From a virus: a stretch of 56,466 nt of DNA. The position numbers and the translations under genes are program-made. The DNA lies in the IMG/VR virus record IMGVR_UViG_3300027728_000001, positions 1 through 56,466 of that record, one strand, 5' to 3'. Position 1 is the first letter of the stretch; every line of letters begins with the position of its first letter. The notes beneath the pieces are model-generated. The model saw only the letters and a program-made list of their open reading frames with translations. It did not search any database and was not told where the DNA came from. Shown here one piece after another: positions 1 through 56,466 of this stretch.

Positions 1-91
1 CAGTCAGCGGCGGCACCACTATCGCCGGTGCAGTCCAAGATACGACTGCCTGAGCGTTGCCTGCCGTGGCAGTGACGCCCGTGGGGGCGGC
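1..91. repeat. Terminal direct repeat (circular-assembly overlap)
   Basis: These 91 bases recur exactly at 56376-56466. The tail-fibre reading frame continues across the join: 2317 bases at the left end plus 833 at the right give 1,050 whole codons. That makes an assembly overlap of a circular or circularly permuted genome far more likely than a biological terminal repeat. The copy at the right end is redundant. Confidence 0.95.
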
Positions 92-2317
92 GGGCGTGAA
101 GAATTCCCAGCGTGCGTCGTCGCCGCCACCCCCAGGCCCAACCTCTGCGTACACACTGCCCGTCCACGCAAAGAGCCGGCCGGAATCGCTGGCGAGATAC
201 AGCGTTGCCGATGCACCAGTAGCAGGGAATCCAGCAGGGGTAGCAGCAGATACGACCGATGTGCCGCCTGCGACCGTCACCGCGCCTGTCGATCCATTAA
301 CGCTGGTCACAGGGCCGTACAGGGCTGCTTGGGTAGCAAAGTCGGTGATGGCCGATGCGGGGTGCGTGTGGGCTGTAGGCGTGCGGGAGTCACTGAGACG
401 GGCGTCCGTAGTTACCACAACTGCCGAGCCACCAACGGTCACCGCCCCCGCTGAAGAGACACGCAACCTCTCAACGCCGCCCGTACTGACAGCGATGGTG
501 TCAGCACTTGGGAAGAAAAGCCCTGTATTCGTATCGGTCAGCGATGTGACTGAAGGAGCCGCTGCCGTACCGGCTGGGCCGACTTGGAACGCTGTGCTGT
601 CAAACCGAAACCTTTCCGACCCACCCACAAAGAACTTGTGGTGCCCGTCGCCGGCTTGGTTGTACAGCATCGTCCGACCGGCCACGTAGTTGGTGATGTA
701 CAGATCACCCGCCGTGAGCTGCGACAACTGACCAGAGCCTGCCGCACCCGTGAGATTGAGGATCGCATCCGTGCCAGTGGAAATGGTGGTGATGCCAGTG
801 ACCGTGCCGCCAGTGATCGGCAGATAGGCAGTGGATGCCGCCGTGGCGATAGTCCCTAGCCCCAGAGTCGTTCGGCTCGTCGCCGCATCCGCATCATCCA
901 AGATGCTTCTGGCGAAGGCGGTGCAGGTGATTTCTTGGACGACACCCGCCCCCGCCGCAGAGCGACCTAAGATCCTGTCGGTAGCAGAGACGTCCTGGAG
1001 CTTGGCGTAGGTGACGGCGTTATTGTCAATCGTCCATGTCGCCCCAGTTCCCGAGACAGTGATGTCACCCTTGTCTCCATCCGTGACACCAGCCCCGCCT
1101 GCCGAGACGGTTACAGCCCCAGTGAGTCCGTTGACGCTGGTCACTGGCCCATACAACGCTGCTTGCGCAGCGAAGTCAGTGATCTGTGAAGCAGTGTGCG
1201 TATGCGTTGTGGGCACCCTTGCATCTGACAGACGCGCGTCGTTCCCTTGGCAAAAGCTCCCGGCTGCAGTGCCGAAAGTGCCAGCAGCCAGAACACCAGA
1301 GGTCGTCGTAATGATTGGGACGCCGGCCGTTGTCCCGATAGCGCCAGCGTTGGTCAGGTTGCCGTGCGTATGGGCTGTCGGAGTGCGGGCGTTGGTCAGG
1401 CGGGCATCTACGGTCAACACAACATTGGCAGAGAGCCTGGCGTCTGCAAGCGTGCCGGCCACCAAGTCTGTGGCGCTCGTAGTAGCTGCCGGGATCGCAG
1501 GCTTGTTGGTTAGGTCTACGTAGGAGCCCGTTGTCGCAACGCCCGCGAGCCCTGACACTTGGGCTGCAGTGTGGGTGTGCGTGGCAGGGGCATAGGAACC
1601 CGAAGCCTGCTTGCCATCCAAGGCCGTCTGCAAGTTCGTAATTTGCGATATTGCCAAAGCCAACGGGTCTGTGCCACCCGCAGCGTGCGTACCACTGTGT
1701 GCGTTTGGCGTGCGGGCATTTGTCAGGCGTGAGTCAGTCGTCAGAACCACGTTGGCTGAAAGGCGAGCGTCAGCGAGGGTGCCTGACACAACATCCGTGG
1801 CGGCATGGGTGTGCGACACAGGGGTGCGGGCGTCACTAAGCCTGGCATCACCCGTAAGCACCACGTTGGCAGAAAGCCTGGCGTCGGGCAGTGTGCCAGA
1901 GGTAATGTCTGTGGCAGGGTGGGCGTGCGCAGTCGGTGTGCGGGCGTTGGTGAGCCGCGCATCGCCTGTGAGGACGACATTGGCCGAGAGCCTCGCATCG
2001 GCCAGAGTTCCAGAGGTCAGGTTACTGGCATTCGTATTGACCGCAGGGGCCGCAGCAGCGACCGCCGCAGTGAAGTCCGACACCTGGCTGGCTTGGATAC
2101 TGATCGGGTCGCTTCCGCCGGCAGCGTGGTTCGCTCCATGCCCCGTTGTGTCGGCAGACTTATAGGGCAGTGAGTTCCAGCGGGTAAGACCGTCACCTAC
2201 CTTGCTGCGCCGGCTGTCTGTTTCGTAGCCCTCTTCACCCGCAAGCAACAATGGGTTCTTCGCCGCCCAGCGAGCAGCCGTTCCGCGTCGGAGTTGAACC
2301 CGCTGGTTGCCAGCCAT
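1..2317 (-). CDS. Long tail fibre, N-terminal 772 codons (continues across the contig join)
   Basis: An open frame starts with ATG at 2317, overlapping the stop of the upstream gene as TAATG, and runs off base 1 without a stop. It continues at 56375 and stops at 55543, giving 1,049 aa. The N-terminus (about residues 1-60) is a basic segment probably anchoring the fibre. Residues about 95-290 carry repeats built on GTLADARLSANVVL and DARLTNARTP, typical of phage fibres. Then come a TTLGLGTIAT-type segment, a TNTGLFFPSADTIAV segment and an FN3 domain that spans the join. It is probably a trimeric host-recognition fibre. Low sequence complexity makes finer assignment unsafe. Confidence 0.9.
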   Translation of the reverse strand, partial: MAGNQRVQLRRGTAARWAAKNPLLLAGEEGYETDSRRSKVGDGLTRWNSLPYKSADTTGHGANHAAGGSDPISIQASQVSDFTAAVAAAAPAVNTNASNLTSGTLADARLSANVVLTGDARLTNARTPTAHAHPATDITSGTLPDARLSANVVLTGDARLSDARTPVSHTHAATDVVSGTLADARLSANVVLTTDSRLTNARTPNAHSGTHAAGGTDPLALAISQITNLQTALDGKQASGSYAPATHTHTAAQVSGLAGVATTGSYVDLTNKPAIPAATTSATDLVAGTLADARLSANVVLTVDARLTNARTPTAHTHGNLTNAGAIGTTAGVPIITTTSGVLAAGTFGTAAGSFCQGNDARLSDARVPTTHTHTASQITDFAAQAALYGPVTSVNGLTGAVTVSAGGAGVTDGDKGDITVSGTGATWTIDNNAVTYAKLQDVSATDRILGRSAAGAGVVQEITCTAFARSILDDADAATSRTTLGLGTIATAASTAYLPITGGTVTGITTISTGTDAILNLTGAAGSGQLSQLTAGDLYITNYVAGRTMLYNQAGDGHHKFFVGGSERFRFDSTAFQVGPAGTAAAPSVTSLTDTNTGLFFPSADTIAVSTGGVERLRVSSAGAVTVGGSAVVVTTDARLSDSRTPTAHTHPASAITDFATQAALYGPVTSVNGSTGAVTVAGGTSVVSAATPAGFPATGASATLYLASDSGRLFAWTGSVYAEVGPGGGGDDARWEFFTPAAPTGVTATAGNAQAVVSWTAPAIVVPPLT

Positions 2318-2850
2318 TAGCGCCCCTTTGCCCTGTAGGCGTGCTTCTCAATGACCTGCTCTCGCAACTCACCGACCTTAGCGCCGGGATTCAGTCGCTT
2401 GGCCTTCGCAACCTCTTCGTTAACGATTGTCTCGCTGATCAGCTTGCGCTTCGGAGGGGCAGGGCCTGGGTCGTAGTTGACCGTACCGGAGACAGTCAGA
2501 CGACGCTTGTGGGCCACCTGCAGGATGTCGTCGTTGCTAGACACCCATGCCGCCGGATCACACCAGCCCCGGTGGTCTGCAATGCCACCGCAATAATGCT
2601 TGCCCGAGATGCTGATCCCTGCCTTCTTGGCTTCAGCGGCTACGTACTTGGCCTGCTTAATGGGCATGTCGTTAAGCTGCTGGTTGTTCATTCTGCCTTC
2701 CATGTAAGCACGGTCGGTGCCGGAAGTGCCAGGAGGAGACTGAAGCGCGCACATCTCTGCGAACCGTGGGTCTTGGCCGTCCGCAATCATCTTGCGGTAG
2801 TGCGACTGAACGGCGTGCGATGCGAGGTAGATAGACTGCGGGAGTTCCAT
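2317..2850 (-). CDS. Conserved phage structural protein of unknown function, downstream of portal
   Basis: A 177-aa, mostly alpha-helical, Lys-rich protein. It follows the portal gene by 3 bp and overlaps the fibre start by TAATG, so it is in the packaging/connector operon. Residues about 12-60 contain a Met/Gln-rich segment (IADGQDPRFAEMCALQSPPG) and residues about 84-95 contain a Cys/His pair region (HYCGG, HRGWC). A small connector or minor virion role is inferred from position only. Confidence 0.75.
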   Translation of the reverse strand: MELPQSIYLASHAVQSHYRKMIADGQDPRFAEMCALQSPPGTSGTDRAYMEGRMNNQQLNDMPIKQAKYVAAEAKKAGISISGKHYCGGIADHRGWCDPAAWVSSNDDILQVAHKRRLTVSGTVNYDPGPAPPKRKLISETIVNEEVAKAKRLNPGAKVGELREQVIEKHAYRAKGR

Positions 2851-2853
2851 AGA

Positions 2854-4824
2854 TCACTGTCCTTCGGGGGGAGGAGGTGGGCCTTCGGGCGGCGGTGGTG
2901 GAGGTGGTGGCACCATGTACCGCGTGACATCGACGTTCATAGCCTTGCCCCAGTCTTCCAAGAGCGCGTTGAACAGCTCTGGGCGACCGGCCTGGAGCAA
3001 GCCCTGACTGATCGGGGCCATAATCTGCATGGCCTGCGTGATGTTTTCGATGCGTGTCGAATTGTTTGGCTTACGCGCTGAGCCAGCTTCCACGCGGTAG
3101 CTGTACTCACGCACTACCGACTCTGGGTCTTCGCCCTGTACGTGCATCTGCCAAGCCTGTGCAGCCATCGGGCCAAGCAGCGGAGCAACGTCCTGTGGGT
3201 TGATGAGCCACCTCGCCAGGAGCGCTTCCTTGCGGGCGCAGAGCGACAGGGCGTCTTCCAATATATTTGCGTAATCGTCAGGCCTGACCGAAATCTGCTC
3301 AGCCTTCACGGTCGCTTCTGCAGCCGACCTAAACTGATTTCTGGTCATCCCGTAAATGAGTTCTGTCAATCCGACTCTGCGATCAAACAGATCCGTGACC
3401 TCGCTGATGATCTGGTACATGTCCGATGACACACCCGGCATAGTGAACACCGAGATCACATCGTTGACCGACCGGCCGATGGCTTCAGCAATCTCCACCA
3501 CCTTAAAGCCGCCTTCGTCCTTCTCTAGGATCTTGGCTTTGAGGTTTTCGTCAGCAGACTTCGCTACACCGATCAGCACCTGCGAGCTAGTCGCAATGCG
3601 GGTTGCCAAGAACGACATCGCCCAATTAATAAATCGCAGCTCTCCGATCCCCGGACGGATCAGCGAGATCGGCCAGCTATAGCCCGGCTTGCCATGCCAG
3701 GCGAGCGGAGTGAACGGCCAGCCGTTGGGTTCTGCCCAGAAGGGGATCGGCCACTGTGCTGCTAGGAACATCCCTTGCGAGACACCTGTCTCATCGACTT
3801 CTTCTTGGAGAAGGGCTTCGGGCATGTTGAGCGGGTAGTCAATCCCCTCTGCCACAGCGAGGTAGCAGTTGGGGCCGAAGGCGTCGAACTTGCCACGCAG
3901 CTCTTTGTCGGCATCTTTCAGCCGGTCGCCAAACCCGCTCTTGGAATAGACCTCCCAGTAGCACAGGAGATCGTTGCTCTTGCCCAGCTTCCGCTTGTAC
4001 TCCTGGCCTCGCTCACCCGCATCGGCACGGGATGCGTAGCTCTCCATGTGGCCCTGGAGCTGCTCACGGGATAGGCCAAACTTCGCAGCCACCTCATCGA
4101 CGGGTTGAATGCGCTTCCGTGCGGCCCAGCGAATGTCCTCATACTCATCTGCGTCCGGATCCCAGACGAGATTGTCGATGGTGTCATAGAAGCTCCCGGC
4201 CATCTTCACCGTAGCACCGGGTGGAGAATAAAGCTCATGCCACCAGACGCCAGCACCTTTGATGAACGCTTCTTCTACGACCTTGCGGCTGTGCTTCTTC
4301 AGATCCAACTCATTCGGCGTGTAGTTGAGATAATCCTCCAAGAGCTTGGAGACGAGCTTGCGGCGTTCCAGCATCATCTGCTGGTCTTGCAGGCCCTGCT
4401 GGTACATCTGCATCTGGGGGTCGGGCATCATCACCATCTGGCCGTCTGGGCCGATGATCGGCTGGCCATCTGGCCCCATGGCCGGCACGGGAGGCTGCGG
4501 CATAATCCCCAGCATCTCAGCCCCAATGATCGGGTACTCTTTCGGAGTCACCGTTCTAGCGGGGTTGCGATGGTGGATGACCGCTGTGAACAGCCGCACA
4601 GCCTCCCACACCCGGTTGACCTGCATGCGGAATGCCGGGGGGGACATTCCTTTGTTGTAGCCGCGTTCCCCGCGGGCATACCCATCCTGCCACATAAAGT
4701 CTGGGTCGCCGGCAAAGAAGTTCATCGCCTCATCGGCGTCTGCCTGGAACGGACGCTTGTGCGTCTGCGCTTGCTTAATGCACTCTAACCAGCGTTTGAC
4801 TATGGGGCGAAGCGGTTTTTCCAT
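2854..4824 (-). CDS. Portal protein
   Basis: This 656-aa protein has the usual length for a podovirus portal, the dodecameric ring at the capsid vertex that connects to the tail and to the packaging motor. It lies just after the large terminase and a small SH3-like gene. The N-terminal half is rich in Trp/Tyr/Arg (FMWQDGYARGERGYNKG). A Met/Gln/Pro-rich loop near residues 108-150 (PQPPVPAMGPDGQPIIGP) resembles insertions found in several portals. The C-terminus is a run of Pro and Glu (PPPPPPPPEGPPPP). SD AGGAG sits 6 nt before ATG at 4824. Assignment rests on length, composition and gene order, with no single diagnostic motif. Confidence 0.85.
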   Translation of the reverse strand: MEKPLRPIVKRWLECIKQAQTHKRPFQADADEAMNFFAGDPDFMWQDGYARGERGYNKGMSPPAFRMQVNRVWEAVRLFTAVIHHRNPARTVTPKEYPIIGAEMLGIMPQPPVPAMGPDGQPIIGPDGQMVMMPDPQMQMYQQGLQDQQMMLERRKLVSKLLEDYLNYTPNELDLKKHSRKVVEEAFIKGAGVWWHELYSPPGATVKMAGSFYDTIDNLVWDPDADEYEDIRWAARKRIQPVDEVAAKFGLSREQLQGHMESYASRADAGERGQEYKRKLGKSNDLLCYWEVYSKSGFGDRLKDADKELRGKFDAFGPNCYLAVAEGIDYPLNMPEALLQEEVDETGVSQGMFLAAQWPIPFWAEPNGWPFTPLAWHGKPGYSWPISLIRPGIGELRFINWAMSFLATRIATSSQVLIGVAKSADENLKAKILEKDEGGFKVVEIAEAIGRSVNDVISVFTMPGVSSDMYQIISEVTDLFDRRVGLTELIYGMTRNQFRSAAEATVKAEQISVRPDDYANILEDALSLCARKEALLARWLINPQDVAPLLGPMAAQAWQMHVQGEDPESVVREYSYRVEAGSARKPNNSTRIENITQAMQIMAPISQGLLQAGRPELFNALLEDWGKAMNVDVTRYMVPPPPPPPPEGPPPPPEGQ

Positions 4825-4830
4825 GCAGGA

Positions 4831-4850
4831 CTCCTATTAGCCAGTGTCCC
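4831..4850 (-). promoter_or_regulatory. Weak copy of the CACT/TATAG late-promoter-like element before portal
   Basis: The minus-strand sequence GGGACACTGGCTAATAGGAG resembles the two stronger elements at 16326-16344 and 54256-54274 (CCACTRRCCTATAG). It overlaps the SD of the portal gene and abuts the stop of the gene before it, so the likeness could be coincidental. Confidence 0.25.
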
Positions 4851-5171
4851 TTAGCGGGGTTTCCGGGCCTCAATCTCGGCTACCTTCTTTTCCAGCAGGG
4901 CGACCTTCTCGGCCAGGATGGCGTTTTTCTGGGGCTTGTACTCCCAGAATCCATACTCAGCCCAGGCTGGGAACTGCTCCACACCCGGATCGGTGGTGTG
5001 ATGCACGCTGGCTTTCTCAGTCCCGCCATAGCCCGGGGACACGGCCCACAGGGTCAGCGTCCGTGACGAAACCCTTGTCACCATCGCTGGCACGGCGTCC
5101 GCACCGGCATGTACCCGGAACAACACCCAGTCGCCCACTTCGGCTACCGGCATTACATAACTATCGCTCAT
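4851..5171 (-). CDS. Small phage protein with SH3-like N-terminus and coiled-coil C-terminus
   Basis: A 106-aa protein between large terminase and portal. Residues 8-60 form a beta-rich module (VGDWVLFRV, PAMVTRVSSRTLTLWAVSP) like small SH3 barrels. Residues 75-106 are a Lys/Glu coiled coil (AILAEKVALLEKKVAEIEARK). It starts 4 nt inside the terminase gene end, which points to translational coupling. Small proteins of this build often sit next to phage terminases. Their role is unknown. Confidence 0.7.
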   Translation of the reverse strand: MSDSYVMPVAEVGDWVLFRVHAGADAVPAMVTRVSSRTLTLWAVSPGYGGTEKASVHHTTDPGVEQFPAWAEYGFWEYKPQKNAILAEKVALLEKKVAEIEARKPR

Positions 5172-6841
5172 CGTCTGCTCCCCATAGGCCCAAGAATAAT
5201 GCAGGAGTCATCGGACTTCTGCTCTCTGCGGCGTTTATCCGCAAGATACTTAACCCACCAAGGATCTGGGCCATGCGTCTTTGGTGGGCTGTGATAATCT
5301 GGCTCATAGGCACAGAGGTATTCGACCGACTGAACGGCATGCACTTCGCCCCGTGTCTGCGGTTCGTCGGTGACATATACCTGGCCGTTGACGTTTGTGG
5401 TCTTCTTGCGGTAGCGGCGAATCTCCCGCATTAGATTAGGGCAGGAGCCCTCCAAGAACTTCAGCCCCACGCTCCCGTCGCCGCGGATGTGCAGCATCTG
5501 CCTTACTAGGGCAGTGCGGGCGCGGATGTCATCTGATCCGGGGATAAACCCATGCCCGCTGAGCTGGGCACGTATGCCTCTCTTCTTTAGCTCTTCGGAA
5601 TAAAGCTCATGGGGGAGACGACCGGAGCCCAAGTCCCGCAGCATGCCACCGTGCATGTCGATGATGAAGTTGTAGAAGTGCTGACCATCTGCCTTCTGAG
5701 CAAACTGTTCGCCAAAGATCAATGCGTTGGCTTGGCGGATATACAACTCATCATAGATCAGCAGGTACTTCTCATCGGGAGGGACAGCACCAAACACGCA
5801 CGCCAAGACGGTGTGCCCCGGGTCAATCGCTACGTACCGCGTCCAGTTCTGTGGTACTTGGCCAGCGGGTAGATCCTCTCTCCGCAGTACATGCACCGCA
5901 GGATTGAAGGTCGGATACATAAGCGTGGACTCTGTGGTGAACTCGCCCTCCGCTCGCATGCGAAGCTCGTCCACTCCCAAGGCAGACCACCGCTCAATGT
6001 TCTTCTGCTTTTCCTCTTGGTCGATGTGGGCGTTATCCAGAAACCGCAGGGTGAACTTCTTAATAATCGGGCATGGCTGTTCTTCCGCTTTCTCTGCACG
6101 TTCACACAACCCCAGCAACGCATCGTTTTTACTATGTGGCATAGCCGACCAAACGAACCGGCCTTTGCGGTCTGCGAGCCTAGCCTGCATCTCACCCACC
6201 CAACGCTCATTGTTAATATCCTCGTCAATATGTACCAAATCGGCCTGAAAACCTTGCGGAGGCTCACCTTCTGAGGAGAAACAATTAATAGTCCAGCCGT
6301 TCGTAAGCTCTGCCTTGTTGAGGTATCCGGCGTTCTTCAGCACCCAACTCATATCCTTAATCATCCGCGGAGGGATCAGCGGTGGGGCGGGCTTAGCTTT
6401 AGTCGGATCGTCTATGCCGGGGCGGAAGGCTCGCCACTGGCCCGTCTCCAGATCGCGGATGATTTTGAAGGCACCAGCACGGAAGAGCATCGGAACAACC
6501 ACTAGGCCAATGTGTGGCCAGTTACGCCCGATGATTACTAGGTTGCCGTTTTCTTTGGGATACTTTCCGTACGGGTCTTGTCCTGTGGCGGCGCGGGCGT
6601 CTTCGATGAAGCTTGCGGCCGACTTCCCTGAGCGATTTCCGCCGATGAGCAATCGCTCGCTGACCATGCAGCGATGGAACTCTTCCTGCTTCTCCATCGG
6701 GACATAGAGCTTCAGGGCTTCTAGCCGGCGATCCGCCAGCTCCACCTGCACCTCACGCAACTGCGAGATCGCATGCTGAGTGAGATGCGGAGCGGGAGCG
6801 TCAGGGATTGGCGGCGTTGGTCGCTTGGGATGCTTTCTCAT
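5168..6841 (-). CDS. terL: Terminase large subunit (packaging ATPase and nuclease)
   Basis: A 557-aa motor that pumps DNA into the prohead and cuts the concatemer. Walker A is GGNRSGKS at residues 67-74, a classic terminase form. The Walker B/catalytic acid region is VHIDED. The C-terminal RNase H-like nuclease shows the first metal-binding Asp in YVAIDPGHTV and another Asp in FIIDMHGG. ATG at 6841 overlaps the stop of the small subunit gene as ATGA with no SD of its own, so translation is probably coupled. Confidence 0.95.
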   Translation of the reverse strand: MRKHPKRPTPPIPDAPAPHLTQHAISQLREVQVELADRRLEALKLYVPMEKQEEFHRCMVSERLLIGGNRSGKSAASFIEDARAATGQDPYGKYPKENGNLVIIGRNWPHIGLVVVPMLFRAGAFKIIRDLETGQWRAFRPGIDDPTKAKPAPPLIPPRMIKDMSWVLKNAGYLNKAELTNGWTINCFSSEGEPPQGFQADLVHIDEDINNERWVGEMQARLADRKGRFVWSAMPHSKNDALLGLCERAEKAEEQPCPIIKKFTLRFLDNAHIDQEEKQKNIERWSALGVDELRMRAEGEFTTESTLMYPTFNPAVHVLRREDLPAGQVPQNWTRYVAIDPGHTVLACVFGAVPPDEKYLLIYDELYIRQANALIFGEQFAQKADGQHFYNFIIDMHGGMLRDLGSGRLPHELYSEELKKRGIRAQLSGHGFIPGSDDIRARTALVRQMLHIRGDGSVGLKFLEGSCPNLMREIRRYRKKTTNVNGQVYVTDEPQTRGEVHAVQSVEYLCAYEPDYHSPPKTHGPDPWWVKYLADKRRREQKSDDSCIILGPMGSRR

Positions 6842-6992
6842 ACGGGTGGTGTTCCCCGCAGCCCTGGCTCTTGTCCACTAGCGGGAACTCCCACGCTGTC
6901 GCTCTCGGCTGCGGGGGGAATCTCCGACACTCCCCCACCCATGCCTGCGGGCGGTTCGGGGTGAAATACTGGCACGTTTCGCACTGCTTCAC
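6801..6992 (-). CDS. Small Cys-rich zinc-ribbon-like protein, fully overprinted on the terminase genes
   Basis: A 63-aa protein with C4xxC7, GECRRFPPQP, FPLV and GCGEHH, the pattern of a widespread small phage/bacterial Cys protein in which C, C, C, C and H probably bind a metal. GTG at 6992 has an excellent SD (GGAGG, 6 nt spacing). All of it lies inside other genes: 155 nt overlap the small terminase tail in another frame and 41 nt overlap the start of terL. In the overlap, the terminase-small tail is a low-complexity Pro/Gly/Ser stretch, as expected if this protein constrains the DNA. Confidence 0.75.
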   Translation of the reverse strand: MKQCETCQYFTPNRPQAWVGECRRFPPQPRATAWEFPLVDKSQGCGEHHPYEKASQATNAANP

Positions 6993-7506
6993 TCTTGGCC
7001 TCCAGTCTTACGGGCTTGCCATCTACCTGCATAGAAAGTGCCGCGGCGAGAACGTCACGCCGGTACTGCGCCTCTAGCTCTTCTTCAGTCATCAGATCCA
7101 AGGGCTTCTTGGAACCACCCATTGCCGTGTTGTTGACGATCAGACGCATCACGCTGTCTAGCTGCTTCGTACGGAAAGCGCCACCGGCAGGAGCGTCAAA
7201 GAACTGCTTCATAAACGCCCCGGCGAATCCATCAGTGCCACCGAAGTACCGCATCAACACTTCTAGGAGTTCGGAAGAATGGGGGATGTTGGCGCCACCC
7301 AGCCGAGACGATGCGATAAACAGATCCACCGCCCCACGTTCGATCTCGTCTAGCTTCCGATTGCGCTTCCCATTACGCACCTTCTTTTCATGGGCATTGC
7401 GGCACTTCCGACAGCGAGCGTGAAACCCGTCTTTGCTCTTATGCCAATTGGTTGGCGTCAGTTCGTAGCTGTGCCCACACTGGATGCAGGCCTTAAGGTT
7501 CGACAT
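6838..7506 (-). CDS. Probable terminase small subunit with N-terminal zinc ribbon
   Basis: A 222-aa protein directly upstream of terL, overlapping it by ATGA. The N-terminus has a CxxC...CxxC ribbon (CIQCGH, CRKCRN; residues 7-37) like those in phage HNH/endonuclease VII-type proteins. The middle is helical (FAGAFMKQFFDAPAGG, EELEAQYRRDVLAAAL). The role, recognising phage DNA and loading the motor, is inferred from position and size. The zinc ribbon is unusual for a small terminase, and a DNA-binding regulator is an alternative. The last 50 residues are low complexity and overprinted by the gene at 6801-6992. Confidence 0.6.
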   Translation of the reverse strand: MSNLKACIQCGHSYELTPTNWHKSKDGFHARCRKCRNAHEKKVRNGKRNRKLDEIERGAVDLFIASSRLGGANIPHSSELLEVLMRYFGGTDGFAGAFMKQFFDAPAGGAFRTKQLDSVMRLIVNNTAMGGSKKPLDLMTEEELEAQYRRDVLAAALSMQVDGKPVRLEAKSEAVRNVPVFHPEPPAGMGGGVSEIPPAAESDSVGVPASGQEPGLRGTPPV

Positions 7507-8371
7507 GGGTCGGCTTCACCGTCCAGTTAGGTCGGAGATCCATCAGCTTCACACCGTTGTCATAGCCGCTCTGCCAGCACTGCTTCAGCTTGGCACTGAC
7601 ATCTACGGCTTGGATCACCTGTGGCTTGCCGACGCACTTGGGCTTCCAATGACCAGCCCATGCATCCCAGTTACAGAACACCGGGTTGTAGCCCAGCTTC
7701 TGCGTGCCCGTGAGAGACAGGTCACGGGTCATCGTCACATCCTCAGTGGATGCCTTTTCAGCTTGGTACTTGTCGGGGTACTCATAGTAGAACCAAGGCT
7801 TGTCTTCTTCGGTCTGCGGTTCGGTGATGTCAAAAGCCCGCATGTCATACATAATCAAACCCGTTGGCAGGGCTGCGCATTCTTGGATGCCCGCCATCTT
7901 GGCGCCAGTGTCACGGTCGATCATCTCCAGCCGAAAGTCTGGGTTGGCGTTGTGCGACTGCTGGGCCTGCCAGCGGAAGACGTACACGCTCTCATTGGGT
8001 GGCGGGCCGCAGTAGGGGGCACCAATCACCACCGGCCCCTTGGCGTAGTGGGCCACCAAGAAGTCAAAGGACGATTCAATGAACGGCTTAGTGTGTTCTT
8101 CGCCAGCGTACAGATCCGGCTTCATATCCGAATCCACCATCACCAAGATGTCTACCCCGTACTCCCGGGCCATCAACACGGACTTGTTCCGAGTCATAGT
8201 AATGGGAGTGTCAGAGAGGTTCCATACTCGCACATCAAAGATCCGTGGATCCTGAGTGAGCGTGGAGATGGTCGGAATCATCCATTCACGGATGTCTGGC
8301 ACTTCCGATGAAATGCCGCCGTTGCCACCGTAAGAAAACGTGCAGAAGCCGACACTAAATTTCTGCTGCAT
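7493..8371 (-). CDS. GT-A-fold glycosyltransferase-like protein
   Basis: A 292-aa protein with a likely DxD metal/nucleotide-sugar motif in ILVMVDSDMKPD, preceded by an N-terminal beta-alpha region (FSVGFCTFSYGG, PITMTRNKSVLMARE) as in GT-A enzymes. The C-terminal half has many aromatic residues (KPWFYYEYPD, NWDAWAGHWKP). It probably transfers a sugar, perhaps to a virion protein or host surface. The acceptor cannot be inferred. ATG at 8371 is preferred over the upstream GTG because GAGG sits 5 nt before it. It is the first gene after a good promoter at 8396-8424. Confidence 0.65.
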   Translation of the reverse strand: MQQKFSVGFCTFSYGGNGGISSEVPDIREWMIPTISTLTQDPRIFDVRVWNLSDTPITMTRNKSVLMAREYGVDILVMVDSDMKPDLYAGEEHTKPFIESSFDFLVAHYAKGPVVIGAPYCGPPPNESVYVFRWQAQQSHNANPDFRLEMIDRDTGAKMAGIQECAALPTGLIMYDMRAFDITEPQTEEDKPWFYYEYPDKYQAEKASTEDVTMTRDLSLTGTQKLGYNPVFCNWDAWAGHWKPKCVGKPQVIQAVDVSAKLKQCWQSGYDNGVKLMDLRPNWTVKPTHVEP

Positions 8372-8390
8372 AAACACCTCGGGGGTAGGT
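8372..8390 (-). promoter_or_regulatory. SD-sequestering hairpin before the glycosyltransferase
   Basis: Minus-strand ACACCT-ACCCCCG-AGGTGT can form a 6-bp hairpin that buries the GAGG Shine-Dalgarno of the 8371 gene. This may tune translation. No further support is visible. Confidence 0.35.
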
Positions 8391-8395
8391 GTACA

Positions 8396-8424
8396 AGTTT
8401 ACACTTTGTGCAATCTTCTGTCAA
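8396..8424 (-). promoter_or_regulatory. Sigma-70-type promoter for glycosyltransferase, terminases and portal
   Basis: On the minus strand TTGACA (8419-8424) is followed by exactly 17 nt and then TAAACT (8396-8401). The -35 matches the consensus fully and the -10 matches 4 of 6 bases. It overlaps the stop codon of the gene before it and lies about 25 nt upstream of the glycosyltransferase start. Confidence 0.6.
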
Positions 8425-10064
8425 CGCCAGGCATACGATTGGCGAGGGGCGGTTCCGCGCCGCGCGGGTTGAGCTTTGCCCTTGTTCGGCGCCTTCCCTT
8501 GGCCGGGATACACTGCGTCAGTGAGAGCCGCGGGCGGTGCCTTGCCGGGATTCGCCTTCACCCATCGCTGCACTTGGAAGTACTGCTTCATCGCCGCGAC
8601 GTTCTCGGGCGTGTCGGTGCCGTTGTCGTAAAGATCATTTTGAGCCCGTTGCTCCTGCTCCCTCATCCGCTTCTCCGCTAGCTGAGCCGGCGTGTCTTGT
8701 GTGAATATTTGGCCAGTCACGGGGTCGTAGTCCGAAAAAGGAACCATGTCGGTGTATGGTCGCCGGGTAGGCTGTTTCGGTGCCCCTTCAGCTACCGGCA
8801 GTTGGATGTTGTTCTTGGCGCGGTATTCTGCCGCCTTCTTTTTATTGTTAAGCTCCGACTGGATCGGATCTGGGACGGGCGCCAACTGCGACCGTGGAGC
8901 GGAGGGGTCGTAGGGCGTGCCTTGCGACTGCTCTGGCCTCGGCTGGGCCGCACCGGGCGACATTGCTCCTTCGCTGGGGCGAGTTGGGGTCGCTTGGGCG
9001 GGCCGGCGGGGGTTGCGGGGATCGTCGTAGGCGCGGATGCCATCCGATGTCCACGCGCCCGCAGGCCGCAGGCGAGCGGTTGGGGATGGGCTTTGGGCTG
9101 GGCGAGACGGCGCAGGGGCGTTGTCATCGGTCGGACCGTACGGCTTAGTGTAGTCTGGGCGGGGCGGGGCGTTGAATACGGGAGCGAATTCCACCGGAGT
9201 TAGTCTGGCCGGGCTGTCGGGGCCGTAGGCCATGTCGTCTCCAAGCCCGTTGTAGCTTTGCTGATCCCAAGACGGCATGGGGTTGTTGGCTTGCTGGCTA
9301 TCGCCAAACGGGTTCTGAAAGCTGCCCTGCATGTACTGGTTGGCATTCCCCATTGCTCGCTGAACGTCTGGGTTCTGCCCCGCACCGTAGCCTTGGAACG
9401 TGCTGTCGCCGTAGGGCACCTGTTGACTGAAGCTCCCGGCCGACGGCGGCGTCGGCGCGCGCTGCGAAACTGCGGCTTGCGAGAATGGGTTGTTGAAACT
9501 ACCATCCGCCACTCGCTCGTTGGCTTGGTTGAGGATTTGCCTTGGGTTAATGTCCGGTCGGCCCGTTTGTGCGCCGCTTTGATACTGACCCAGTCTCTCC
9601 ACCAGCCCACCCGTAAACGCTTCACGCTGACTGAGGGCGTCCTGCCACGGCATGGCAGAGCCGTCGATGCCAGTAGCGCTGGCTTGGATCGGGCCGGGAC
9701 GGTTATCAATGGCGTTGTATGCCATGTTGCCGTCAAAGCTCTGCTGCGTCTGAGGCTCGGAGTACTGGCCGGTCGCAGGGTTCAGACTGCGGCTCGTCCT
9801 TGTACCCGGCATGGTGTAGGACGTTGCGCGGTTTGGGCTCCCGGTCTGCTTAGAGGCTTGGTTGTATGCCTGGGCGAAGACTTGGTTCGACGGCACCCGG
9901 CCAGACAGGTCGTTCCGCCTCGCACCGGCAGGGGGCCGCATGCTGGGGAGGGCCTGGCCACCTGCGGCGGGAGGTGTTCGACCGACATTCCGCCAGTCGC
10001 CCGGGGAGCCACCAGCGAACTGAGTGTCTGGGGGAGTTGCGTTCGGGCGGTAGCCAAAGGCCAT
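8421..10064 (-). CDS. Pro/Gln/Gly-rich, largely disordered virion-region protein
   Basis: A 547-aa protein of unknown function between the head genes and the terminases. It has almost no predicted folded core: long runs rich in Pro, Gln, Asn, Gly and Ser (PSPTARLRPAG, DNAPAPSRPAQ, SQQANNPMPSW), becoming Lys/Arg-rich at the C-terminus (APNKGKAQPARRGTAPRQ). A basic disordered tail could bind DNA. Its start shares TAATG with the upstream gene. A minor virion or internal head role is an inference from position. Confidence 0.6.
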   Translation of the reverse strand: MAFGYRPNATPPDTQFAGGSPGDWRNVGRTPPAAGGQALPSMRPPAGARRNDLSGRVPSNQVFAQAYNQASKQTGSPNRATSYTMPGTRTSRSLNPATGQYSEPQTQQSFDGNMAYNAIDNRPGPIQASATGIDGSAMPWQDALSQREAFTGGLVERLGQYQSGAQTGRPDINPRQILNQANERVADGSFNNPFSQAAVSQRAPTPPSAGSFSQQVPYGDSTFQGYGAGQNPDVQRAMGNANQYMQGSFQNPFGDSQQANNPMPSWDQQSYNGLGDDMAYGPDSPARLTPVEFAPVFNAPPRPDYTKPYGPTDDNAPAPSRPAQSPSPTARLRPAGAWTSDGIRAYDDPRNPRRPAQATPTRPSEGAMSPGAAQPRPEQSQGTPYDPSAPRSQLAPVPDPIQSELNNKKKAAEYRAKNNIQLPVAEGAPKQPTRRPYTDMVPFSDYDPVTGQIFTQDTPAQLAEKRMREQEQRAQNDLYDNGTDTPENVAAMKQYFQVQRWVKANPGKAPPAALTDAVYPGQGKAPNKGKAQPARRGTAPRQSYAWR

Positions 10065-10219
10065 TAGCGATCCTCCTGCTGATTGGTCAGGGAGTCAGTC
10101 CCCACGCCCATGCCATACAGCATGCGGAGACGATCCATGTCCCCCGAAGGCAATTGGCCGATCTCAGCGATCAACTGCCGAAGGAAGTCCAGGTTTTGAA
10201 TGGCGATTGGGTTGTCCAT
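10064..10219 (-). CDS. Small unknown protein (51 aa)
   Basis: ATG at 10219 gives a 51-aa Met/Leu/Asp-rich helix-forming protein (LDFLRQLIAEIGQLPSGDM). It follows an intrinsic terminator and is coupled by TAATG to the Pro/Gln-rich gene. No recognised family. Confidence 0.55.
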   Translation of the reverse strand: MDNPIAIQNLDFLRQLIAEIGQLPSGDMDRLRMLYGMGVGTDSLTNQQEDR

Positions 10220-10220
10220 T

Positions 10221-10257
10221 TAGAAAACGGGGCCAGGATGAAAACACCCTGGCCCCG
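10221..10257 (-). terminator. Intrinsic terminator after the decoration gene
   Basis: A perfect 10-bp stem (CGGGGCCAGG pairing with CCTGGCCCCG, 10228-10257) with a 10-nt loop is followed on the minus strand by TTTT. It lies 24 bp past the stop of the decoration protein gene and would separate the highly expressed capsid operon from the following genes. Confidence 0.9.
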
Positions 10258-10280
10258 CCCCCGAAAGCCCGTTAGGGCAA

Positions 10281-10853
10281 TTACTTCACTGGCGTGTTGA
10301 CCAATGCCAAGACCGCAGAGCCCGTGGTCGCACCCGCGCTTGCCGCGTAGCCGATCACACCGCGGGCGTCACCACCCGTGGTCAGAGGAGCAATCGTCAC
10401 CCGTCCAGCCGCCGAGGCACCAGAGGTCGCCGCCGTTACAACAGCCAGCCGGCTGCGTACCGTGACATCCGACCCTGACAGTGCTACGGCCACTTCGGTC
10501 GGCCCGTTGACCGTCGCCCAGAAGACATCGTTCACGGCCACGCCAGCGGCGGGCAGGAACTCATCAACCACGCCGACGAACTCTTCCCCCGCCACGGCAG
10601 CGTAGCCGTCAGCAGCACCGAAGAGAGCCGTACCGTTACCGGCCAGCCGCACAACCCGCTTGGGCAGCAAGGCTGCGCCAGAGGTGTTGCGGACAGCGAC
10701 ACAGATCTTGGGACGATTGCTACGAATCGTACCATTGATGGGGTTCGTATCAACGAACTCCTTCACACAACCAACCCAGCCAGTGCCGTCCGTTACAAGC
10801 GAGACGCCAAGCGTCTGGCCCAGAGCGAACGGCGGATCGTTCGACAGTGACAT
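10281..10853 (-). CDS. Capsid decoration/stabilisation-like protein
   Basis: A 190-aa Ala/Gly/Val/Thr-rich beta protein immediately after the major capsid gene. Sequence blocks such as GWVGCVKEFVDTNPINGT, VAVRNTSGAALLPKRVVRL, FVGVVDEFLPAAG and GRVTIAPLTTGGDARGVIGY resemble DUF2190-like head-decoration proteins, which bind outside the capsid lattice. Position and the terminator that follows support a structural role. Confidence 0.75.
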   Translation of the reverse strand: MSLSNDPPFALGQTLGVSLVTDGTGWVGCVKEFVDTNPINGTIRSNRPKICVAVRNTSGAALLPKRVVRLAGNGTALFGAADGYAAVAGEEFVGVVDEFLPAAGVAVNDVFWATVNGPTEVAVALSGSDVTVRSRLAVVTAATSGASAAGRVTIAPLTTGGDARGVIGYAASAGATTGSAVLALVNTPVK

Positions 10854-10871
10854 AGTTCTATAAGTCCTTTC

Positions 10872-11981
10872 TCAGGCGAGGTTAGAGAGTTTGAAAAAGT
10901 TGCGTGGCGACTTAAATTTCAGGTTGCCAAGCGTTGACACAACATAGCGATATTGCTGGGTGATTTCGTCGTAGAAAGGCCCTTCGCTCTGAAGGAGTTG
11001 ACCTTCCATGCAGAGCAGTTCCATGTTGCCGATGGCCAAGCCGTAGCCGGTGTTGGCGGGGACAGAATTTTCCCCCGAAATTTCCACCCCGTCCAGCTCA
11101 AATACATCAGTAAATCCATAAGAACGCAGGCCGTTAGTACGACTGACAATCACACGCTCCTTGGCGTCCAGCGTGTTGAGGAAGTCAATGAACAGGCGTC
11201 GATCCAGCAGCACCATGTCCACCTGGTCTTCCTTGCTGTCGTTCCGGCGAGTCTGGTGAATTGCTTCACGCACCGCCTTCACGCAGTTGGCCGACCACGT
11301 TGTCCCACCGAAGTAGGAGCTGGTGTAGTTGACCTGCACCGGCGTGAAGAAATCCATTTCTGGATCTGCATCGCCGTTCGGCCAGATGCCGCTCTTCTGC
11401 GAGCCGCCGTAGGCACCAAGCACAGTCGAAAGACCGGCGTAGGTGTCGCTGGGGTAGCCGAAGGGATCCAAGACATTCGCCGTCCGCTGAGCGCCAGTGG
11501 CAACATTGATGGTGCCGTTGTTGGCCATAAAGCTTTCGATCCCATGGAATCGCAGCTCATTGCCAGCAGCGTAGCCGTCGTTGATCCACTCCTTTGCAAG
11601 GTACTGCTCCATGCTCGTCAGAAGACGGCTGGACAGCTTGCCGGCGACGTTGATCAGAGCCTGTGCGCTCCGATTCTCCAACATCTCCTTTTTGTAAATT
11701 GCGTCAGTGACCTGTGCGCCCCGATAGTCTAACTCCAGATTTTTCCAGAGGTTCTGGCGGGCGAAGGTGCGAGGAGTCTCACCATTGTTGCCGCTCGGCG
11801 TGTGATTTCTGTACTGGATTTCCCAGTCGAAACCCCTGCCTGACATGTTGGTTCGCACCTGGCCGGAACCTTCCAGCGCGGCGAACACTTTATACTTACG
11901 AAGCGATGCAACCTCCTCCTCACGGAGATGGTTTACAATCGTCGTTGCAATTGACCTCGCCCAGTCAGTACTGCTGCTCAT
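10872..11981 (-). CDS. Major capsid protein
   Basis: A 369-aa protein of the right size and position (scaffold before, decoration after, terminator closing the operon). It has an N-terminal helix (RSIATTIVNHLREEEVASLRK), a middle rich in Tyr/Gly/Asn (IWPNGDADPEMDFFTPVQVNY) and a C-terminal beta region (VFELDGVEISGENSV, YRYVVSTLGNLKFKSPRNFF). These are consistent with the HK97-type fold, but no single motif proves it. ATG overlaps the scaffold stop as TGATG, tying the two syntheses together. Confidence 0.85.
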   Translation of the reverse strand: MSSSTDWARSIATTIVNHLREEEVASLRKYKVFAALEGSGQVRTNMSGRGFDWEIQYRNHTPSGNNGETPRTFARQNLWKNLELDYRGAQVTDAIYKKEMLENRSAQALINVAGKLSSRLLTSMEQYLAKEWINDGYAAGNELRFHGIESFMANNGTINVATGAQRTANVLDPFGYPSDTYAGLSTVLGAYGGSQKSGIWPNGDADPEMDFFTPVQVNYTSSYFGGTTWSANCVKAVREAIHQTRRNDSKEDQVDMVLLDRRLFIDFLNTLDAKERVIVSRTNGLRSYGFTDVFELDGVEISGENSVPANTGYGLAIGNMELLCMEGQLLQSEGPFYDEITQQYRYVVSTLGNLKFKSPRNFFKLSNLA

Positions 11982-12988
11982 CAGATAACTCCATCAGTTA
12001 CAAGTTGGCTTTTCAGCCGTTCTTCAAAACTCATCCTCGCACGCGGTGCGCGAGGTTCAGTAGTTCCAGCACTTCGGTTCGGGGTGCGGGTCGCTCGTTC
12101 CCGTAGGAACTCCATGTTCTGCTGTGCCACTGGGTCTGCCGGGAGAGCAGGCGGTGGTGCATAGGCCGGCGGGGCGTTCTGCATCTGCTGATAGCGGACG
12201 TTCAGCAGATCCCGCTGCAGCATGCCAGTGGCGTACTTCCAGCGGTCGTTCGGGGACTGAATGCCCAACTGCTGAGCCTGGTTGATGTACTGCGAGATAG
12301 CCTGACCTTCCCGGGTGGGATTGCCCTGCTGGTCGTACAGCCAGTCCGCATTCTGACGCTCCAGATCCTGCACGTAGTTCTGCGTCTGGTACTGGCCCAG
12401 ATGCTGCTGAACCATCTCCTGAGCCTTCTGGATCGCTACCTGCTCAACGAAGGGTTTCAGCGTGTTCTCGGGATCGGTGACCAGCTTGCGGGCGAAGTCC
12501 GCGGTGTACTGCTGGTACTCACGCAGAGACTGCTGAGCCTCATACGGAGCGTCCGGTGAGATGACTTCCTTGCCAGTGGCAGGATCACGGACGATGTAGC
12601 TCTTCCAAGTGTCTTTGACCTGCGGGGGCGACCACCACTTTGGAGCTTCTGGCTCCTTGGGCTTGGCGGCTTCTGCCTGGGACTTTCTCCAAGTCTCAAA
12701 CTCACGCTGGTTCCGCAGATACTCTTGGGCGTAGGGAACGACCTGCTGGTACTGCTGGAGCTGCCGCTGGGTTTCCCCGTAGCCGTTGTATGCCTTGTAC
12801 AGGTTCTGGGCGATTGAGAGATCGTCCTGACCCTGGAAGTCCGGAAGATGCCGGAAAGCAGAGTAGGGGGTATCAAAGCCGGGAGAAGAAGTCTCTGAAC
12901 CGGCCGACGACTCTGTAACGGGTGCTTCGTAGCCTACATCCGCTACGGGAGCTTCCTGCGTCTGGAGATCGGGTGTTTCGTCTGACAT
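11981..12988 (-). CDS. Scaffolding protein
   Basis: A 335-aa acidic, Gln/Glu-rich, helical protein placed directly before the capsid gene, the classic scaffold position. The N-terminus (residues 1-40) is Ser/Glu/Pro-rich and disordered. The middle has long Gln-rich helices (QRQLQQYQQVVPYAQEYLRNQ, QMVQQHLGQYQTQN-like segments). The C-terminus is basic (APRARMSFEERLKSQ), as in scaffolds that touch the capsid lattice through a basic hook. SD AAAGGA lies 5 nt before ATG. Confidence 0.85.
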   Translation of the reverse strand: MSDETPDLQTQEAPVADVGYEAPVTESSAGSETSSPGFDTPYSAFRHLPDFQGQDDLSIAQNLYKAYNGYGETQRQLQQYQQVVPYAQEYLRNQREFETWRKSQAEAAKPKEPEAPKWWSPPQVKDTWKSYIVRDPATGKEVISPDAPYEAQQSLREYQQYTADFARKLVTDPENTLKPFVEQVAIQKAQEMVQQHLGQYQTQNYVQDLERQNADWLYDQQGNPTREGQAISQYINQAQQLGIQSPNDRWKYATGMLQRDLLNVRYQQMQNAPPAYAPPPALPADPVAQQNMEFLRERATRTPNRSAGTTEPRAPRARMSFEERLKSQLVTDGVI

Positions 12989-13037
12989 GTAAATCCTTTC
13001 GGGGGAAGGGTCTACATGGCTACTGTCCTATTTACGC

Positions 13038-13065
13038 GGTTTTGTTACGGTGGTGTAACGAAACC
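13038..13065. promoter_or_regulatory. Inverted repeat upstream of the scaffold/capsid operon
   Basis: GGTTTTGTTAC (13038-13048) faces GTAACGAAACC (13055-13065) across 6 nt, with one non-pairing position. A third copy of GGTTTTGTTAC is at 13090-13100 over the stop of the upstream gene. On the minus strand TTACAC, 18 nt, then TAAATA is a possible promoter through this site. An operator or promoter for the capsid operon is plausible. A weak terminator is the alternative. Confidence 0.4.
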
Positions 13066-13096
13066 TATGCCCATCTACAGAACGACAGAGGTTTTG

Positions 13097-14014
13097 TTAC
13101 TGGTCTTCACCGTAGGGGGATGCGGCGCCGGCGGCTATGGCTCCCGGTACGGCATACTTGCGCAGGATGCGGATCTGGTCTTCGGTGCCTGGGAACATTA
13201 CGTAGTTGCGTGTGCCGTCTCCAACCTTCCGCGAGCCTGAGTCTAGATACTGAATGCCGGGAATACCTTCTTGCAGCAGTGCCTCTGCCGCGCTGCGTGA
13301 CTTGTACTTATTCAATCCCAGCGCTGGGTGATTCGTTGGCCGAAACGCATCCGCAATGGCGTGGTAGGCGGATTCCCCCTCCAACTCTCTGGTAAGCCAC
13401 TCCATCATTCGATCTGCGGCCTGCCGGTCTGGGGCCACCGAAGCGATTCGCTCCATCGCACTCTTAAGATGCGGCTGTTCGCTGATGGGGCTGTCCCAAT
13501 CCAGCAGCGATCTTTCCGGGTGTGCAATCTCAACTTCGTAGGTATGACCCGGGCGGCGTGGTGGTCGGCCTAGAAATCGATCAACCTCGTCAATGCTGGG
13601 CGACGTTCGGTGAACCCTCGGGCGCTCGCCGTAAATCGGATTGCCAGCCTTGTCTACACTAATCACTTCAACCGCCCAGTCCCAAGGCGAGTCCTTTGGC
13701 TGATGAAAGTTCAGAACCTTGTCTCTCCCTCCGTATCCATTTATGACGTTACCGGGCGCAAAATACGCTGGCAGATCAGCGTCGGGAGCCAATCTGGCCG
13801 GCGAATAGCTGCCAGCCAGCCTAGTGCGGTAACCACTCGCAATGGACTCGTTTCCCGCAAAGTACAACCCATGCCCATATGCCTGCGCCCCTTCGCCCGT
13901 GCCAATCTTGCTGGCATCGAACTTGTCGAAGTCATACGGGCTACCGTGATAGGCGCGGATGACTTGGCGTACCGAGTCCCCGGCATCGTCCACATACCTA
14001 ATAGGGTTTGGCAT
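13097..14014 (-). CDS. ADP-ribosyltransferase-like protein (ART-PolyVal type)
   Basis: A 305-aa protein. Residues 20-60 contain AYHGSPYDFDKFDASKIGTG followed by EGAQAYGHGLYFAGN, the signature start of the ART domain found in phage polyvalent proteins. The Tyr-His pair and the GHGLYFA block form the NAD-binding part. The C-terminal block GIPGIQYLDSGSRK then GDGTRNYVMF is also typical. Family knowledge suggests transfer of ADP-ribose to a host target, with the protein carried in the virion and injected. Here it is a stand-alone gene inside the head operon. It shares the start MPNPIR with the structural protein at 43258-44337. The target is unknown. Confidence 0.8.
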   Translation of the reverse strand: MPNPIRYVDDAGDSVRQVIRAYHGSPYDFDKFDASKIGTGEGAQAYGHGLYFAGNESIASGYRTRLAGSYSPARLAPDADLPAYFAPGNVINGYGGRDKVLNFHQPKDSPWDWAVEVISVDKAGNPIYGERPRVHRTSPSIDEVDRFLGRPPRRPGHTYEVEIAHPERSLLDWDSPISEQPHLKSAMERIASVAPDRQAADRMMEWLTRELEGESAYHAIADAFRPTNHPALGLNKYKSRSAAEALLQEGIPGIQYLDSGSRKVGDGTRNYVMFPGTEDQIRILRKYAVPGAIAAGAASPYGEDQ

Positions 14015-14882
14015 CTCGCTCCGCTTTCTTACGCGCTTCCTCTCGGGCGTACTCAGAGGTCGCTAGGAATGCTGTGGGTAACGCAGCCTCTGAACCCAAG
14101 ACAGCGGCTCCGCGCAGGTATTTCCCGGCTGTCAACGCGCGGATACCAGTGCCAATCTCTGTGACAGGATCCGTGAGCATGTCGATGACGAAGCCTGCGG
14201 CACGCTGGGGGAAACCTCTTAAGCCTGCCTCACCTGCCACCTGAGTGCCATGAACCAAGCCCTGCCAGGCATGCGTTTCGTATGGGGAGTGATTGGGCAG
14301 GATCCTGGCACCCTTCTGCTCGGGCTGCATGTAGGCACTGAGATCCGCTATGGGACGCATCCCTTCTGCGTTGCGTTCTGCTTCCCACGCCTGTTGCATG
14401 GGGTTGTTTCCACCCCTCAATGCACCCAGAGCTAGGCGATCTGCTGAGTTCTCAAAGTCTACGTCAGCATTCGGCACACCTGCGGCCATGCGAGCTGCAT
14501 TCAGACCCGTCGAAGACACCGACTGCATCCAGTCTGTTCCATTACGCAGTGGCTGGCCGTAGGCAAGGACTCCCCGATTCCAATAGGGGGAAGCCTGTTC
14601 GTCACGGCGGTCTACTGCCTCCACAAGAGGCTGCGGCAGGGAGTCGTTGAACTCCACACCGCGCCCATCGTTCACCATCCGGTCACGCATGCCGGCGACC
14701 TTCCCCAAGAAACTAGACCTCCGCATATCCTGCTGGTAATGCGGCTGGGTCTTCACTTGGTAGGCCAGGATGCCAGGGTGATTGATGGCAAGAGACATCA
14801 TCCCCGGCAGTTCGTACTTCTCCTGCTCGGCTTCAGCCCGGTAACGCTCAATCTCCTCCATCAACTCACGGATCTCAGCCAT
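13998..14882 (-). CDS. Unknown virion-region protein with a hydrophobic C-terminal segment
   Basis: A 294-aa protein starting with a Glu/Arg coiled coil (ELMEEIERYRAEAEQEKYE). The middle is Asn/Met/Gly-rich, and residues about 250-275 form an amphipathic to hydrophobic stretch (LTAGKYLRGAAVLGSEAALP). Parts recall the N-terminus of the 1,215-aa protein at 38159-41806. It overlaps the ART gene by 17 nt, so the two are co-translated. An injected or internal head protein is an inference. Confidence 0.6.
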   Translation of the reverse strand: MAEIRELMEEIERYRAEAEQEKYELPGMMSLAINHPGILAYQVKTQPHYQQDMRRSSFLGKVAGMRDRMVNDGRGVEFNDSLPQPLVEAVDRRDEQASPYWNRGVLAYGQPLRNGTDWMQSVSSTGLNAARMAAGVPNADVDFENSADRLALGALRGGNNPMQQAWEAERNAEGMRPIADLSAYMQPEQKGARILPNHSPYETHAWQGLVHGTQVAGEAGLRGFPQRAAGFVIDMLTDPVTEIGTGIRALTAGKYLRGAAVLGSEAALPTAFLATSEYAREEARKKAERDAKPY

Positions 14883-14888
14883 TGCGGT

Positions 14889-15143
14889 TCACCATTTAAT
14901 TTTATTAGCCCAAAAGGCCGCGGACATCTTGCCCTTCGCAATATTGGACGCATGCCGGGCTTTGAATGCTTCGTTTCTGGCAGAGCCGTCTGGGGAACCC
15001 TCAACGCCCTGTTGCCCAAAGCGGATCAATCGCTCCTCGCCCCCAGACTTCGCCAAGACCATGTGCGACTTCTCTGGATGATTAGGAGTACGCACGGGCT
15101 GGTTGGGTATCAACTTACGAACACGGTCACCCTCTCTGTCCAC
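14889..15143 (-). CDS. Small conserved basic phage protein (84 aa)
   Basis: The sequence SHMVLAKSGGEERLIRFGQQ then FKARHASNIAKGKMSAAFWA matches a small basic protein family often seen in marine podo/siphovirus head regions, whose function is unknown. GTG at 15143 has GGAGG upstream. It overlaps the end of the 15127-15282 gene by 17 nt. Confidence 0.7.
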   Translation of the reverse strand: MDREGDRVRKLIPNQPVRTPNHPEKSHMVLAKSGGEERLIRFGQQGVEGSPDGSARNEAFKARHASNIAKGKMSAAFWANKIKW

Positions 15144-15282
15144 TTACCTTCCTCCATTGCTTGGAATCGGGGTAGTCCTTATCACCAGGCTTTGCGGGTG
15201 CCTCGCCCCGCTCACGTTTGGCGTGGATATTTGCCCACAACCCCTTCTTCAACTCCCGAATCTTCCCACCTTCTTTGTCCAT
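15127..15282 (-). CDS. Small conserved phage protein (51 aa)
   Basis: ATG at 15282 encodes a Lys/Gly-rich protein whose block KKGLWANIHAKRERGEAP and final SDxxxxW-like segment are typical of a short phage protein family usually next to the 84-aa type encoded immediately downstream. The start forms TAATG with the tiny frame before it. Function unknown, perhaps DNA binding or head-associated. Confidence 0.7.
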   Translation of the reverse strand: MDKEGGKIRELKKGLWANIHAKRERGEAPAKPGDKDYPDSKQWRKVSGQRG

Positions 15283-15320
15283 TACTCGTCCCAGTCATCG
15301 TCAAAGAGAAAGTCAAACAT
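15282..15320 (-). CDS. Possible 12-residue acidic peptide
   Basis: The frame MFDFLFDDDWDE lies between two genes, 2 nt after one stop and joined by TAATG to the next start. The tight coupling suggests it is translated, at least as a leader that carries ribosomes to the 51-aa gene. No SD better than a partial one is visible. Confidence 0.3.
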   Translation of the reverse strand: MFDFLFDDDWDE

Positions 15321-15322
15321 GT

Positions 15323-15772
15323 CTACTGCCACGGCGGCTGCCACAGGGGCGGATCCTTGCCAGAGGGGTCGTACGACCACGGCAACCGGAATGCGTTGCG
15401 GGCGGGAGGGTGTTCTTTTTCCCACGCCTCGGCGGCAGCGCGGCGGCGGACGGCACGCTCGTCGGCTGTCATCCGGTACTGCTCTAACACAAACTTCTCC
15501 AACGGCTGCGGCGGCGATCCGCTTTCCAAAAGACTCCGAGCCGCATCAGCTTGCGCCTGTTCAAATCCTTGGTCAACCAACACTGCGTGCAACCACTCAC
15601 CTCGCGACTTATTTTTGCTGTGAATGTATTGGCGGATCTTGTCTTCTTCGCTTATATGGTTACGGTCGTAATCATTGAATTTGCTGTTGAAAGGGAAGTC
15701 ACCCCAACCAGCTTGCCTGGCTGCTTTGTATCGTTCCGGCCAGCGAGCCGCATCATCGTCCGACACCGGCAT
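15323..15772 (-). CDS. Unknown head-region protein (149 aa)
   Basis: The start MPVSDDDAARWPERYK at 15772 shares TGATG with the upstream stop and has GGAGG 6 nt before it. The protein is charged and helical, rich in Trp/Arg/Glu. It includes SEEDKIRQYIHSKNKSRGEW and a C-terminal Pro/Trp tail (PWSYDPSGKDPPLWQPPW). Not recognised. Its place in the head operon suggests a minor virion or scaffold-associated role. Confidence 0.6.
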   Translation of the reverse strand: MPVSDDDAARWPERYKAARQAGWGDFPFNSKFNDYDRNHISEEDKIRQYIHSKNKSRGEWLHAVLVDQGFEQAQADAARSLLESGSPPQPLEKFVLEQYRMTADERAVRRRAAAEAWEKEHPPARNAFRLPWSYDPSGKDPPLWQPPWQ

Positions 15773-16314
15773 CAGACATCCTCCCATCGGCCGTTAATAA
15801 GCCGCTTCCTAGTAACACCCGTCTGTAACTGTCTCTGAAGAATACGATCCTTCTCCCGCCCCTCTTGCTCTATAGCCAGACGACGCAAGAGAGACTCCTG
15901 ACGAAGACGCTCCTTCTCCATCTCAAAGTTCCGCTCCTGCTGGGCAGCAGCCTGCTCAACCCGGGAGCGATTCTCATCCCGGTATGCCTTCTGCACGCCA
16001 GCGATCATTCCTTGGAGGTGCTGTCCCTGAGCAACCGGGCCAAACGCTTCCACAAAGGCTTCTTGGGCCGCAGGAGGCCCCTGTGCGGCTTGTTGCCTGA
16101 ACGGGCGTCTAGAGGCCTGCTGGGGGCCTTGCTGGGCATTCGGCTGTGGGGGAGGGGCGAAGGGGTTATTGCCCTGCGCACGCCGGCGGTTGCGGGCGAT
16201 CAGCAGCTTACGTGCTTCGTCCCGTACCTTCGGATCCCCGGACTGCAGGCGAGCTGTGATGTCAGAATCAAACTCTTCTTCGTTGCCCCACCAGGTCGCA
16301 TCACTCATTTCCAT
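15772..16314 (-). CDS. Coiled-coil Gln/Arg-rich protein, first gene of the head operon
   Basis: A 180-aa protein with an acidic N-terminus (WWGNEEEFDSDI), a Pro/Gln-rich centre and a long C-terminal coiled coil (EMEKERLRQESLLRRLAIEQ). AGGAGG sits before ATG at 16314, immediately after the CCTATAG element. Function unknown. Resembles internal or assembly proteins by composition only. Confidence 0.6.
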   Translation of the reverse strand: MEMSDATWWGNEEEFDSDITARLQSGDPKVRDEARKLLIARNRRRAQGNNPFAPPPQPNAQQGPQQASRRPFRQQAAQGPPAAQEAFVEAFGPVAQGQHLQGMIAGVQKAYRDENRSRVEQAAAQQERNFEMEKERLRQESLLRRLAIEQEGREKDRILQRQLQTGVTRKRLINGRWEDV

Positions 16315-16325
16315 GTATTGCCCTC

Positions 16326-16344
16326 CTATAGGTCAGTGGCTTGC
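16326..16344 (-). promoter_or_regulatory. Late-promoter-like element upstream of the head operon
   Basis: Minus-strand GCAAGCCACTGACCTATAG matches 16 of 19 bases of the element at 54256-54274. It ends 11 nt before the first codon of the head operon and overlaps its SD. It resembles neither a good host -35/-10 pair nor chance, and is a candidate site for the phage sigma factor. It also recalls the CACTATAG core of T7-type promoters, but no T7-type polymerase gene is present. Confidence 0.5.
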
Positions 16345-16762
16345 AGCGACAGCGGGCACTCACAGGGGCTTAAAATAGGGCAGAAGCGAAATCGACACGC
16401 TCGGGCTTGTGGTGGGCAAGTGCTAAAACCGCGGGAAAAGCGACATTGGGGGCCAGAGGGGTGAAAAAATCCAGGGGTGGATATGACTGGTATTCAGCCT
16501 TGGCTTGGGGGGGGAGGGGGGGCCTATCCGGTGATTCCCCGCGTCGTCGATTCGACCTAAGCCCCTGCCGCAAATGGACTTACGGCGTCCGCCCTGGTTT
16601 CGTAGCGGATTCATAGGAATCATCACTAATTTGATAATCATTGTTTTTTCTTTTCGATCCAGACCCGTGCATTCCCCCCCCCGTATCCATTTGTTCACTA
16701 CTATCCCCCCGTTCACTGGTTTTCTGTATACTGTACCCCCGTACACTCCCGCCTGGTGGCAT
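16345..16762. other. Intergenic region with G/C-runs and short repeats
   Basis: No convincing gene was seen. A 60-codon minus-strand frame at 16580-16762 starts right after the terminator T-run and has no SD, so I do not call it. On the minus strand AGTGTACGGGGG, AGTGAACGGGGG and AGTGAACAAATGG recur within 16670-16760, together with several G-runs. The plus strand has GGGGGGGAGGGGGGG near 16508. The stretch 16620-16665 is AT-rich. It could hold upstream control sequences of the head operon. Confidence 0.4.
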
Positions 16763-16797
16763 AAAAAAAGCCCCCTCCCCACTATAGGGAGGGGGCT
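16763..16797 (-). terminator. Strong intrinsic terminator after the 17558-16809 gene
   Basis: A perfect 11-bp stem AGCCCCCTCCC / GGGAGGGGGCT with a 7-nt loop is followed on the minus strand by seven T residues (16763-16769). It ends the transcript of the divergent minus gene 12 bp past its stop and insulates the head operon. Confidence 0.93.
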
Positions 16798-16808
16798 TGT
16801 CGGCTGGC

Positions 16809-17558
16809 CTAATCCGCTGTTGGCCGGTGGGTGAGCCGGTTTGCCAGATCGTCCGCCGACCATGGCGACGGCGTCACGGGCGACATGTCGGCTACGAACC
16901 TACCCCTCACATCCCTGCCCCGGAGTGCCGCCTGTATCTTCCCACCAGAGGAAGGCCTTGTCTTAGCCTTGCCGATATGCCGGTTGAGTATTGTCCCCCT
17001 GTGGCGTACCCCATAGATGGTCACCCTCTCTACCCTGATGGCGGTATAGGTGGCGTGCCTGCCGACGACGCTAATCAGGGTGAAATGGCGGTTCCGTGTC
17101 CTAACCGCCTTTTTACGCCTCTCACGCTGGCGGTCGCTTACATACCGTAGCCCCTGCATGGCCGTTTCTTCGGCCATCAGGATAGCCAGAGGGGATGGTG
17201 TACGGCTGTCCTCACTGGTTCCGCTACTGGGCGTATCGTCCCATCCGGCGGCGCGCGCCTTTGCGGCCTTTGCGATCCGTTTCTTTTCGCGTTCGTCGTC
17301 TCGGGTAGTGCCGTGCCACCCCCTGAGCCGCCACCAGCTGCATTGCCGCGCCACCGCGTGCAGGTCGGACTCCGGTTCCCATTCGGAATAGTCCGCTGTT
17401 TGCCAGTCATAAATAATTCTGGCCGAAATCTCCTCGCGGGCCTCCGGGGATAGTGGGCGGGGGCCGTCCGCCTTTGAATGCTTCGCTACATACCGTTTGC
17501 TGAATAGCACCATTTGGCGAGCCGTTAGGTCGGACACTGTACGGGGATTGTAAGACAT
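16809..17558 (-). CDS. Unknown basic protein, possible regulator (249 aa)
   Basis: Single-gene transcription unit with its own promoter (17610-17638) and terminator (16763-16797), divergent from the plus-strand block. The protein is very basic, especially residues 85-115 (DEREKKRIAKAAKARAAGW) and 145-230 (RQRERRKKAVRTRNRHF). Residues 40-70 are Glu/Trp-rich (ISARIIYDWQTADYSEWEPE). Helix-turn-helix motifs are not evident. Its place next to a divergent repeat-rich control region fits a regulatory role, for example a repressor or anti-host factor, but this is an inference. Confidence 0.55.
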   Translation of the reverse strand: MSYNPRTVSDLTARQMVLFSKRYVAKHSKADGPRPLSPEAREEISARIIYDWQTADYSEWEPESDLHAVARQCSWWRLRGWHGTTRDDEREKKRIAKAAKARAAGWDDTPSSGTSEDSRTPSPLAILMAEETAMQGLRYVSDRQRERRKKAVRTRNRHFTLISVVGRHATYTAIRVERVTIYGVRHRGTILNRHIGKAKTRPSSGGKIQAALRGRDVRGRFVADMSPVTPSPWSADDLANRLTHRPTAD

Positions 17559-17609
17559 TGCCTAGACTCCGTTGTTGGTGGGAAAGCGGAATGCTGTCCC
17601 GATGGATTT

Positions 17610-17638
17610 ACTATCGGCATTATCATTTCCGTTGTCAA
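17610..17638 (-). promoter_or_regulatory. Sigma-70-type promoter for the 17558 gene
   Basis: Minus-strand TTGACA (17633-17638), 17-nt spacer, GATAGT (17610-17615), about 50 nt upstream of the start. The -35 is perfect and the -10 matches 4 of 6 bases. Confidence 0.6.
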
Positions 17639-17660
17639 CAACAAAATTGGAATTCCGAAA

Positions 17661-17688
17661 AGAATTGTTGGGGGCTCATTCCCATATA
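17661..17688 (+). repeat. 28-bp direct repeat, copy A (promoter-like)
   Basis: AGAATTGTTGG, 7 variable bases, then TTCCCATATA. An identical arrangement is at 17796-17823. Copy A reads TTGTTG-N16-TATATA as a possible plus-strand promoter. The perfect palindrome GGAATTCC lies just before it at 17649-17656. Confidence 0.6.
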
Positions 17689-17780
17689 TATATGTCAACG
17701 ATATGACACTCCCCACGGAATGACATGTCGTTGTCCATGACGACGGGCCATCTTCCTATCGTTATGCGACCCGCAATCAC

Positions 17781-17798
17781 TCTGAAAACTTTTTCAGA
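17781..17798. promoter_or_regulatory. Palindromic operator candidate
   Basis: TCTGAAAACTTTTTCAGA is an 8+2+8 inverted repeat without a following T-run. It abuts the second promoter-like repeat and so could be a repressor site for the plus-strand block. Confidence 0.5.
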
Positions 17799-17827
17799 AT
17801 TGTTGGCCAGTCCTTCCCATATAGATT
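17796..17827 (+). promoter_or_regulatory. Promoter-like repeat copy B driving the plus-strand small-gene block
   Basis: Second copy of AGAATTGTTGG-N7-TTCCCATATA. It reads TTGTTG (17800-17805), 16 nt, TAGATT (17822-17827). The next plus-strand gene begins 85 nt downstream with a strong SD. Confidence 0.5.
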
Positions 17828-17912
17828 GCTCAAATAATAACGAGCAATTTATGTCTTTCCGCGGGCAGGGGAGCTTTATGCTTCCCGCATGCGGGCAATC
17901 AAAGGAGGTTCA
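17828..17912 (+). promoter_or_regulatory. Leader of the plus-strand block, ending in a strong SD
   Basis: The leader is AT-rich and then contains CATGCGGGC/GCCCGCATG-type self-complementary bases around 17872-17896. It ends with AAAGGAGG 4 nt before ATG at 17913. No gene was seen in it. Confidence 0.4.
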
Positions 17913-18122
17913 ATGTACTGTGTTACTAACTTCCGCTCTAAGAAAGAGCTGAAGGAAGCCGTGAAGAACGGGCAGGCCGGCGGCGTCTACCAAGTGGGGC
18001 CGTTTGGTGGTGGGGATTACTCCAACGGGCAGTTCGCCGTGGAGGGGCCGCACTATCCCGAGGCCCATAGGTGGTACGGGCAGGTGACAGTGAGAGACGG
18101 GCAGATTGTGTCTGCCAAGTGA
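17913..18122 (+). CDS. Unknown small protein (69 aa)
   Basis: First gene of the plus-strand block. ATG at 17913 is chosen for its near-perfect SD over an upstream in-frame start. The protein is Gly/Tyr-rich (VYQVGPFGGGDYSNGQFAVE) after a basic helix (RSKKELKEAVKNG). It resembles small phage-encoded beta proteins but has no recognised family. Confidence 0.7.
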   Translation: MYCVTNFRSKKELKEAVKNGQAGGVYQVGPFGGGDYSNGQFAVEGPHYPEAHRWYGQVTVRDGQIVSAK

Positions 18123-18234
18123 CGACTTCGGATCGCGGGCAGATGGTAGCCGTCGGCGTAATAGGCACAGTGGTGCCGTGCCGCTGCCCGCATTCCGGTG
18201 CCGTTGTGGTTCCGGTTTCTTACAGGAGGTGCAT

Positions 18235-18981
18235 ATGGCTCTTCGCTATGCACCGGCCAACGCCAAGCTCTCCAAGCTGGAGAAGCGTCTGGGTGTCAAT
18301 GTCTACTCCTTTGACATGCTGTCAGGGGTGACTTGCCCGTTTGCGAATGACTGCCATTCCAAGGTGGTCGTCGTTGACGGCAAGCGGACAATCGTTGACG
18401 GCCCAAACACGTTGTTCCGGTGTTTCTCTGCCTCGCAAGAGGTGGTGTATCCGAATGTGTTTCTGGCCCGTCAGGCCAACACCGATGCGATCCTGCCCAT
18501 TGCGGCAGATTCGGTGCTGGGGGCAGCGGATGCCCTGGCGGATGCCCTACCTGCAGATGCAGGCTGTGTCCGCATCCATGTAGCGGGTGACTTTAAGTTG
18601 CTCAACTACTTCGATGCATGGCTGGAGTTGGCGTTCCGTAGGCCGGATGTCCGGTTCTATGCATACACCAAGAGCCTGCCATTCTGGATCAAGCGTCGGG
18701 CGATCCTGCCTGGCAACTTCCTGCTGACTGCGAGCAGGGGTGGCAAGGCTGACCATCTGATCGATGAGCATGGCCTGCGTGAAGCCCGCGTGGTGTTCAC
18801 TGAGCAGGAAGCAGAAGACTTGGGGCTGGAGATTGACCATGACGACAGTCACGCGGCTCTCCCCGGCCCATCGTTTGCCCTGCTGATCCACGGTGTTCAA
18901 CCTAAGGGATCAGAGGCTGGCAAGGCTGTGCGGGCCTTGCGGGGTGTGGGTTCTTACTCCAGACAGAAAGCGACGGTGTGA
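18235..18981 (+). CDS. GP88-like phage protein
   Basis: A 248-aa protein beginning ALRYAPANAKLSKLEKRLG and containing FDMLSGVTCPFANDCHSKVV, the opening region of the actinophage gene-product-88 family (Cys pair after a TCP motif). It also has the downstream blocks VRIHVAGDFKLLNYFDAWLE and FYAYTKSL. These are widespread in phages and plasmids, and their function is unknown, although the paired Cys suggests a metal or Fe-S site. SD AGGAGG is 6 nt upstream of ATG at 18235. The 112 bp before it hold no gene. Confidence 0.8.
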   Translation: MALRYAPANAKLSKLEKRLGVNVYSFDMLSGVTCPFANDCHSKVVVVDGKRTIVDGPNTLFRCFSASQEVVYPNVFLARQANTDAILPIAADSVLGAADALADALPADAGCVRIHVAGDFKLLNYFDAWLELAFRRPDVRFYAYTKSLPFWIKRRAILPGNFLLTASRGGKADHLIDEHGLREARVVFTEQEAEDLGLEIDHDDSHAALPGPSFALLIHGVQPKGSEAGKAVRALRGVGSYSRQKATV

Positions 18982-18982
18982 C

Positions 18983-19036
18983 ATGCGGCGTGAAACGACG
19001 TTGATGGACTACTACTACAAGAAAGCGAGGGCGTGA
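18983..19036 (+). CDS. Possible 17-aa coupling peptide
   Basis: ATG at 18983 follows the previous stop by 1 nt and its TGA overlaps the next ATG (TGATG). It may mainly deliver ribosomes to the next gene. The sequence includes DYYYKKARA. Confidence 0.3.
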   Translation: MRRETTLMDYYYKKARA

Positions 19037-19500
19037 TGAAGATTCGGGAACGGTTTGATGCGTGGGTGCAGGGCATGGTGCAGGATGCGGTGAAGAAGTA
19101 CCTGCCCAGCAATAGCGATCTGATGTTCGACTTCTACAGGCGGATGGACATACAGCCACTGGCTGAGTTGGTGGCCACCAACGATGACCTGACCCGGCGG
19201 GTGGTCGAACAGTTGGAGGATGACATCGACACAGACGAGATCGCCCGTAATGTGGCCGAGACTATGGATGCCAGCGATGTGGCATCGCACATCGACATCG
19301 ATGATGCGTGCCTCAACTTGGCTGTGTCCAACTACGTCGATGATATCGCGGAGAAGGTGGCCGAGGAGATCGATGTGTCTAGCTGCATCGACTACGACCA
19401 TCTGGCCGCGAAGCTGGTTGAGAAGGATGTGTCTAGCTGCATCGACTACGACCATCTGGCCGCGAAGCTGGTTGAGAAGCTGAAGGAGGCATGGGCATGA
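19036..19500 (+). CDS. Acidic helical protein with internal tandem duplication
   Basis: A 154-aa acidic protein with heptad-like segments (LVATNDDLTRRVVEQLEDDI, VAEEIDVSSCIDYDHLAAKL). Its C-terminus carries two identical 18-residue copies of DVSSCIDYDHLAAKLVEK encoded by identical 54-bp units (19372-19425 and 19426-19479). Acidity and helices could suit a protein or DNA mimic. Function unknown. Confidence 0.65.
   Translation: MKIRERFDAWVQGMVQDAVKKYLPSNSDLMFDFYRRMDIQPLAELVATNDDLTRRVVEQLEDDIDTDEIARNVAETMDASDVASHIDIDDACLNLAVSNYVDDIAEKVAEEIDVSSCIDYDHLAAKLVEKDVSSCIDYDHLAAKLVEKLKEAWA
19372..19479 (+). repeat. Perfect 54-bp tandem duplication inside a gene
   Basis: Two identical units of 54 bp, in frame, with no substitution. 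It must be recent or subject to slippage. An assembly artefact is possible. Confidence 0.95.
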
Positions 19501-19649
19501 GCCAAGTGTGGCACTTTACATTTGCTTGCGTGATGGAGGGTGAGTCTAAGGACGACGCTCTTGCATCTGCCTTGGTGTACATGCAAGAGCAGGCTGCGCG
19601 TGGCAGTTTGAAACCCAGCACAGCAACACTTTTTGAGGAGGACGAGTGA
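19497..19649 (+). CDS. Unknown small protein (50 aa)
   Basis: ATG overlaps the previous stop (ATGA). Sequence is MSQVWHFTFACVMEGESKDD followed by a helical ASALVYMQEQAARG. Resembles small phage proteins of the FTFxCxxEGExxxDAxxxAL type, function unknown. Confidence 0.6.
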   Translation: MSQVWHFTFACVMEGESKDDALASALVYMQEQAARGSLKPSTATLFEEDE

Positions 19650-19885
19650 TGCCTGACTACCGAATTATCGGCTACTACGATGACACCGGCCAAGTCTACG
19701 ACGGCGAGATGGATGGTGATGACGAGGTCGAAGCGGTGTGTGGGATTCGCGACATGCTGGACGAGGCAGGGCAAGACACCCTAGTGATCGTCGCAATCTT
19801 GGACGAGGCGGGGAAGAACGTCTACGAGAGCGACAAGGCGTCGTTCATTAAGGACTGGCCGCAGTGCGAGGGGGAGGATGCATGA
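19649..19885 (+). CDS. Unknown acidic small protein (78 aa)
   Basis: Begins MPDYRIIGYYDDTGQVYDGE. Beta-beta-alpha pattern, strongly acidic. ATG shares its A with the previous stop. Its RBS and first codons GAGGACGAGTGATGCCTGAC recur before the 16-codon frame at 20476, so that frame may be a truncated duplicate of this gene's start. Confidence 0.6.
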   Translation: MPDYRIIGYYDDTGQVYDGEMDGDDEVEAVCGIRDMLDEAGQDTLVIVAILDEAGKNVYESDKASFIKDWPQCEGEDA

Positions 19886-20130
19886 GCAGATACCATGTGC
19901 AGGTGGGTGATGCGACCTATGCCTACGGGTATGACCGTCCGTTGCAGGAATACTTCCTGCAGAAGCACACGCCGGGGGAGGGTGACTACCCGGACGTTGA
20001 GGATATTGTGGGCAGCTTCACCGGCAACGGGTACGGCAGTGCCGGTGAACTGCTGGAAGCGGTGGCCAAGCATGGTGTGCCCGTGCCGGAAGAGCATCTG
20101 ACTTTGATTGGTTTGGATCTACCTTTCTAG
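19882..20130 (+). CDS. Unknown small protein (82 aa)
   Basis: Starts MSRYHVQVGDATYAYGYDRP and continues with a Gly/Asp-rich segment (TPGEGDYPDVEDIVGSFTGN) and a C-terminal helix (AGELLEAVAKHGVPVPEEH). ATGA overlap with the previous gene. Not recognised. Confidence 0.6.
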   Translation: MSRYHVQVGDATYAYGYDRPLQEYFLQKHTPGEGDYPDVEDIVGSFTGNGYGSAGELLEAVAKHGVPVPEEHLTLIGLDLPF

Positions 20131-20140
20131 GAGGACAGCG

Positions 20141-20446
20141 ATGACAAGTGACAAGCTGGCCCGCATATCGCAAGCCGCATCGGTCATCCGTGAGGTGATC
20201 GGCTGCGAGTTTGAGTGGGAGACACCGGGACAAAGGCCGTATGGGAAGGGGGCTGTGATGCTCCTGACCCATGGGGTGGGCAGTACGTTGCGGCCGTACT
20301 GCAACTACGACTGCCGGGAGTACGACAAGATTGAGAAAATGGTCGATGCCCTGTCGGCTATCGGCCTGCTGGTGGAGGATTGCACCGGGGATTACTCAGG
20401 GGTTTATGCGACAACGGGCGGCGTAAGACCGTGCGATTCGATATAG
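20141..20446 (+). CDS. Unknown protein (101 aa)
   Basis: SD GAGGAC 6 nt before ATG. Residues 5-25 helical (LARISQAASVIREVIGCEFE), then a beta region with Cys/Tyr (PYCNYDCREYDKIEKMVDAL). Not recognised. Followed by a 29-bp gap containing TATAGTATAC, where I see no clear promoter. Confidence 0.6.
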   Translation: MTSDKLARISQAASVIREVIGCEFEWETPGQRPYGKGAVMLLTHGVGSTLRPYCNYDCREYDKIEKMVDALSAIGLLVEDCTGDYSGVYATTGGVRPCDSI

Positions 20447-20475
20447 TATACACCCTTACACTAGGAGGACGAGTG

Positions 20476-20526
20476 ATGCCTGACTACACGGTGACTATCT
20501 CCGGGGAAGAGCGGGAGGATGCGTGA
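20476..20526 (+). CDS. Possible 16-aa peptide, remnant of a duplicated gene start
   Basis: The leader and first four codons repeat those of the 19649 gene (GAGGACGAGTGATGCCTGAC), with MPDY again at the N-terminus. Its stop overlaps the next ATG. It may now act only as a translational lead-in. Confidence 0.3.
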   Translation: MPDYTVTISGEEREDA

Positions 20527-20729
20527 TGCCTAAGACGAGAAGCAAGATGGGGCGGGTAGCCCTACACGCCGAGGTGTCTTGGTGTGCCGAGGACATCCAA
20601 GAACGGCGACCAGGCTGGTCGGCAAAGCGGTGCAACGAGTTCCTCGTTGAGAATGAGGAAGAGATTCAGTGCGAGATGATCGGGCGTGGATGGGAAGTGA
20701 TCGACTACCGTTTGGCAAGGGAGGACTGA
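20526..20729 (+). CDS. Small conserved phage protein (67 aa)
   Basis: The pattern VALHAEVSWCAEDIQERRPG then a helix ending IQCEMIGRGWEVIDY matches a common short phage protein (xLHAExxWxxEDVxxxxPxW...GWEVI). Function unknown. The close overlap with both neighbours places it in the block operon. Confidence 0.65.
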   Translation: MPKTRSKMGRVALHAEVSWCAEDIQERRPGWSAKRCNEFLVENEEEIQCEMIGRGWEVIDYRLARED

Positions 20730-21049
20730 TGGCACATACACCAGGGCCGTGGGGCATTGTGTTTCACGGCGATGTCGAACGCCTCCGGCTGAATGGTTCG
20801 ACGGTCTACCAAGTGAGCGATGTGACTGACCCTGACTTCCCGTCAGGCCAGCCACGCTATTGCTTGGATGACCTGCGATTGATGGCAGCAGCACCAGAGT
20901 TGTTGCACGCCTGCCAAGCAGTGGCAAACGATCTGAATCGGCTGCTGGATGGCGATGACTTCTGCGGAATGAGCGACACTGAGTTGTTCACCGCATTCCT
21001 TGCCGTGCTGGAGCCGGCACTAGACAAAGCAGAAGGGATGGTGGAGTGA
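20729..21049 (+). CDS. APELL-motif phage protein, paralogue 1 (106 aa)
   Basis: Starts MAHTPGPWGIVF and contains DLRLMAAAPELLHACQAVA, the hallmark of a frequent phage accessory family with the start TPGPW and an ARLIAAAPELL helix. Function unknown. The next gene encodes a second member, suggesting tandem duplication. Confidence 0.7.
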   Translation: MAHTPGPWGIVFHGDVERLRLNGSTVYQVSDVTDPDFPSGQPRYCLDDLRLMAAAPELLHACQAVANDLNRLLDGDDFCGMSDTELFTAFLAVLEPALDKAEGMVE

Positions 21050-21396
21050 TGGCAGCTATTGAAGGCAAGTGGTACGCATCGATTGGCACGCACGCCGGTG
21101 ATGCCTACCCACAGAGCGACGATACCGTGCGGTTTGTGTATGCCGACCAGCCGGACGGCACCAAGTACATTGTGGCCAAGGTGTGGGCAGACGATGCCGG
21201 GGACTATGAGAGTACGGCCAGGCTGGTAGCAGCAGCACCGGCTTTGCTTGCGTTGGTAAAGCGATTGCGTGAGGTGTTTGAAGAGTTGGACGACGACTGG
21301 CGAGTGATGGATGCGACCCGTGTGGATGAACTGATTTCCAGCGATGGCCTGTATGCTTGCGACCAAGCTATTGCCAAGGCAGAAGGGAGGGGCTGA
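21049..21396 (+). CDS. APELL-motif phage protein, paralogue 2 (115 aa)
   Basis: Has STARLVAAAPALLALVKRL in the position of the APELL helix of the previous gene, and an N-terminal beta region (GKWYASIGTHAGDAYPQSDD) rather than TPGPW. Start ATG overlaps the preceding stop. Confidence 0.65.
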   Translation: MAAIEGKWYASIGTHAGDAYPQSDDTVRFVYADQPDGTKYIVAKVWADDAGDYESTARLVAAAPALLALVKRLREVFEELDDDWRVMDATRVDELISSDGLYACDQAIAKAEGRG

Positions 21397-21602
21397 TGTC
21401 AACGAACAGTGACCGGGCGGCGAGGGCACGGAAGGCTGTGACGGCAGCGAAGAAAGGGACTCGCGGTGAGTTCCACCTAGTGGACTTGGTTGCGAACCTA
21501 CTGCACTTGGCCGACGCAGATGGTGACTCAGGTGAGCGGGTACTACGGCTAGCTGAGATGCACTACACAGAGGAGTGCTTAGAAGAACGGGGCGTGTCTT
21601 AA
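21396..21602 (+). CDS. Unknown small protein (68 aa)
   Basis: Basic N-terminus (RAARARKAVTAAKKG), then an acidic helical part (LVDLVANLLHLADADGDSGE) resembling the LxDLLTDLMHxA-type helices of small phage proteins. ATG overlaps the upstream stop. Confidence 0.6.
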   Translation: MSTNSDRAARARKAVTAAKKGTRGEFHLVDLVANLLHLADADGDSGERVLRLAEMHYTEECLEERGVS

Positions 21603-21616
21603 CAAGGAGGACAAGG

Positions 21617-21772
21617 ATGTCTATGATCGATGTCTGGAGTGACGAGACGATTGAGACTGCCATTCGCCTGCTGGTCTGTGCCGAGGGGTTGTTGGAGCCC
21701 TTCCGTGACCAGGATGGTGACTGGGGTAGGGTGTACGAACAGATCCATAGGTTCTTAAAGGAGGAATGCTGA
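21617..21772 (+). CDS. Unknown small protein (51 aa)
   Basis: SD AAGGAGGAC before ATG at 21617. Helical and acidic (ETIETAIRLLVCAEGLLEPF). No recognised family. Overlaps the next gene by 1 nt. Confidence 0.55.
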   Translation: MSMIDVWSDETIETAIRLLVCAEGLLEPFRDQDGDWGRVYEQIHRFLKEEC

Positions 21773-21993
21773 TGGCTGACCACAGGATCGGCGGTGTGAC
21801 GGACGAGCTATACCAGCGGGCAGTACGCCGGGTGCTTGCTTCCCCCACGCTTGCCAAGTACGAAGACATCATCTTCGCAGACTGGTCGGAGGGTGACGAT
21901 CACTTGCGGTGGGTGGCCACGGCCACAGTGAAAGAGATTGCGTCTTGGGCCAAGCGGATAAAGGAGGACAGTGATGGCAACACCGAGGCGTAA
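21772..21993 (+). CDS. Unknown small protein (73 aa)
   Basis: Contains GVTDELYQRAVRRVLASPTL and a Trp-rich segment (FADWSEGDDHLRWVATATVK). Its last 20 nt overlap the next gene, whose SD is within it. Confidence 0.55.
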   Translation: MADHRIGGVTDELYQRAVRRVLASPTLAKYEDIIFADWSEGDDHLRWVATATVKEIASWAKRIKEDSDGNTEA

Positions 21994-22264
21994 GATTTCC
22001 CCAGAGGAACGCAAGGGGCGTAACGCTCTGATGCGTGTTAACAACTGGGTGGTGGTGCTAGTTATGAAGCGGATGTTTGACGAGGGCTGGACTACTGAGC
22101 GGGTAGTGCTGGCCTTCGATGCTATCCAGCGGGAGACAGGACGCCTCTGCATAGTGCATGCCATGCCTGACTGGCACTGGGTGGATGAGAAGCAAGTAGC
22201 GGACGAGGTGTACGATGCGGTAACCAAGGGAGATATGTTCGGAGCTAGGATCAGATCAGAATAA
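21974..22264 (+). CDS. Unknown basic protein (96 aa)
   Basis: SD AAGGAGG upstream of ATG at 21974. The N-terminus is basic (PRRKISPEERKGRNALMRVN), followed by helices (VLVMKRMFDEGWTTERVVLA). DNA binding is possible but no motif is clear. A 68-bp gap follows. Confidence 0.55.
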   Translation: MATPRRKISPEERKGRNALMRVNNWVVVLVMKRMFDEGWTTERVVLAFDAIQRETGRLCIVHAMPDWHWVDEKQVADEVYDAVTKGDMFGARIRSE

Positions 22265-22332
22265 GTCAGAGGGCGTTGCCAACGACACTGTGCCGAAGGC
22301 CGCTTGTGGGGTTGAGTACTAGGAGGTGACAC

Positions 22333-22722
22333 GTGAGTGATCTGTCTATTGTCCAAGAGTTCTTTGATGTGCCAGATATCGGCAAGAAGATGGGCGGGCC
22401 CATTTCTGTCGATGACCTTGTGCTTTCCGCCGGTGCCTTGCGTGACTCCGGTCTGCAATGCGGCGGAGCTGAGATCATCGGGAGCCTGCAACGACTGCTG
22501 TTGGCGGTCGGACTGAGCAACTTCCTGGCACTGACCGATGTGCCTGCGAAGTGCGACGACCACTGGGCTGAGTGGTGCCCATCTCCCAAGCCACTGCACA
22601 GTGCCGATTGTCCAGCCGGCGGGACTCCACTCTGGTCGAACGGCAAGGAGACTGTGTTCTACAGGATCAGCAAGGACAAGCACGGCAACGATGTCATTGG
22701 GTTCTCTATTCATAATGGGTGA
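22333..22722 (+). CDS. Unknown protein with Cys-rich C-terminus (129 aa)
   Basis: GTG at 22333 has AGGAGG upstream. Helical N-terminal two thirds (LVLSAGALRDSGLQCGGAEI, GSLQRLLLAVGLSNFLALT). The C-terminus has Cys/His/Trp clusters (PAKCDDHWAEWCPSP, SADCPAGG) that might bind zinc. Not recognised. Confidence 0.6.
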   Translation: MSDLSIVQEFFDVPDIGKKMGGPISVDDLVLSAGALRDSGLQCGGAEIIGSLQRLLLAVGLSNFLALTDVPAKCDDHWAEWCPSPKPLHSADCPAGGTPLWSNGKETVFYRISKDKHGNDVIGFSIHNG

Positions 22723-22725
22723 CGC

Positions 22726-22839
22726 ATGTACAAGGATGTACTACAGATAATGCACATGCTGGCGACTGCTATACTCTTGTTGTTGGCAGGCCAGTTAAAG
22801 GAGTTGTGTTTGAGACTGTTGATTATGGGAGGTGAGTGA
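22726..22839 (+). CDS. Single-pass membrane micro-protein (37 aa)
   Basis: A hydrophobic segment LATAILLLLAGQLKELCLRL in a 37-aa product. ATG lies 3 nt after the previous stop and its own stop overlaps the next start. Could be a small holin-like or regulatory membrane peptide. No family evidence. Confidence 0.5.
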   Translation: MYKDVLQIMHMLATAILLLLAGQLKELCLRLLIMGGE

Positions 22840-22925
22840 TGTTTGCAATGAGTGAGACGATGGACTTTCTGATTGGCGGCGGCACGGTGCTGCTGATGTT
22901 GTGGTGGACTTCGATGAGGGACTGA
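22839..22925 (+). CDS. Second membrane micro-protein (28 aa)
   Basis: Contains DFLIGGGTVLLMLWWTS, a short membrane span, in a 28-aa product directly before the recombinase gene and coupled to the preceding micro-protein by TGATG. Its function is unknown. Confidence 0.4.
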   Translation: MFAMSETMDFLIGGGTVLLMLWWTSMRD

Positions 22926-22927
22926 CC

Positions 22928-23701
22928 ATGTTGTACGGCTATGTCCGCGTATCCACTGACAAGCAAGAGAACAGCCGGGATGCACAGGAGATAAAGCTGC
23001 GGGCCTATGCTGCCCAGGTAGACATGGAGTTCGGTGGCGTCTACGTGGACGAGGATCAGTCGGCCAACAAGATCCCGCTGAAGCACCGCAAGCAGGGCCG
23101 GATCCTCTGGGATGCCCTGCGACCAGGCGATGTCGTCTGCTTCACCAAGATCGACCGGGTGTTCCGATCCATGGCCGATGCGGCCTCCACCCTAGCGACA
23201 TGGAAGTCGCTAGGCGTGGGGGTTCGCTTCCTAGACATGGGCATCGATGTCAACACGCCGGCCGGGGAGTTGTTCTTTAACCAGCTTGCGGCCTTTGCCC
23301 AGTACGAAAGCCAGATGATCGGGCAGCGGGTACGGGAGATCGCCGCTCATCTCACCGCTGCCGGCCGACCCGTGGGTAGCGCTCGCCCGTTCGGCTGGAC
23401 AAAGAGCGACGGCCAGTACATTCCCTGCCCACAGGAGCGGGAGATCGGTGACCTCGCCCATTCAATGCGACAGGGCGGGGCTACTTACCCGGCAATCGCC
23501 TTGCACCTTTGCCGCAAGGAGCTTCGCAAACCGAAGAACAAGAAGGGTGTCCGTGGATACTATTGCGTGACCGACACCCGCTGCCTGTGTCGCGCGGCTG
23601 CAGCCGGATACCCAAGGATTCCGCCAAGGTGCGAGACAGGTGACTGGACTGGCGCCCTGCGGAACGCAGAGATATCTGATGCGTCTGAGCCAGTGACCTG
23701 A
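22928..23701 (+). CDS. Small serine recombinase (resolvase/invertase family)
   Basis: A 257-aa protein. The resolvase catalytic N-terminus is clear: GYVRVSTDKQ with R7 and nucleophile S9, then DQSANKIPLKHRKQGRILWD, CFTKIDRVFRSM and the helix region FFNQLAAFAQYESQMIGQRV. The C-terminal domain is short and Cys-containing (YYCVTDTRCLCRAAAAGYP), unlike a long large-serine-integrase arm. It could invert or resolve phage DNA, or control a fibre switch, but no inverted recombination sites were found. Its last 221 nt overlap the sigma gene in antisense. Confidence 0.9.
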   Translation: MLYGYVRVSTDKQENSRDAQEIKLRAYAAQVDMEFGGVYVDEDQSANKIPLKHRKQGRILWDALRPGDVVCFTKIDRVFRSMADAASTLATWKSLGVGVRFLDMGIDVNTPAGELFFNQLAAFAQYESQMIGQRVREIAAHLTAAGRPVGSARPFGWTKSDGQYIPCPQEREIGDLAHSMRQGGATYPAIALHLCRKELRKPKNKKGVRGYYCVTDTRCLCRAAAAGYPRIPPRCETGDWTGALRNAEISDASEPVT

Positions 23702-24116
23702 GCGTCTGGCCACCGACGAACCTGTCAGTGGCAATGGCCTGTGATTCTACGGGGAGATCAGCAATGGCTAGCCGTAGGTGATCCATGTGGTCGTAGTCTG
23801 GCATCAGCTCTTCTGCTTCTGCGAGCGTGATGCGGATGTCCCCTGGCTGGCGGTTGATCTTTTTGATCTGCTTGTACATGGCGTTCAAACAGGCGCGTGC
23901 GAAGTATGCCTTGGGGTAGGGGAGCCGCTTGGGATCGTAGGTCTTGGCCGCTTTCACCAGGGCCAGGAACCCCTCGCCGCGGAGGTCATCGACCAGCACA
24001 CCACGCTGCCAGTGCGGCCGGTTCTGCAGGAAGTACTTGGCAAGCACATCAGCCAGGCTGGCGTACTCAACTACGAGGGCCTGTCGCTTGGCCGAGAGCT
24101 TCAATCTTTTGGTCAT
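23481..24116 (-). CDS. Sigma-70-family RNA polymerase sigma factor
   Basis: A 211-aa protein. Region 2 is VDDLRGEGFLALVKAAKTYD then AYFARACLNAMYKQIKK, binding core polymerase and the -10 element. Region 4 is LPVESQAIATDRFVGGQTLR then SLAQTHQISLRSAGRQ, a helix-turn-helix for the -35. There is no region 1.1 or 3, so it is ECF/SigF-sized. It probably redirects host polymerase to late promoters. It is the last gene of the long minus operon. Region 4 is encoded antisense to the recombinase C-terminus, and the last 40 residues have no sigma-like features. Confidence 0.85.
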   Translation of the reverse strand: MTKRLKLSAKRQALVVEYASLADVLAKYFLQNRPHWQRGVLVDDLRGEGFLALVKAAKTYDPKRLPYPKAYFARACLNAMYKQIKKINRQPGDIRITLAEAEELMPDYDHMDHLRLAIADLPVESQAIATDRFVGGQTLRSLAQTHQISLRSAGRQSSHLSRTLAESLGIRLQPRDTGSGCRSRNSIHGHPSCSSVCEAPCGKGARRLPGK

Positions 24117-24297
24117 GTTGGTTCAGTCGGGACTCATGTTCTTCTATGGTTCGACGCAGCTCATCCAGCATGCGCGGCAGACTCTCAACGCTATGGGCTA
24201 TGACTGCGACCTTGGCATGCAGGGAGAAAGCCCACGGCACAACTGCCGCAGCCACCGATATGACCAGCACCCATAGCTCAGTCTCTGGACTCATCAT
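24067..24297 (-). CDS. One-TM coiled-coil protein (possible lysis accessory, XhlA- or spanin-like)
   Basis: A 76-aa protein with an N-terminal membrane span (LWVLVISVAAAVVPWAFSL) and a coiled coil (ESLPRMLDELRRTIEEHESR). Similar architecture occurs in XhlA-type and spanin-type lysis proteins, but no signature is present. It overlaps sigma by 50 nt and the gene before it by 20 nt. Confidence 0.5.
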   Translation of the reverse strand: MMSPETELWVLVISVAAAVVPWAFSLHAKVAVIAHSVESLPRMLDELRRTIEEHESRLNQHDQKIEALGQATGPRS

Positions 24298-24523
24298 CGC
24301 CTCTCAATAATGACAACAGCAGTAGGCCGGCGTACGGATGGAGCTGCCCATCCTCCACATGCGCTTTGATCCTTTGCTGGACGCGGTAGCTTTCGCCGTC
24401 CGGATAGCGATAGATGTGCGTGTGTACACCACAGGTCAGAGCGATCTCAGTGCGAGTTCGGCCTCCTCCTGTAGTAGATCCATGCTTGCCGGTAGGTCGC
24501 TGAAAATCCATCGGGAAAGCCAT
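24278..24523 (-). CDS. Unknown small protein (81 aa)
   Basis: Basic Gly/Arg-rich start, a His/Tyr-rich middle (CGVHTHIYRYPDGESYRVQQ) and a Leu-rich C-terminus (LHPYAGLLLLSLLRG). The start ATG at 24523 has no good SD and overlaps the gene before it by 88 nt, so the true start may be further in. Not recognised. Confidence 0.5.
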   Translation of the reverse strand: MAFPMDFQRPTGKHGSTTGGGRTRTEIALTCGVHTHIYRYPDGESYRVQQRIKAHVEDGQLHPYAGLLLLSLLRGDDESRD

Positions 24524-24744
24524 GCGGTGATAAGGTTGATGATGATGGGCAGGAGGATCAGCAGCAGCACAGATCCATACTCAGGGTTGCGTTGTCGAAA
24601 GCGTGCGCGGATGTCTCGCTTCCAAAGAGGGCGGTTCGATTGCAGCGTAGCTATTGCGATCAGCGATACCTCTTTGCTGTGCTTCGACAGCCTGGCTGAT
24701 CCACTCTCTTCGGCACATCGGTCGGCTATCGCTTCGGCAAGCAT
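24436..24744 (-). CDS. Small membrane protein, holin-like (102 aa)
   Basis: ATG at 24744 has AAGGAG 9 nt upstream. A positively charged region (RPLWKRDIRARFRQRNPEYG) precedes a long hydrophobic helix (SVLLLILLPIIINLITAWLS) with an aromatic end (RWIF). One membrane span with basic flanks, between two peptidase genes and a coiled-coil membrane protein, fits a holin, but sequence alone cannot show pore formation. Confidence 0.5.
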   Translation of the reverse strand: MLAEAIADRCAEESGSARLSKHSKEVSLIAIATLQSNRPLWKRDIRARFRQRNPEYGSVLLLILLPIIINLITAWLSRWIFSDLPASMDLLQEEAELALRSL

Positions 24745-24998
24745 GTCTTGCAGTCTCCTTTGATCACCACCGGGGGATGCACTAGCGCCGGGCTGCGCTT
24801 GCACACGCAAGTCTTAGGGCAGGGGCATTCAGTCACATGCCCATCACCATGGATCACCTTGCCGTTAGTGCAATTCCCACAGCACTTACCCACTTCGTCC
24901 GGTGCTTTGTAGGTGGTCACCACATACGCTGCCTCCACCGCAATGCGTTCGGCATAGTTCGGTGTACTAAACATCAGTGCGATGATAATGTTAATCAT
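24726..24998 (-). CDS. Secreted Cys-rich small protein (90 aa)
   Basis: The short N-terminal hydrophobic segment (MINIIIALMFSTPNYAE) could be a signal. It is followed by nine Cys in CCGNC, CPCPKTCVC and KGDCKTC. It overlaps the peptidase gene stop. Function unknown. An envelope-targeted disulfide-rich protein or o-spanin-like partner is speculative. Confidence 0.5.
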   Translation of the reverse strand: MINIIIALMFSTPNYAERIAVEAAYVVTTYKAPDEVGKCCGNCTNGKVIHGDGHVTECPCPKTCVCKRSPALVHPPVVIKGDCKTCLPKR

Positions 24999-25941
24999 GC
25001 TGGAGTAGTCCTATGGCACCGTAGTCAGGCAGCTTCTGCGGGGGGAACCCATCGACGGCACCGTATGCGTAACAATCGCCGCCGCGCACGCAGACTTCCC
25101 AGTCTTCGGCTTTTGTAACAATCATCCCCGGCACCCACGGCGGAAGATCTGTCGGCCATTCTTGTGGCGATTGGTTCCATTTTCCCCAAGAATTTTGGAC
25201 GAAGAAAACATCGAATGGCCAGAACTTGCGTGTGCAATCCATCCCGACCGTGGCCATGGCGTGCGACCATCCGCCGGCCGTGCGCGGGTGGATGTGATCT
25301 TTGTTGGGGTGCTGTGACCAAGAGGCAAACTGCCCAGATGCTATTGCGTAGCCGTTAAACAAAGCGTCAACAGCATCGCTCACCTTGGTCAACTGTCGGA
25401 TGATTCCAACCTTTTGGTTTTGGCACAGCTTCCTGACTTCTTCTGGCACGCCGCCGCCACCCCACTTAGAACCAATGCTGCTGTTGTATTTTGTAAGATC
25501 AACAGGGTCGTATTTCTTTCGGAGCAGGTAGCCTGTTGCATTCACAAACCTGGCCGCGAGGGCTGGCGACATGCCGTCTCCCGAATGGCCTCTCGCCCCA
25601 TAGGTAGGCTCAGTGGCGCTTCGGACAACAAAACTTTCCGGCCGGTTTTCCACGCAGATTTGTGTTGCGCGGGTGGTATCAATCGCATTGCGCGCGCAGT
25701 GAGAAGTGCAGTCGCCCGTCGTCTGCACTTCCGTATACGAAAGCGGATCCAGCTTCTGTGCGTAGGCCCACAGCATTGCCCGCTGCCCTTCGCCCGTGTT
25801 CGTTATGTTCTTTTCCCGATACACTGGTTGATTCTGCGACTCTGCAAAAAGAACGCGCTCTCGCGGGCTGTCGATGTAGCCCTGCAGGCCAGCATCGTAC
25901 GCCGCCAATGGCTGGAACATGTTGTCGTTGTTATCAGCCAC
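24991..25941 (-). CDS. Papain-like cysteine peptidase (C1-like)
   Basis: A 316-aa protein from GTG at 25941, preferred over the upstream TTG because AGGAG lies 7 nt before it. Catalytic pattern: Q73-TTGD-C78-TSHC (nucleophile Cys), H227 in GGWSHAMATVG, N250 in FFVQNSWGKWN. This triad and the NSWG block define the papain fold. The N-terminus (1-40) has no signal or long propeptide. Such peptidases cleave protein, not peptidoglycan. It is embedded in a cassette with membrane and secreted small proteins and a subtilase, so envelope or virion action is inferred. Cleavage of a host or phage protein inside the cell is the alternative. Confidence 0.88.
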   Translation of the reverse strand: MADNNDNMFQPLAAYDAGLQGYIDSPRERVLFAESQNQPVYREKNITNTGEGQRAMLWAYAQKLDPLSYTEVQTTGDCTSHCARNAIDTTRATQICVENRPESFVVRSATEPTYGARGHSGDGMSPALAARFVNATGYLLRKKYDPVDLTKYNSSIGSKWGGGGVPEEVRKLCQNQKVGIIRQLTKVSDAVDALFNGYAIASGQFASWSQHPNKDHIHPRTAGGWSHAMATVGMDCTRKFWPFDVFFVQNSWGKWNQSPQEWPTDLPPWVPGMIVTKAEDWEVCVRGGDCYAYGAVDGFPPQKLPDYGAIGLLQHD

Positions 25942-26482
25942 AGAGTGTCTCCTGCCCCGTGGCGTGGCAGTGGTCAATGTTTCGGGCGCGGGCGGTTGGG
26001 AATGACGACCCGCATATGTCGCATACTGGTACGGCGCACCTCTCTCGCACTTCTTCTAGTGTCATCGCATAGATTTGAGCGCGGTTGCGGATGCTTGTGC
26101 AGTCCCTACATTCCTTTCGGACGCCCGCCAATCGTTTAGTTGCCCGGGGGAATTCCGATGCTGGCTTTTCCACGCCGCAGTCTAAACACACTTGCGAACT
26201 AACCGACACTTCGTAATGCACCGCAGCCTTGCGGGCGCTGGTGCAAAGTTTGCACTCGCTTTGCAGTCCGCTACTCTTGTCCTTGGCTCTGTTGAAATCA
26301 CTTGCCGACTTTCGTTGCTCGCATTTACTGCACGTTTTCTCAGTCACGTTAACGTAAATGTTCTTGGCAGCAGACTTGTAATTGCGACATCTTTTGCAAG
26401 ATGGTTGGTAGCCATTGCGGCACGGGCTGTATTCAGTCAGTGGCTTTGTGATGCCGCAGACAGTGCAAGGCTTCTCACTCAC
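25934..26482 (-). CDS. Multi-zinc-ribbon protein with a truncated endonuclease VII-like end
   Basis: A 182-aa protein with three CxxC...CxxC ribbons (KPCTVCGIT/CKRCRN, KTCSKCEQ/CKLCTS, QVCLDCGV/CRDCTS), the repeated N-terminal modules of phage endonuclease VII/HNH proteins. It ends with VCDICG and NIDHCHATG, the start of the endonuclease VII core. The conserved RGLLCxxCNxxxG end is missing: it stops after QETLCG, 8 bp inside the peptidase start. It may therefore lack nuclease activity, acting only in DNA binding, or be a decaying gene. Confidence 0.7.
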   Translation of the reverse strand: MSEKPCTVCGITKPLTEYSPCRNGYQPSCKRCRNYKSAAKNIYVNVTEKTCSKCEQRKSASDFNRAKDKSSGLQSECKLCTSARKAAVHYEVSVSSQVCLDCGVEKPASEFPRATKRLAGVRKECRDCTSIRNRAQIYAMTLEEVRERCAVPVCDICGSSFPTARARNIDHCHATGQETLCG

Positions 26483-26867
26483 TTTGTTCTGCGACCTCTC
26501 TGCATCCGGTCACCACCTTGTCCACCACACCCTTAAGGGCAACGTCATCCAGCGGTACGTGGTCGGCCAAGACCTTCTCCACCGCTGTATCTAATCCGGC
26601 ATAGCGGCCCTTCATCTGCGCCGCTGCCAACTTCAGTGTGTTGCTATGCAGCGTTCGCCACATCGACAGCGTGGTGATGAGCGTGCCGTCGTCCTCTGCC
26701 GTCTTGTCTGCCAGTGCCGTGTAGATGCGGGACAGCGTAGCCTTATCGCTTCGGCTTGCGTTTGCCATTGCGGCGGCGACCGGGCCTCCCTGGCGTGGGG
26801 CTGATGCCGGGAGGAATGAGAATACTGCCAACGCCAAGGCCAGTATCACCGGGATGTGCTTCGTCAT
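26475..26867 (-). CDS. Exported protein of unknown function (130 aa)
   Basis: A good signal peptide (MTKHIPVILALALAVFSFLPASA) is followed by an alpha-helical Ala-rich domain (SRIYTALADKTAEDDGTLIT, HSNTLKLAAAQMKGRYAGLD). Overlaps both neighbours by a few bases. In the peptidase cassette. Export to the envelope during infection fits a lysis or host-envelope role. Confidence 0.6.
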   Translation of the reverse strand: MTKHIPVILALALAVFSFLPASAPRQGGPVAAAMANASRSDKATLSRIYTALADKTAEDDGTLITTLSMWRTLHSNTLKLAAAQMKGRYAGLDTAVEKVLADHVPLDDVALKGVVDKVVTGCREVAEQSE

Positions 26868-27091
26868 TTACTCACCTGTAACATTGCCTGGAGCAGGGCA
26901 TTGCATGCACTGACAATCACCTTGTCCGTGTGGGCCTCGCGGACAGCGACGATGCTTTCGATCTGCCGCATCACACTTGGCGTTGCTTCGGGCTTCGGAG
27001 TGCTAGGCAGGCGGATAGCATGGAGTGGGACATATGTCAGCAGCACAGCCACCACCACAGCCACCAACGCTAGAATTTGAACGTAGCTCAC
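26864..27091 (-). CDS. Small membrane protein (75 aa)
   Basis: GTG at 27091 overlaps the subtilase stop. An N-terminal span (VQILALVAVVVAVLLTYVPL) is followed by a short exposed helical region (SVMRQIESIVAVREAHTDKV). Could be an anchor for cassette partners or a holin-type peptide. Unassigned. Confidence 0.55.
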   Translation of the reverse strand: MSYVQILALVAVVVAVLLTYVPLHAIRLPSTPKPEATPSVMRQIESIVAVREAHTDKVIVSACNALLQAMLQVSK

Positions 27092-28026
27092 AGTACTTTT
27101 GCTCCCGGGATAAAGATCGTTACGCCACCAATGTTTGCTTGGAGCGTGTAGTTCATCAGCTTCTGCGGATCGACCAGGCCCCAGCCGTACACATGGTCAT
27201 GCCCTTGCTCGCCAACGTCCTTGCAGGTCTGGGCCAGGGCTCGCATCACATCGGCGTGCGTCACCTTGCGATCCAGCTTGTGTTCCGCCGAGACATACAG
27301 AGCCAGCACACCTGCGACAAAGGGTGCAGCCATGCTCGTCCCGCTCACAGTGGCGTAGCCATTGGCCAGCCAGCAACTGGTGATGTCCTGCCCTGGTGCT
27401 GCGACAGCGACCTGTGCGCCACGGGAACTGAACTCACAGGCCAGCCCCTTGTTGTCCACTGCACCCACAGCGATTGTCTCTGGGAACGCAGCCGGATAGT
27501 TCACGGCCTCGCCGTCATTGCCGGCGGCGCAGACCACAATCACCCCGGCGGCAGCGGCTGCACGGATCGCCATGTGGACAGCTTCGTTCGCACGGGACGA
27601 ACCCAAGGACATGCAGATGATCTGCACCTTGGCTTCCGTGGCGTAGCGGATTGCCTGCTCCACCCACTCGTTGCTTCCCATTCCGCTGTGGCCCAGCACT
27701 TTGAGGGAAAGGATTCTGGTGCCGGGGGCAATGCCTTTAGCCAAGCCACTGCGGGCGGCGATGATGCCGCTTACATGGGTGCCATGGCCGAGCGTGTCAT
27801 GGGCATCGGAGTCGGATGTGAAGTTGCGGTAGTCCACCACCGCGGCGTCCAGTGCCTTGTGCTGGGCAACGCCACTGTCGATCACCGCCACTGTGACTCC
27901 ATCCCCCTGCGACCGCTGCCACAGGGCCGGGATCCCGTAACTGCACACGCCCCAGTCAACGCCATTCTGGAGGGCGCGGGGCGCGTCTAGGTTTACCCGG
28001 TAGGGCGGGAGGTGGACGAGGTTCAC
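27088..28026 (-). CDS. Subtilisin-like serine protease (S8 family)
   Basis: A 312-aa protein with the complete catalytic machinery: D50 in VAVIDSGVA, H81 in GHGTHVSG, oxyanion N170 in CAAGNDGE and S231 in GTSMAAPFVAGV. It has no signal peptide and no long propeptide, unlike secreted subtilases, so it may be made active in the cell, be packaged or exit by a holin. GTG at 28026 overlaps the preceding stop as GTGTGA. A subtilase is unusual in phages. Prohead maturation, host takeover and envelope digestion are competing roles. Confidence 0.93.
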   Translation of the reverse strand: MNLVHLPPYRVNLDAPRALQNGVDWGVCSYGIPALWQRSQGDGVTVAVIDSGVAQHKALDAAVVDYRNFTSDSDAHDTLGHGTHVSGIIAARSGLAKGIAPGTRILSLKVLGHSGMGSNEWVEQAIRYATEAKVQIICMSLGSSRANEAVHMAIRAAAAAGVIVVCAAGNDGEAVNYPAAFPETIAVGAVDNKGLACEFSSRGAQVAVAAPGQDITSCWLANGYATVSGTSMAAPFVAGVLALYVSAEHKLDRKVTHADVMRALAQTCKDVGEQGHDHVYGWGLVDPQKLMNYTLQANIGGVTIFIPGAKVL

Positions 28027-28370
28027 ACGGCCTTTCCGGCAGCGAGCGCCTTAAGAATCGCAATCACAAGGGGGAGGATCACCGTGGTCAGCAGCTCCCA
28101 GTCAACGCCGAGAATCCCAAACTCAGCACCCGCCTGGAACAGCAGGGCTTCGTAGTCTTCTTGGTCTTCCAGATCACCAAACCCGCCAGACAATGCCTGC
28201 ACCGACACGGCCTGGGATTCCAGCACCGGGATCAGCAGACGAGCAATCGAATCCACCAGCAGCCACTGCTCAATGAACGGCAGGTCTTTCCGCCAGCCCT
28301 TGCCGATCTCAATGATCTTCAGCAGGACGGTCTGGTTGGCGAGCAGGAACTTAATGACGCGGAGGTTCAT
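28023..28370 (-). CDS. Unknown protein with C-terminal membrane span (115 aa)
   Basis: N-terminal helices (RVIKFLLANQTVLLKIIEIG, FIEQWLLVDSIARLLIPVLE), an acidic middle (GGFGDLEDQEDYEALLF) and a C-terminal hydrophobic tail (LLTTVILPLVIAILKALAAG). ATGA overlap with the upstream gene and GTGA overlap with the subtilase. Possible membrane anchor or holin/antiholin-type protein. No family recognised. Confidence 0.5.
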   Translation of the reverse strand: MNLRVIKFLLANQTVLLKIIEIGKGWRKDLPFIEQWLLVDSIARLLIPVLESQAVSVQALSGGFGDLEDQEDYEALLFQAGAEFGILGVDWELLTTVILPLVIAILKALAAGKAV

Positions 28371-28726
28371 AGATCGTCGTCCTCAAAATCCAAGATGGCC
28401 ATGGCCACAACGGCGTGGCCTGCGATGTCGGCAAGCGTCTCTCTGATAGCTATTGTCCGCTCTGGGCCGATCATCCCCCGGAGCCGCCGGCACTTCTCCC
28501 CAATGCGGGCCAACTGGTAGACCCACGGCTCAATACCCTCCTCCGATACGCCTAGCGCGTTCTCCAGGGGGCTCTCTGTGCAGCCGTAGTATCCCCGCTT
28601 CCGGTTCAGCAGCCGCCACAGCTCATCACAGATGGCCCTGTAGGGGTCTTCACCAGGGTCGCCCTCGGCATGCCTTAACGATCCGTCCAAACTCTGCCCA
28701 AAAACTGGGGTGGTGCCATGTATCAT
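28367..28726 (-). CDS. MazG-like phage protein
   Basis: A 119-aa all-helical protein. The segment DELWRLLNRKRGYYGCTESP followed by ALGVSEEGIEPWVYQLARIG and IRETLADIAGHAVVAMAI has the RKxxDYG...E...A.R..DK..R..........D...DiagYavia layout of small phage MazG-like (nucleotide pyrophosphatase-related) proteins. It might hydrolyse nucleotides or affect alarmone signalling. ATG at 28726 is chosen for GGAGG upstream. It overlaps the 28650 gene end. Confidence 0.6.
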   Translation of the reverse strand: MIHGTTPVFGQSLDGSLRHAEGDPGEDPYRAICDELWRLLNRKRGYYGCTESPLENALGVSEEGIEPWVYQLARIGEKCRRLRGMIGPERTIAIRETLADIAGHAVVAMAILDFEDDDL

Positions 28727-29000
28727 CGTCGGTGTCCTCCTCATCACACAGGAAAGCGGTTCGGGCATGTGCCCACTCCTCCGCAAAAGTCTCAATCATT
28801 GCGTCTCGGCCTAGGCTGTCTCGCAGGATGATCACCCCGCGGTCAGCGTCGTCATTGAGGGTGAAGCACCCCAGCATTTCTGGCATTGTCTTGGCTGGGC
28901 GCACTGCTACCCGCACTGGGAAGGTCAGAGGGAACCTGCGTTCCGCCCAGTACTTCAGCTTGCGGGCCAGCTTGCGCCTCCAGCAGGAATTTAGGGGCAT
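28650..29000 (-). CDS. Degenerate metallopeptidase-like phage protein
   Basis: A 116-aa protein. Residues about 70-105 read METFAEEWAHAR-like then HHPSFWAEFGRIVKAC, matching a small phage family with the HEWAHA zinc site and a downstream H..FW..YG.L. Here the first zinc His is Glu (EEWAH), so hydrolytic activity is doubtful. GGAG is 7 nt before ATG at 29000. Overlaps the previous gene by 149 nt in another frame. Confidence 0.55.
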   Translation of the reverse strand: MPLNSCWRRKLARKLKYWAERRFPLTFPVRVAVRPAKTMPEMLGCFTLNDDADRGVIILRDSLGRDAMIETFAEEWAHARTAFLCDEEDTDDDTWHHPSFWAEFGRIVKACRGRPW

Positions 29001-29283
29001 CAGTCAGCTCCAGAATCAACAGCCAGGGCCGGTCGTTACGCCGGTGTAGCACCACCGGGACTTTCCCCTGACAATCCCGGCGGGCCTGAGCCAGCCAGTC
29101 GTAGGGGTTCCCGCGTTCGGTACGCTTCACCTCCAAGTGAATGCCCGTGTAGGAGCTGATGACATCCGGACTGTCGTTTCCCCCGGCAAACTGCTGCCCT
29201 CTTCTGGCTGTGCCGCCCATTACAAACGCCCATACCTTGGACGCTTCCAGTTCCCCACGGCAACCCTTGGCTCTGGAATTCAC
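28852..29283 (-). CDS. Hjc-like PD-(D/E)XK nuclease (Holliday-junction resolvase type)
   Basis: A 143-aa protein with the nuclease core E11 (RGELEASKVWAF), D40 (DSPDVIS) and E51-V-K53 (IHLEVKR), the arrangement of small archaeal-type junction resolvases and RecB-like nucleases. Downstream LAQARRDCQGKVPVVLHRRN fits the core's final strands. The last 45 residues (Gly/Ser/Gln-rich) overlap the next gene and look unstructured. Probably resolves recombination intermediates from the RecE/Erf system before packaging. Confidence 0.75.
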   Translation of the reverse strand: MNSRAKGCRGELEASKVWAFVMGGTARRGQQFAGGNDSPDVISSYTGIHLEVKRTERGNPYDWLAQARRDCQGKVPVVLHRRNDRPWLLILELTDAPKFLLEAQAGPQAEVLGGTQVPSDLPSAGSSAPSQDNARNAGVLHPQ

Positions 29284-29522
29284 TTTGTATATCTCCCCAG
29301 CAGTCCGTTGCTGTGCCGTGCTTCGACCAATGAGAGGCTAGGGAACTGTTCGGTCAGTTGCTTTATCGCTGCCGCAGGGGTCAGCTTATCCACGGCACGC
29401 TCGTTCGCACGGAGCCATTTCCCCAGGCGACCACCAAGGTTCAGGTCGGCGTTCGGGCCAAGCGGTTCCCAGTACAGCAGGAACTTGTAGGTGTCTGTCC
29501 GGACTTCTGTTCCTAGCAGCAT
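29280..29522 (-). CDS. Unknown small protein (80 aa)
   Basis: ATG at 29522 overlaps the preceding stop as TGATG. Mixed alpha/beta (LLGTEVRTDTYKFLLYWEPL, KLTPAAAIKQLTEQFPSLSL). Not recognised. In the nuclease operon. Confidence 0.5.
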   Translation of the reverse strand: MLLGTEVRTDTYKFLLYWEPLGPNADLNLGGRLGKWLRANERAVDKLTPAAAIKQLTEQFPSLSLVEARHSNGLLGRYTK

Positions 29523-29893
29523 CACTCTGGCTCCTCGGCGCGGATCATCGCCTCAATCACATCCGCGTAGTGGTGGGGGTATTCTTCTGCCACGCCGCGT
29601 TCGATCAGATAGTCAGTCAGTCTCTCGCCGGTAGTGATGTCGGCAAGGTCAGCGAGCAGCCGGCCATACTGATCTCTGACCCAGTCGTAGGACACAAGGT
29701 GCAGCCGGTCGGCATCCGCGTGGATCTCCACCCAGTCCACAATCGCAGACTTGGCACTCTTCTTACATCGCACGCCGCACAGCACAACGTAGACAGCCAC
29801 CATGCTGGCAAGCTGGGGAGCTGTGCATCTCACCAGTACAGTGTCACCACGTGTAACGCGGATGACTTGTGCTACGGTTTCCTGGCCGTCCAT
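29522..29893 (-). CDS. SNase-like fold protein, probably inactive (123 aa)
   Basis: The opening VIRVTRGDTVLVRC, the middle strand VYVVLCGVRCKKSAKS and the closing VRDQYGRLLADLADITTGER followed by LTDYLIERGVAEEY follow staphylococcal nuclease (Ca-binding Asp loop, OB strands, DxYGR). The catalytic Arg expected in the RLxGIDxPE segment is absent (VVLCGVRC). A binding protein or altered nuclease is likely. Located with other DNA enzymes. Confidence 0.55.
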   Translation of the reverse strand: MDGQETVAQVIRVTRGDTVLVRCTAPQLASMVAVYVVLCGVRCKKSAKSAIVDWVEIHADADRLHLVSYDWVRDQYGRLLADLADITTGERLTDYLIERGVAEEYPHHYADVIEAMIRAEEPE

Positions 29894-30270
29894 GTGCCTA
29901 CGTTCCGCTCTCGCTCTGTCAGGTAGTACTGAGGCACAGGTTCTGGGTCATAACCTAAGTGCTTCTTATGCTTTAGCGATGCAAGGAAAGCTGGATCGTA
30001 GTTCTCAGGATCACAGTCTTCCTTAACGCCAAGCAGTATACGCCTGTCTAGGTCGGGTTGTCCACTGAAAATCTGGCCGCTATGCAACACGCCATGGCAC
30101 CTCTCGCACAGCCGTAAGCAATTACGGATGTCATGCTTACGGCCAGCACCACCAATCAGATGGTGAACCTCCAGGCTGCGGCGACCATCGGACTCTGGCC
30201 ACCAGCACACAGCACAACATCGGTGAAGGGCAACCCAGTCTAGTAGCGCCGCTCGCTCAGCCTTGTTCAT
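29872..30270 (-). CDS. HNH endonuclease
   Basis: A 132-aa protein with the HNH core: CAVCWW (Cys pair), SLEVHHLIGGAG (His-His), DIRNCLRLCERCHGVLHSG (Asn, second Cys pair, terminal His). Zinc-stabilised beta-beta-alpha metal nuclease. Could cut host DNA or cooperate with packaging, since phage HNH proteins often act with the terminase. Its place in the recombination block also allows a homing-like origin. Confidence 0.88.
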   Translation of the reverse strand: MNKAERAALLDWVALHRCCAVCWWPESDGRRSLEVHHLIGGAGRKHDIRNCLRLCERCHGVLHSGQIFSGQPDLDRRILLGVKEDCDPENYDPAFLASLKHKKHLGYDPEPVPQYYLTERERNVGTWTARKP

Positions 30271-30541
30271 CCAAGACAGTATACAGTTGAACAGGTTCTA
30301 TCGCAACTGCGTGCCGTAGCCACATGTCAATGTCATATCGCTCGGGATGACAGAGAGAACATAGCTGGGCCATCGGCTGATACATAACCCGGTAGTTCTT
30401 CTTGCTAGTAGACAAACCCGTCGACCACATGCGGCACACGGTATCCTCACCAGTCCACAGATGGGACTTTCCGGTTAGATCACCAAGCCTGTTACACCTC
30501 ACTAAGAAACCCCTTACTTTCGGCAGACTACGCATATCCAT
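30257..30541 (-). CDS. Unknown zinc-finger-like small protein (94 aa)
   Basis: Contains paired Cys/His (VRCNRLG, CRMW, LCSLCHPERYD) that may bind zinc, plus an acidic C-terminus. It starts at ATG 30541 and overlaps the HNH gene by 14 nt. Not recognised. Could be a DNA- or HNH-associated protein. Confidence 0.5.
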   Translation of the reverse strand: MDMRSLPKVRGFLVRCNRLGDLTGKSHLWTGEDTVCRMWSTGLSTSKKNYRVMYQPMAQLCSLCHPERYDIDMWLRHAVAIEPVQLYTVLDEQG

Positions 30542-30912
30542 TAAGCCCCCAAATCTGTTTCGGTACGGAAGACCAGACCGACTCCCTGGAAGAAATCCAA
30601 GAAGTCAGCGGAACCTGTTTCGGTTGGAGCCGACCGGCCCGCCCATCGGGATGGTTTTGATGTCGCAGTTACCCTCAATTAACCCTGTCACTGCGCTGCG
30701 ATTGGCATATGCCTCGGTGAATTCGGAGTCGTCAGAAAAACACCTTTACCGCAGAGAAACCTAGTCAACCGCGGGATTGCCTCTCGGCGCGTCTCCGCGG
30801 GGTTGCCCCCTCTTCGCCATTCCATGGCAGCGGCAAGCCTTGCACAGCTTGCCTTCGGCGGGGGGCCGATCTTCATACCGTGTGCCCATCCTGGGGCTAT
30901 GTGTGTGCAGAG
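30542..30912. other. 371-bp region with no confident gene and two 13-bp direct repeats
   Basis: AA(T/C)CTGTTTCGGT recurs at about 30545 and 30612, upstream of the 30541 gene. A palindrome GGCATATGCC lies near 30705. One weak short gene (30761-30889) is proposed separately. No clear promoter or terminator was seen. The repeats may be operator sites. Confidence 0.4.
30761..30889 (-). CDS. Possible 42-aa Cys/Arg-rich protein
   Basis: The frame starts at ATG 30889 and includes EGKLCKACRCHGMAKRGQ, which looks like a zinc-binding knuckle rather than noise, but it has only a poor SD (AGG next to the start). It could equally be a remnant of a larger ribbon protein. Confidence 0.3.
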   Translation of the reverse strand: MGTRYEDRPPAEGKLCKACRCHGMAKRGQPRGDAPRGNPAVD

Positions 30913-31059
30913 TTATTTGCTAGCCATCATCCAGAGTCCAATGTTAGCAGCCGAATACGATGCGTAAGTGATTGCCATCGCAGTGTTTCCGATCATCCCT
31001 TGCTCAATGGACACGTACAGGTAAATGAACCCGGTGATGATGATCAGTGAGCTGCTCAT
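30913..31059 (-). CDS. Small two-span membrane protein (48 aa)
   Basis: Hydrophobic stretches LIIITGFIYLYVSIE and TAMAITYASYSAANIGLWMM give two likely membrane spans in 48 residues, from ATG at 31059. Function unknown. Longer upstream starts are possible. Confidence 0.45.
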   Translation of the reverse strand: MSSSLIIITGFIYLYVSIEQGMIGNTAMAITYASYSAANIGLWMMASK

Positions 31060-31129
31060 TCGATTCCCCATCCGTATTGATAAAGCGACGGTTACTGTCG
31101 ATTCTGGCATATGATCGGTCGGCCTCCCA

Positions 31130-31342
31130 TCAGTCATCTAGCAGACCCGGGGACTCCCTGAGCATATCGCGGATCAATTCTAAATGCGCGCGTGTTTCTT
31201 CAGATTTCTCGCAGTGCTTAAGAATATGCCTGCAGTACTGGTCAACAGTCCCGATCACCGTCTTCGCATTCCGCCCCTGCATGGCTGCGGTGAAGTCGGC
31301 TTGGTCGTCGGGCAGTCGGTAGCGAATGATTACGTGGGGCAT
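31130..31342 (-). CDS. Small phage paralogue, IRYRLPD family copy 1 (70 aa)
   Basis: Starts MPHVIIRYRLPDDQADFTAA, then TVDQYCRHILKHCEKSEETR, typical of a short phage protein with an IxFxLPEE start and a DQxLRxxxKH helix. Shares its N-terminus with the protein at 31486-31890 and shares a leader motif TACCTAGTT. Function unknown. Confidence 0.65.
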   Translation of the reverse strand: MPHVIIRYRLPDDQADFTAAMQGRNAKTVIGTVDQYCRHILKHCEKSEETRAHLELIRDMLRESPGLLDD

Positions 31343-31345
31343 TGC

Positions 31346-31357
31346 ATTACCTAGTTC
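31346..31357. repeat. Isolated copy of the TACCTAGTT operator-like repeat
   Basis: ATTACCTAGTTC, 3 bp from the start codon of the 31342 gene. Related tandem copies are upstream of its paralogue at 31913-31956. Confidence 0.5.
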
Positions 31358-31369
31358 GCATTTTAGGAA

Positions 31370-31461
31370 CACCACCCGGCGGGTGTAGGCTGCGAGGCTC
31401 ACCGGGTTCCCCAGCCTGCCTCGCACGGTTTATCAGTCCGCTGCCGTCCCGCCGGGTGGTG
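31370..31461. other. 92-nt nested inverted-repeat element (structured RNA or bidirectional terminator candidate)
   Basis: CACCACCCGGCGGG (31370-31383) and its exact complement CCCGCCGGGTGGTG (31448-31461) form a 14-bp stem around a 64-nt interior. Inside it TGCGAGGC and GCCTCGCA form a second 8-bp stem and AGGCTG/CAGCCT a possible third. No T-run follows on either strand, so it is not a simple terminator. A non-coding RNA, an operator array or a small mobile remnant are options. It separates the two paralogues. Confidence 0.6.
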
Positions 31462-31485
31462 AACGCAAGGTGACGCTAGTGGCTA

Positions 31486-31890
31486 CTATGTGCGGAGTCG
31501 ATCCAGTAGGTGACGCAGCACGGCAGATATGTCGTTGTCTTCGGTGTCGAAAAGATCAACGGTCACTATCGCTGCGACTTCAATCGCCTCCCGCTCCGCG
31601 TCAGTGAGGGTGGGTGTATTGCCGGTGCCGTCATGGCAATGCGAGGCAACCGCTTTATCATTGCGGCCCTCGTCGCTCACGGCTATCGCGTCCGGCACAG
31701 CGTCATGATTTGTCGGGCTTTCAGCCATTTTCCCGGCGTCGGGAATATGGTGGCGATCAGAATTCCACAGCCGATCCATGTCTGCATGCGCCGCATCCAG
31801 CCGCAGCCGCACCCGGCCGCCGGCATGCATGGCAGCGTTGAGTTCGGCTTGCTCGTCGGGTAGGCGGTATCGGAGGATGACGTGCGGCAT
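31486..31890 (-). CDS. Small phage paralogue, IRYRLPD family copy 2 (134 aa)
   Basis: Starts MPHVILRYRLPDEQAELNAA, like copy 1. The centre (LDAAHADMDRLWNSDRHHI) differs and the C-terminal half is acidic (EAIEVAAIVTVDLFDTEDND). Three copies of CTACCTAGTTT lie upstream. Function unknown. Confidence 0.6.
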   Translation of the reverse strand: MPHVILRYRLPDEQAELNAAMHAGGRVRLRLDAAHADMDRLWNSDRHHIPDAGKMAESPTNHDAVPDAIAVSDEGRNDKAVASHCHDGTGNTPTLTDAEREAIEVAAIVTVDLFDTEDNDISAVLRHLLDRLRT

Positions 31891-31912
31891 GTTCCAGATT
31901 CCAGAATGCGGT

Positions 31913-31956
31913 ACTACCTAGTTTACTACCTAGTTTCTGCGGATGCTACCTAGTTT
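31913..31956. repeat. Tandem CTACCTAGTTT operator-like repeats
   Basis: ACTACCTAGTTT occurs at 31913-31924 and 31925-31936 and as GCTACCTAGTTT at 31945-31956, 23-66 bp upstream of the 31890 start. Copy-to-copy spacing is 12 and 20 bp. A related copy precedes the paralogue at 31342. Binding sites for a regulator are likely. Confidence 0.6.
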
Positions 31957-31961
31957 GCGAT

Positions 31962-32060
31962 TCACAATCGCCCGCTGTGGGCCAGGTGAAGCCCTCGCCA
32001 GTTGCGGAGACGGCTGGCGATGTCGCCATCGTAGGCAGCGGCGGTGATAGTGTGGGTCAT
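31962..32060 (-). CDS. Possible 32-aa protein coupled to the preceding gene
   Basis: ATG at 32060 forms ATGA with the stop of the 32353 gene and has GAGGTGG upstream. Sequence contains YDGDIASRLRNWRGLHL. No family. Confidence 0.45.
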   Translation of the reverse strand: MTHTITAAAYDGDIASRLRNWRGLHLAHSGRL

Positions 32061-32353
32061 GTCCACCTCGGGTATATGAGAACGCCGTTGGTCTTGCTGC
32101 CGTTGAGAACTTCGATTGCGCAGATGCGAGGGAACTCTGCAGTCATCATCTCGGCCGTAGCCAGGAAGGGCTGGCTATCGATCAGAGAACGATTGCCGTC
32201 CACATAGTCTTTGATGACAAGGTAGTCATCGACATCGCTGGGGCCGGCAGGCTCACGCTCCACCCATGTGCGGATGATTGTGGTGAGCGTGCGGAAGGCC
32301 AGGATGTTTTCGTACAGCCGCTCGGGCTTTGAGAAGTTTGGCAGGAAGCTCAT
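32057..32353 (-). CDS. Unknown small protein (98 aa)
   Basis: Helical start (ERLYENILAFRTLTTIIRTW), Asp-rich middle and a beta C-terminus (FPRICAIEVLNGSKTNGVLI). 3 bp after the nuclease-like gene. Not recognised. Confidence 0.55.
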   Translation of the reverse strand: MSFLPNFSKPERLYENILAFRTLTTIIRTWVEREPAGPSDVDDYLVIKDYVDGNRSLIDSQPFLATAEMMTAEFPRICAIEVLNGSKTNGVLIYPRWT

Positions 32354-32356
32354 ACG

Positions 32357-32968
32357 TCACCCCACATTCCTATTAGTTTTGCTCGGAGCCTTGCGACCTC
32401 GGCCTCTAGCTGCTGGATCCGCTTTGTCAATTGTTTCACTTTCTCCCCCTCCTTGGACGAACATTCCAGTGTCACCGTCTACAAACTCCAGTAATGTATG
32501 TGGGTACAGTAGTTCTAGCAATTGAGTAGCATTACGCAAGTGAGACTTTGGGGCGACCAAAGTATTTACGTTGTGGTTGCGTCCGCGGTCGAACACCACC
32601 TGCTCCTTCCATGTGTCATCCCGGTCTAGGGCCGACACCCACACCCACTGGCCGGTCGGCTTGGACTTAAAGATGTAGGCAAAGTGCTTTAGCCTTTCCT
32701 TCTCCATGCCCTGCACATTATCAACGAACACAGTGTCGTAGGGGTAATCCTCCGGGGAGGTGAATACGATGCTGCGTTCCTTTATCTCCACGCTCATTAA
32801 CACCACTGCGTCTGGAGTCTCGCAGTGATCGGTGAGTTTATTAAACCCCTTCAGCACCAGCTTGCGTCCGTGCGAGGCCGACCGGCCGGCGGAACGCAGG
32901 TCATCGACCCACGCCCGCTCGGCCCGGTGGCCGTTAGTCAATGCCGATTTGAACGAACGATGAGCCAC
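32357..32968 (-). CDS. PD-(D/E)XK nuclease-like protein (203 aa)
   Basis: GTG at 32968 with GGAGG 4 nt upstream. Motifs: E17 in HRAERAWVDDL, D53 in CETPDAVVL and E61-I-K63 in MSVEIKERSIVF, the arrangement of VRR/RecB-like nucleases. Aromatic core further on (YPYDTVFVDN, TGQWVWVSALDRDD). A longer frame to 33154 exists but the GTG is better supported. Role: DNA end or flap processing, inferred. Confidence 0.65.
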   Translation of the reverse strand: MAHRSFKSALTNGHRAERAWVDDLRSAGRSASHGRKLVLKGFNKLTDHCETPDAVVLMSVEIKERSIVFTSPEDYPYDTVFVDNVQGMEKERLKHFAYIFKSKPTGQWVWVSALDRDDTWKEQVVFDRGRNHNVNTLVAPKSHLRNATQLLELLYPHTLLEFVDGDTGMFVQGGGESETIDKADPAARGRGRKAPSKTNRNVG

Positions 32969-33455
32969 GTGGCCTCCATGCGTAGGCGCGAATCCCAGAG
33001 CGGGGCTCGCTGAAGTTACGACCTCGGACAATGCGGGCCTCCTTGGCTCGCTTGTACAACTCTGCCGGCGGCGGATCGCTGGGGCGAAGCCCGTCGTCCA
33101 GCCATTCCAACTGGGCGGGAATCCATTCGGCCCCCCGCAGTTCGTCCGCGTCACGCCGTACCGCTGCAGACCATTCAGCCGTCTGGCCGAAGACCTCTGC
33201 GATGTCAGCGTCGTCGTAGCCGGGATCCAACTGGCAGATCACAGCCAGCCTCGCAATGGACGGGACGCCCCCGTACGACCGTAGGATACGGACTACGCCC
33301 TCGCAGGTCGTCCGCTCAAACCCCAGGTCGTCCGCTACCCTCCTCGTCGGTTCCTTGTTGATCACGCAGCGATGGTATAGCTGCCCTGCGAATCCCAAAG
33401 CATGCTGCAATGGCCCGGCACAATCTTTTCCAAAAGCCCAACTTAACCTTGTCAT
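32934..33455 (-). CDS. Unknown protein, possible DNA-binding (173 aa)
   Basis: ATG at 33455 has GGAGG 5 nt upstream. A region with alternating helix and turn (RRVADDLGFERTTCEGVVRI) could be helix-turn-helix, followed by LARLAVICQL-type helices and an acidic region (YDDADIAEVFG). Basic C-terminus (GRNFSEPRSGIRAYAWRPRG). Overlaps the nuclease-like gene by 35 nt. Not recognised. Confidence 0.5.
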   Translation of the reverse strand: MTRLSWAFGKDCAGPLQHALGFAGQLYHRCVINKEPTRRVADDLGFERTTCEGVVRILRSYGGVPSIARLAVICQLDPGYDDADIAEVFGQTAEWSAAVRRDADELRGAEWIPAQLEWLDDGLRPSDPPPAELYKRAKEARIVRGRNFSEPRSGIRAYAWRPRGSSFVQIGID

Positions 33456-33567
33456 CAGACCCTCCGTGAATGTAAGCATGCTCTGGCGGGAAAGCATGCG
33501 GAACGTCAAACCGCCACAAGATCTCCGTTACCGTCTCATCGACTAGCAAATCGTTCTTCTCGTCCAT
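33316..33567 (-). CDS. Unknown small protein (83 aa), partly overprinted
   Basis: From ATG at 33567 it reads MDEKNDLLVDETVTEILWRF then a Lys/Arg helix (KVKLGFWKRLCRAIAACFG). Overlaps the helicase end by 32 nt and the 33455 gene by 140 nt, which is heavy for a real gene. Keep as tentative. Confidence 0.4.
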   Translation of the reverse strand: MDEKNDLLVDETVTEILWRFDVPHAFPPEHAYIHGGSDDKVKLGFWKRLCRAIAACFGIRRAAIPSLRDQQGTDEEGSGRPGV

Positions 33568-34597
33568 GTCGTCTCCCCAGTTCCTTTCGGAACATAGCTT
33601 TGATCCAACCATTCAACTTGCCGTTCGTCGCAGCCCAAGACACGTAGTGGTCAGGCAACTCTGAGAGTTTGAAGCCGGCGTACTTCCCCTTCAGCGGGTT
33701 GTTGTAAGTGCCCACTGACCGGACTCCCTTCCATGTGATATCCACATCACGCCCATGGACGCTGCCTGCTCCCCGTCCGTGGGTGTTGCGGCGCATCTCT
33801 TCGATGAGCCTGGCACTGGCGAGCTTCTCAGCCTTCTTCGCAGCAGCCTCCGCAGCCAAGGCATCTATCTCCGCTTGCGAGAGTGGTTTTTTCTCGGCCG
33901 CTTCCCGTACACCTTTTTTGACTTCCTCGTCGTCGGAACCACAGAACATGTCCACGGCCGTGATGACTGTGTGATCCAGAGTTCCGGCTGTGCAATCAAC
34001 AATTTTGAAATGAGGCTTATCGGAGCGAGCGATTCCCGCAATTCTGTCGGCAGCGGTGAGAAGACCGTCTCCGTCAACAACCCCGGGGAGAGGACGAGTG
34101 GCTCGTCCAACGCATTGCAACCAGAAGGATCGGGATCGGGTTGGTCTGGCAAGGATGAGGGTGGCGGTCGGTGGGTAATCGAATCCCACGGCGACGACTT
34201 GGCAGTTGACCAAGACTCTGGCCTGCCGGGACTTAAAGGCTGTGAGTGCATCGGCTCGCTCCTCGTCAGGCATGGTGCCCCAGACACAGACGGCGGGGAT
34301 CCCGTAGTTCCTAGTCAGGTACTCAGTCGCACCCTTGGCTGCAAACACACTGCCTGTGAAGAGGACGGTCTGACCTTCCATCTCTTCAGCGGTGATCATG
34401 CAGGCACGGTGCAAGTTGGCTTCCTTGTTCAGCTCCGCGGCGAGCTTCGACTGGTTGAAGTCACCACCGACAAGATTGACCGCCGACAGATCCAGTGACT
34501 CCACACGGCTCAGCTTGCAAATAGGCGGCACTGACCATCCGTTTGCGATGGCCCAGTGGAGGTCGTAGTTACAGACGGACTCTTCGTAGAACTGCAT
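33536..34597 (-). CDS. SF2 helicase, C-terminal half as a separate gene
   Basis: A 353-aa protein carrying helicase domain 2: TVLFTGSVFAAKGATEYL (motif IV), VLVNCQVVAVGFDYPPTATL (V) and FWLQCVGRATRPLPG (VI, arginine fingers). Domain 1 is the gene just upstream in another frame. ATG at 34597 is preceded by AGGAG and 6 nt, so re-initiation at an efficient RBS is likely. An ancestral frameshift is the simplest origin. The C-terminal 80 residues are basic (GRRHGREERFASR). Two chains could assemble into one active helicase. Confidence 0.8.
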   Translation of the reverse strand: MQFYEESVCNYDLHWAIANGWSVPPICKLSRVESLDLSAVNLVGGDFNQSKLAAELNKEANLHRACMITAEEMEGQTVLFTGSVFAAKGATEYLTRNYGIPAVCVWGTMPDEERADALTAFKSRQARVLVNCQVVAVGFDYPPTATLILARPTRSRSFWLQCVGRATRPLPGVVDGDGLLTAADRIAGIARSDKPHFKIVDCTAGTLDHTVITAVDMFCGSDDEEVKKGVREAAEKKPLSQAEIDALAAEAAAKKAEKLASARLIEEMRRNTHGRGAGSVHGRDVDITWKGVRSVGTYNNPLKGKYAGFKLSELPDHYVSWAATNGKLNGWIKAMFRKELGRRHGREERFASR

Positions 34598-35100
34598 GCG
34601 TTACTCCTAAGCATGGGTTTGCCATCCATCCTGAATGGCGTAGCGGTGAATCCAGCGACCATGGCTCCTTGGTCTTGGAAGAACTTCAACATCTCAATCA
34701 CAGCCTCACTGCACTGCATGTGGGCTTCGTCAACGATCACAAGCTGAAAGCCATTCAGCCGGCGGTATCTCTTCTCACCCTGGCGAGAGGATAATAAGGT
34801 TTGCTTGCTGGCGACGATGACCTTGGAAGGCCAGCAGTCACGCTCGGCAACGTAGTCGGCCATCTCAATATCGGGATCGGAGTCAGTGATCTGCCGCACC
34901 TTGTCAGCAGCCTGCCAGACCAGCTCACGCATGGGGGCGATGATCAACGTGCGGCCTTCGATCTGATCAGCGAGTGCAGTGAAGACCACGGTTTTGCCAG
35001 CGCCAGTGAACAGTCCAACCAGCGTGGACTTCACGCCTCGCTTCATTGCGTCCAGCAACGAGTCGATCACTTCTGTCTGGTAGTCACGCAGCCTGAGCAT
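34510..35100 (-). CDS. SF2 helicase, N-terminal half (DEAH)
   Basis: A 196-aa protein with RDYQTE (Q motif), FTGAGKT (Walker A, residues 31-37), VIVDEAHMQ (DEAH) and GFTATPFRMDGKP (motif III). It ends with a short off-frame tail (SNACSSTKSPSVTTTS) after the last homologous position, showing where the reading frame was broken. The helicase probably remodels recombination intermediates. SD GGAGG upstream of ATG. Confidence 0.85.
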   Translation of the reverse strand: MLRLRDYQTEVIDSLLDAMKRGVKSTLVGLFTGAGKTVVFTALADQIEGRTLIIAPMRELVWQAADKVRQITDSDPDIEMADYVAERDCWPSKVIVASKQTLLSSRQGEKRYRRLNGFQLVIVDEAHMQCSEAVIEMLKFFQDQGAMVAGFTATPFRMDGKPMLRSNACSSTKSPSVTTTSTGPSQTDGQCRLFAS

Positions 35101-35113
35101 GGAACCTCCTTGT

Positions 35114-35163
35114 AAAAAAGCCCGGGGGAGGGCGGGCCGGAGTAACCCGCCCTCAACCCCGGG
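35114..35163 (-). terminator. Strong intrinsic terminator between SSB and helicase
   Basis: On the minus strand CCCGGGG-TT-GAGGGCGGG pairs with CCCGCCCTC-CCCCGGG across a 9-nt loop, followed by GCTTTTTT. A 16-bp stem with a 2-nt bulge. It would end transcripts after SSB unless antitermination or a new promoter acts. Confidence 0.92.
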
Positions 35164-35187
35164 GGGCGCCTTTGCGCCGCGGACGGA

Positions 35188-35532
35188 TCAACGGAACTCT
35201 GAGACGAACTCTTCTTCTTCAACAGCGGCCCGCTTGCCACCAACCAACTGGATGGCATTGACGTTCAGAATCATCTTGGATCGCTTCTGGCCTTCCTTCT
35301 CCCATGTCTGCTGATCCAGTTCCCCCTCAACAAGCACCTGTGTGCCCTTGTTCAGAAAGGCAACGACTCCGCCACCTCGCCAATATTCACAATCCATAAA
35401 CAGGACTTTGCCCTGCTTGTACGGACTGTTGACGGCGATGGAGAACTTCACCACTTCACGCTCACCTGCCGTGCGGACTTCGATATCCGCAGTCAGGTTG
35501 CCCATCAGAATCGTCCGGTTGTAACTAGCCAT
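35188..35532 (-). CDS. ssb: Single-stranded DNA-binding protein
   Basis: A 114-aa OB-fold protein. It starts with ASYNRTILMGNLTADIEVRT (first OB strand), then VVKFSIAVNSPYKQGKVLF with the CEYWRGG aromatic DNA-contact loop, and FLNKGTQVLVEGELDQQTWE. The C-terminus is acidic but lacks the classic DFxDDIPF tip, ending in VEEEEFVSEF. Works with Erf and exonuclease in the phage recombination module. Confidence 0.93.
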   Translation of the reverse strand: MASYNRTILMGNLTADIEVRTAGEREVVKFSIAVNSPYKQGKVLFMDCEYWRGGGVVAFLNKGTQVLVEGELDQQTWEKEGQKRSKMILNVNAIQLVGGKRAAVEEEEFVSEFR

Positions 35533-36172
35533 TGGTCACTGTCTCCTTATCCCAATGTTTGACAAACTCAGCCTTGCAGCGGTCATACACATCCCGCCCA
35601 ATCGCCTTCTCTCGCAGCCGTAACTCCACGGTCTGCATCACCTTCACGGCATCGGGCCTGCTGCCCGCATTGCCAATCGCAGTCTTCCACCCTGCCTCCA
35701 GCTTTTCAGTGGATACGCGGACTTGGAGGTTCCCTGCCTTGGTGGGCACAACAGCCACAGTCTCACCGTCATCATCCGCCTCGCCAGAGAATCCTCCGGT
35801 GAGTGCCATCAGCAGGGTTCGCTTGGCATACGTCGTTGCCGCACCAAAGCCCTGCATGTCACCTTTTGGATTAACCAGTGGGGCAATGCCTGTGATGTAC
35901 TGGCCCGTCTTGTGACGCAGTGTTCCAACCAGCACCCACTGGCCGGCAATCAGACCCGGCCGGAAATCCGGCAGAGCCAGACCGTGCTTGGTCAGCGGGC
36001 CACGCAGTGAGTCGCAGCAAGTTGCGTAGGAACTGAACCTGCTTTTGAAATGCGGGTTAGCAGCGTCCAACTCAACGTGCTTGTACTCAGCTTGTGCCTT
36101 GGCCAATGCCTCTGTGAGCGCACTGGTATCTGGCGATGACGATGGCCCCAAGATCTCATTGTTGTCGTTCAT
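35525..36172 (-). CDS. erf: Erf-family single-strand annealing protein
   Basis: A 215-aa protein. The Erf core is NPHFKSRFSSYATCCDSLRG then a TGQYITGIAPLVNPKGDMQG and FGAATTYAKRTLLMALTG, the conserved GSAxTYxxRYxL helix. Anneals complementary strands in phage recombination. ATG at 36172 overlaps the exonuclease stop (ATGA), so it is co-translated. Confidence 0.9.
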   Translation of the reverse strand: MNDNNEILGPSSSPDTSALTEALAKAQAEYKHVELDAANPHFKSRFSSYATCCDSLRGPLTKHGLALPDFRPGLIAGQWVLVGTLRHKTGQYITGIAPLVNPKGDMQGFGAATTYAKRTLLMALTGGFSGEADDDGETVAVVPTKAGNLQVRVSTEKLEAGWKTAIGNAGSRPDAVKVMQTVELRLREKAIGRDVYDRCKAEFVKHWDKETVTNG

Positions 36173-37023
36173 ACTGTGATGACCTCCTCCTCTTGTCTCT
36201 TCGCCCACACAGGGAACTGAAGCTCCGTGATCTCTCCAGCATCCGCCGCCTCATAGACGCCGGTATCTCTCCGCAGACGAACCTCCTCCATTACGCGCGC
36301 CATACGCAGGCCCGCCTCATCCACAACCTCCGTGGGCAGATAGAACACATGGCAGGCATAAGGCGCCATGGTTTGAACGAAGACGAATGGCATGCGGAAC
36401 TTCTCCATGCCGAGAGCCATCGCCCCCTGCACGTAGAACCATTCCTGCTCGGCGTAGCCGTAGTCCATCACACTGCGGTAGATCTTGTCCCACGTGCTGG
36501 AGGTGGTCTTCAGATCCCACCACAGGCTCGGGGTGCAACCGTCGGGCCTGACCTTGCAAAGCTGGCCGGCCAATTCAAAGAAGACCGACACCTGCGTCTC
36601 AGTGGTCTGCTCCACCAGTGCCTTGGCAGCAGGGTTCTCCAAGAGGTGCTGGAGCATGATCTCTAGCTGCCAGCCCTCTTCGGCGTTGCAGTCGATCAGC
36701 CCCTTCCTCTCGGCCTCTTCCTTCCAAGCGTCGTAGGCTTTCCCCCGGCGGGCACCATTGCTGGCCAGAACATCCGCTGGCGGGATGGCCAGAACGTCAG
36801 TCAACTTTTTCCCCTCACAGACGGCCGAGACGAGCGTGTCGAACTTGCTACCCGTGCGGGTGGCCGTGGAGCCCCCAAACATGGAGTGACCAAGATCCAT
36901 CCAGCGTTGGGCCTCGCCGCCAAACCGGGCGACAGAGTGCAGGTACGACCTGCCCAAGAAATCTGTGTGAGCGTGGTACTCCGCGTTGGGCATACCGATA
37001 ATCTTCTGCGGGAACTTGTCCAT
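36169..37023 (-). CDS. RecE-type exonuclease (PD-(D/E)XK)
   Basis: A 284-aa exonuclease paired with Erf. Active-site residues can be seen as E142, D161 (KVRPDGC) and D170-L-K172 (WWDLKTT), with a following Gln/Tyr helix (AEQEWFYVQGAMALGME). N-terminal DFLGRSYLHSVARFG is the usual SxSxLk-type start. AGGAG with 7-nt spacing precedes ATG at 37023. Confidence 0.85.
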   Translation of the reverse strand: MDKFPQKIIGMPNAEYHAHTDFLGRSYLHSVARFGGEAQRWMDLGHSMFGGSTATRTGSKFDTLVSAVCEGKKLTDVLAIPPADVLASNGARRGKAYDAWKEEAERKGLIDCNAEEGWQLEIMLQHLLENPAAKALVEQTTETQVSVFFELAGQLCKVRPDGCTPSLWWDLKTTSSTWDKIYRSVMDYGYAEQEWFYVQGAMALGMEKFRMPFVFVQTMAPYACHVFYLPTEVVDEAGLRMARVMEEVRLRRDTGVYEAADAGEITELQFPVWAKRQEEEVITV

Positions 37024-37035
37024 ATGTACACTCCT

Positions 37036-37059
37036 AGAAAGAAGCCCCATCCTTGGGGC
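37036..37059 (-). terminator. Weak attenuator-like hairpin before the exonuclease gene
   Basis: GCCCC-AAGGAT-GGGGC on the minus strand followed by TTCTTTCT, immediately before the SD. A 5-bp stem only, so weak. Could be an attenuator. Confidence 0.4.
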
Positions 37060-37225
37060 GGAAAGAATCCCTCCGGATAAGACGCCGCCCAATGACGAGC
37101 GAACGCCCCAACTGGCCGATGGCGAGGAGAGTGAGCAGAAGGCTCACTTCAGAGAGAAAGATGAGGCTGGTTAGGAGGGCTAGGTAGGAGCCCTGTATGA
37201 TTCGGGAGAGCCCCCCACTAAGGGG

Positions 37226-37265
37226 GCTTCTGCGACCGATCCTATCCAATTGAGCTAGGGGTGCC
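37226..37265 (-). tRNA. Partial tRNA-like sequence (candidate attP core)
   Basis: The minus strand reads GGCACCCCTAGCTCAATTGG then ATAGGATCGGTC, the acceptor, D-loop and start of the anticodon arm of an Arg-type tRNA 5' half. The D stem is broken (GGATAGGATC where GGATAGAGC is expected) and no TpsiC arm follows, so it is not a functional tRNA. It lies 2 bp from the integrase start. A tRNA-derived attachment site is the best explanation. Phages more often carry the 3' half. Confidence 0.5.
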
Positions 37266-37267
37266 AT

Positions 37268-38176
37268 ATGGCCCGGGAGTTTAGCAGACCAGTTGTTCTT
37301 TGTCACGCGGGGGATACTCTGACCCCCCACACCAAGGTCAACAAACTTGCCGCCACCTGCATGTCTGTCCGACAATTCGCTGAAGCCTACGCCCTCCGCA
37401 CGGGGGCTTCTCCCAACTACCGTGAGCAACTCATTGTGCTGACCAAGCGCCTCCCGTGGGGGGTTGGCGATTTGACCGTGGCCAACATCGATGCGTACCT
37501 CACTCAGGCTCTGACACATCTCGCTGCCTCCACGGTACACAACCACCGCCGCATGCTGGGCACGCTCCGCAAGGCCGCTCTCCGAGATGGCCTGCTGGTG
37601 GACGATTGTACAGTCCCGATCCGGCGTGTCAAGCACTATCTGCCGATGGTCAGAGCTTGGACGCACGCGGAGCTTCGTCACTTGCTTGCGGTAGCCGCGG
37701 AGATGCCGGGGAGTACGCTGTATTGCCCGCACCGCATCTTGCTGAGAGCTTGGATTTTGGTGGGCTACAGCAGCGGTCTGCGGCTGGGTGACATGCTGTC
37801 CATCACCTACGACGCCCTGCGTGGGGATCGTCTCGCTACGGTGATGCAGAAAACGCGGCAGCAGCATGTGGTCGTCCTTGACTCTTTAGCTATCGCAGCG
37901 ATCCATTCGCTGCCCCGCCGCGGCCCCAAGATCTTCGGTGGGCTGGTCGGTAGGAGCCGGATCATAGTGGCCATGCGCGCACTTGTCAAACGTGCAGGTC
38001 TGACGGGCTCGGGCAAATACCTGCGTAGAAGCAGTGCCACATACGCGCAACTAGCTGGCATCGACCCCAGTGGACACTTAGGTCACCTGAGTCCCGGGAT
38101 GAAACGCCATTACCTAGACGAGGTCATCTTGTCGGATATGAAGCGCGCGGTGCCAAGCTTAGAGCTGACCCATTAG
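37268..38176 (+). CDS. int: Tyrosine integrase
   Basis: A 302-aa recombinase with catalytic residues R172 (SSGLRLGD), K195 (MQKTRQQH), K250-x-x-R253 (GKYLRRSSAT, Lys in place of the usual His), H273 (LGHLSPGM) and nucleophile Y282 (KRHYLDE). The N-terminal SAM-like region contains VRQFAEAYALRTGASPNYRE. It would insert the phage at a host att site, probably the tRNA-like sequence beside it. Convergent with and overlapping the last structural gene by 18 nt. Confidence 0.93.
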   Translation: MAREFSRPVVLCHAGDTLTPHTKVNKLAATCMSVRQFAEAYALRTGASPNYREQLIVLTKRLPWGVGDLTVANIDAYLTQALTHLAASTVHNHRRMLGTLRKAALRDGLLVDDCTVPIRRVKHYLPMVRAWTHAELRHLLAVAAEMPGSTLYCPHRILLRAWILVGYSSGLRLGDMLSITYDALRGDRLATVMQKTRQQHVVVLDSLAIAAIHSLPRRGPKIFGGLVGRSRIIVAMRALVKRAGLTGSGKYLRRSSATYAQLAGIDPSGHLGHLSPGMKRHYLDEVILSDMKRAVPSLELTH

Positions 38177-41100
38177 CGTTTCCAAGGGATCGGCTTCTAG
38201 CTTCTTACGCTCACGGGCCTTCTTCGCCGCTTCGGCCTGGATGACCTTGTACAGAAGGTACATGTCTCGCTGCTCCTTCGGCATGGCTCTCAGCACATCC
38301 TCGGGGACGGTGAGGTTTTCATATGTCCTCACGCCTGGCACTGTGGTCAGGAGCTTGTTGAGCATGTCCCGTGCGGCGAGTTGCTTTGTCCGCTCGGCAT
38401 CAACGTCTGTCAGCTTCACGCCAGCCAGCAGATTGAACGCTGCCTTGGAGTAGCGGTCGGCTGGGTCTAGCCGGTCGTCTCGCAGTTGCCTGTATGTTCC
38501 AATCGCCCTAGAGCCAAACGGCAGGAAGTTCGTCGCAAGCTGCTCCAAGGGGCGACCGATGGGGCCGATGTCTTGTTCCAGTACAGAGTACAGATCGGAC
38601 ATCTGCCGGCCGCTGTACAACTGGCGGTTGGTGACGTATTCGATTGGGGCTTTGATGATCGGGTTTGCCATCCCAAGAAGATTGGAGCCGGTCTTCTGAA
38701 TGCTGTCAGCGATCTGGGATGGCAGGGTGGAGCCGACACCCGGGGTCATCAGGCCCAGCGTGGACTCCCATGGCAGATCGACATTCGTCAGGTATCTCCG
38801 GAGCCCAGGCTTGGGGCTTCCTCCTAGGAGCGAAGTCCAGTCTTCTGGGAGTGGGATGGCTGCGGACTGACGCAGGTGTTCCGGCACCATGCTGTCGTCG
38901 GTGGGTTCTGTACCCCGGGCGACGGCACGGATCGACTGCCCTTGGATCCCACCGGGTGCGTAGATCATCCGGTCGGCAATGCTGGGCATAATGCCTTTTT
39001 GGAACGACCAAAACGGCGCTACCCGCTTCATTATCTTGCGGTCGAATTCGGTGAGAGCAGACCCGCTATAGTCCACGTTCACCATGCGGTTTAAGTCACC
39101 CGCCACGCCGGGATCGACACCCTTGCGGAGCTGGTTGATGAACGTGCCCTGCCGCAGGGCGTCTTCTACCGTTCCGCCTACGGCATCGTTCATTACCAAG
39201 AGCGGGTTGGTGTTCCTGGTCGCAGGCTCTTTGAAATATCCTACGCCTCGCATGGAGGTCATATCGGATGCGAACTGGCCCCATGTCCTATCGGGTTGGT
39301 ACGCCGCGCGGGCTACTGAGTTCCCAGTGTCGCCGCCGGGGAACGATGCCCGGATGGCTTGCTCTGGCCGACCAGAGACATCGTCTACAATGTTGCCGCT
39401 AGAGACTCGCTGCGAACCCTGCATCTCCATGTATCGCTGCAGGATCTGATCATCGTTCAATCCGCGGAACGAAGGGGTGTTGCGTAGCCGGTTGATCAGC
39501 GGGCGATAGTTTCCGCGGCTAGCCTGGTAGCCGGCCAGATGATCCATTGGGTTGAATGTATTGTGTGCGGCGGCATTGGCTACACCGCTATACAGATTGC
39601 GGAAGTGAAACGCCGGGCTTGCTAGGGCACCGACCTTAAATGCGTTGGTCACATTGTCCAAGCCGCGCACCAAACCTTGTGCCGGAAGGGAGGCGCTGAT
39701 CTGCGGAGCAAGTGTGCTGAGCGATTGGATGTAGCGTTCGTTGATCGAATAGTTGGTGGGGTCATTCCCCGTCAGTCTCTGCCACATCTGGCGGAAGTTA
39801 CGGGGATCGTAACCAAGACGCTGCGCAGCATCAGCGAGAGGAATGTTCACACCACCCGCCACTGCCCCGGCAGGTTCTGTTACGGCAAGTTGCTCCAGTC
39901 GCCGTGTAAGGAACTCAGTCTTCCCCAAGGTGACTGCCTGACCCTGCTGATAGCGTAGTACGTTCTCAAATGCGGGCGTGTCATAGATGCCCGTACCAGT
40001 GCGGGCGAACTGAGTGTCGGCCGAGCGGACAATGTCTGCGAGGTCACGGTAGTTGCGTGCAACGCGGGCTTGGAGAGCCGTCTCCATGGTGGCACGCTCT
40101 GCTGCCGACGCTGCGACATATTCTGGCGAGGTGCGAACGGAATCCTCAATGCCTTGGTAGACCGACTGACCCTGTGCCTTGCGACCAACCGCCTCAAAGG
40201 CACTGTCTAGGATCATCCTCGCCTGCTGCTCATTGGCGTTGATGAGTGCCTGCTGAAGGCCGCGGGAATCGACGCCCCGCCCCGTGTTCGCAAACTGTTC
40301 AGCGGTCGTTCCCGTCAGCTCGTTGAACGTCGCTTGGCCACCAACGACATCGGTGTACTCTGGGCGATGCCGTCCAAAGCTATCCCCGGTATTGATGAAC
40401 CGTTGGCCGCGTGTCATCGGCCTAGCCGTAGCCGCACCAGCCCCCGGGATAGTCGGAGGGGCGGGTTGTTCAAACCACTTCGTCTGTCTTGGAATCCAGC
40501 CTGTCTCAGCGTTGGCGCTCGTCCACCGCGGAGCAGGCAACCCAGCGTCTATAGCCTGTGTCTGTGCGGTTTGCTCCAGGTCTACCATGCGGTCACGGAT
40601 GACTTGGAACTCAGGGATGTTCTCCAACACCCAGTCTGCAACTGGATTGCCGCTGGTACGTAAGCCGAGTGGGCCTTGGGCTCCCCCCGCCAACCGCGAG
40701 GGTTGTGATTCGACGTAGGCACCCAGTGCCCGCTGGGTATCTGAGCTTTCAAATCGGCGCAACGTCCTCGGAATCGCTTGGCCTGCGAGTGGCCCGCTGG
40801 GGATAGTGTCAGGCACCGCGGCCCTGGTGGCGCGGAACAGGAGCCCCGTGGCTTCGCCATCGACTTGCTCCAGCCTATCTCTCGCCGCACGCGCAGCCAT
40901 CCGATGGTCTAGTTGCAGATTGTTGGTCAACTCCAAGTCCCGGCTCACCACACCCAATGGGCCGGCAGCGGGGCTGGTGAGTGACGCAGCCGTGCGGGTG
41001 ATGTTCCCGATCACAGGAGCGGTCTTCGTCCAGTTGCCAAGCGAGTCCATGTTGCGGGCCACGGCATCGCCAAACGCCCCACCGCCGATGCTAAAGCCGA

Positions 41101-41806
41101 TGTTCGTCCCCGGGATGCGGAAGTCGTCCAACACGCCCACGGCGTCGTTCATCCCATTAGCGCCGAAGCGATCAAACTGTGCTTGGAGGCGAGCTAGTGC
41201 ATCGGGGCGTTGGGCGACCGGCAGTTGGTCTATCAGCGTCTGGGGCGTGGAGAGACGGTTGTACTCTCGCACGCGGGGCATGCGGGTTGTATAGGCAGGT
41301 AAGCCGCGGGCCGCACGCAGGGGGTTGAGGTTATCAACGGAGTCCAAGGCGGCATCACGCAGCAAGCCAGCAGCCTTTGCCGCCTTCCCCGCCGCGGACT
41401 TGGCCCCCTGCCCAATCACGGCGCTGGTGCCAAGCGATGCGTATGTCAACGGATCTAGAAGAATCTCAGCGGCCAATCCACCGCCGAAATTTCCCCACGT
41501 GTCCTCGTCACCCGCCATGCCGTACTGCCGCAGCAGCTCACGGCCAGTGACGCGATCCTCAGAGGATCCAAAGACACTGAGCGGATCGCCAGCGAGGATG
41601 CCTCGCACTAACGAGCCCGGGGTATCTAGGATGTACCCGGCAGTAGACAAGCCAGACGCGCCGACCGAAGCCAGCGAGCGGAGCATGCTGCGCTTTTCCT
41701 CTTCTGGCAAGAGGTCGGTGAGCGTAGGGTCGTCGTCCGGGATCCCCTCTTGGCCATTCAGCAGGCCGTAGGGATCGTATAGATCAAAGAGTGGTGAGCG
41801 TGCCAT
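38159..41806 (-). CDS. Very large probable internal virion/ejection protein (1,215 aa)
   Basis: Longest gene. Alternating Ala/Gly-rich hydrophobic stretches (GGGLAAEILLDPLTYASLGT) and Arg/Gln/Asn-rich helical regions, with a basic C-terminus (EAAKKARERKKLEADPLE). No lytic transglycosylase or lysozyme motif was visible. Its place at the end of the tail/ejection operon and its size suggest an injected internal virion protein. Downstream and convergent is the integrase. Confidence 0.6.
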   Translation of the reverse strand: MARSPLFDLYDPYGLLNGQEGIPDDDPTLTDLLPEEEKRSMLRSLASVGASGLSTAGYILDTPGSLVRGILAGDPLSVFGSSEDRVTGRELLRQYGMAGDEDTWGNFGGGLAAEILLDPLTYASLGTSAVIGQGAKSAAGKAAKAAGLLRDAALDSVDNLNPLRAARGLPAYTTRMPRVREYNRLSTPQTLIDQLPVAQRPDALARLQAQFDRFGANGMNDAVGVLDDFRIPGTNIGFSIGGGAFGDAVARNMDSLGNWTKTAPVIGNITRTAASLTSPAAGPLGVVSRDLELTNNLQLDHRMAARAARDRLEQVDGEATGLLFRATRAAVPDTIPSGPLAGQAIPRTLRRFESSDTQRALGAYVESQPSRLAGGAQGPLGLRTSGNPVADWVLENIPEFQVIRDRMVDLEQTAQTQAIDAGLPAPRWTSANAETGWIPRQTKWFEQPAPPTIPGAGAATARPMTRGQRFINTGDSFGRHRPEYTDVVGGQATFNELTGTTAEQFANTGRGVDSRGLQQALINANEQQARMILDSAFEAVGRKAQGQSVYQGIEDSVRTSPEYVAASAAERATMETALQARVARNYRDLADIVRSADTQFARTGTGIYDTPAFENVLRYQQGQAVTLGKTEFLTRRLEQLAVTEPAGAVAGGVNIPLADAAQRLGYDPRNFRQMWQRLTGNDPTNYSINERYIQSLSTLAPQISASLPAQGLVRGLDNVTNAFKVGALASPAFHFRNLYSGVANAAAHNTFNPMDHLAGYQASRGNYRPLINRLRNTPSFRGLNDDQILQRYMEMQGSQRVSSGNIVDDVSGRPEQAIRASFPGGDTGNSVARAAYQPDRTWGQFASDMTSMRGVGYFKEPATRNTNPLLVMNDAVGGTVEDALRQGTFINQLRKGVDPGVAGDLNRMVNVDYSGSALTEFDRKIMKRVAPFWSFQKGIMPSIADRMIYAPGGIQGQSIRAVARGTEPTDDSMVPEHLRQSAAIPLPEDWTSLLGGSPKPGLRRYLTNVDLPWESTLGLMTPGVGSTLPSQIADSIQKTGSNLLGMANPIIKAPIEYVTNRQLYSGRQMSDLYSVLEQDIGPIGRPLEQLATNFLPFGSRAIGTYRQLRDDRLDPADRYSKAAFNLLAGVKLTDVDAERTKQLAARDMLNKLLTTVPGVRTYENLTVPEDVLRAMPKEQRDMYLLYKVIQAEAAKKARERKKLEADPLETLMGQL

Positions 41807-43254
41807 TACCTACCCACGGGCGGTGGTGCTGCGGGCCGTGGCCCGCCCCGGGGATCGCGTGGTGCTACAGGCAGAGGGCCACGCGGGCCGTTACGAGTGC
41901 CAGCCCGGTCGTAGCGGCGACGATCTGCAGCTTGGCGGGCGGTTTCGCGCGCCAGCGTCTCGTCCATGCCATAATCCCTAACAAATGCCGCGGCCAAGTT
42001 TGCTTCGTCAGTGTCGGACATTCCGCCGTAACCGCCCATCATCGGGAAGCCCTCGTCACCACTGTCGTATTGCAGGGCCAAGCGGTCGGCTTCCTTTTGC
42101 GCCATCGGAGATGTGACATTACCTGCGGTGAGATCTTGGCGACCGGCGGCGGCGGGGTCGGCCTCCCTGGCCTCGCGGTCTAGTTGGGCTAGCTTCGCAT
42201 CGACCAAGCGGCCGTCCGGTGTATTCCGATCAGCTTTCTGCCCAGCGGCGGCAGCATCCACCTGTGCGACGAGTGCGCCACCAGGCAGCATGTACTGCAG
42301 GGACTGTCGCTGATCTTCAGAGACGCCCGGCTCGTCCATCATACTGAAAGCGTTCACTTGGTTCTTGGCCCGGTTCTGACCAGCGAGCATCATCTGGGCA
42401 CGCCATCGATCAGTACGCGCATTGCTGTCGGATCGCTGGCCTGCTCGTACGGCTTGGCGGCGTTCCTCTGGTGTCATCGCCTGCAGTTCGGCTTCACTGA
42501 CACCTGACCGATCTGCGAAGCGAGCAATCTGCCGCTCGTCCATATACGCCTGCTGCTGTTGCTGAGCAGCTTCGTTCTGTTCATAGACATAGTTCGACCC
42601 AGTGGGGCCGCGGCGAAGCCCTAAATTAAAGCCCGGCAGAGATTGGTCTTGTGCTTCCAGATCCGCCCGTGGGCCTAGTCGCCCAAGGCCACCAGGAACA
42701 TCTCGCCGCCCCAGACCCTGCATGGTCAAAGGCTCTTGGCCCGTGCCAAGCATGTAGGCCACACCGCCATCGGGAGTGTCAACCGGAAAGAATCCCCGCG
42801 CCGCCATGTCCCGGTCACGCTGGGAGGGCTGGTACGCGGCGTCTGGGTGGGCAGAGCGATATGCCACATCCTCGTCCAAGACTCGCGGGCGTGTCATATA
42901 GTCAACGGCGGCACTCATCTTGTCAAAGTGTTGCCCCGGCGTGACCTTGCCTCCACCTCGCACGCTGCGAGGGCCAGGTTCAGCTTGTGGCATATAGCCC
43001 TGCGCACGGATCTGATCGGGCGACACAGTCGTCTCTCGCGGGGGCTGCATCACTGGAGCAGGTGCGGGCGCAGGCTCCAAAGCCTCGCCGGCCATCTGAC
43101 GCGCGGCGACGACAATGGCTTCTTGGCGATCCATGCCTTGTGCAACCAAGCGGCGTACTAGCGACATGTGCCGGGCGTCGGTAGGCGTCAACACCGGATC
43201 GGGCGTGATCGGGGCAGCGGCACTGGCAAGGGGATCTAGTTCATCGGGTCGCAT
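41806..43254 (-). CDS. Probable ejection/internal virion protein (482 aa)
   Basis: Disordered, Ala/Pro/Gln/Arg-rich, with coiled-coil and basic segments (EAAQQQQQAYMDERQIARFA, MTPEERRQAVRAGQRSDSNA) and a Pro/Arg-rich C-terminus (PRDPRGGPRPAAPPPVG). It ends 1 bp into the 1,215-aa gene. Internal virion role inferred from composition and position. Confidence 0.55.
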   Translation of the reverse strand: MRPDELDPLASAAAPITPDPVLTPTDARHMSLVRRLVAQGMDRQEAIVVAARQMAGEALEPAPAPAPVMQPPRETTVSPDQIRAQGYMPQAEPGPRSVRGGGKVTPGQHFDKMSAAVDYMTRPRVLDEDVAYRSAHPDAAYQPSQRDRDMAARGFFPVDTPDGGVAYMLGTGQEPLTMQGLGRRDVPGGLGRLGPRADLEAQDQSLPGFNLGLRRGPTGSNYVYEQNEAAQQQQQAYMDERQIARFADRSGVSEAELQAMTPEERRQAVRAGQRSDSNARTDRWRAQMMLAGQNRAKNQVNAFSMMDEPGVSEDQRQSLQYMLPGGALVAQVDAAAAGQKADRNTPDGRLVDAKLAQLDREAREADPAAAGRQDLTAGNVTSPMAQKEADRLALQYDSGDEGFPMMGGYGGMSDTDEANLAAAFVRDYGMDETLARETARQAADRRRYDRAGTRNGPRGPLPVAPRDPRGGPRPAAPPPVGR

Positions 43255-43257
43255 CTG

Positions 43258-44337
43258 CTATCTCCTAGTACGTGCGTTGCGCATCTCGTCGCCCTGAGCC
43301 TGGAGGCGTCGGACTTCCGCCATAATCTGCTGAGCCTGCGGAACCTCACGGCCAGCCTTGCTGCGCATCTCATTGAGCTGTGCAATCAGAAACTGGGCCT
43401 GCGCATGCGGGTCTTGCGGATTCGCCCCGGCGACACGGCCCGCAGCTTGGGGCGAGCGAGAGTTCCGCATCTCATTGCTCTGGGCCAAGAGGGCATTGAT
43501 CTGCGGAGCTTCGGGAATCTCCCTGCCTGCCTTCTGCCGGCGGGAATTCAATTCACCGATCAGCATCTCAGCCTGCTGGCGAGGATCGTATCCACCCTGG
43601 CCAGCAGCCTCACGCTTCTGTTCACGGGCGTTGTACTGACTCTTAAACGTGTCAGCAAAGTTACTCTCATCCACGCCACTGCTATCGACAACTGGGGCAG
43701 GGCGAGATTCCGCCACAAGGTCAGCGGTTCCGCCTGTGCTAGTAAGTCCGGCGGGAGGTGCTTGTGGAGGCGGTACGGCCTGAACGCCCGGCTTCATAGC
43801 CTGCTGGCCGACCATGTACGCCCCGGCACCCAATGCGCCCGCAGCCGCCACGCCACCACCCATCATTGCCAAGTCCTGTGCAGTCTGCCCGCGTTGGGCA
43901 GCTTGCTGGGCACGCACGGCAGGATACGCCTGCTGCATCTGCAGGGCGTCTCGGGCCATGGGGGCGAATGGCTGGTTGCGGAGGTTGTTCTGCTTGCCAC
44001 TCAGTAGAGCTTGGTTGCGTCCGGAGGCACGGCTCATCTCTGTCCAGAGGTCACCGCCCAAGCCCATGTCCGCGGCGGCAGGAGGAGGAGCCTGGATGGC
44101 ATCTAGTCCTGTAGGAGGATCGGTGGCTCGGATTGGGGCGCGGAGCAGGGGAGTGATGTCGCCGTTGCGCACCAAAAGCTTCTCAGCGTCAGACAGCATC
44201 TGGAACTCAGGTGAGTTGATGAGCTTACGCATATCCATGCCGCCGCCCGGGGGGCCAGCTACAAGGTTGCGGATCATCGCTGCATTGTCAGCACCCTCTG
44301 CGAGGTTCTGCACTCCGGAGCGGATGGGATTGGGCAT
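43258..44337 (-). CDS. Membrane-segment protein with C-terminal tandem repeats (359 aa)
   Basis: Starts MPNPIRSGVQN, sharing MPNPIR with the ART-like protein. A hydrophobic segment (MMGGGVAAAGALGAGAYMVG) could cross a membrane. The C-terminal 100 residues hold two diverged 50-residue repeats built on QAEMLIGELNSRRQKAGREI and QAQFLIAQLNEMRSKAGREV. An injected membrane-spanning protein is plausible. Confidence 0.6.
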   Translation of the reverse strand: MPNPIRSGVQNLAEGADNAAMIRNLVAGPPGGGMDMRKLINSPEFQMLSDAEKLLVRNGDITPLLRAPIRATDPPTGLDAIQAPPPAAADMGLGGDLWTEMSRASGRNQALLSGKQNNLRNQPFAPMARDALQMQQAYPAVRAQQAAQRGQTAQDLAMMGGGVAAAGALGAGAYMVGQQAMKPGVQAVPPPQAPPAGLTSTGGTADLVAESRPAPVVDSSGVDESNFADTFKSQYNAREQKREAAGQGGYDPRQQAEMLIGELNSRRQKAGREIPEAPQINALLAQSNEMRNSRSPQAAGRVAGANPQDPHAQAQFLIAQLNEMRSKAGREVPQAQQIMAEVRRLQAQGDEMRNARTRR

Positions 44338-44603
44338 TATGCTTTCCTCTTCTTAGCTGGAACGTCTGGCATTTCATCGGACGGGAGGTCGTCCTCAGTA
44401 ACGAGCGGCGTGTTGGGCTTGCCGTGCATCTCTTCGTCCAAGTCGGCAAGGTCGTTCTTCTCCTTCTTGGGAGACTTCTCGTCCTTGCTCAGCTTGGAGA
44501 TGATTTCCTTTTCCTCTTCGTCGCTGGCAGCGAGCAATTGTTTAACAAGTCGCTTCAGCCCAGCCTGTGTCAGATCGTCTAGATCAAAGTCTAAGCGTGC
44601 CAT
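44337..44603 (-). CDS. Charged small virion-region protein (88 aa)
   Basis: Very acidic and Lys-rich (EEEKEIISKLSKDEKSPKKE), ending KKRKA. Overlaps both neighbours by 1 nt. No family. Possible chaperone or internal virion partner. Confidence 0.5.
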   Translation of the reverse strand: MARLDFDLDDLTQAGLKRLVKQLLAASDEEEKEIISKLSKDEKSPKKEKNDLADLDEEMHGKPNTPLVTEDDLPSDEMPDVPAKKRKA

Positions 44604-44980
44604 TAGTCCAAGAGCCCTCCAAGAATCGACGTTGCAAAGTTAAGCGCACTGTTCTGCCGTTGAAGGGCAGACATCTGCGTGTTGTATTGCTGCTGCTGAA
44701 GAAGAGCCCCAATGGATTGCTGCTGCGAGGCATCGGCCTCGGCGTCTTGCACGGAGTACGCGGTGTTGTAATCCTGTGCGTTCTGTCGCTGGGAGTAAGC
44801 GTCAGCGATACCAGTAGCCATCTTCCGCGCGCCCAAGATTCCTGCTTGGCTCTGCTGGCCGGCACCACGGGATTGACCGGCGCGATCCATCGTCTTCATC
44901 TGAAGTCGGGGGTCGCCTTGGGCAATAGCGTCTGCGTACTGATTATTGAACGCAGAGCGAATCTTCTGGGGTGCGAGCAT
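44603..44980 (-). CDS. Gln/Ala-rich ejection-type protein (125 aa)
   Basis: Helical, Gln/Ala/Asn-rich (QQQSIGALLQQQQYNTQMSA, YSQRQNAQDYNTAYS). Typical of the small internal virion proteins of podoviruses. Ends with a hydrophobic FATSILGGLLD. Confidence 0.5.
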   Translation of the reverse strand: MLAPQKIRSAFNNQYADAIAQGDPRLQMKTMDRAGQSRGAGQQSQAGILGARKMATGIADAYSQRQNAQDYNTAYSVQDAEADASQQQSIGALLQQQQYNTQMSALQRQNSALNFATSILGGLLD

Positions 44981-45243
44981 TAGTACAGACCTCGCAGTAG
45001 GCTACCGATGCCGCCAAACATCCCGTCCATGCGAGTCTGCGTCAGGCTATCTCGCTGCCGCTGGAGCTCCATGTCGTTCTGCATTCCTTGCAGCGAGTAC
45101 TGATTGGCGAAGTTTTTGCTCTGCTTCGCTAGCTCTGATTGTCGGCGTGCTTGCTCCACGGCATCGACAGCCATTGCGCTGGCTGTCAGTGAAGACAGAA
45201 CGTCGCCGTGAGCCGATGGGTAAGAGCTATAGGGTGATCTCAT
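44980..45243 (-). CDS. Small ejection-type protein (87 aa)
   Basis: Gln/Ser/Met-rich helix (RRQSELAKQSKNFANQYSLQ), with a Gly-rich C-terminus (DGMFGGIGSLLRGLY). Stop and start codons overlap with neighbours. Confidence 0.5.
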   Translation of the reverse strand: MRSPYSSYPSAHGDVLSSLTASAMAVDAVEQARRQSELAKQSKNFANQYSLQGMQNDMELQRQRDSLTQTRMDGMFGGIGSLLRGLY

Positions 45244-46532
45244 TAGCGAGCCTTTGTCACTTGCCAGCCGGGGCCCTGGGGCTTGTACATCCCAGACGCT
45301 ACGCTATCACGCCAATTCTCTTGGCTCTGCCTGTAGTAATCGGCCAGCCGCCCGGTTGCGTAACCCTGCTGGTCGTCCTGCCGCCTCCTCTCCGCATCCG
45401 CCAAGCGGTACTGCTCTTGCTGGTTCTGGGCTTTGCTATTGAAGATGCCTGTGTTTCCGATGCTGTCATCCCACAGCGACCTCACGCCGCCAGCGGCAGA
45501 ACCGTAGGCGGCTTTAGCATCACCCCAGCCAGATCGCATGTCGCCCTGCACGCCGCTAATGCGATTTGCCGAGTCTGTGTATCCACCGGCCAAGGCTTCC
45601 AAGATCGAACCCGTGGGGATCGCTTGGCCCGGTCGGTTGCTGTTCTCCATGGAATCCCGGGAGAAGTCATAGAACTGATTCATTCCGCTAGTGGAGGCGC
45701 CTAGATTTAGCACGTTGAAGTCTCTGAGAGCGTCGTACGCATCTTTCGTCATAGTGCGTGGCATCTCACGGGCGATTGCCTGGTCGGCATTCAGCGAGTT
45801 CATGCCCCTGTTGAAGCCGCCTGCGAGCTGGCCGTAATCGTATGTGCGGTTCACATCGCCACGCAGATCATCAATGGCTTGGTAGCCACGGCCGATGCCA
45901 GAGGAGTCGTATCCGCCACCGCCACCAGATCCGGCAATACCAGAACCCAGCGACTGACCAAGACCAGGAATAGTGCTAGACACGGCACCGCCAATACCCA
46001 AGGCAGAAGCAGACTTGCCCAAGCCAGCCAGAGCGTTGTTGCGGCTTTGGCCCAAGCTGCTCACTGCCCCTTGGTTAGCAGAGGTCATATCGGCCAAGGA
46101 TCGCTGATAGCCCTGCTGGTTCTGTGCCCACGCCTGCATGCCCAGCCCGGCCACGTTGCCGTAGTTGGCCATGGCCGCAGTGCCAAGATTAGAGATAGCT
46201 ACTTGCCGGGCGGCTTCCGCAGACGAGACGGCTTGGTTCCCAGACTGGGCGTTGTTCCACGTATTGCCCAGCGCGTTCGCAGTGCCAGCGATTCCGTTCG
46301 CCATGGCTGCGTAGTTCTGAGCGTAGCTATTGCCTAGCGAACCCAGCCCTTGGTTGTATGTGCCATAACCCTTGTTGTAGGAGTCGTACATGCCACCCAT
46401 CACACCAGCAAACTGGCTGGGCGCTGCGGACATATTGCCGCCCACTTGCGTGGCGTAGCCGTCAGAGCCCGCACCAGAGGGGGACATTCCGAAGGGGCTG
46501 CTGTAAAACGAATTCGGGTTGTAATACGCCAT
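45243..46532 (-). CDS. Gly/Asn/Gln-rich ejection-type protein (429 aa)
   Basis: Low-complexity Tyr/Gly/Asn start (YNPNSFYSSPFGMSPSGAGS), Ala/Gln helical middle (SNLGTAAMANYGNVAGLG), charged C-terminal coil (YRLADAERRRQDDQQGYATG). Resembles internal virion/ejection proteins by composition and position. No catalytic motif. Confidence 0.55.
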   Translation of the reverse strand: MAYYNPNSFYSSPFGMSPSGAGSDGYATQVGGNMSAAPSQFAGVMGGMYDSYNKGYGTYNQGLGSLGNSYAQNYAAMANGIAGTANALGNTWNNAQSGNQAVSSAEAARQVAISNLGTAAMANYGNVAGLGMQAWAQNQQGYQRSLADMTSANQGAVSSLGQSRNNALAGLGKSASALGIGGAVSSTIPGLGQSLGSGIAGSGGGGGYDSSGIGRGYQAIDDLRGDVNRTYDYGQLAGGFNRGMNSLNADQAIAREMPRTMTKDAYDALRDFNVLNLGASTSGMNQFYDFSRDSMENSNRPGQAIPTGSILEALAGGYTDSANRISGVQGDMRSGWGDAKAAYGSAAGGVRSLWDDSIGNTGIFNSKAQNQQEQYRLADAERRRQDDQQGYATGRLADYYRQSQENWRDSVASGMYKPQGPGWQVTKAR

Positions 46533-46542
46533 ACGTTGTCTC

Positions 46543-47742
46543 CTACTGGTTATTGCTCTTCCAGAAGCGTTTGAGTGCCGCTAAAGCCACGGCGGCGAAA
46601 ACTAAGGCATATCCCGCGGGGGAAAAGAACCAGAGATCCCGCTTCTCAGACTCCTCTTTGAGCCAGCCAACGATCTCCCGGCACCTCCGAATACACTGCC
46701 CAGAGCCCCATTCATCCATTTGCGCAGCCCGTGCATTACAGGAGCAGGTCGGGGAGGCGACGATTCCACCCAGCCTTAGGATGTCTTTTAGGGCCGCTCC
46801 TGGCCCAGGTAACAGTTTTGGTGGTTCCTCGCCTTCTCCATAGACGATTGGCTCACCGATGGCGGCGGGCGTGAAGCCTGGGCACGGGTCAGTGAGGAGC
46901 GAAATAGTCCCTGTGTAAAACCCTTCGTTGTCGGGGGCGCAATCATCGTTCGCCCGCAGCTCCAATAATCCGGCACCCGGCTGGCCTGTGTAGCTGGAAC
47001 CTACGCTGAACATAACGCCATTTACGCGGCCGATGAGGCGCATGTGCTTAACCCCCGGCAGAGGGTTGCAGCCGCCGTTGGCTGGATAGTCATCAGTGCC
47101 ATCTGGCCCAATGTTGTCGATAGTCGGGAGTCGCCATTGAACAGTTCCCGTGGCATTGATAGTGACGGTGGCCCCGGCAGGGATTGTTAGCCCGGTGCTT
47201 TGCCAGCTGGGGTTGGCCACATCGACGCTGAAGTCAACGGAGGCTTGGGTCGGCAGGCACCCAGATGCCCCGCAGCACTTAGTGTTGTCCCCACAGCAAT
47301 TGAACGCCGTACCGTTCCCAGCGCAGAACGTAGTGCCAGCGGCGCACTTATTTACGCATGCCTCGTTTACACATTTCTGGTGCAATGGGCAGCACGTGCC
47401 CGCGCAACAGCTCCTTGGGGACGGGCACTCAATCCTGCAAGCACCTCCGACGCATTGCTCGCAGTAGTACCACCGACACCCGTTGCTCTGGGCGCCAAAC
47501 ACCGACAGCTCCGTGCAGCTACAACTGAAGCCAAACCTAAACGTGCTGGCGTAGGGCTTATTGCGGCATCCGCACTGGTTCTCCTGAGTGCATCGCTCCT
47601 TGCCCGTGTCGTCTGTACAGGCGCCAATCGAACAATCTCCAGCCGCTACAGCCCCTCCTCCATGGACACATTCACTGCGAGTGATGTCATTACACGCATT
47701 GCCGTTGCAGCACGGTAGCACTTGGCAGCACGTACAGGTCAT
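46543..47742 (-). CDS. Cys-rich protein with LecA-like lectin domain and C-terminal membrane anchor (399 aa)
   Basis: Residues 1-165 contain about 40 Cys in repeated patterns (CTCCQVLPCCNG, PSPRSCCAGTCCPLHQ, CCGDNTKCCGASGC) of the cystine-knot or EGF-like kind. Residues about 175-290 match a PA-IL/LecA-type sugar-binding domain: WQSTGLTIPAGATVTINATG, DNIGPDGTDDYP, LELRANDDCAPDNEGFY, with the expected Asp/Asn calcium-site residues. Residues about 375-395 (AGYALVFAAVALAALKRFW) anchor it in a membrane. It is the only protein here that looks host-envelope-like. Sugar binding to the host or display on the host surface are options. Confidence 0.7.
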   Translation of the reverse strand: MTCTCCQVLPCCNGNACNDITRSECVHGGGAVAAGDCSIGACTDDTGKERCTQENQCGCRNKPYASTFRFGFSCSCTELSVFGAQSNGCRWYYCEQCVGGACRIECPSPRSCCAGTCCPLHQKCVNEACVNKCAAGTTFCAGNGTAFNCCGDNTKCCGASGCLPTQASVDFSVDVANPSWQSTGLTIPAGATVTINATGTVQWRLPTIDNIGPDGTDDYPANGGCNPLPGVKHMRLIGRVNGVMFSVGSSYTGQPGAGLLELRANDDCAPDNEGFYTGTISLLTDPCPGFTPAAIGEPIVYGEGEEPPKLLPGPGAALKDILRLGGIVASPTCSCNARAAQMDEWGSGQCIRRCREIVGWLKEESEKRDLWFFSPAGYALVFAAVALAALKRFWKSNNQ

Positions 47743-49838
47743 GCTCGCGGCCTCAGGTACACAATGAAGTCGCTCTTGGGGGCGGTCTTCACGTCAATCT
47801 TGTTCTTTAGGTCACCGGGAGTCATCACAATTTTCTTGCTGCCAACTATTTTCGCCCCCGTTGTCTCCGTGACACTTATTTCCCCATTGGCCGCAAATGG
47901 CGTAGGCTCGCTCCCTCTTGTCAGACTGACGTTGGCGTTACCCACGCTGACTTTGACGGCAACATCCTGCGTCCCAGTCGTCGGCGTGACAGTGCCTCCG
48001 GTCACAGAGATGGACAGGCCGGCCGAGCCGGGAGATTTCGCATTCGTCACCTTGCCGCCGGCCAGGGTGAACGTGTGATTACCATTGCCCGGGGTCAGGG
48101 TGATCTTTGCTGCAGGTATCGCTACCGGCCCTTTGGCCGTGCGAACCTCTTTGTTGAGAGTCACTGTCGGAAGTGGTGAGGTGACTGTATGGGTCTGTTC
48201 TTTGCTGGCCAGTTCTACTTTGCCAGCCACGGTGCCTTGGCTGGTGACAGTGGCTGTGGGTGTGCCAGCCAGGGTAATGTTGCGATCTTCTGGCGCGCTG
48301 GTTAGCGTCACCGTGCCAGCCACCGTGCCTTGGCTGGTGACATTAACTCCAGGGGCGCCAGCCAAGGTGACATCCCTAGCTTCGTCGGCCTTTGTGAGCG
48401 TCACCGTGCCAGCCACGGTGCCTTGGCTGGTGACCTTCACCCCGGGCACTCCAGTGAATGCAACGGTAAAAACTTGGTCGGCGACGGTGGGCACAAACTT
48501 GCAGTTGGCATCCAAGAAGCCCCCGGTAACGACCGGCACTTTGATTGTGCCTGCCAGCGTCCCGAGCGTACCGCTGGCGGCGATGCCTGTGATGGCCCCA
48601 TTCCACGTAGCAGCGTTTACAACTGGAACTGAGACGGTGCCTCTGAGTGTGCCGATGGTTCCGGTGGCGGCTATGCCCGAGATGGATCCTGCCCACACGG
48701 CCTTGCTCACAACGGGCACAGACACAGTGCCACTGAGGCTCCCGATGTCACTGCTGACTGCTATCCCCGTGATTGAGCCCGTCCACGTGGCAGAATCCAC
48801 CACAGGAACCTTTACCGTGGCGGCGGCACCGGCAGTGACTGTCGCGGTAGGATAGGCGTCATAGGAAATAGATACTTCCGATGACGCCGCCTCCATGCTG
48901 GCCGAAGCGACTGTCGGCACATCGACTGATCCGCTGAGGTCGGCCAGAGTGCCTGTCGGGTAAGTGTCGTACGCAACCGTACCCGAAGCAGTGATTCCAG
49001 AAACTGTCCCGCCGGTCACGGTCGGGATAGTGGCCTTGCCTTCAGCTTCGATATTGTCTAGCTGGGCGGACTTAATGATCGGCGCGTCCAGCGTGCCGGT
49101 TACGTCTACCGGCTTAGTCACAACACCCGATTCTAGCTCTACGTCGAAGTCATCGTCCAGCTTGCCGCCCGTGAAGCCTTCCACCTTGGCTGTGGCGGTG
49201 ACACCAACGGACTTCATAAAAGTCTTCACATCCAAGGCCGCAGGGAGTTGCGGGCCGAATCCGCCACCCGGCCCGGGAAAGAAACCCACGCCCCCGCCAC
49301 CCACGCCCCCGCCACCCACACCGTCCCGTCCGTCTCGCCCCGGCGTGCCTACATAGGTGTTGTTGATGTAGTTGACGCGGAGGGAGTTAGTGTAAATGTC
49401 GCCGGCATTGACGGTATTGTGTGTACTGTAGTCAAAGTTCGATGGGCCGGTGACATTTAAAGTATCGCCACCGTAATAGTCCGTGTACTCAAACCTTAAG
49501 TCTGTAGGGAAGTAGAACTGGTTGCCGTCATAGTTGCGTGAGTTGTTTACGCTGCCACCGCCGCTGCCACCGCCGCTGCCACCACCTCCACCAGGCACAT
49601 CGACATAGCCGCCCGATCCAGCAGTGGGCAGTAGGTTCTTGTAATCGCTAGGTCGCCACGTACCGTTCTTGGCAAGACCACCCCTGGTGGATAGCCCAGG
49701 GGGCTGGACGTTCACTGCTCCGCGGTGCGTAAGCGGTTGCTGGCAATTGCCAAGGGCTTGCATCAACTGGCGTACAGCACCGTCCGGAATCGCACCGGAG
49801 AGACCCTGCGCCAGTGCGGGCATGCTCTGCGTAAACAT
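47739..49838 (-). CDS. Repeat-rich fibre-like virion protein (699 aa)
   Basis: Residues about 80-205 are Gly-rich with a collagen-like patch (GTPGRDGRDGVGGGG). From about residue 205 it is a series of beta repeats: ATWTGSITGI/GSLSGTVSVPVVSKA units and three 31-residue VTSQGTVAGTVTL-type units (DNA repeats at 48221-48434). Beta-solenoid trimer is likely. Tail fibre, spike or neck appendage. Confidence 0.65.
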   Translation of the reverse strand: MFTQSMPALAQGLSGAIPDGAVRQLMQALGNCQQPLTHRGAVNVQPPGLSTRGGLAKNGTWRPSDYKNLLPTAGSGGYVDVPGGGGGSGGGSGGGSVNNSRNYDGNQFYFPTDLRFEYTDYYGGDTLNVTGPSNFDYSTHNTVNAGDIYTNSLRVNYINNTYVGTPGRDGRDGVGGGGVGGGGVGFFPGPGGGFGPQLPAALDVKTFMKSVGVTATAKVEGFTGGKLDDDFDVELESGVVTKPVDVTGTLDAPIIKSAQLDNIEAEGKATIPTVTGGTVSGITASGTVAYDTYPTGTLADLSGSVDVPTVASASMEAASSEVSISYDAYPTATVTAGAAATVKVPVVDSATWTGSITGIAVSSDIGSLSGTVSVPVVSKAVWAGSISGIAATGTIGTLRGTVSVPVVNAATWNGAITGIAASGTLGTLAGTIKVPVVTGGFLDANCKFVPTVADQVFTVAFTGVPGVKVTSQGTVAGTVTLTKADEARDVTLAGAPGVNVTSQGTVAGTVTLTSAPEDRNITLAGTPTATVTSQGTVAGKVELASKEQTHTVTSPLPTVTLNKEVRTAKGPVAIPAAKITLTPGNGNHTFTLAGGKVTNAKSPGSAGLSISVTGGTVTPTTGTQDVAVKVSVGNANVSLTRGSEPTPFAANGEISVTETTGAKIVGSKKIVMTPGDLKNKIDVKTAPKSDFIVYLRPRA
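48221..48434. repeat. 93-bp coding tandem repeats (three copies of a 28-bp core)
   Basis: TGCCAGCCACGGTGCCTTGG followed by CTGGTGAC occurs at 48221-48248, 48314-48341 (one mismatch) and 48407-48434, exactly 93 bp apart, encoding TSQGTVAG. It is coding repetition, not a CRISPR array. Confidence 0.9.
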
Positions 49839-52426
49839 TAGGTCACGCCCTCAATGCTGACCGCATGGATCACAAGAGACGTTGTCGTTGAACCCTGAGC
49901 CCCGGCAATTGCGAGAGCTACATGCCTGTCACCACCAGCCGACCTCTCGTCCGGGCTTCCGCTAAACTGGATGCGAGCTACGCCGTTCGCTTCACCTAAC
50001 GTAGAGCGAGTGCGCTGCATCTGCAGTGGGCTACCGGAACCTGGGAAATTGGAAGAGACACCGTCGCCTCGGGTGGTCGAAATCGCATTGGGGCGGGGAG
50101 TGTCGGAGCCGTTGAAGTGCCGGCGTATCAAAAGGACTGCCTCGTCCGTGGTTGGCGTGTACGTGATGCTAACTGCTCGCCGCCCGCCCTCGTCGGCCAG
50201 CTCCATGTTCCCGGTGCGCAGGCGATATGGAATCACGGTGCCGGTGTCGCTGTCTCCGGAGAGCGAGCGGAACGCGCCATTAGATAGACCGTACACCACA
50301 CCCTGCTGGCCAGCGATTGCGTAGGGTGCGGCGGCAGTGAGAGGGGCAACGTATTGCTCTTCCCACCACGCCTTCGTCGCTATGCAGTAGACGAGCGCAC
50401 GCACAGGAGCGGAGTCGGTAGATCGGCAGAAGAAGAATCGTACGGTCTTGGAGCCGACATCGGCTTGGACAAAGAACTGGGAGGACTTACTGAAGTCGAT
50501 CACCCGCTCTCGCCAGAAATCATCTACCGCAACCGACACCGCCTCTTCCTTGTTGCCGTCGAACGCATACAACCCGTAACTGTCGGCTATGTAGGCCACG
50601 CCTCCCAGAACGTCCCAGCACTTGCTGTTCAAAATGCCACGGTAGGCGGCGAGGATAATGCTGGCGTCTAGGACTGGCTGAGCAACATAGATGAGGCGAT
50701 ACAAGTGTCGGGACTGCACTGCCAGCAGAGCCGATCCCAGAGGGACGAGGGCAACGACCGCGTCAGAGTCGCCAGCGTTCTCTTGGACAACCATCTCATT
50801 CTCCAAGGGGATGGATTCCGGTTCGTCCACCTCAGAGTAGTACAGGCTGTTGGGCTTTTCTCCCGTCGTATCCACGGCCAGCCAGCAACGGTCTTGGAAC
50901 ATGCAGGCCACGGCAAAGTTGCCCGGGGGCACCCCAAACCTTCTGGCGTTCAACTGGCCGCTGGGCAGGGTGACCGGAAGCAGGCCGTACCCATCTCGTT
51001 CGACATCAGAGAGAACGTCATCGGAGAGGTAATCTGTGTACGTCCCAGTGAAGTTGCCGGCGGATCGCAGGATCTTCGCAACGCGGAACAGCAGGACGCT
51101 CTGGTCGGCGGTTGTTCGCCACAGCTCAACGGCGTGGACGCGGTCATCCAGGCCCGCGTGAGCAAGAGTCCACGTGAGCGATGCCGCGCCTGCCTGCACG
51201 TCCACTTCGACTAGGTCAGAGATGGAAGAACACACCGGGCCTCGCTGGCTTTCTGGCGTAGCGTCGATGTAGCGAATGGCGCACTTGTACTTGCCTCGCA
51301 GCGCATTGGAGATGGTGGCTGTGGCAGTCGCCTTGGCGTCGGGAAACACAACGCTGGGCGGCAAGGTGTACCCACCACCGGAAGCTACAGTCACCTTAGT
51401 GATGCTGCCGGCTGCGACTGTGGCTGTGACTGCCGCCAAAGACGCGGAGCTGTCTGTAGCTTGGGGCTCAATGGCCAACTGTGGCGCGGCGTTAAACAGT
51501 GTGCCGCCACTGGTGACCGTGACGGCCGAGACGCTGTAGCGCATTCCGACCGAAAGGCTAGCCCCCGTTCCGCCACCACCTACAAGCGTCACTGCGACAG
51601 GCCCAGTAGCGCCAGTGCCACCACTGAGGATATCAATGCCCGTAACGACACCGCTCTCCACAATGCAGCGCGCATTACCGTTGGTGAGTTTCTGTTCGCT
51701 GGAGAATACGACCGTGGGCGTAGAAGTGTAGTTCGTCCCCCCGGCCGTGACCGTTACTGCTTCTACCGACCCAGCGATACCGACAGTGAATGCAGCACCT
51801 TGGGCGAGGCTCGCAGACAGCGAGACAACAGGGGCAGACTGATACCCAACGCCGGGCTCAGAGAGCGTGATGCCGACAACGCGGCCCGCGGCGACTTCTG
51901 CTCGCCCCACAGCGGCCTTGGTTGGTGTCCCGCCGGAAAACGTGACGCTCGGCGCTGAGTAATAATACGCCCCGGGAGCGACGATGTTGACGCCATCCAC
52001 GTATCCCGCCATTCCGGCGCTGGCGATGGTCATTGCCGGGCCACGCTGGGGCTTCTGGATTCCCAACGGCTGCATGGTGCCAGCCGTGCCGTCCCATCGG
52101 AGTCCTCGCCCCATGCCGTCGAACACGTACAGGTCGTTGAACCGTGAGCGAACGAACGATGCAGGCCGAATGGCACCCGCGTAGACAGCAGCGGTAGCAG
52201 TGGCGTTTCCAGCAATCGTTATCACCGGGGCACTGGAATAGCCCGTCCCGCCGTTGGTGATTACCAAGGATTCGACTTGCGTCCCAGCCATGTGGGCCAG
52301 AGCCGCTGCACCCGCACCACCACCTCCAGAGAACGTGACTGCCGGTGGAGAGCTGTAGCTGGAGCCATTAGTGGTCATCGTCAATGCGACCACTTGGCCA
52401 GATCGGCGTTGCGCTAGAAACGACAT
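49838..52426 (-). CDS. Tail tubular B-like/neck protein with beta-helix repeat insertions (862 aa)
   Basis: Follows a small gene that encodes the N-terminal part of the same protein type. Region about 100-140 (ASFVRSRFNDLYVFDGMGRG) and the later aromatic beta regions (RCWLAVDTTGEKPNSLYYSE, YIADSYGLYAFDGN) resemble tail tubular B proteins. The rest has at least eight GGTGYSSAPVVT-type repeats, such as GGTLFNAAPQLAIE and GGGYTLPPSVVFP, probably beta-solenoid elements. Structural tail role likely. Confidence 0.65.
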   Translation of the reverse strand: MSFLAQRRSGQVVALTMTTNGSSYSSPPAVTFSGGGGAGAAALAHMAGTQVESLVITNGGTGYSSAPVITIAGNATATAAVYAGAIRPASFVRSRFNDLYVFDGMGRGLRWDGTAGTMQPLGIQKPQRGPAMTIASAGMAGYVDGVNIVAPGAYYYSAPSVTFSGGTPTKAAVGRAEVAAGRVVGITLSEPGVGYQSAPVVSLSASLAQGAAFTVGIAGSVEAVTVTAGGTNYTSTPTVVFSSEQKLTNGNARCIVESGVVTGIDILSGGTGATGPVAVTLVGGGGTGASLSVGMRYSVSAVTVTSGGTLFNAAPQLAIEPQATDSSASLAAVTATVAAGSITKVTVASGGGYTLPPSVVFPDAKATATATISNALRGKYKCAIRYIDATPESQRGPVCSSISDLVEVDVQAGAASLTWTLAHAGLDDRVHAVELWRTTADQSVLLFRVAKILRSAGNFTGTYTDYLSDDVLSDVERDGYGLLPVTLPSGQLNARRFGVPPGNFAVACMFQDRCWLAVDTTGEKPNSLYYSEVDEPESIPLENEMVVQENAGDSDAVVALVPLGSALLAVQSRHLYRLIYVAQPVLDASIILAAYRGILNSKCWDVLGGVAYIADSYGLYAFDGNKEEAVSVAVDDFWRERVIDFSKSSQFFVQADVGSKTVRFFFCRSTDSAPVRALVYCIATKAWWEEQYVAPLTAAAPYAIAGQQGVVYGLSNGAFRSLSGDSDTGTVIPYRLRTGNMELADEGGRRAVSITYTPTTDEAVLLIRRHFNGSDTPRPNAISTTRGDGVSSNFPGSGSPLQMQRTRSTLGEANGVARIQFSGSPDERSAGGDRHVALAIAGAQGSTTTSLVIHAVSIEGVT

Positions 52427-52701
52427 TAGGCAGTACCTGTTCGCACTGAGGAAAAGATTTTGCCTGTGGCATCTTGGTAGACCAGATGCTCGCCCAGCCC
52501 CTTCTGATACCGGAAGGCTGAAAGGACGGCCTGCGTGGCAACGTCAGCAGAGGTAAACGTGACAGCCTGCAAGCCCGGTCGCACAGTCAATTGCCCAGGA
52601 ACCAAGCACTGCAGATTGAGCTGATCCACCATGGCACCGGGAGGCAGTGCATACGGCGAAGCGTTGGTGACCAACCCCAAGAACTTCTGGATGACAATCA
52701 C
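52426..52701 (-). CDS. N-terminal part of the tail tubular B-like protein, as a separate gene (91 aa)
   Basis: Reads VIQKFLGLVTNASPYALPPG then QLNLQCLVPGQLTVRPGLQ, the usual N-terminus of such neck/tail proteins. It ends with TAATG overlapping the 862-aa gene, so the protein seems split by a stop and a restart. GTG at 52701. Confidence 0.6.
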   Translation of the reverse strand: MIVIQKFLGLVTNASPYALPPGAMVDQLNLQCLVPGQLTVRPGLQAVTFTSADVATQAVLSAFRYQKGLGEHLVYQDATGKIFSSVRTGTA

Positions 52702-53840
52702 GGGGCACCTCCATCGTAATCGTCGGCTTGCAGCGGCGTCCTCCAAGACACCGTATCCCAGACGATGGTTTCGCGGGGTACGAACGGTGTCAGCTGATCC
52801 GCTTCCATGGAGAGGCGGAGATCCCGCTGGTACATCGCAAACGCATTGTCTGGCTTGGTGCCCCGTGTGCGGGCGAGCCAATAGGTAGCGCAAGAGAGAA
52901 AGCCGTTGTGCATTCCCGTGGGCATGTCAACGATGTCAGTCACCACATACAGCACAGCAGAGGCAGTGATGGAGGTGTTGATGGTGCATGCCGTTGCACT
53001 TGCCACAGCGGTAATCACAGCCTCGTCTTGGTACGGCCGCATCGACTCCAGCCCGCCCGGGGATTCCGATGCAGTGCCCACTCTTAGAACTGACCCAACC
53101 ATCCCGGCCGTGAACGCTGTGCCTGTGCCAGTGACAGCCGTACCGGAAATAGAGATTGTTCCTTGGCGAGCCGAGGGCTCATGGCCGGATAGACGCATCC
53201 TCCGCGGCAGTCGCCGGTAGGAGAAATCCAAGTTGGCCGATTCGACCGGATAGCCGATGACCCTAATGGCCCAGCCAGGCCCGCGGGGGTCTTTGATGAT
53301 CCCCCAAGCGTGCGGCGGGCCAGCGAGGTCATTGGCATTCTCCAGCTTCATCGCCTGGTCTGAAGTGACGTAGGTGAACTGCGTCCATGCAAACTGGTCG
53401 ATGGGCGAGTCGGCGTTGCGGAAGTCTGCCGGAAGGGGGAAGGTGTCTTGGTACAGAGTCGCCGTCGAAGCGTAGATAATGTCGTTGGCGGGAGACAGCG
53501 TTGCATCGCACAGAAGCTGGGTGTCGCTGATGCGAGAAGCGATTTTAAGGACAGTGCTATTGACCCGCATCCGACACAGAGCGGAGTTGGCCGGGAAGGG
53601 ATCCCCCGTCTCCAGGTCGATGATGTTAGTGGCGCGGTCGTAGGTGATCGATCCCACCCAATGGGCAGCAAACCGGACACGGCCGTGGGATTGGTAGTAG
53701 TTCCAGTCCCGCATGGTAGAGAGTTCGCTATACGCCCGCTGAACGGCAGTGCGAATATCAGACTGCTCCGCATCCTGCGGCCCGCCAGAGCTGCTGGTGA
53801 TCAGATGTTCGACAGCGTCGTAGTAGGTAAGCAGAGTCAT
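52698..53840 (-). CDS. Neck/head-completion protein (380 aa)
   Basis: The start TLLTYYDAVEHLITSS followed by AVQRAYSELSTMRDWNYYQS is the hallmark of podovirus tail tubular A/head-tail adaptor proteins. The middle has beta-rich residues and long aromatic stretches (FPLPADFRNADSPIDQFAWT). Closes the head and joins the tail. Overlaps the next gene by 4 nt. Confidence 0.7.
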   Translation of the reverse strand: MTLLTYYDAVEHLITSSSGGPQDAEQSDIRTAVQRAYSELSTMRDWNYYQSHGRVRFAAHWVGSITYDRATNIIDLETGDPFPANSALCRMRVNSTVLKIASRISDTQLLCDATLSPANDIIYASTATLYQDTFPLPADFRNADSPIDQFAWTQFTYVTSDQAMKLENANDLAGPPHAWGIIKDPRGPGWAIRVIGYPVESANLDFSYRRLPRRMRLSGHEPSARQGTISISGTAVTGTGTAFTAGMVGSVLRVGTASESPGGLESMRPYQDEAVITAVASATACTINTSITASAVLYVVTDIVDMPTGMHNGFLSCATYWLARTRGTKPDNAFAMYQRDLRLSMEADQLTPFVPRETIVWDTVSWRTPLQADDYDGGAP

Positions 53841-54229
53841 TCGGCTGGCTCAGGCTCCGGTTCTGGCGCTGGTTCTGGCTCTGGCGCTGGTTCTGGCGCT
53901 GGGCTGGGGGCTGGAAGTGGATCCGTTGCAACGACACCCTGCTCCCGGCCAATCTTTGCCACGTAGACCATCAGCGAGCCCACCACAGCCGCCAGCTCTG
54001 GGTCTGCGGCGGCTCCCGTGAGAACGTCCGAGACTTCAACCCACTGACCGGGGGCCGATTCCAGCTCGGCAACACCGCCCACAATGCCGAAACGCCGCAG
54101 TCGCACACGGGCATTAACGGGGGCGTTGATGTCGGGGGCCGAGATAACCACCTCTTCCACCCAGATTGAGTCGTATGTCTTGGCGGGGACGACCAGGGGG
54201 TCAGCAGCGGACAGCGTGGGGATGGACAT
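53837..54229 (-). CDS. Unknown structural protein with Pro/Glu repeat tail (130 aa)
   Basis: Beta-rich N-terminal domain (YDSIWVEEVVISAPDINAPV, ARVRLRRFGIVGGVAELES) and a C-terminal EPxP-repeat tail (PEPAPEPEPAPEPEPEP). First gene after the second late-promoter-like element. No family. Overlaps the neck gene start. Confidence 0.6.
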   Translation of the reverse strand: MSIPTLSAADPLVVPAKTYDSIWVEEVVISAPDINAPVNARVRLRRFGIVGGVAELESAPGQWVEVSDVLTGAAADPELAAVVGSLMVYVAKIGREQGVVATDPLPAPSPAPEPAPEPEPAPEPEPEPAE

Positions 54230-54255
54230 GGTGGCCTCTGGGAAGGGGATTTCCT

Positions 54256-54274
54256 CTATAGGCTAGTGGCCTGC
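54256..54274 (-). promoter_or_regulatory. Late-promoter-like element upstream of the tail operon
   Basis: Minus-strand GCAGGCCACTAGCCTATAG, 16 of 19 bases identical to the element at 16326-16344. It lies 26 nt upstream of the 54229 start, in a 90-bp gap between the fibre and tail-tube genes. Confidence 0.5.
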
Positions 54275-54319
54275 GTGGGCGGCTAGGCGTACACCCGGGC
54301 GTGGTCGGCTGCGGCCTTA

Positions 54320-55333
54320 TTACCAAGGGGTAAGAGGAACGCGAGTCCAAGTGTTGTTCGTAATGCAGACGTACAGGTAGAGCGTGTCAAAACAGATTTC
54401 GCCTTGGTTGCCAGAGGCAGTGGCAGACGCGGGTGTTCGATGCGTGCGGAGTCGCAGGGTGCTGCCAGACAAATCCAACTGCGTTGTGGGATTGATCCCG
54501 CCCACGCCGACATTACCGCTGGCATCGACGCGCAGCCGTTCCACGCCGGCTGTCGCCACGGCAACAATGTCAGTAGACGGCGAGAAGAACCCCGTGTTTG
54601 TGTCGCCCGAAAACGTAATAGCTGGGGCAGTCACGGAGCCGATTGCGACCGTGATGACGCCGTTCACATCCAAGGCCGATGAGGGCGTGTCCCGGCTGGC
54701 GCCTATGCCGACATTCCCGCGGAACACATTCTGAGCCGTGCCGAGCGAAGCCACATTCCAACGGCCCGTGCCTGCTGCAATATCGGCGCGAAACCCATAG
54801 TTCACTGTGGCGGCAGTCATATTGCCCACAGCCAGGTAGCCGATCTGCGAGCTGAGGACAGTGCCTGCCCCCAGAGTCCCTTGGGCTGCGCTGAAATGAC
54901 TGTAGGACGACGCAACATCGACCGCTGTGTTGACGATGTTGTAGACGCCCACAACGCTGGTGACATCGGTCTGCACAACACCCTGCTGCAGGACGCCAAA
55001 GGCTGCTGTGTGGCCGGTGATCGGTGAGTCGACAGATAGACTGCGGGCGATTGCTCCGAGCGAGCCCATGCCTACTCGTCCTTCAGCGTTGATGCCCAGC
55101 CGGATCGCCCCGCCCGTGACGATGGCAATTCGATCCGCACCTGGGGAGTAGATGCCAGTGTTTGTGTCCCCTGTGAACGTATGGGAGGGGCTCGCAGCGG
55201 ATCCCAGTGAAGAGACAAACGTCTGCGTAGCGGCACCTACAAGCTCCCACGCAATGCCTGACCAAGAGTAGGTGCGGCCATTCTGAGTGCTTTGTTGGCC
55301 GACAGTCGGTGATGCTGGGAATGTCAGGGGCAT
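54320..55333 (-). CDS. Second tail fibre/knob protein (337 aa)
   Basis: Starts MPLTFPASPTVGQQ followed by NGRTYSWSGIAWELVGA, a frequent fibre adaptor. The middle has TNTGIYSPGADRIAIVTGGA-type units repeated as TNTGFFSPSTDIVAVATAGV. The C-terminal knob ends GNQGEICFDTLYLYVCITNN then TWTRVPLTPW, a common receptor-tip motif. Shares the TNTG-F units with the long fibre at 1-2317. Confidence 0.75.
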   Translation of the reverse strand: MPLTFPASPTVGQQSTQNGRTYSWSGIAWELVGAATQTFVSSLGSAASPSHTFTGDTNTGIYSPGADRIAIVTGGAIRLGINAEGRVGMGSLGAIARSLSVDSPITGHTAAFGVLQQGVVQTDVTSVVGVYNIVNTAVDVASSYSHFSAAQGTLGAGTVLSSQIGYLAVGNMTAATVNYGFRADIAAGTGRWNVASLGTAQNVFRGNVGIGASRDTPSSALDVNGVITVAIGSVTAPAITFSGDTNTGFFSPSTDIVAVATAGVERLRVDASGNVGVGGINPTTQLDLSGSTLRLRTHRTPASATASGNQGEICFDTLYLYVCITNNTWTRVPLTPW

Positions 55334-55384
55334 GTGTTATTCCAATGGGCTGCTGGCGATGCCGCGTAGGTAGCTAGCCATGGC

Positions 55385-55546
55385 TCACTCCGGTTCGCCT
55401 ATTGCGTCGATCTGTCGTCGTCTCTCTGCTGCCGCAGCTACCATCGCGTGAGCCTCGGCAACCGCTCGCGGCAGCACGCTGGCAGCACGCCAGAGGCAGT
55501 AGCTGCCGATGGTTGAGCAGATCAGGAGTTCGATGAGGTGTTTCAT
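55385..55546 (-). CDS. Small membrane protein after the long tail fibre (53 aa)
   Basis: ATG at 55546 overlaps the fibre stop as ATGA. An N-terminal membrane span (HLIELLICSTIGSYCLW) precedes a charged Ala/Arg-rich tail (AAAAERRRQIDAIGE). Holin-like size, but no evidence beyond topology. Confidence 0.45.
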   Translation of the reverse strand: MKHLIELLICSTIGSYCLWRAASVLPRAVAEAHAMVAAAAERRRQIDAIGEPE

Positions 55547-56466
55547 GATGTCGGGAATGCGGCGGTGGGGACGGTGATCGTCGCGCCGGTGTATCCGCGT
55601 GCCGATCCAACGGTGACGCGGAAGTCGTCGATGTAGCCGTTTAAGTCATAGCCGTCAAACAGCCGGCCTATGAATGGAGCAGAAGAGGATGCGTAATTAG
55701 TGGGGTCAGAGTAAGTAGACCCGACCTGCGTGCCGTCCACATACATACGAGTTCCGCCAGACGCTCTCGCAACGGCAACGTGATACCACTGGCCGGTGCT
55801 TAGCGCACTGCCTGTGATCCGAAAACCAGCGTTTGTGAACCACGCAATACTGCTGCCGCTTAGAATTAGCGTTGGCTGCGCGCCTTGTGAGTTAGGGCGT
55901 GCGTCGTAGATGCCGGTATACGAACCACCAACGGAATTGAGATACAGCCAACACTCAATGACAAAGTCGCCAGTGCCGAGGGCAATAGACGGAATCGAGA
56001 GTGAGTCCCCTGACCCACCGAATGCCGCAGACTTCCCGCCAAACTTGCTCTGCGTTGCCGACTGCGTTGCGCCGCCATTTGCCGTGATAGTCTTGGGCAC
56101 CGACGACGCATCGACGAACGTGTTGCCCGTGCCATCGAATGGCAGCAACAGAGCCACACTGGCGAAGTACGGGTCGGGCGTCACGGCCACCGGCGTCACC
56201 GCAGCACTCGCCGTCGAAAACGCCCCGGTGCCGATCCCGTTGACGCCTGCCACGCGGAATGTGTACGCCGTGCCGTTGGTGAGCCCGGTCACTGTCGCCG
56301 TCGCAGCCGTCGACGTGCCGTCGCTGAACGTCGTCCAGCTGCTGCCAGAGTCGCTAGAGAACTGCAACACGTAATCAGTCAGCGGCGGCACCACTATCGC
56401 CGGTGCAGTCCAAGATACGACTGCCTGAGCGTTGCCTGCCGTGGCAGTGACGCCCGTGGGGGCGGC
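55543..56466 (-). CDS. Long tail fibre, C-terminal end (FN3 and LamG-like domains)
   Basis: Continuation of the 1-2317 reading frame across the contig join. Opens with the remaining strands of an FN3 domain (VLQFSSDSGSSWTTFSDGTS, GTAYTFRVAGVNGIGTG), then a jelly-roll LamG/concanavalin-like domain of about 165 residues (FDGTGNTFVDASSVPKTITA, FVIECWLYLNSVGGSYTGIY, NGYIDDFRVTVGSARGYTG) that would bind sugar on the host surface. The full protein stops with TGA at 55543. Bases 56376-56466 repeat the contig start. Confidence 0.9.
   Translation of the reverse strand, partial: AAPTGVTATAGNAQAVVSWTAPAIVVPPLTDYVLQFSSDSGSSWTTFSDGTSTAATATVTGLTNGTAYTFRVAGVNGIGTGAFSTASAAVTPVAVTPDPYFASVALLLPFDGTGNTFVDASSVPKTITANGGATQSATQSKFGGKSAAFGGSGDSLSIPSIALGTGDFVIECWLYLNSVGGSYTGIYDARPNSQGAQPTLILSGSSIAWFTNAGFRITGSALSTGQWYHVAVARASGGTRMYVDGTQVGSTYSDPTNYASSSAPFIGRLFDGYDLNGYIDDFRVTVGSARGYTGATITVPTAAFPTS
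56376..56466. repeat. Terminal direct repeat, right copy
   Basis: Exact copy of bases 1-91. See the left copy. Confidence 0.95.

Follow-up and report, generated by a model that had tools for sequence, protein, structure and literature searches.

A papain-like peptidase in a conserved gene cassette of planctomycete phages: a candidate for lysis

Endolysins define the exit of tailed phages from cells, and the locus studied here raises the question of how a phage with no recognisable endolysin might open its host. The window, meaning the whole stretch of 56,466 nucleotides of IMG/VR record IMGVR_UViG_3300027728_000001, carries a 91-bp terminal repeat and is a complete phage genome. A first-pass annotation, made from the letters alone, had proposed that two peptidases and the small membrane and secreted proteins encoded around them form a proteolytic module for lysis of a host with a protein-rich wall, possibly a planctomycete.

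Gene content of the block

All the genes named in that annotation are present at the positions it gave, and the block may be regarded as one coupled operon, as it had supposed, because short start-stop overlaps join most neighbours. The block lies after the replication genes and does not adjoin the packaging genes. Besides a papain-like peptidase and a subtilase of the intracellular type, it holds a sigma factor, an HNH insert and genes for five small proteins that are exported or lie in the membrane. Six genes of the window have a strongly hydrophobic segment, and five of them fall within the block (hypergeometric P 2e-4). Every gene of the block described below is on the minus strand. At the upstream edge is a conserved protein (28650..29000) with an invariant EExAHxR..HHxxFW in the alignment, possibly a metal site, and with no match in Pfam or PHROG; between it and 28023 lies a second conserved protein (28367..28795) that is kept in order among relatives. 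A sigma-70 family factor (23481..24116; PF04542, E 5.5e-6), recognised earlier, closes the operon and has the same place in relatives. The earlier inventory omitted an HNH/endonuclease VII-type gene (25934..26482; PHROG endonuclease VII families) between the 26475 partner and the peptidase, a mobile gene missing from several relatives.

At least three small membrane proteins had been claimed, and a further one was overlooked. The three named are a 75-aa protein with an N-terminal membrane segment (26864..27091; hydropathy 2.54, 70 ORF matches among loci), a protein with a C-terminal hydrophobic segment (24436..24744; hydropathy 2.51), whose start, judging from relatives, is likely the ATG at 24744, and a 76-aa protein with an N-terminal membrane segment and a coiled coil (24067..24297). 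The last is a holin candidate by a weak match to PHROG 1296 'holin' (E 3e-5), the only such match among the block's membrane proteins, and it also matches Pfam DUF7365 (E 1.4e-5) narrowly below the cut-off. The fourth (28023..28370; 115 aa, hydropathy 2.37) has a C-terminal hydrophobic segment, is conserved beside the subtilase and is likewise a holin candidate. No spanin pair was identified. As to the two proteins predicted to be exported, the helical product of 26475..26867, the most conserved partner of the peptidase, has a clear N-terminal signal or anchor segment, while the short Cys-rich product of 24726..24998 (alignment motif CCGxC..HGDGH..CPCP..CxCK) has a weak segment only and is possibly exported. 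A further small module protein (24278..24523), without a match in Pfam or PHROG, is conserved in order among relatives.

The two peptidases

The papain-like cysteine peptidase (24991..25941), the proposed lytic enzyme, has a GTG start and no signal sequence. By its alignment it is of the papain (C1) type with the catalytic Cys, His and Asn in place, and it is predicted to be proteolytic: across 66 homologues C78 and H227 are invariant and N250 nearly so (at least 90%), in agreement with the residues named beforehand. The window protein alone matched nothing in Pfam, PHROG or the PDB sequences, and with E values of up to 10 allowed PF00112 matched 26 of the 66 homologues, the strongest at 5.6e-5, and not the window member; the family was recognised through deep alignments rather than direct searches with the window sequence. 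An initial AlphaFold model from 12 sequences was poor (pLDDT 57) and was superseded by one with a pLDDT of 90.2, in which the protein has a papain fold. The best Foldseek matches of this model were C1 peptidases throughout, with xylellain as the top PDB match (E 3.8e-9) and procathepsins and Cwp84 ranking next.

The subtilase (27088..28026; PF00082, E 2.7e-54) has the S8 catalytic residues, and D50, H81 and S231, as listed in the first-pass annotation, together with N170, are invariant in 12 relatives. It has no signal peptide, and its closest PDB entry is 7y6m, followed by other intracellular proteases. Intracellular subtilisins carry an N-terminal inhibitory motif, LIPY, with the pattern [LVI][IFLV]P[YFH] (PMC6220982); the window enzyme has LPPY at residues 6-9, invariant in the 12 sequences, and is likely made as a zymogen inhibited by this motif. 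It resembles the intracellular subtilisins and their phage relatives (Moorella phage MTATph1, Bacillus SP-15) in its S8 residues, its lack of a signal peptide and its LIPY-like motif, but differs in the Pro at the second position, which is outside the published pattern, and in sharing its operon with genes for membrane proteins. Similar subtilases are located away from the lysis genes in most of the cultured phages inspected. Because the enzyme is missing from the complete cassette phage G029 and from the phage-plasmid pPLIM01, it lies outside the cassette core, and the idea that it forms half of a two-peptidase module was dropped.

Distribution, hosts and the search for known lytic enzymes

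The papain gene is the core of the cassette and the subtilase a lineage-specific addition. Block gene order is kept in 13 distinct relatives, and the papain gene was found in 434 viral contigs with very different phage backbones, usually behind the exported partner and amid small membrane proteins; a reduced form of the cassette occurs on unrelated backbones. When the papain genes were grouped at 70% identity into 30 clusters and the testable subsets counted, the peptidase had the 26475 partner no more than 1.5 kb upstream in 13 of 17 clusters. A small membrane protein was encoded within the 2 kb downstream of the peptidase in 16 of 19, and a Cys protein was found downstream in 12 of 19. A tblastn search of 50,697 GenBank phage records with the papain gene gave no match.

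That cassette phages infect planctomycetes, as had been guessed, is strongly supported. Members of the peptidase family are carried by 13 of 392 Planctomycetota genomes, where the gene is present in prophages of the chromosomes with the 26475 partner again adjoining it, and the planctomycete-typical DUF1559 family occurs in 7 of 15 divergent cassette phages. An N-terminal membrane segment is present in seven of the peptidases encoded in planctomycete genomes. An anchored enzyme, annotated as hypothetical (PLIM_RS21800, WP_013112484.1), is encoded on pPLIM01, a phage-plasmid of the cultured type strain Planctopirus limnophila DSM 3776. There its gene closely precedes an HNH gene and the terminase, in a run that reads TM protein, anchored papain, small exported protein, HNH, TerL, portal, ClpP-type head protease and capsid. 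On another planctomycete chromosome TerL follows shortly after the partner and peptidase genes.

The earlier statement that the genome contains no known muralytic enzyme was upheld by Pfam on all 69 called window proteins (best 25 of 36 families; the rest were weaker than E 0.0016). Whole-proteome Pfam scans of the window, G029 and pPLIM01 gave no muralytic family, and no match above the cut-off was found for Amidase_2, Phage_lysozyme, M23, CHAP or M15 in 44 cassette-phage records or for SLT in 43. Five of these family tests had working controls, and M15 was counted in addition; GH19, which had no working control, was not counted. This absence concerns the known families tested and is not equivalent to absence of any muralytic enzyme. 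An M15 match in one cassette phage (E 6.3e-4, 16 bits) was under the curated cut-off. The window's sole 'endolysin' label, at 13097-14014, was rejected, as the PHROG match (E 4e-4) covers an ADP-ribosyltransferase region. Sister phages with a canonical endolysin replacing the cassette were sought through ribonucleotide reductase neighbours, and the sole large papain-free record is incomplete, ending within tail genes. A phage with the subtilase and no papain gene, which gave no match to Amidase_2, was too distant to be used as a control.

Interpretation and comparison with known systems

We consider it somewhat probable that the block is a late lysis cassette of planctomycete phages in which the papain-like peptidase replaces a known endolysin. 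The original proposal of a lysis or envelope module is retained as the best-supported reading, without the subtilase in its core and without the need for a protein wall as the target. In its favour are the occurrence of the cassette on unrelated phages, its several small membrane proteins with one weak PHROG holin match, the terminase neighbours in two planctomycete prophages, the soluble and anchored forms of the enzyme, and the lack of recognisable endolysins. We infer expression timing, export, lysis and substrate as follows. Because it has no export signal, the window peptidase would accumulate in the cytoplasm before lysis, until one or more of 24067, 28023, 26864 and 24436 passes it through the inner membrane; beyond it, the enzyme would act with the exported partner and the Cys-rich 24726 on peptide parts of the wall or on proteins responsible for the cohesion of the envelope. 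The forms of the enzyme with an N-terminal anchor, as encoded in several planctomycete prophages, would be held in the membrane instead. As for the subtilase added in the window's lineage, its targets late in infection may be proteins of the host or of the cassette. The substrate has to be assumed because C1 peptidases usually cut proteins and planctomycetes have peptidoglycan; since this is lysozyme-sensitive (PMC4432640), the peptidase may cut wall peptides rather than the protein wall first envisaged. Other points weigh against the lysis reading: in the window the block follows the replication genes instead of adjoining those for packaging, the single holin match is weak, and a spanin pair was not found. 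The stronger claim, that planctomycete phages lyse by proteolysis, with the enzyme passing via the small membrane proteins to digest envelope protein and no peptidoglycan-cutting endolysin taking part, appears doubtful.

The same peptidoglycan would also fit an arrangement in which the action of the peptidase, as a spanin replacement, is confined to the outer layers (outer-membrane anchors or surface protein) and an unrecognised enzyme elsewhere cuts the wall. No family could be assigned to many of the window's proteins, and earlier work cited in PMC2754498 describes a disulfide-linked protein sacculus; however, the hidden enzyme must escape detection in the window, G029 and pPLIM01 alike, and no other gene was found common to these three backbones. 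We judge this arrangement unlikely, and rather more so a role of the proteases in intracellular takeover or recycling of host proteins, with the neighbouring membrane proteins serving superinfection exclusion or another host interaction. The latter suits the self-inhibited, intracellular type of the subtilase, the place of similar enzymes amid metabolic or unknown genes in Moorella and several Bacillus phages, and the position of the block after the replication genes, but the subtilase is absent from some cassette phages, and the papain enzyme has exported and membrane partners and membrane-anchored forms and adjoins packaging genes in prophages. Phages also use proteases in head maturation, and in one record papain-like pieces lie within a large protein frame near tail genes. 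Nonetheless, pPLIM01 has a separate ClpP-type head protease at the standard place, and in the window a long distance separates the peptidase, with small membrane proteins as its neighbours, from the genes for portal and capsid. A head-maturation or virion-borne entry protease is improbable, and the least likely of the readings considered.

In the literature searched, we came across no description of how a planctomycete phage lyses its host. If confirmed, the lysis cassette favoured here would be a phage exit route not described before. Its enzyme would represent a new lytic class and could serve as a tool for working with this phylum, whose envelope is unusual. As the peptidase occurs in more than 430 environmental viral contigs and had no tblastn match in the 50,697 GenBank phage records, such phages would be classed as endolysin-free by any search limited to known families; the member on the plasmid of P. 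limnophila opens the question to direct testing.

Among characterised enzymes, xylellain, the C1A papains and cathepsins, and Cwp84 share the predicted fold, the Cys-His-Asn residues and the NSWG motif with the window peptidase, but identity is about 15% and the full-length window protein has no match in Pfam. Its active-site motif, GDCxSH, is distinct, with Gln five residues before the Cys; in papain the spacing is six. For the proposed function, a close parallel is PeiW and PeiP, pseudomurein endoisopeptidases of methanogen phages, which are phage cysteine peptidases that lyse the host by cutting wall peptides (PMC4592898). They act on an archaeal wall and are likened to the window peptidase by description. 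They belong to a different cysteine-peptidase family. With canonical holin-endolysin(-spanin) cassettes, the block shares a compact operon of small membrane proteins and one lytic enzyme, as proposed here, and, through its prophage relatives, the terminase neighbours. It differs in having no clear spanin pair and in that the enzyme is a C1-type peptidase and not a muramidase, amidase, transglycosylase or CHAP/NlpC enzyme, but the anchored prophage forms, set beside the soluble window enzyme, recall the two exit routes of known endolysins.

Genome setting and layout of the block

The 56,466-base record is classed as a virus and carries an exact 91-bp direct terminal repeat, and is thus a phage genome that is complete and maps as a circle. 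Matches to PHROG families place the portal at 2854-4824, the terminase large subunit at 5168-6841 and the major head protein at 10872-11981. The minus-strand block at 23481-28370 is a tightly packed operon in which all genes named in the first-pass annotation were confirmed; our additions are one more small membrane protein, the fourth, at 28023-28370, an insert of HNH type at 25934-26482 and, upstream, a pair of conserved genes at 28367-28795 and 28650-29000. By hydropathy, five of the six strongly hydrophobic products among the 69 called genes are encoded in the block (hypergeometric P 2e-4, a rough value, as gene calls and cut-off were our own). The small, conserved product of 28650-29000 matches no known family and has invariant EExAHxR and HHxxFW motifs, a pattern possibly indicating a minimal metal-binding or peptidase-like protein. 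A serine recombinase (22901-23701, plus strand) overlaps the sigma factor (23481-24116, minus strand) by ∼220 bases, an arrangement retained in relatives, and a Cys-rich protein of 399 aa with a C-terminal membrane anchor and no known family lies amid the tail genes (46543-47742).

A papain-like peptidase and its conserved partners

Searched alone, the papain-like peptidase (24991-25941) matched no Pfam family. In an alignment of 66 sequences, where the remaining members show 36-85% identity to the window protein, C78 and H227 never vary and N250 hardly does; PF00112 is touched by 26 of the 66 (best E 5.6e-5). An AlphaFold model built from this alignment (pLDDT 90.2) retrieved C1 peptidases throughout the 50 PDB matches listed by Foldseek, including xylellain (E 3.8e-9), procathepsin B and Cwp84, and among viral models it retrieved proteins from uncultured phages and giant viruses that bear the name 'Peptidase C1'. 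In one relative (L016:11491-13653) a full intein (CFVAGTLV...GYAVHN) splits the papain gene exactly before the catalytic Cys, the kind of site that inteins often occupy in proteins whose active site matters. Some large cassette phages have a second papain-like copy (G042, near 5008 of locus L126; G050, 183082-184224), that of G050 being split inside a larger open frame in the vicinity of the tail genes.

The order of the whole block is kept in 13 distinct IMG/VR relatives at roughly 30-90% identity, with the HNH gene variably present. With the alignment as query, the peptidase was found in 434 viral contigs; tblastn with the window member and two divergent members found none in 50,697 GenBank phage records. 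Distant cassette phages, with genomes up to ∼160 kb, have entirely different neighbours (PhoH, ribonucleotide reductase and ClpP-like genes) and a reduced set comprising small membrane proteins, the exported or anchored partner (26475-26867 in the window), the peptidase, a Cys-rich GDG-motif protein and another small membrane protein. Of 30 papain clusters (70% identity), 17 could be tested for the partner, which lies within 1.5 kb upstream of the peptidase in 13; on the downstream side, 16 of 19 testable clusters have a small membrane protein within 2 kb and 12 of 19 have a Cys protein.

The subtilase (27088-28026) has a strong PF00082 match, and its best matches are intracellular subtilisins (7y6m, 2x8j). 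Its N-terminal VHLPPYRV, common to all 12 relatives, puts LPPY at residues 6-9, the position of the inhibitory LIPY motif of a Planococcus enzyme (PMC6220982); the second residue departs from the published pattern. The enzyme may thus be made in self-inhibited form. Of the 30 clusters, only 8 show a subtilase in the loci fetched, and there is none in the complete cassette phage G029 or in pPLIM01, the phage-like plasmid of Planctopirus limnophila; a large phage, G039, carries a different subtilase, also of the intracellular type, with N-terminal LLPY. Records of Moorella and several Bacillus phages that we examined have intracellular-type subtilases amid metabolic or unknown genes, and Brevibacillus phage Osiris has one close to a putative endo-beta-N-acetylglucosaminidase. 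Given the rarity of the subtilase in the clusters and the conservation of the neighbours, the cassette core consists of the papain-like peptidase and the exported and membrane proteins that accompany it; of the two peptidases in the module proposed earlier, the subtilase is not part of this core.

Probable planctomycete hosts

The closest bacterial match, which could itself be phage DNA, is to a contig of 55 kb from a Pirellulaceae bin, and metagenome-assembled contigs from three other groups also match, so that some hosts may lie outside the planctomycetes. Stronger host evidence is the family member found in 13 of 392 Planctomycetota genomes (the only phylum sampled by this search), several in multi-megabase contigs. 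One locus, L334, is a prophage within a planctomycete chromosome, with TerL, portal, protease-capsid, cassette and tail genes assigned by eye, and P. limnophila DSM 3776 is among the 13, its 37,010-bp pPLIM01 combining the cassette with phage structural genes in a full set. Of 15 divergent cassette phages, 7 encode the DUF1559 family, which is abundant in Planctomycetota; G039 (L138:1-15526; ∼160 kb) has it together with PSCyt1-like and DUF1501-like genes, the latter two read by eye. The prophage, the plasmid, the genome counts and DUF1559 strongly support the planctomycete host first suggested. A cassette on its own, made up of a GlsB-like protein, membrane proteins, the partner and papain, also lies in a planctomycete chromosome without obvious adjoining phage genes (L340:9555-12352), perhaps as a domesticated or decayed copy.

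Proposed role in lysis and candidate substrates

The first-pass annotation had seen no muralytic motif in the genome, and this held: when every called protein of the window, G029 and pPLIM01 was scanned against Pfam, no muralytic family was among those listed. Profiles for SLT (43 cassette records) and for Amidase_2, Phage_lysozyme, M23 and CHAP (44 records each, including the window) had no match while bacterial-genome controls worked, in a set with many fragments and some near duplicates, 29 of its 44 records coming from the clade of the window, the window included. A single match to M15_4 fell below the cut-off of that profile, and GH19 had no match in the records or in its controls. Under identical search Amidase_2 matched two of six cultured phages. 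Such profiles cover known families; unknown muralytic folds escape them. Near the capsid genes, 13097-14014 weakly matches an ADP-ribosyltransferase (ART-PolyVal); the PHROG 'endolysin' label on that region was rejected as an artefact that polyvalent proteins produce.

In temperate phages, lysis genes commonly adjoin terminase. In pPLIM01 a membrane protein comes first, followed by the papain-like enzyme, a small exported protein, HNH, terminase, portal, the ClpP-related head protease and capsid. In the planctomycete prophage L336, three small genes separate partner and peptidase from the terminase and portal downstream of them. The papain-like enzyme might instead mature the head, a role disfavoured because pPLIM01 has its separate ClpP-related protease. 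We lean, with some reserve, towards a lysis cassette in which the papain-like enzyme is the lytic agent: it would act late, the membrane proteins would pass the enzyme through, and the enzyme would cause lysis. That lysis is purely proteolytic, the stronger claim, seems to us doubtful.

Known endolysins either depend on a holin or have a signal anchor, and the papain family shows a similar pair of forms: seven members from planctomycete genomes have an N-terminal membrane segment, which the window peptidase lacks. In two planctomycete prophages (L336:8718-9275; L320:2939-3460) an exported thioredoxin-like protein (CPYC) shares an operon with the papain-like enzyme, perhaps keeping its Cys reduced outside the cytoplasm. 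As to what the enzyme would cut, older work cited in PMC2754498 gave planctomycetes a disulfide-bonded sacculus made of protein, but peptidoglycan is present and is dissolved by lysozyme (PMC4432640), so the substrate may be wall peptides, which papain-fold enzymes of other families cut (PMC10318531), or else envelope proteins.
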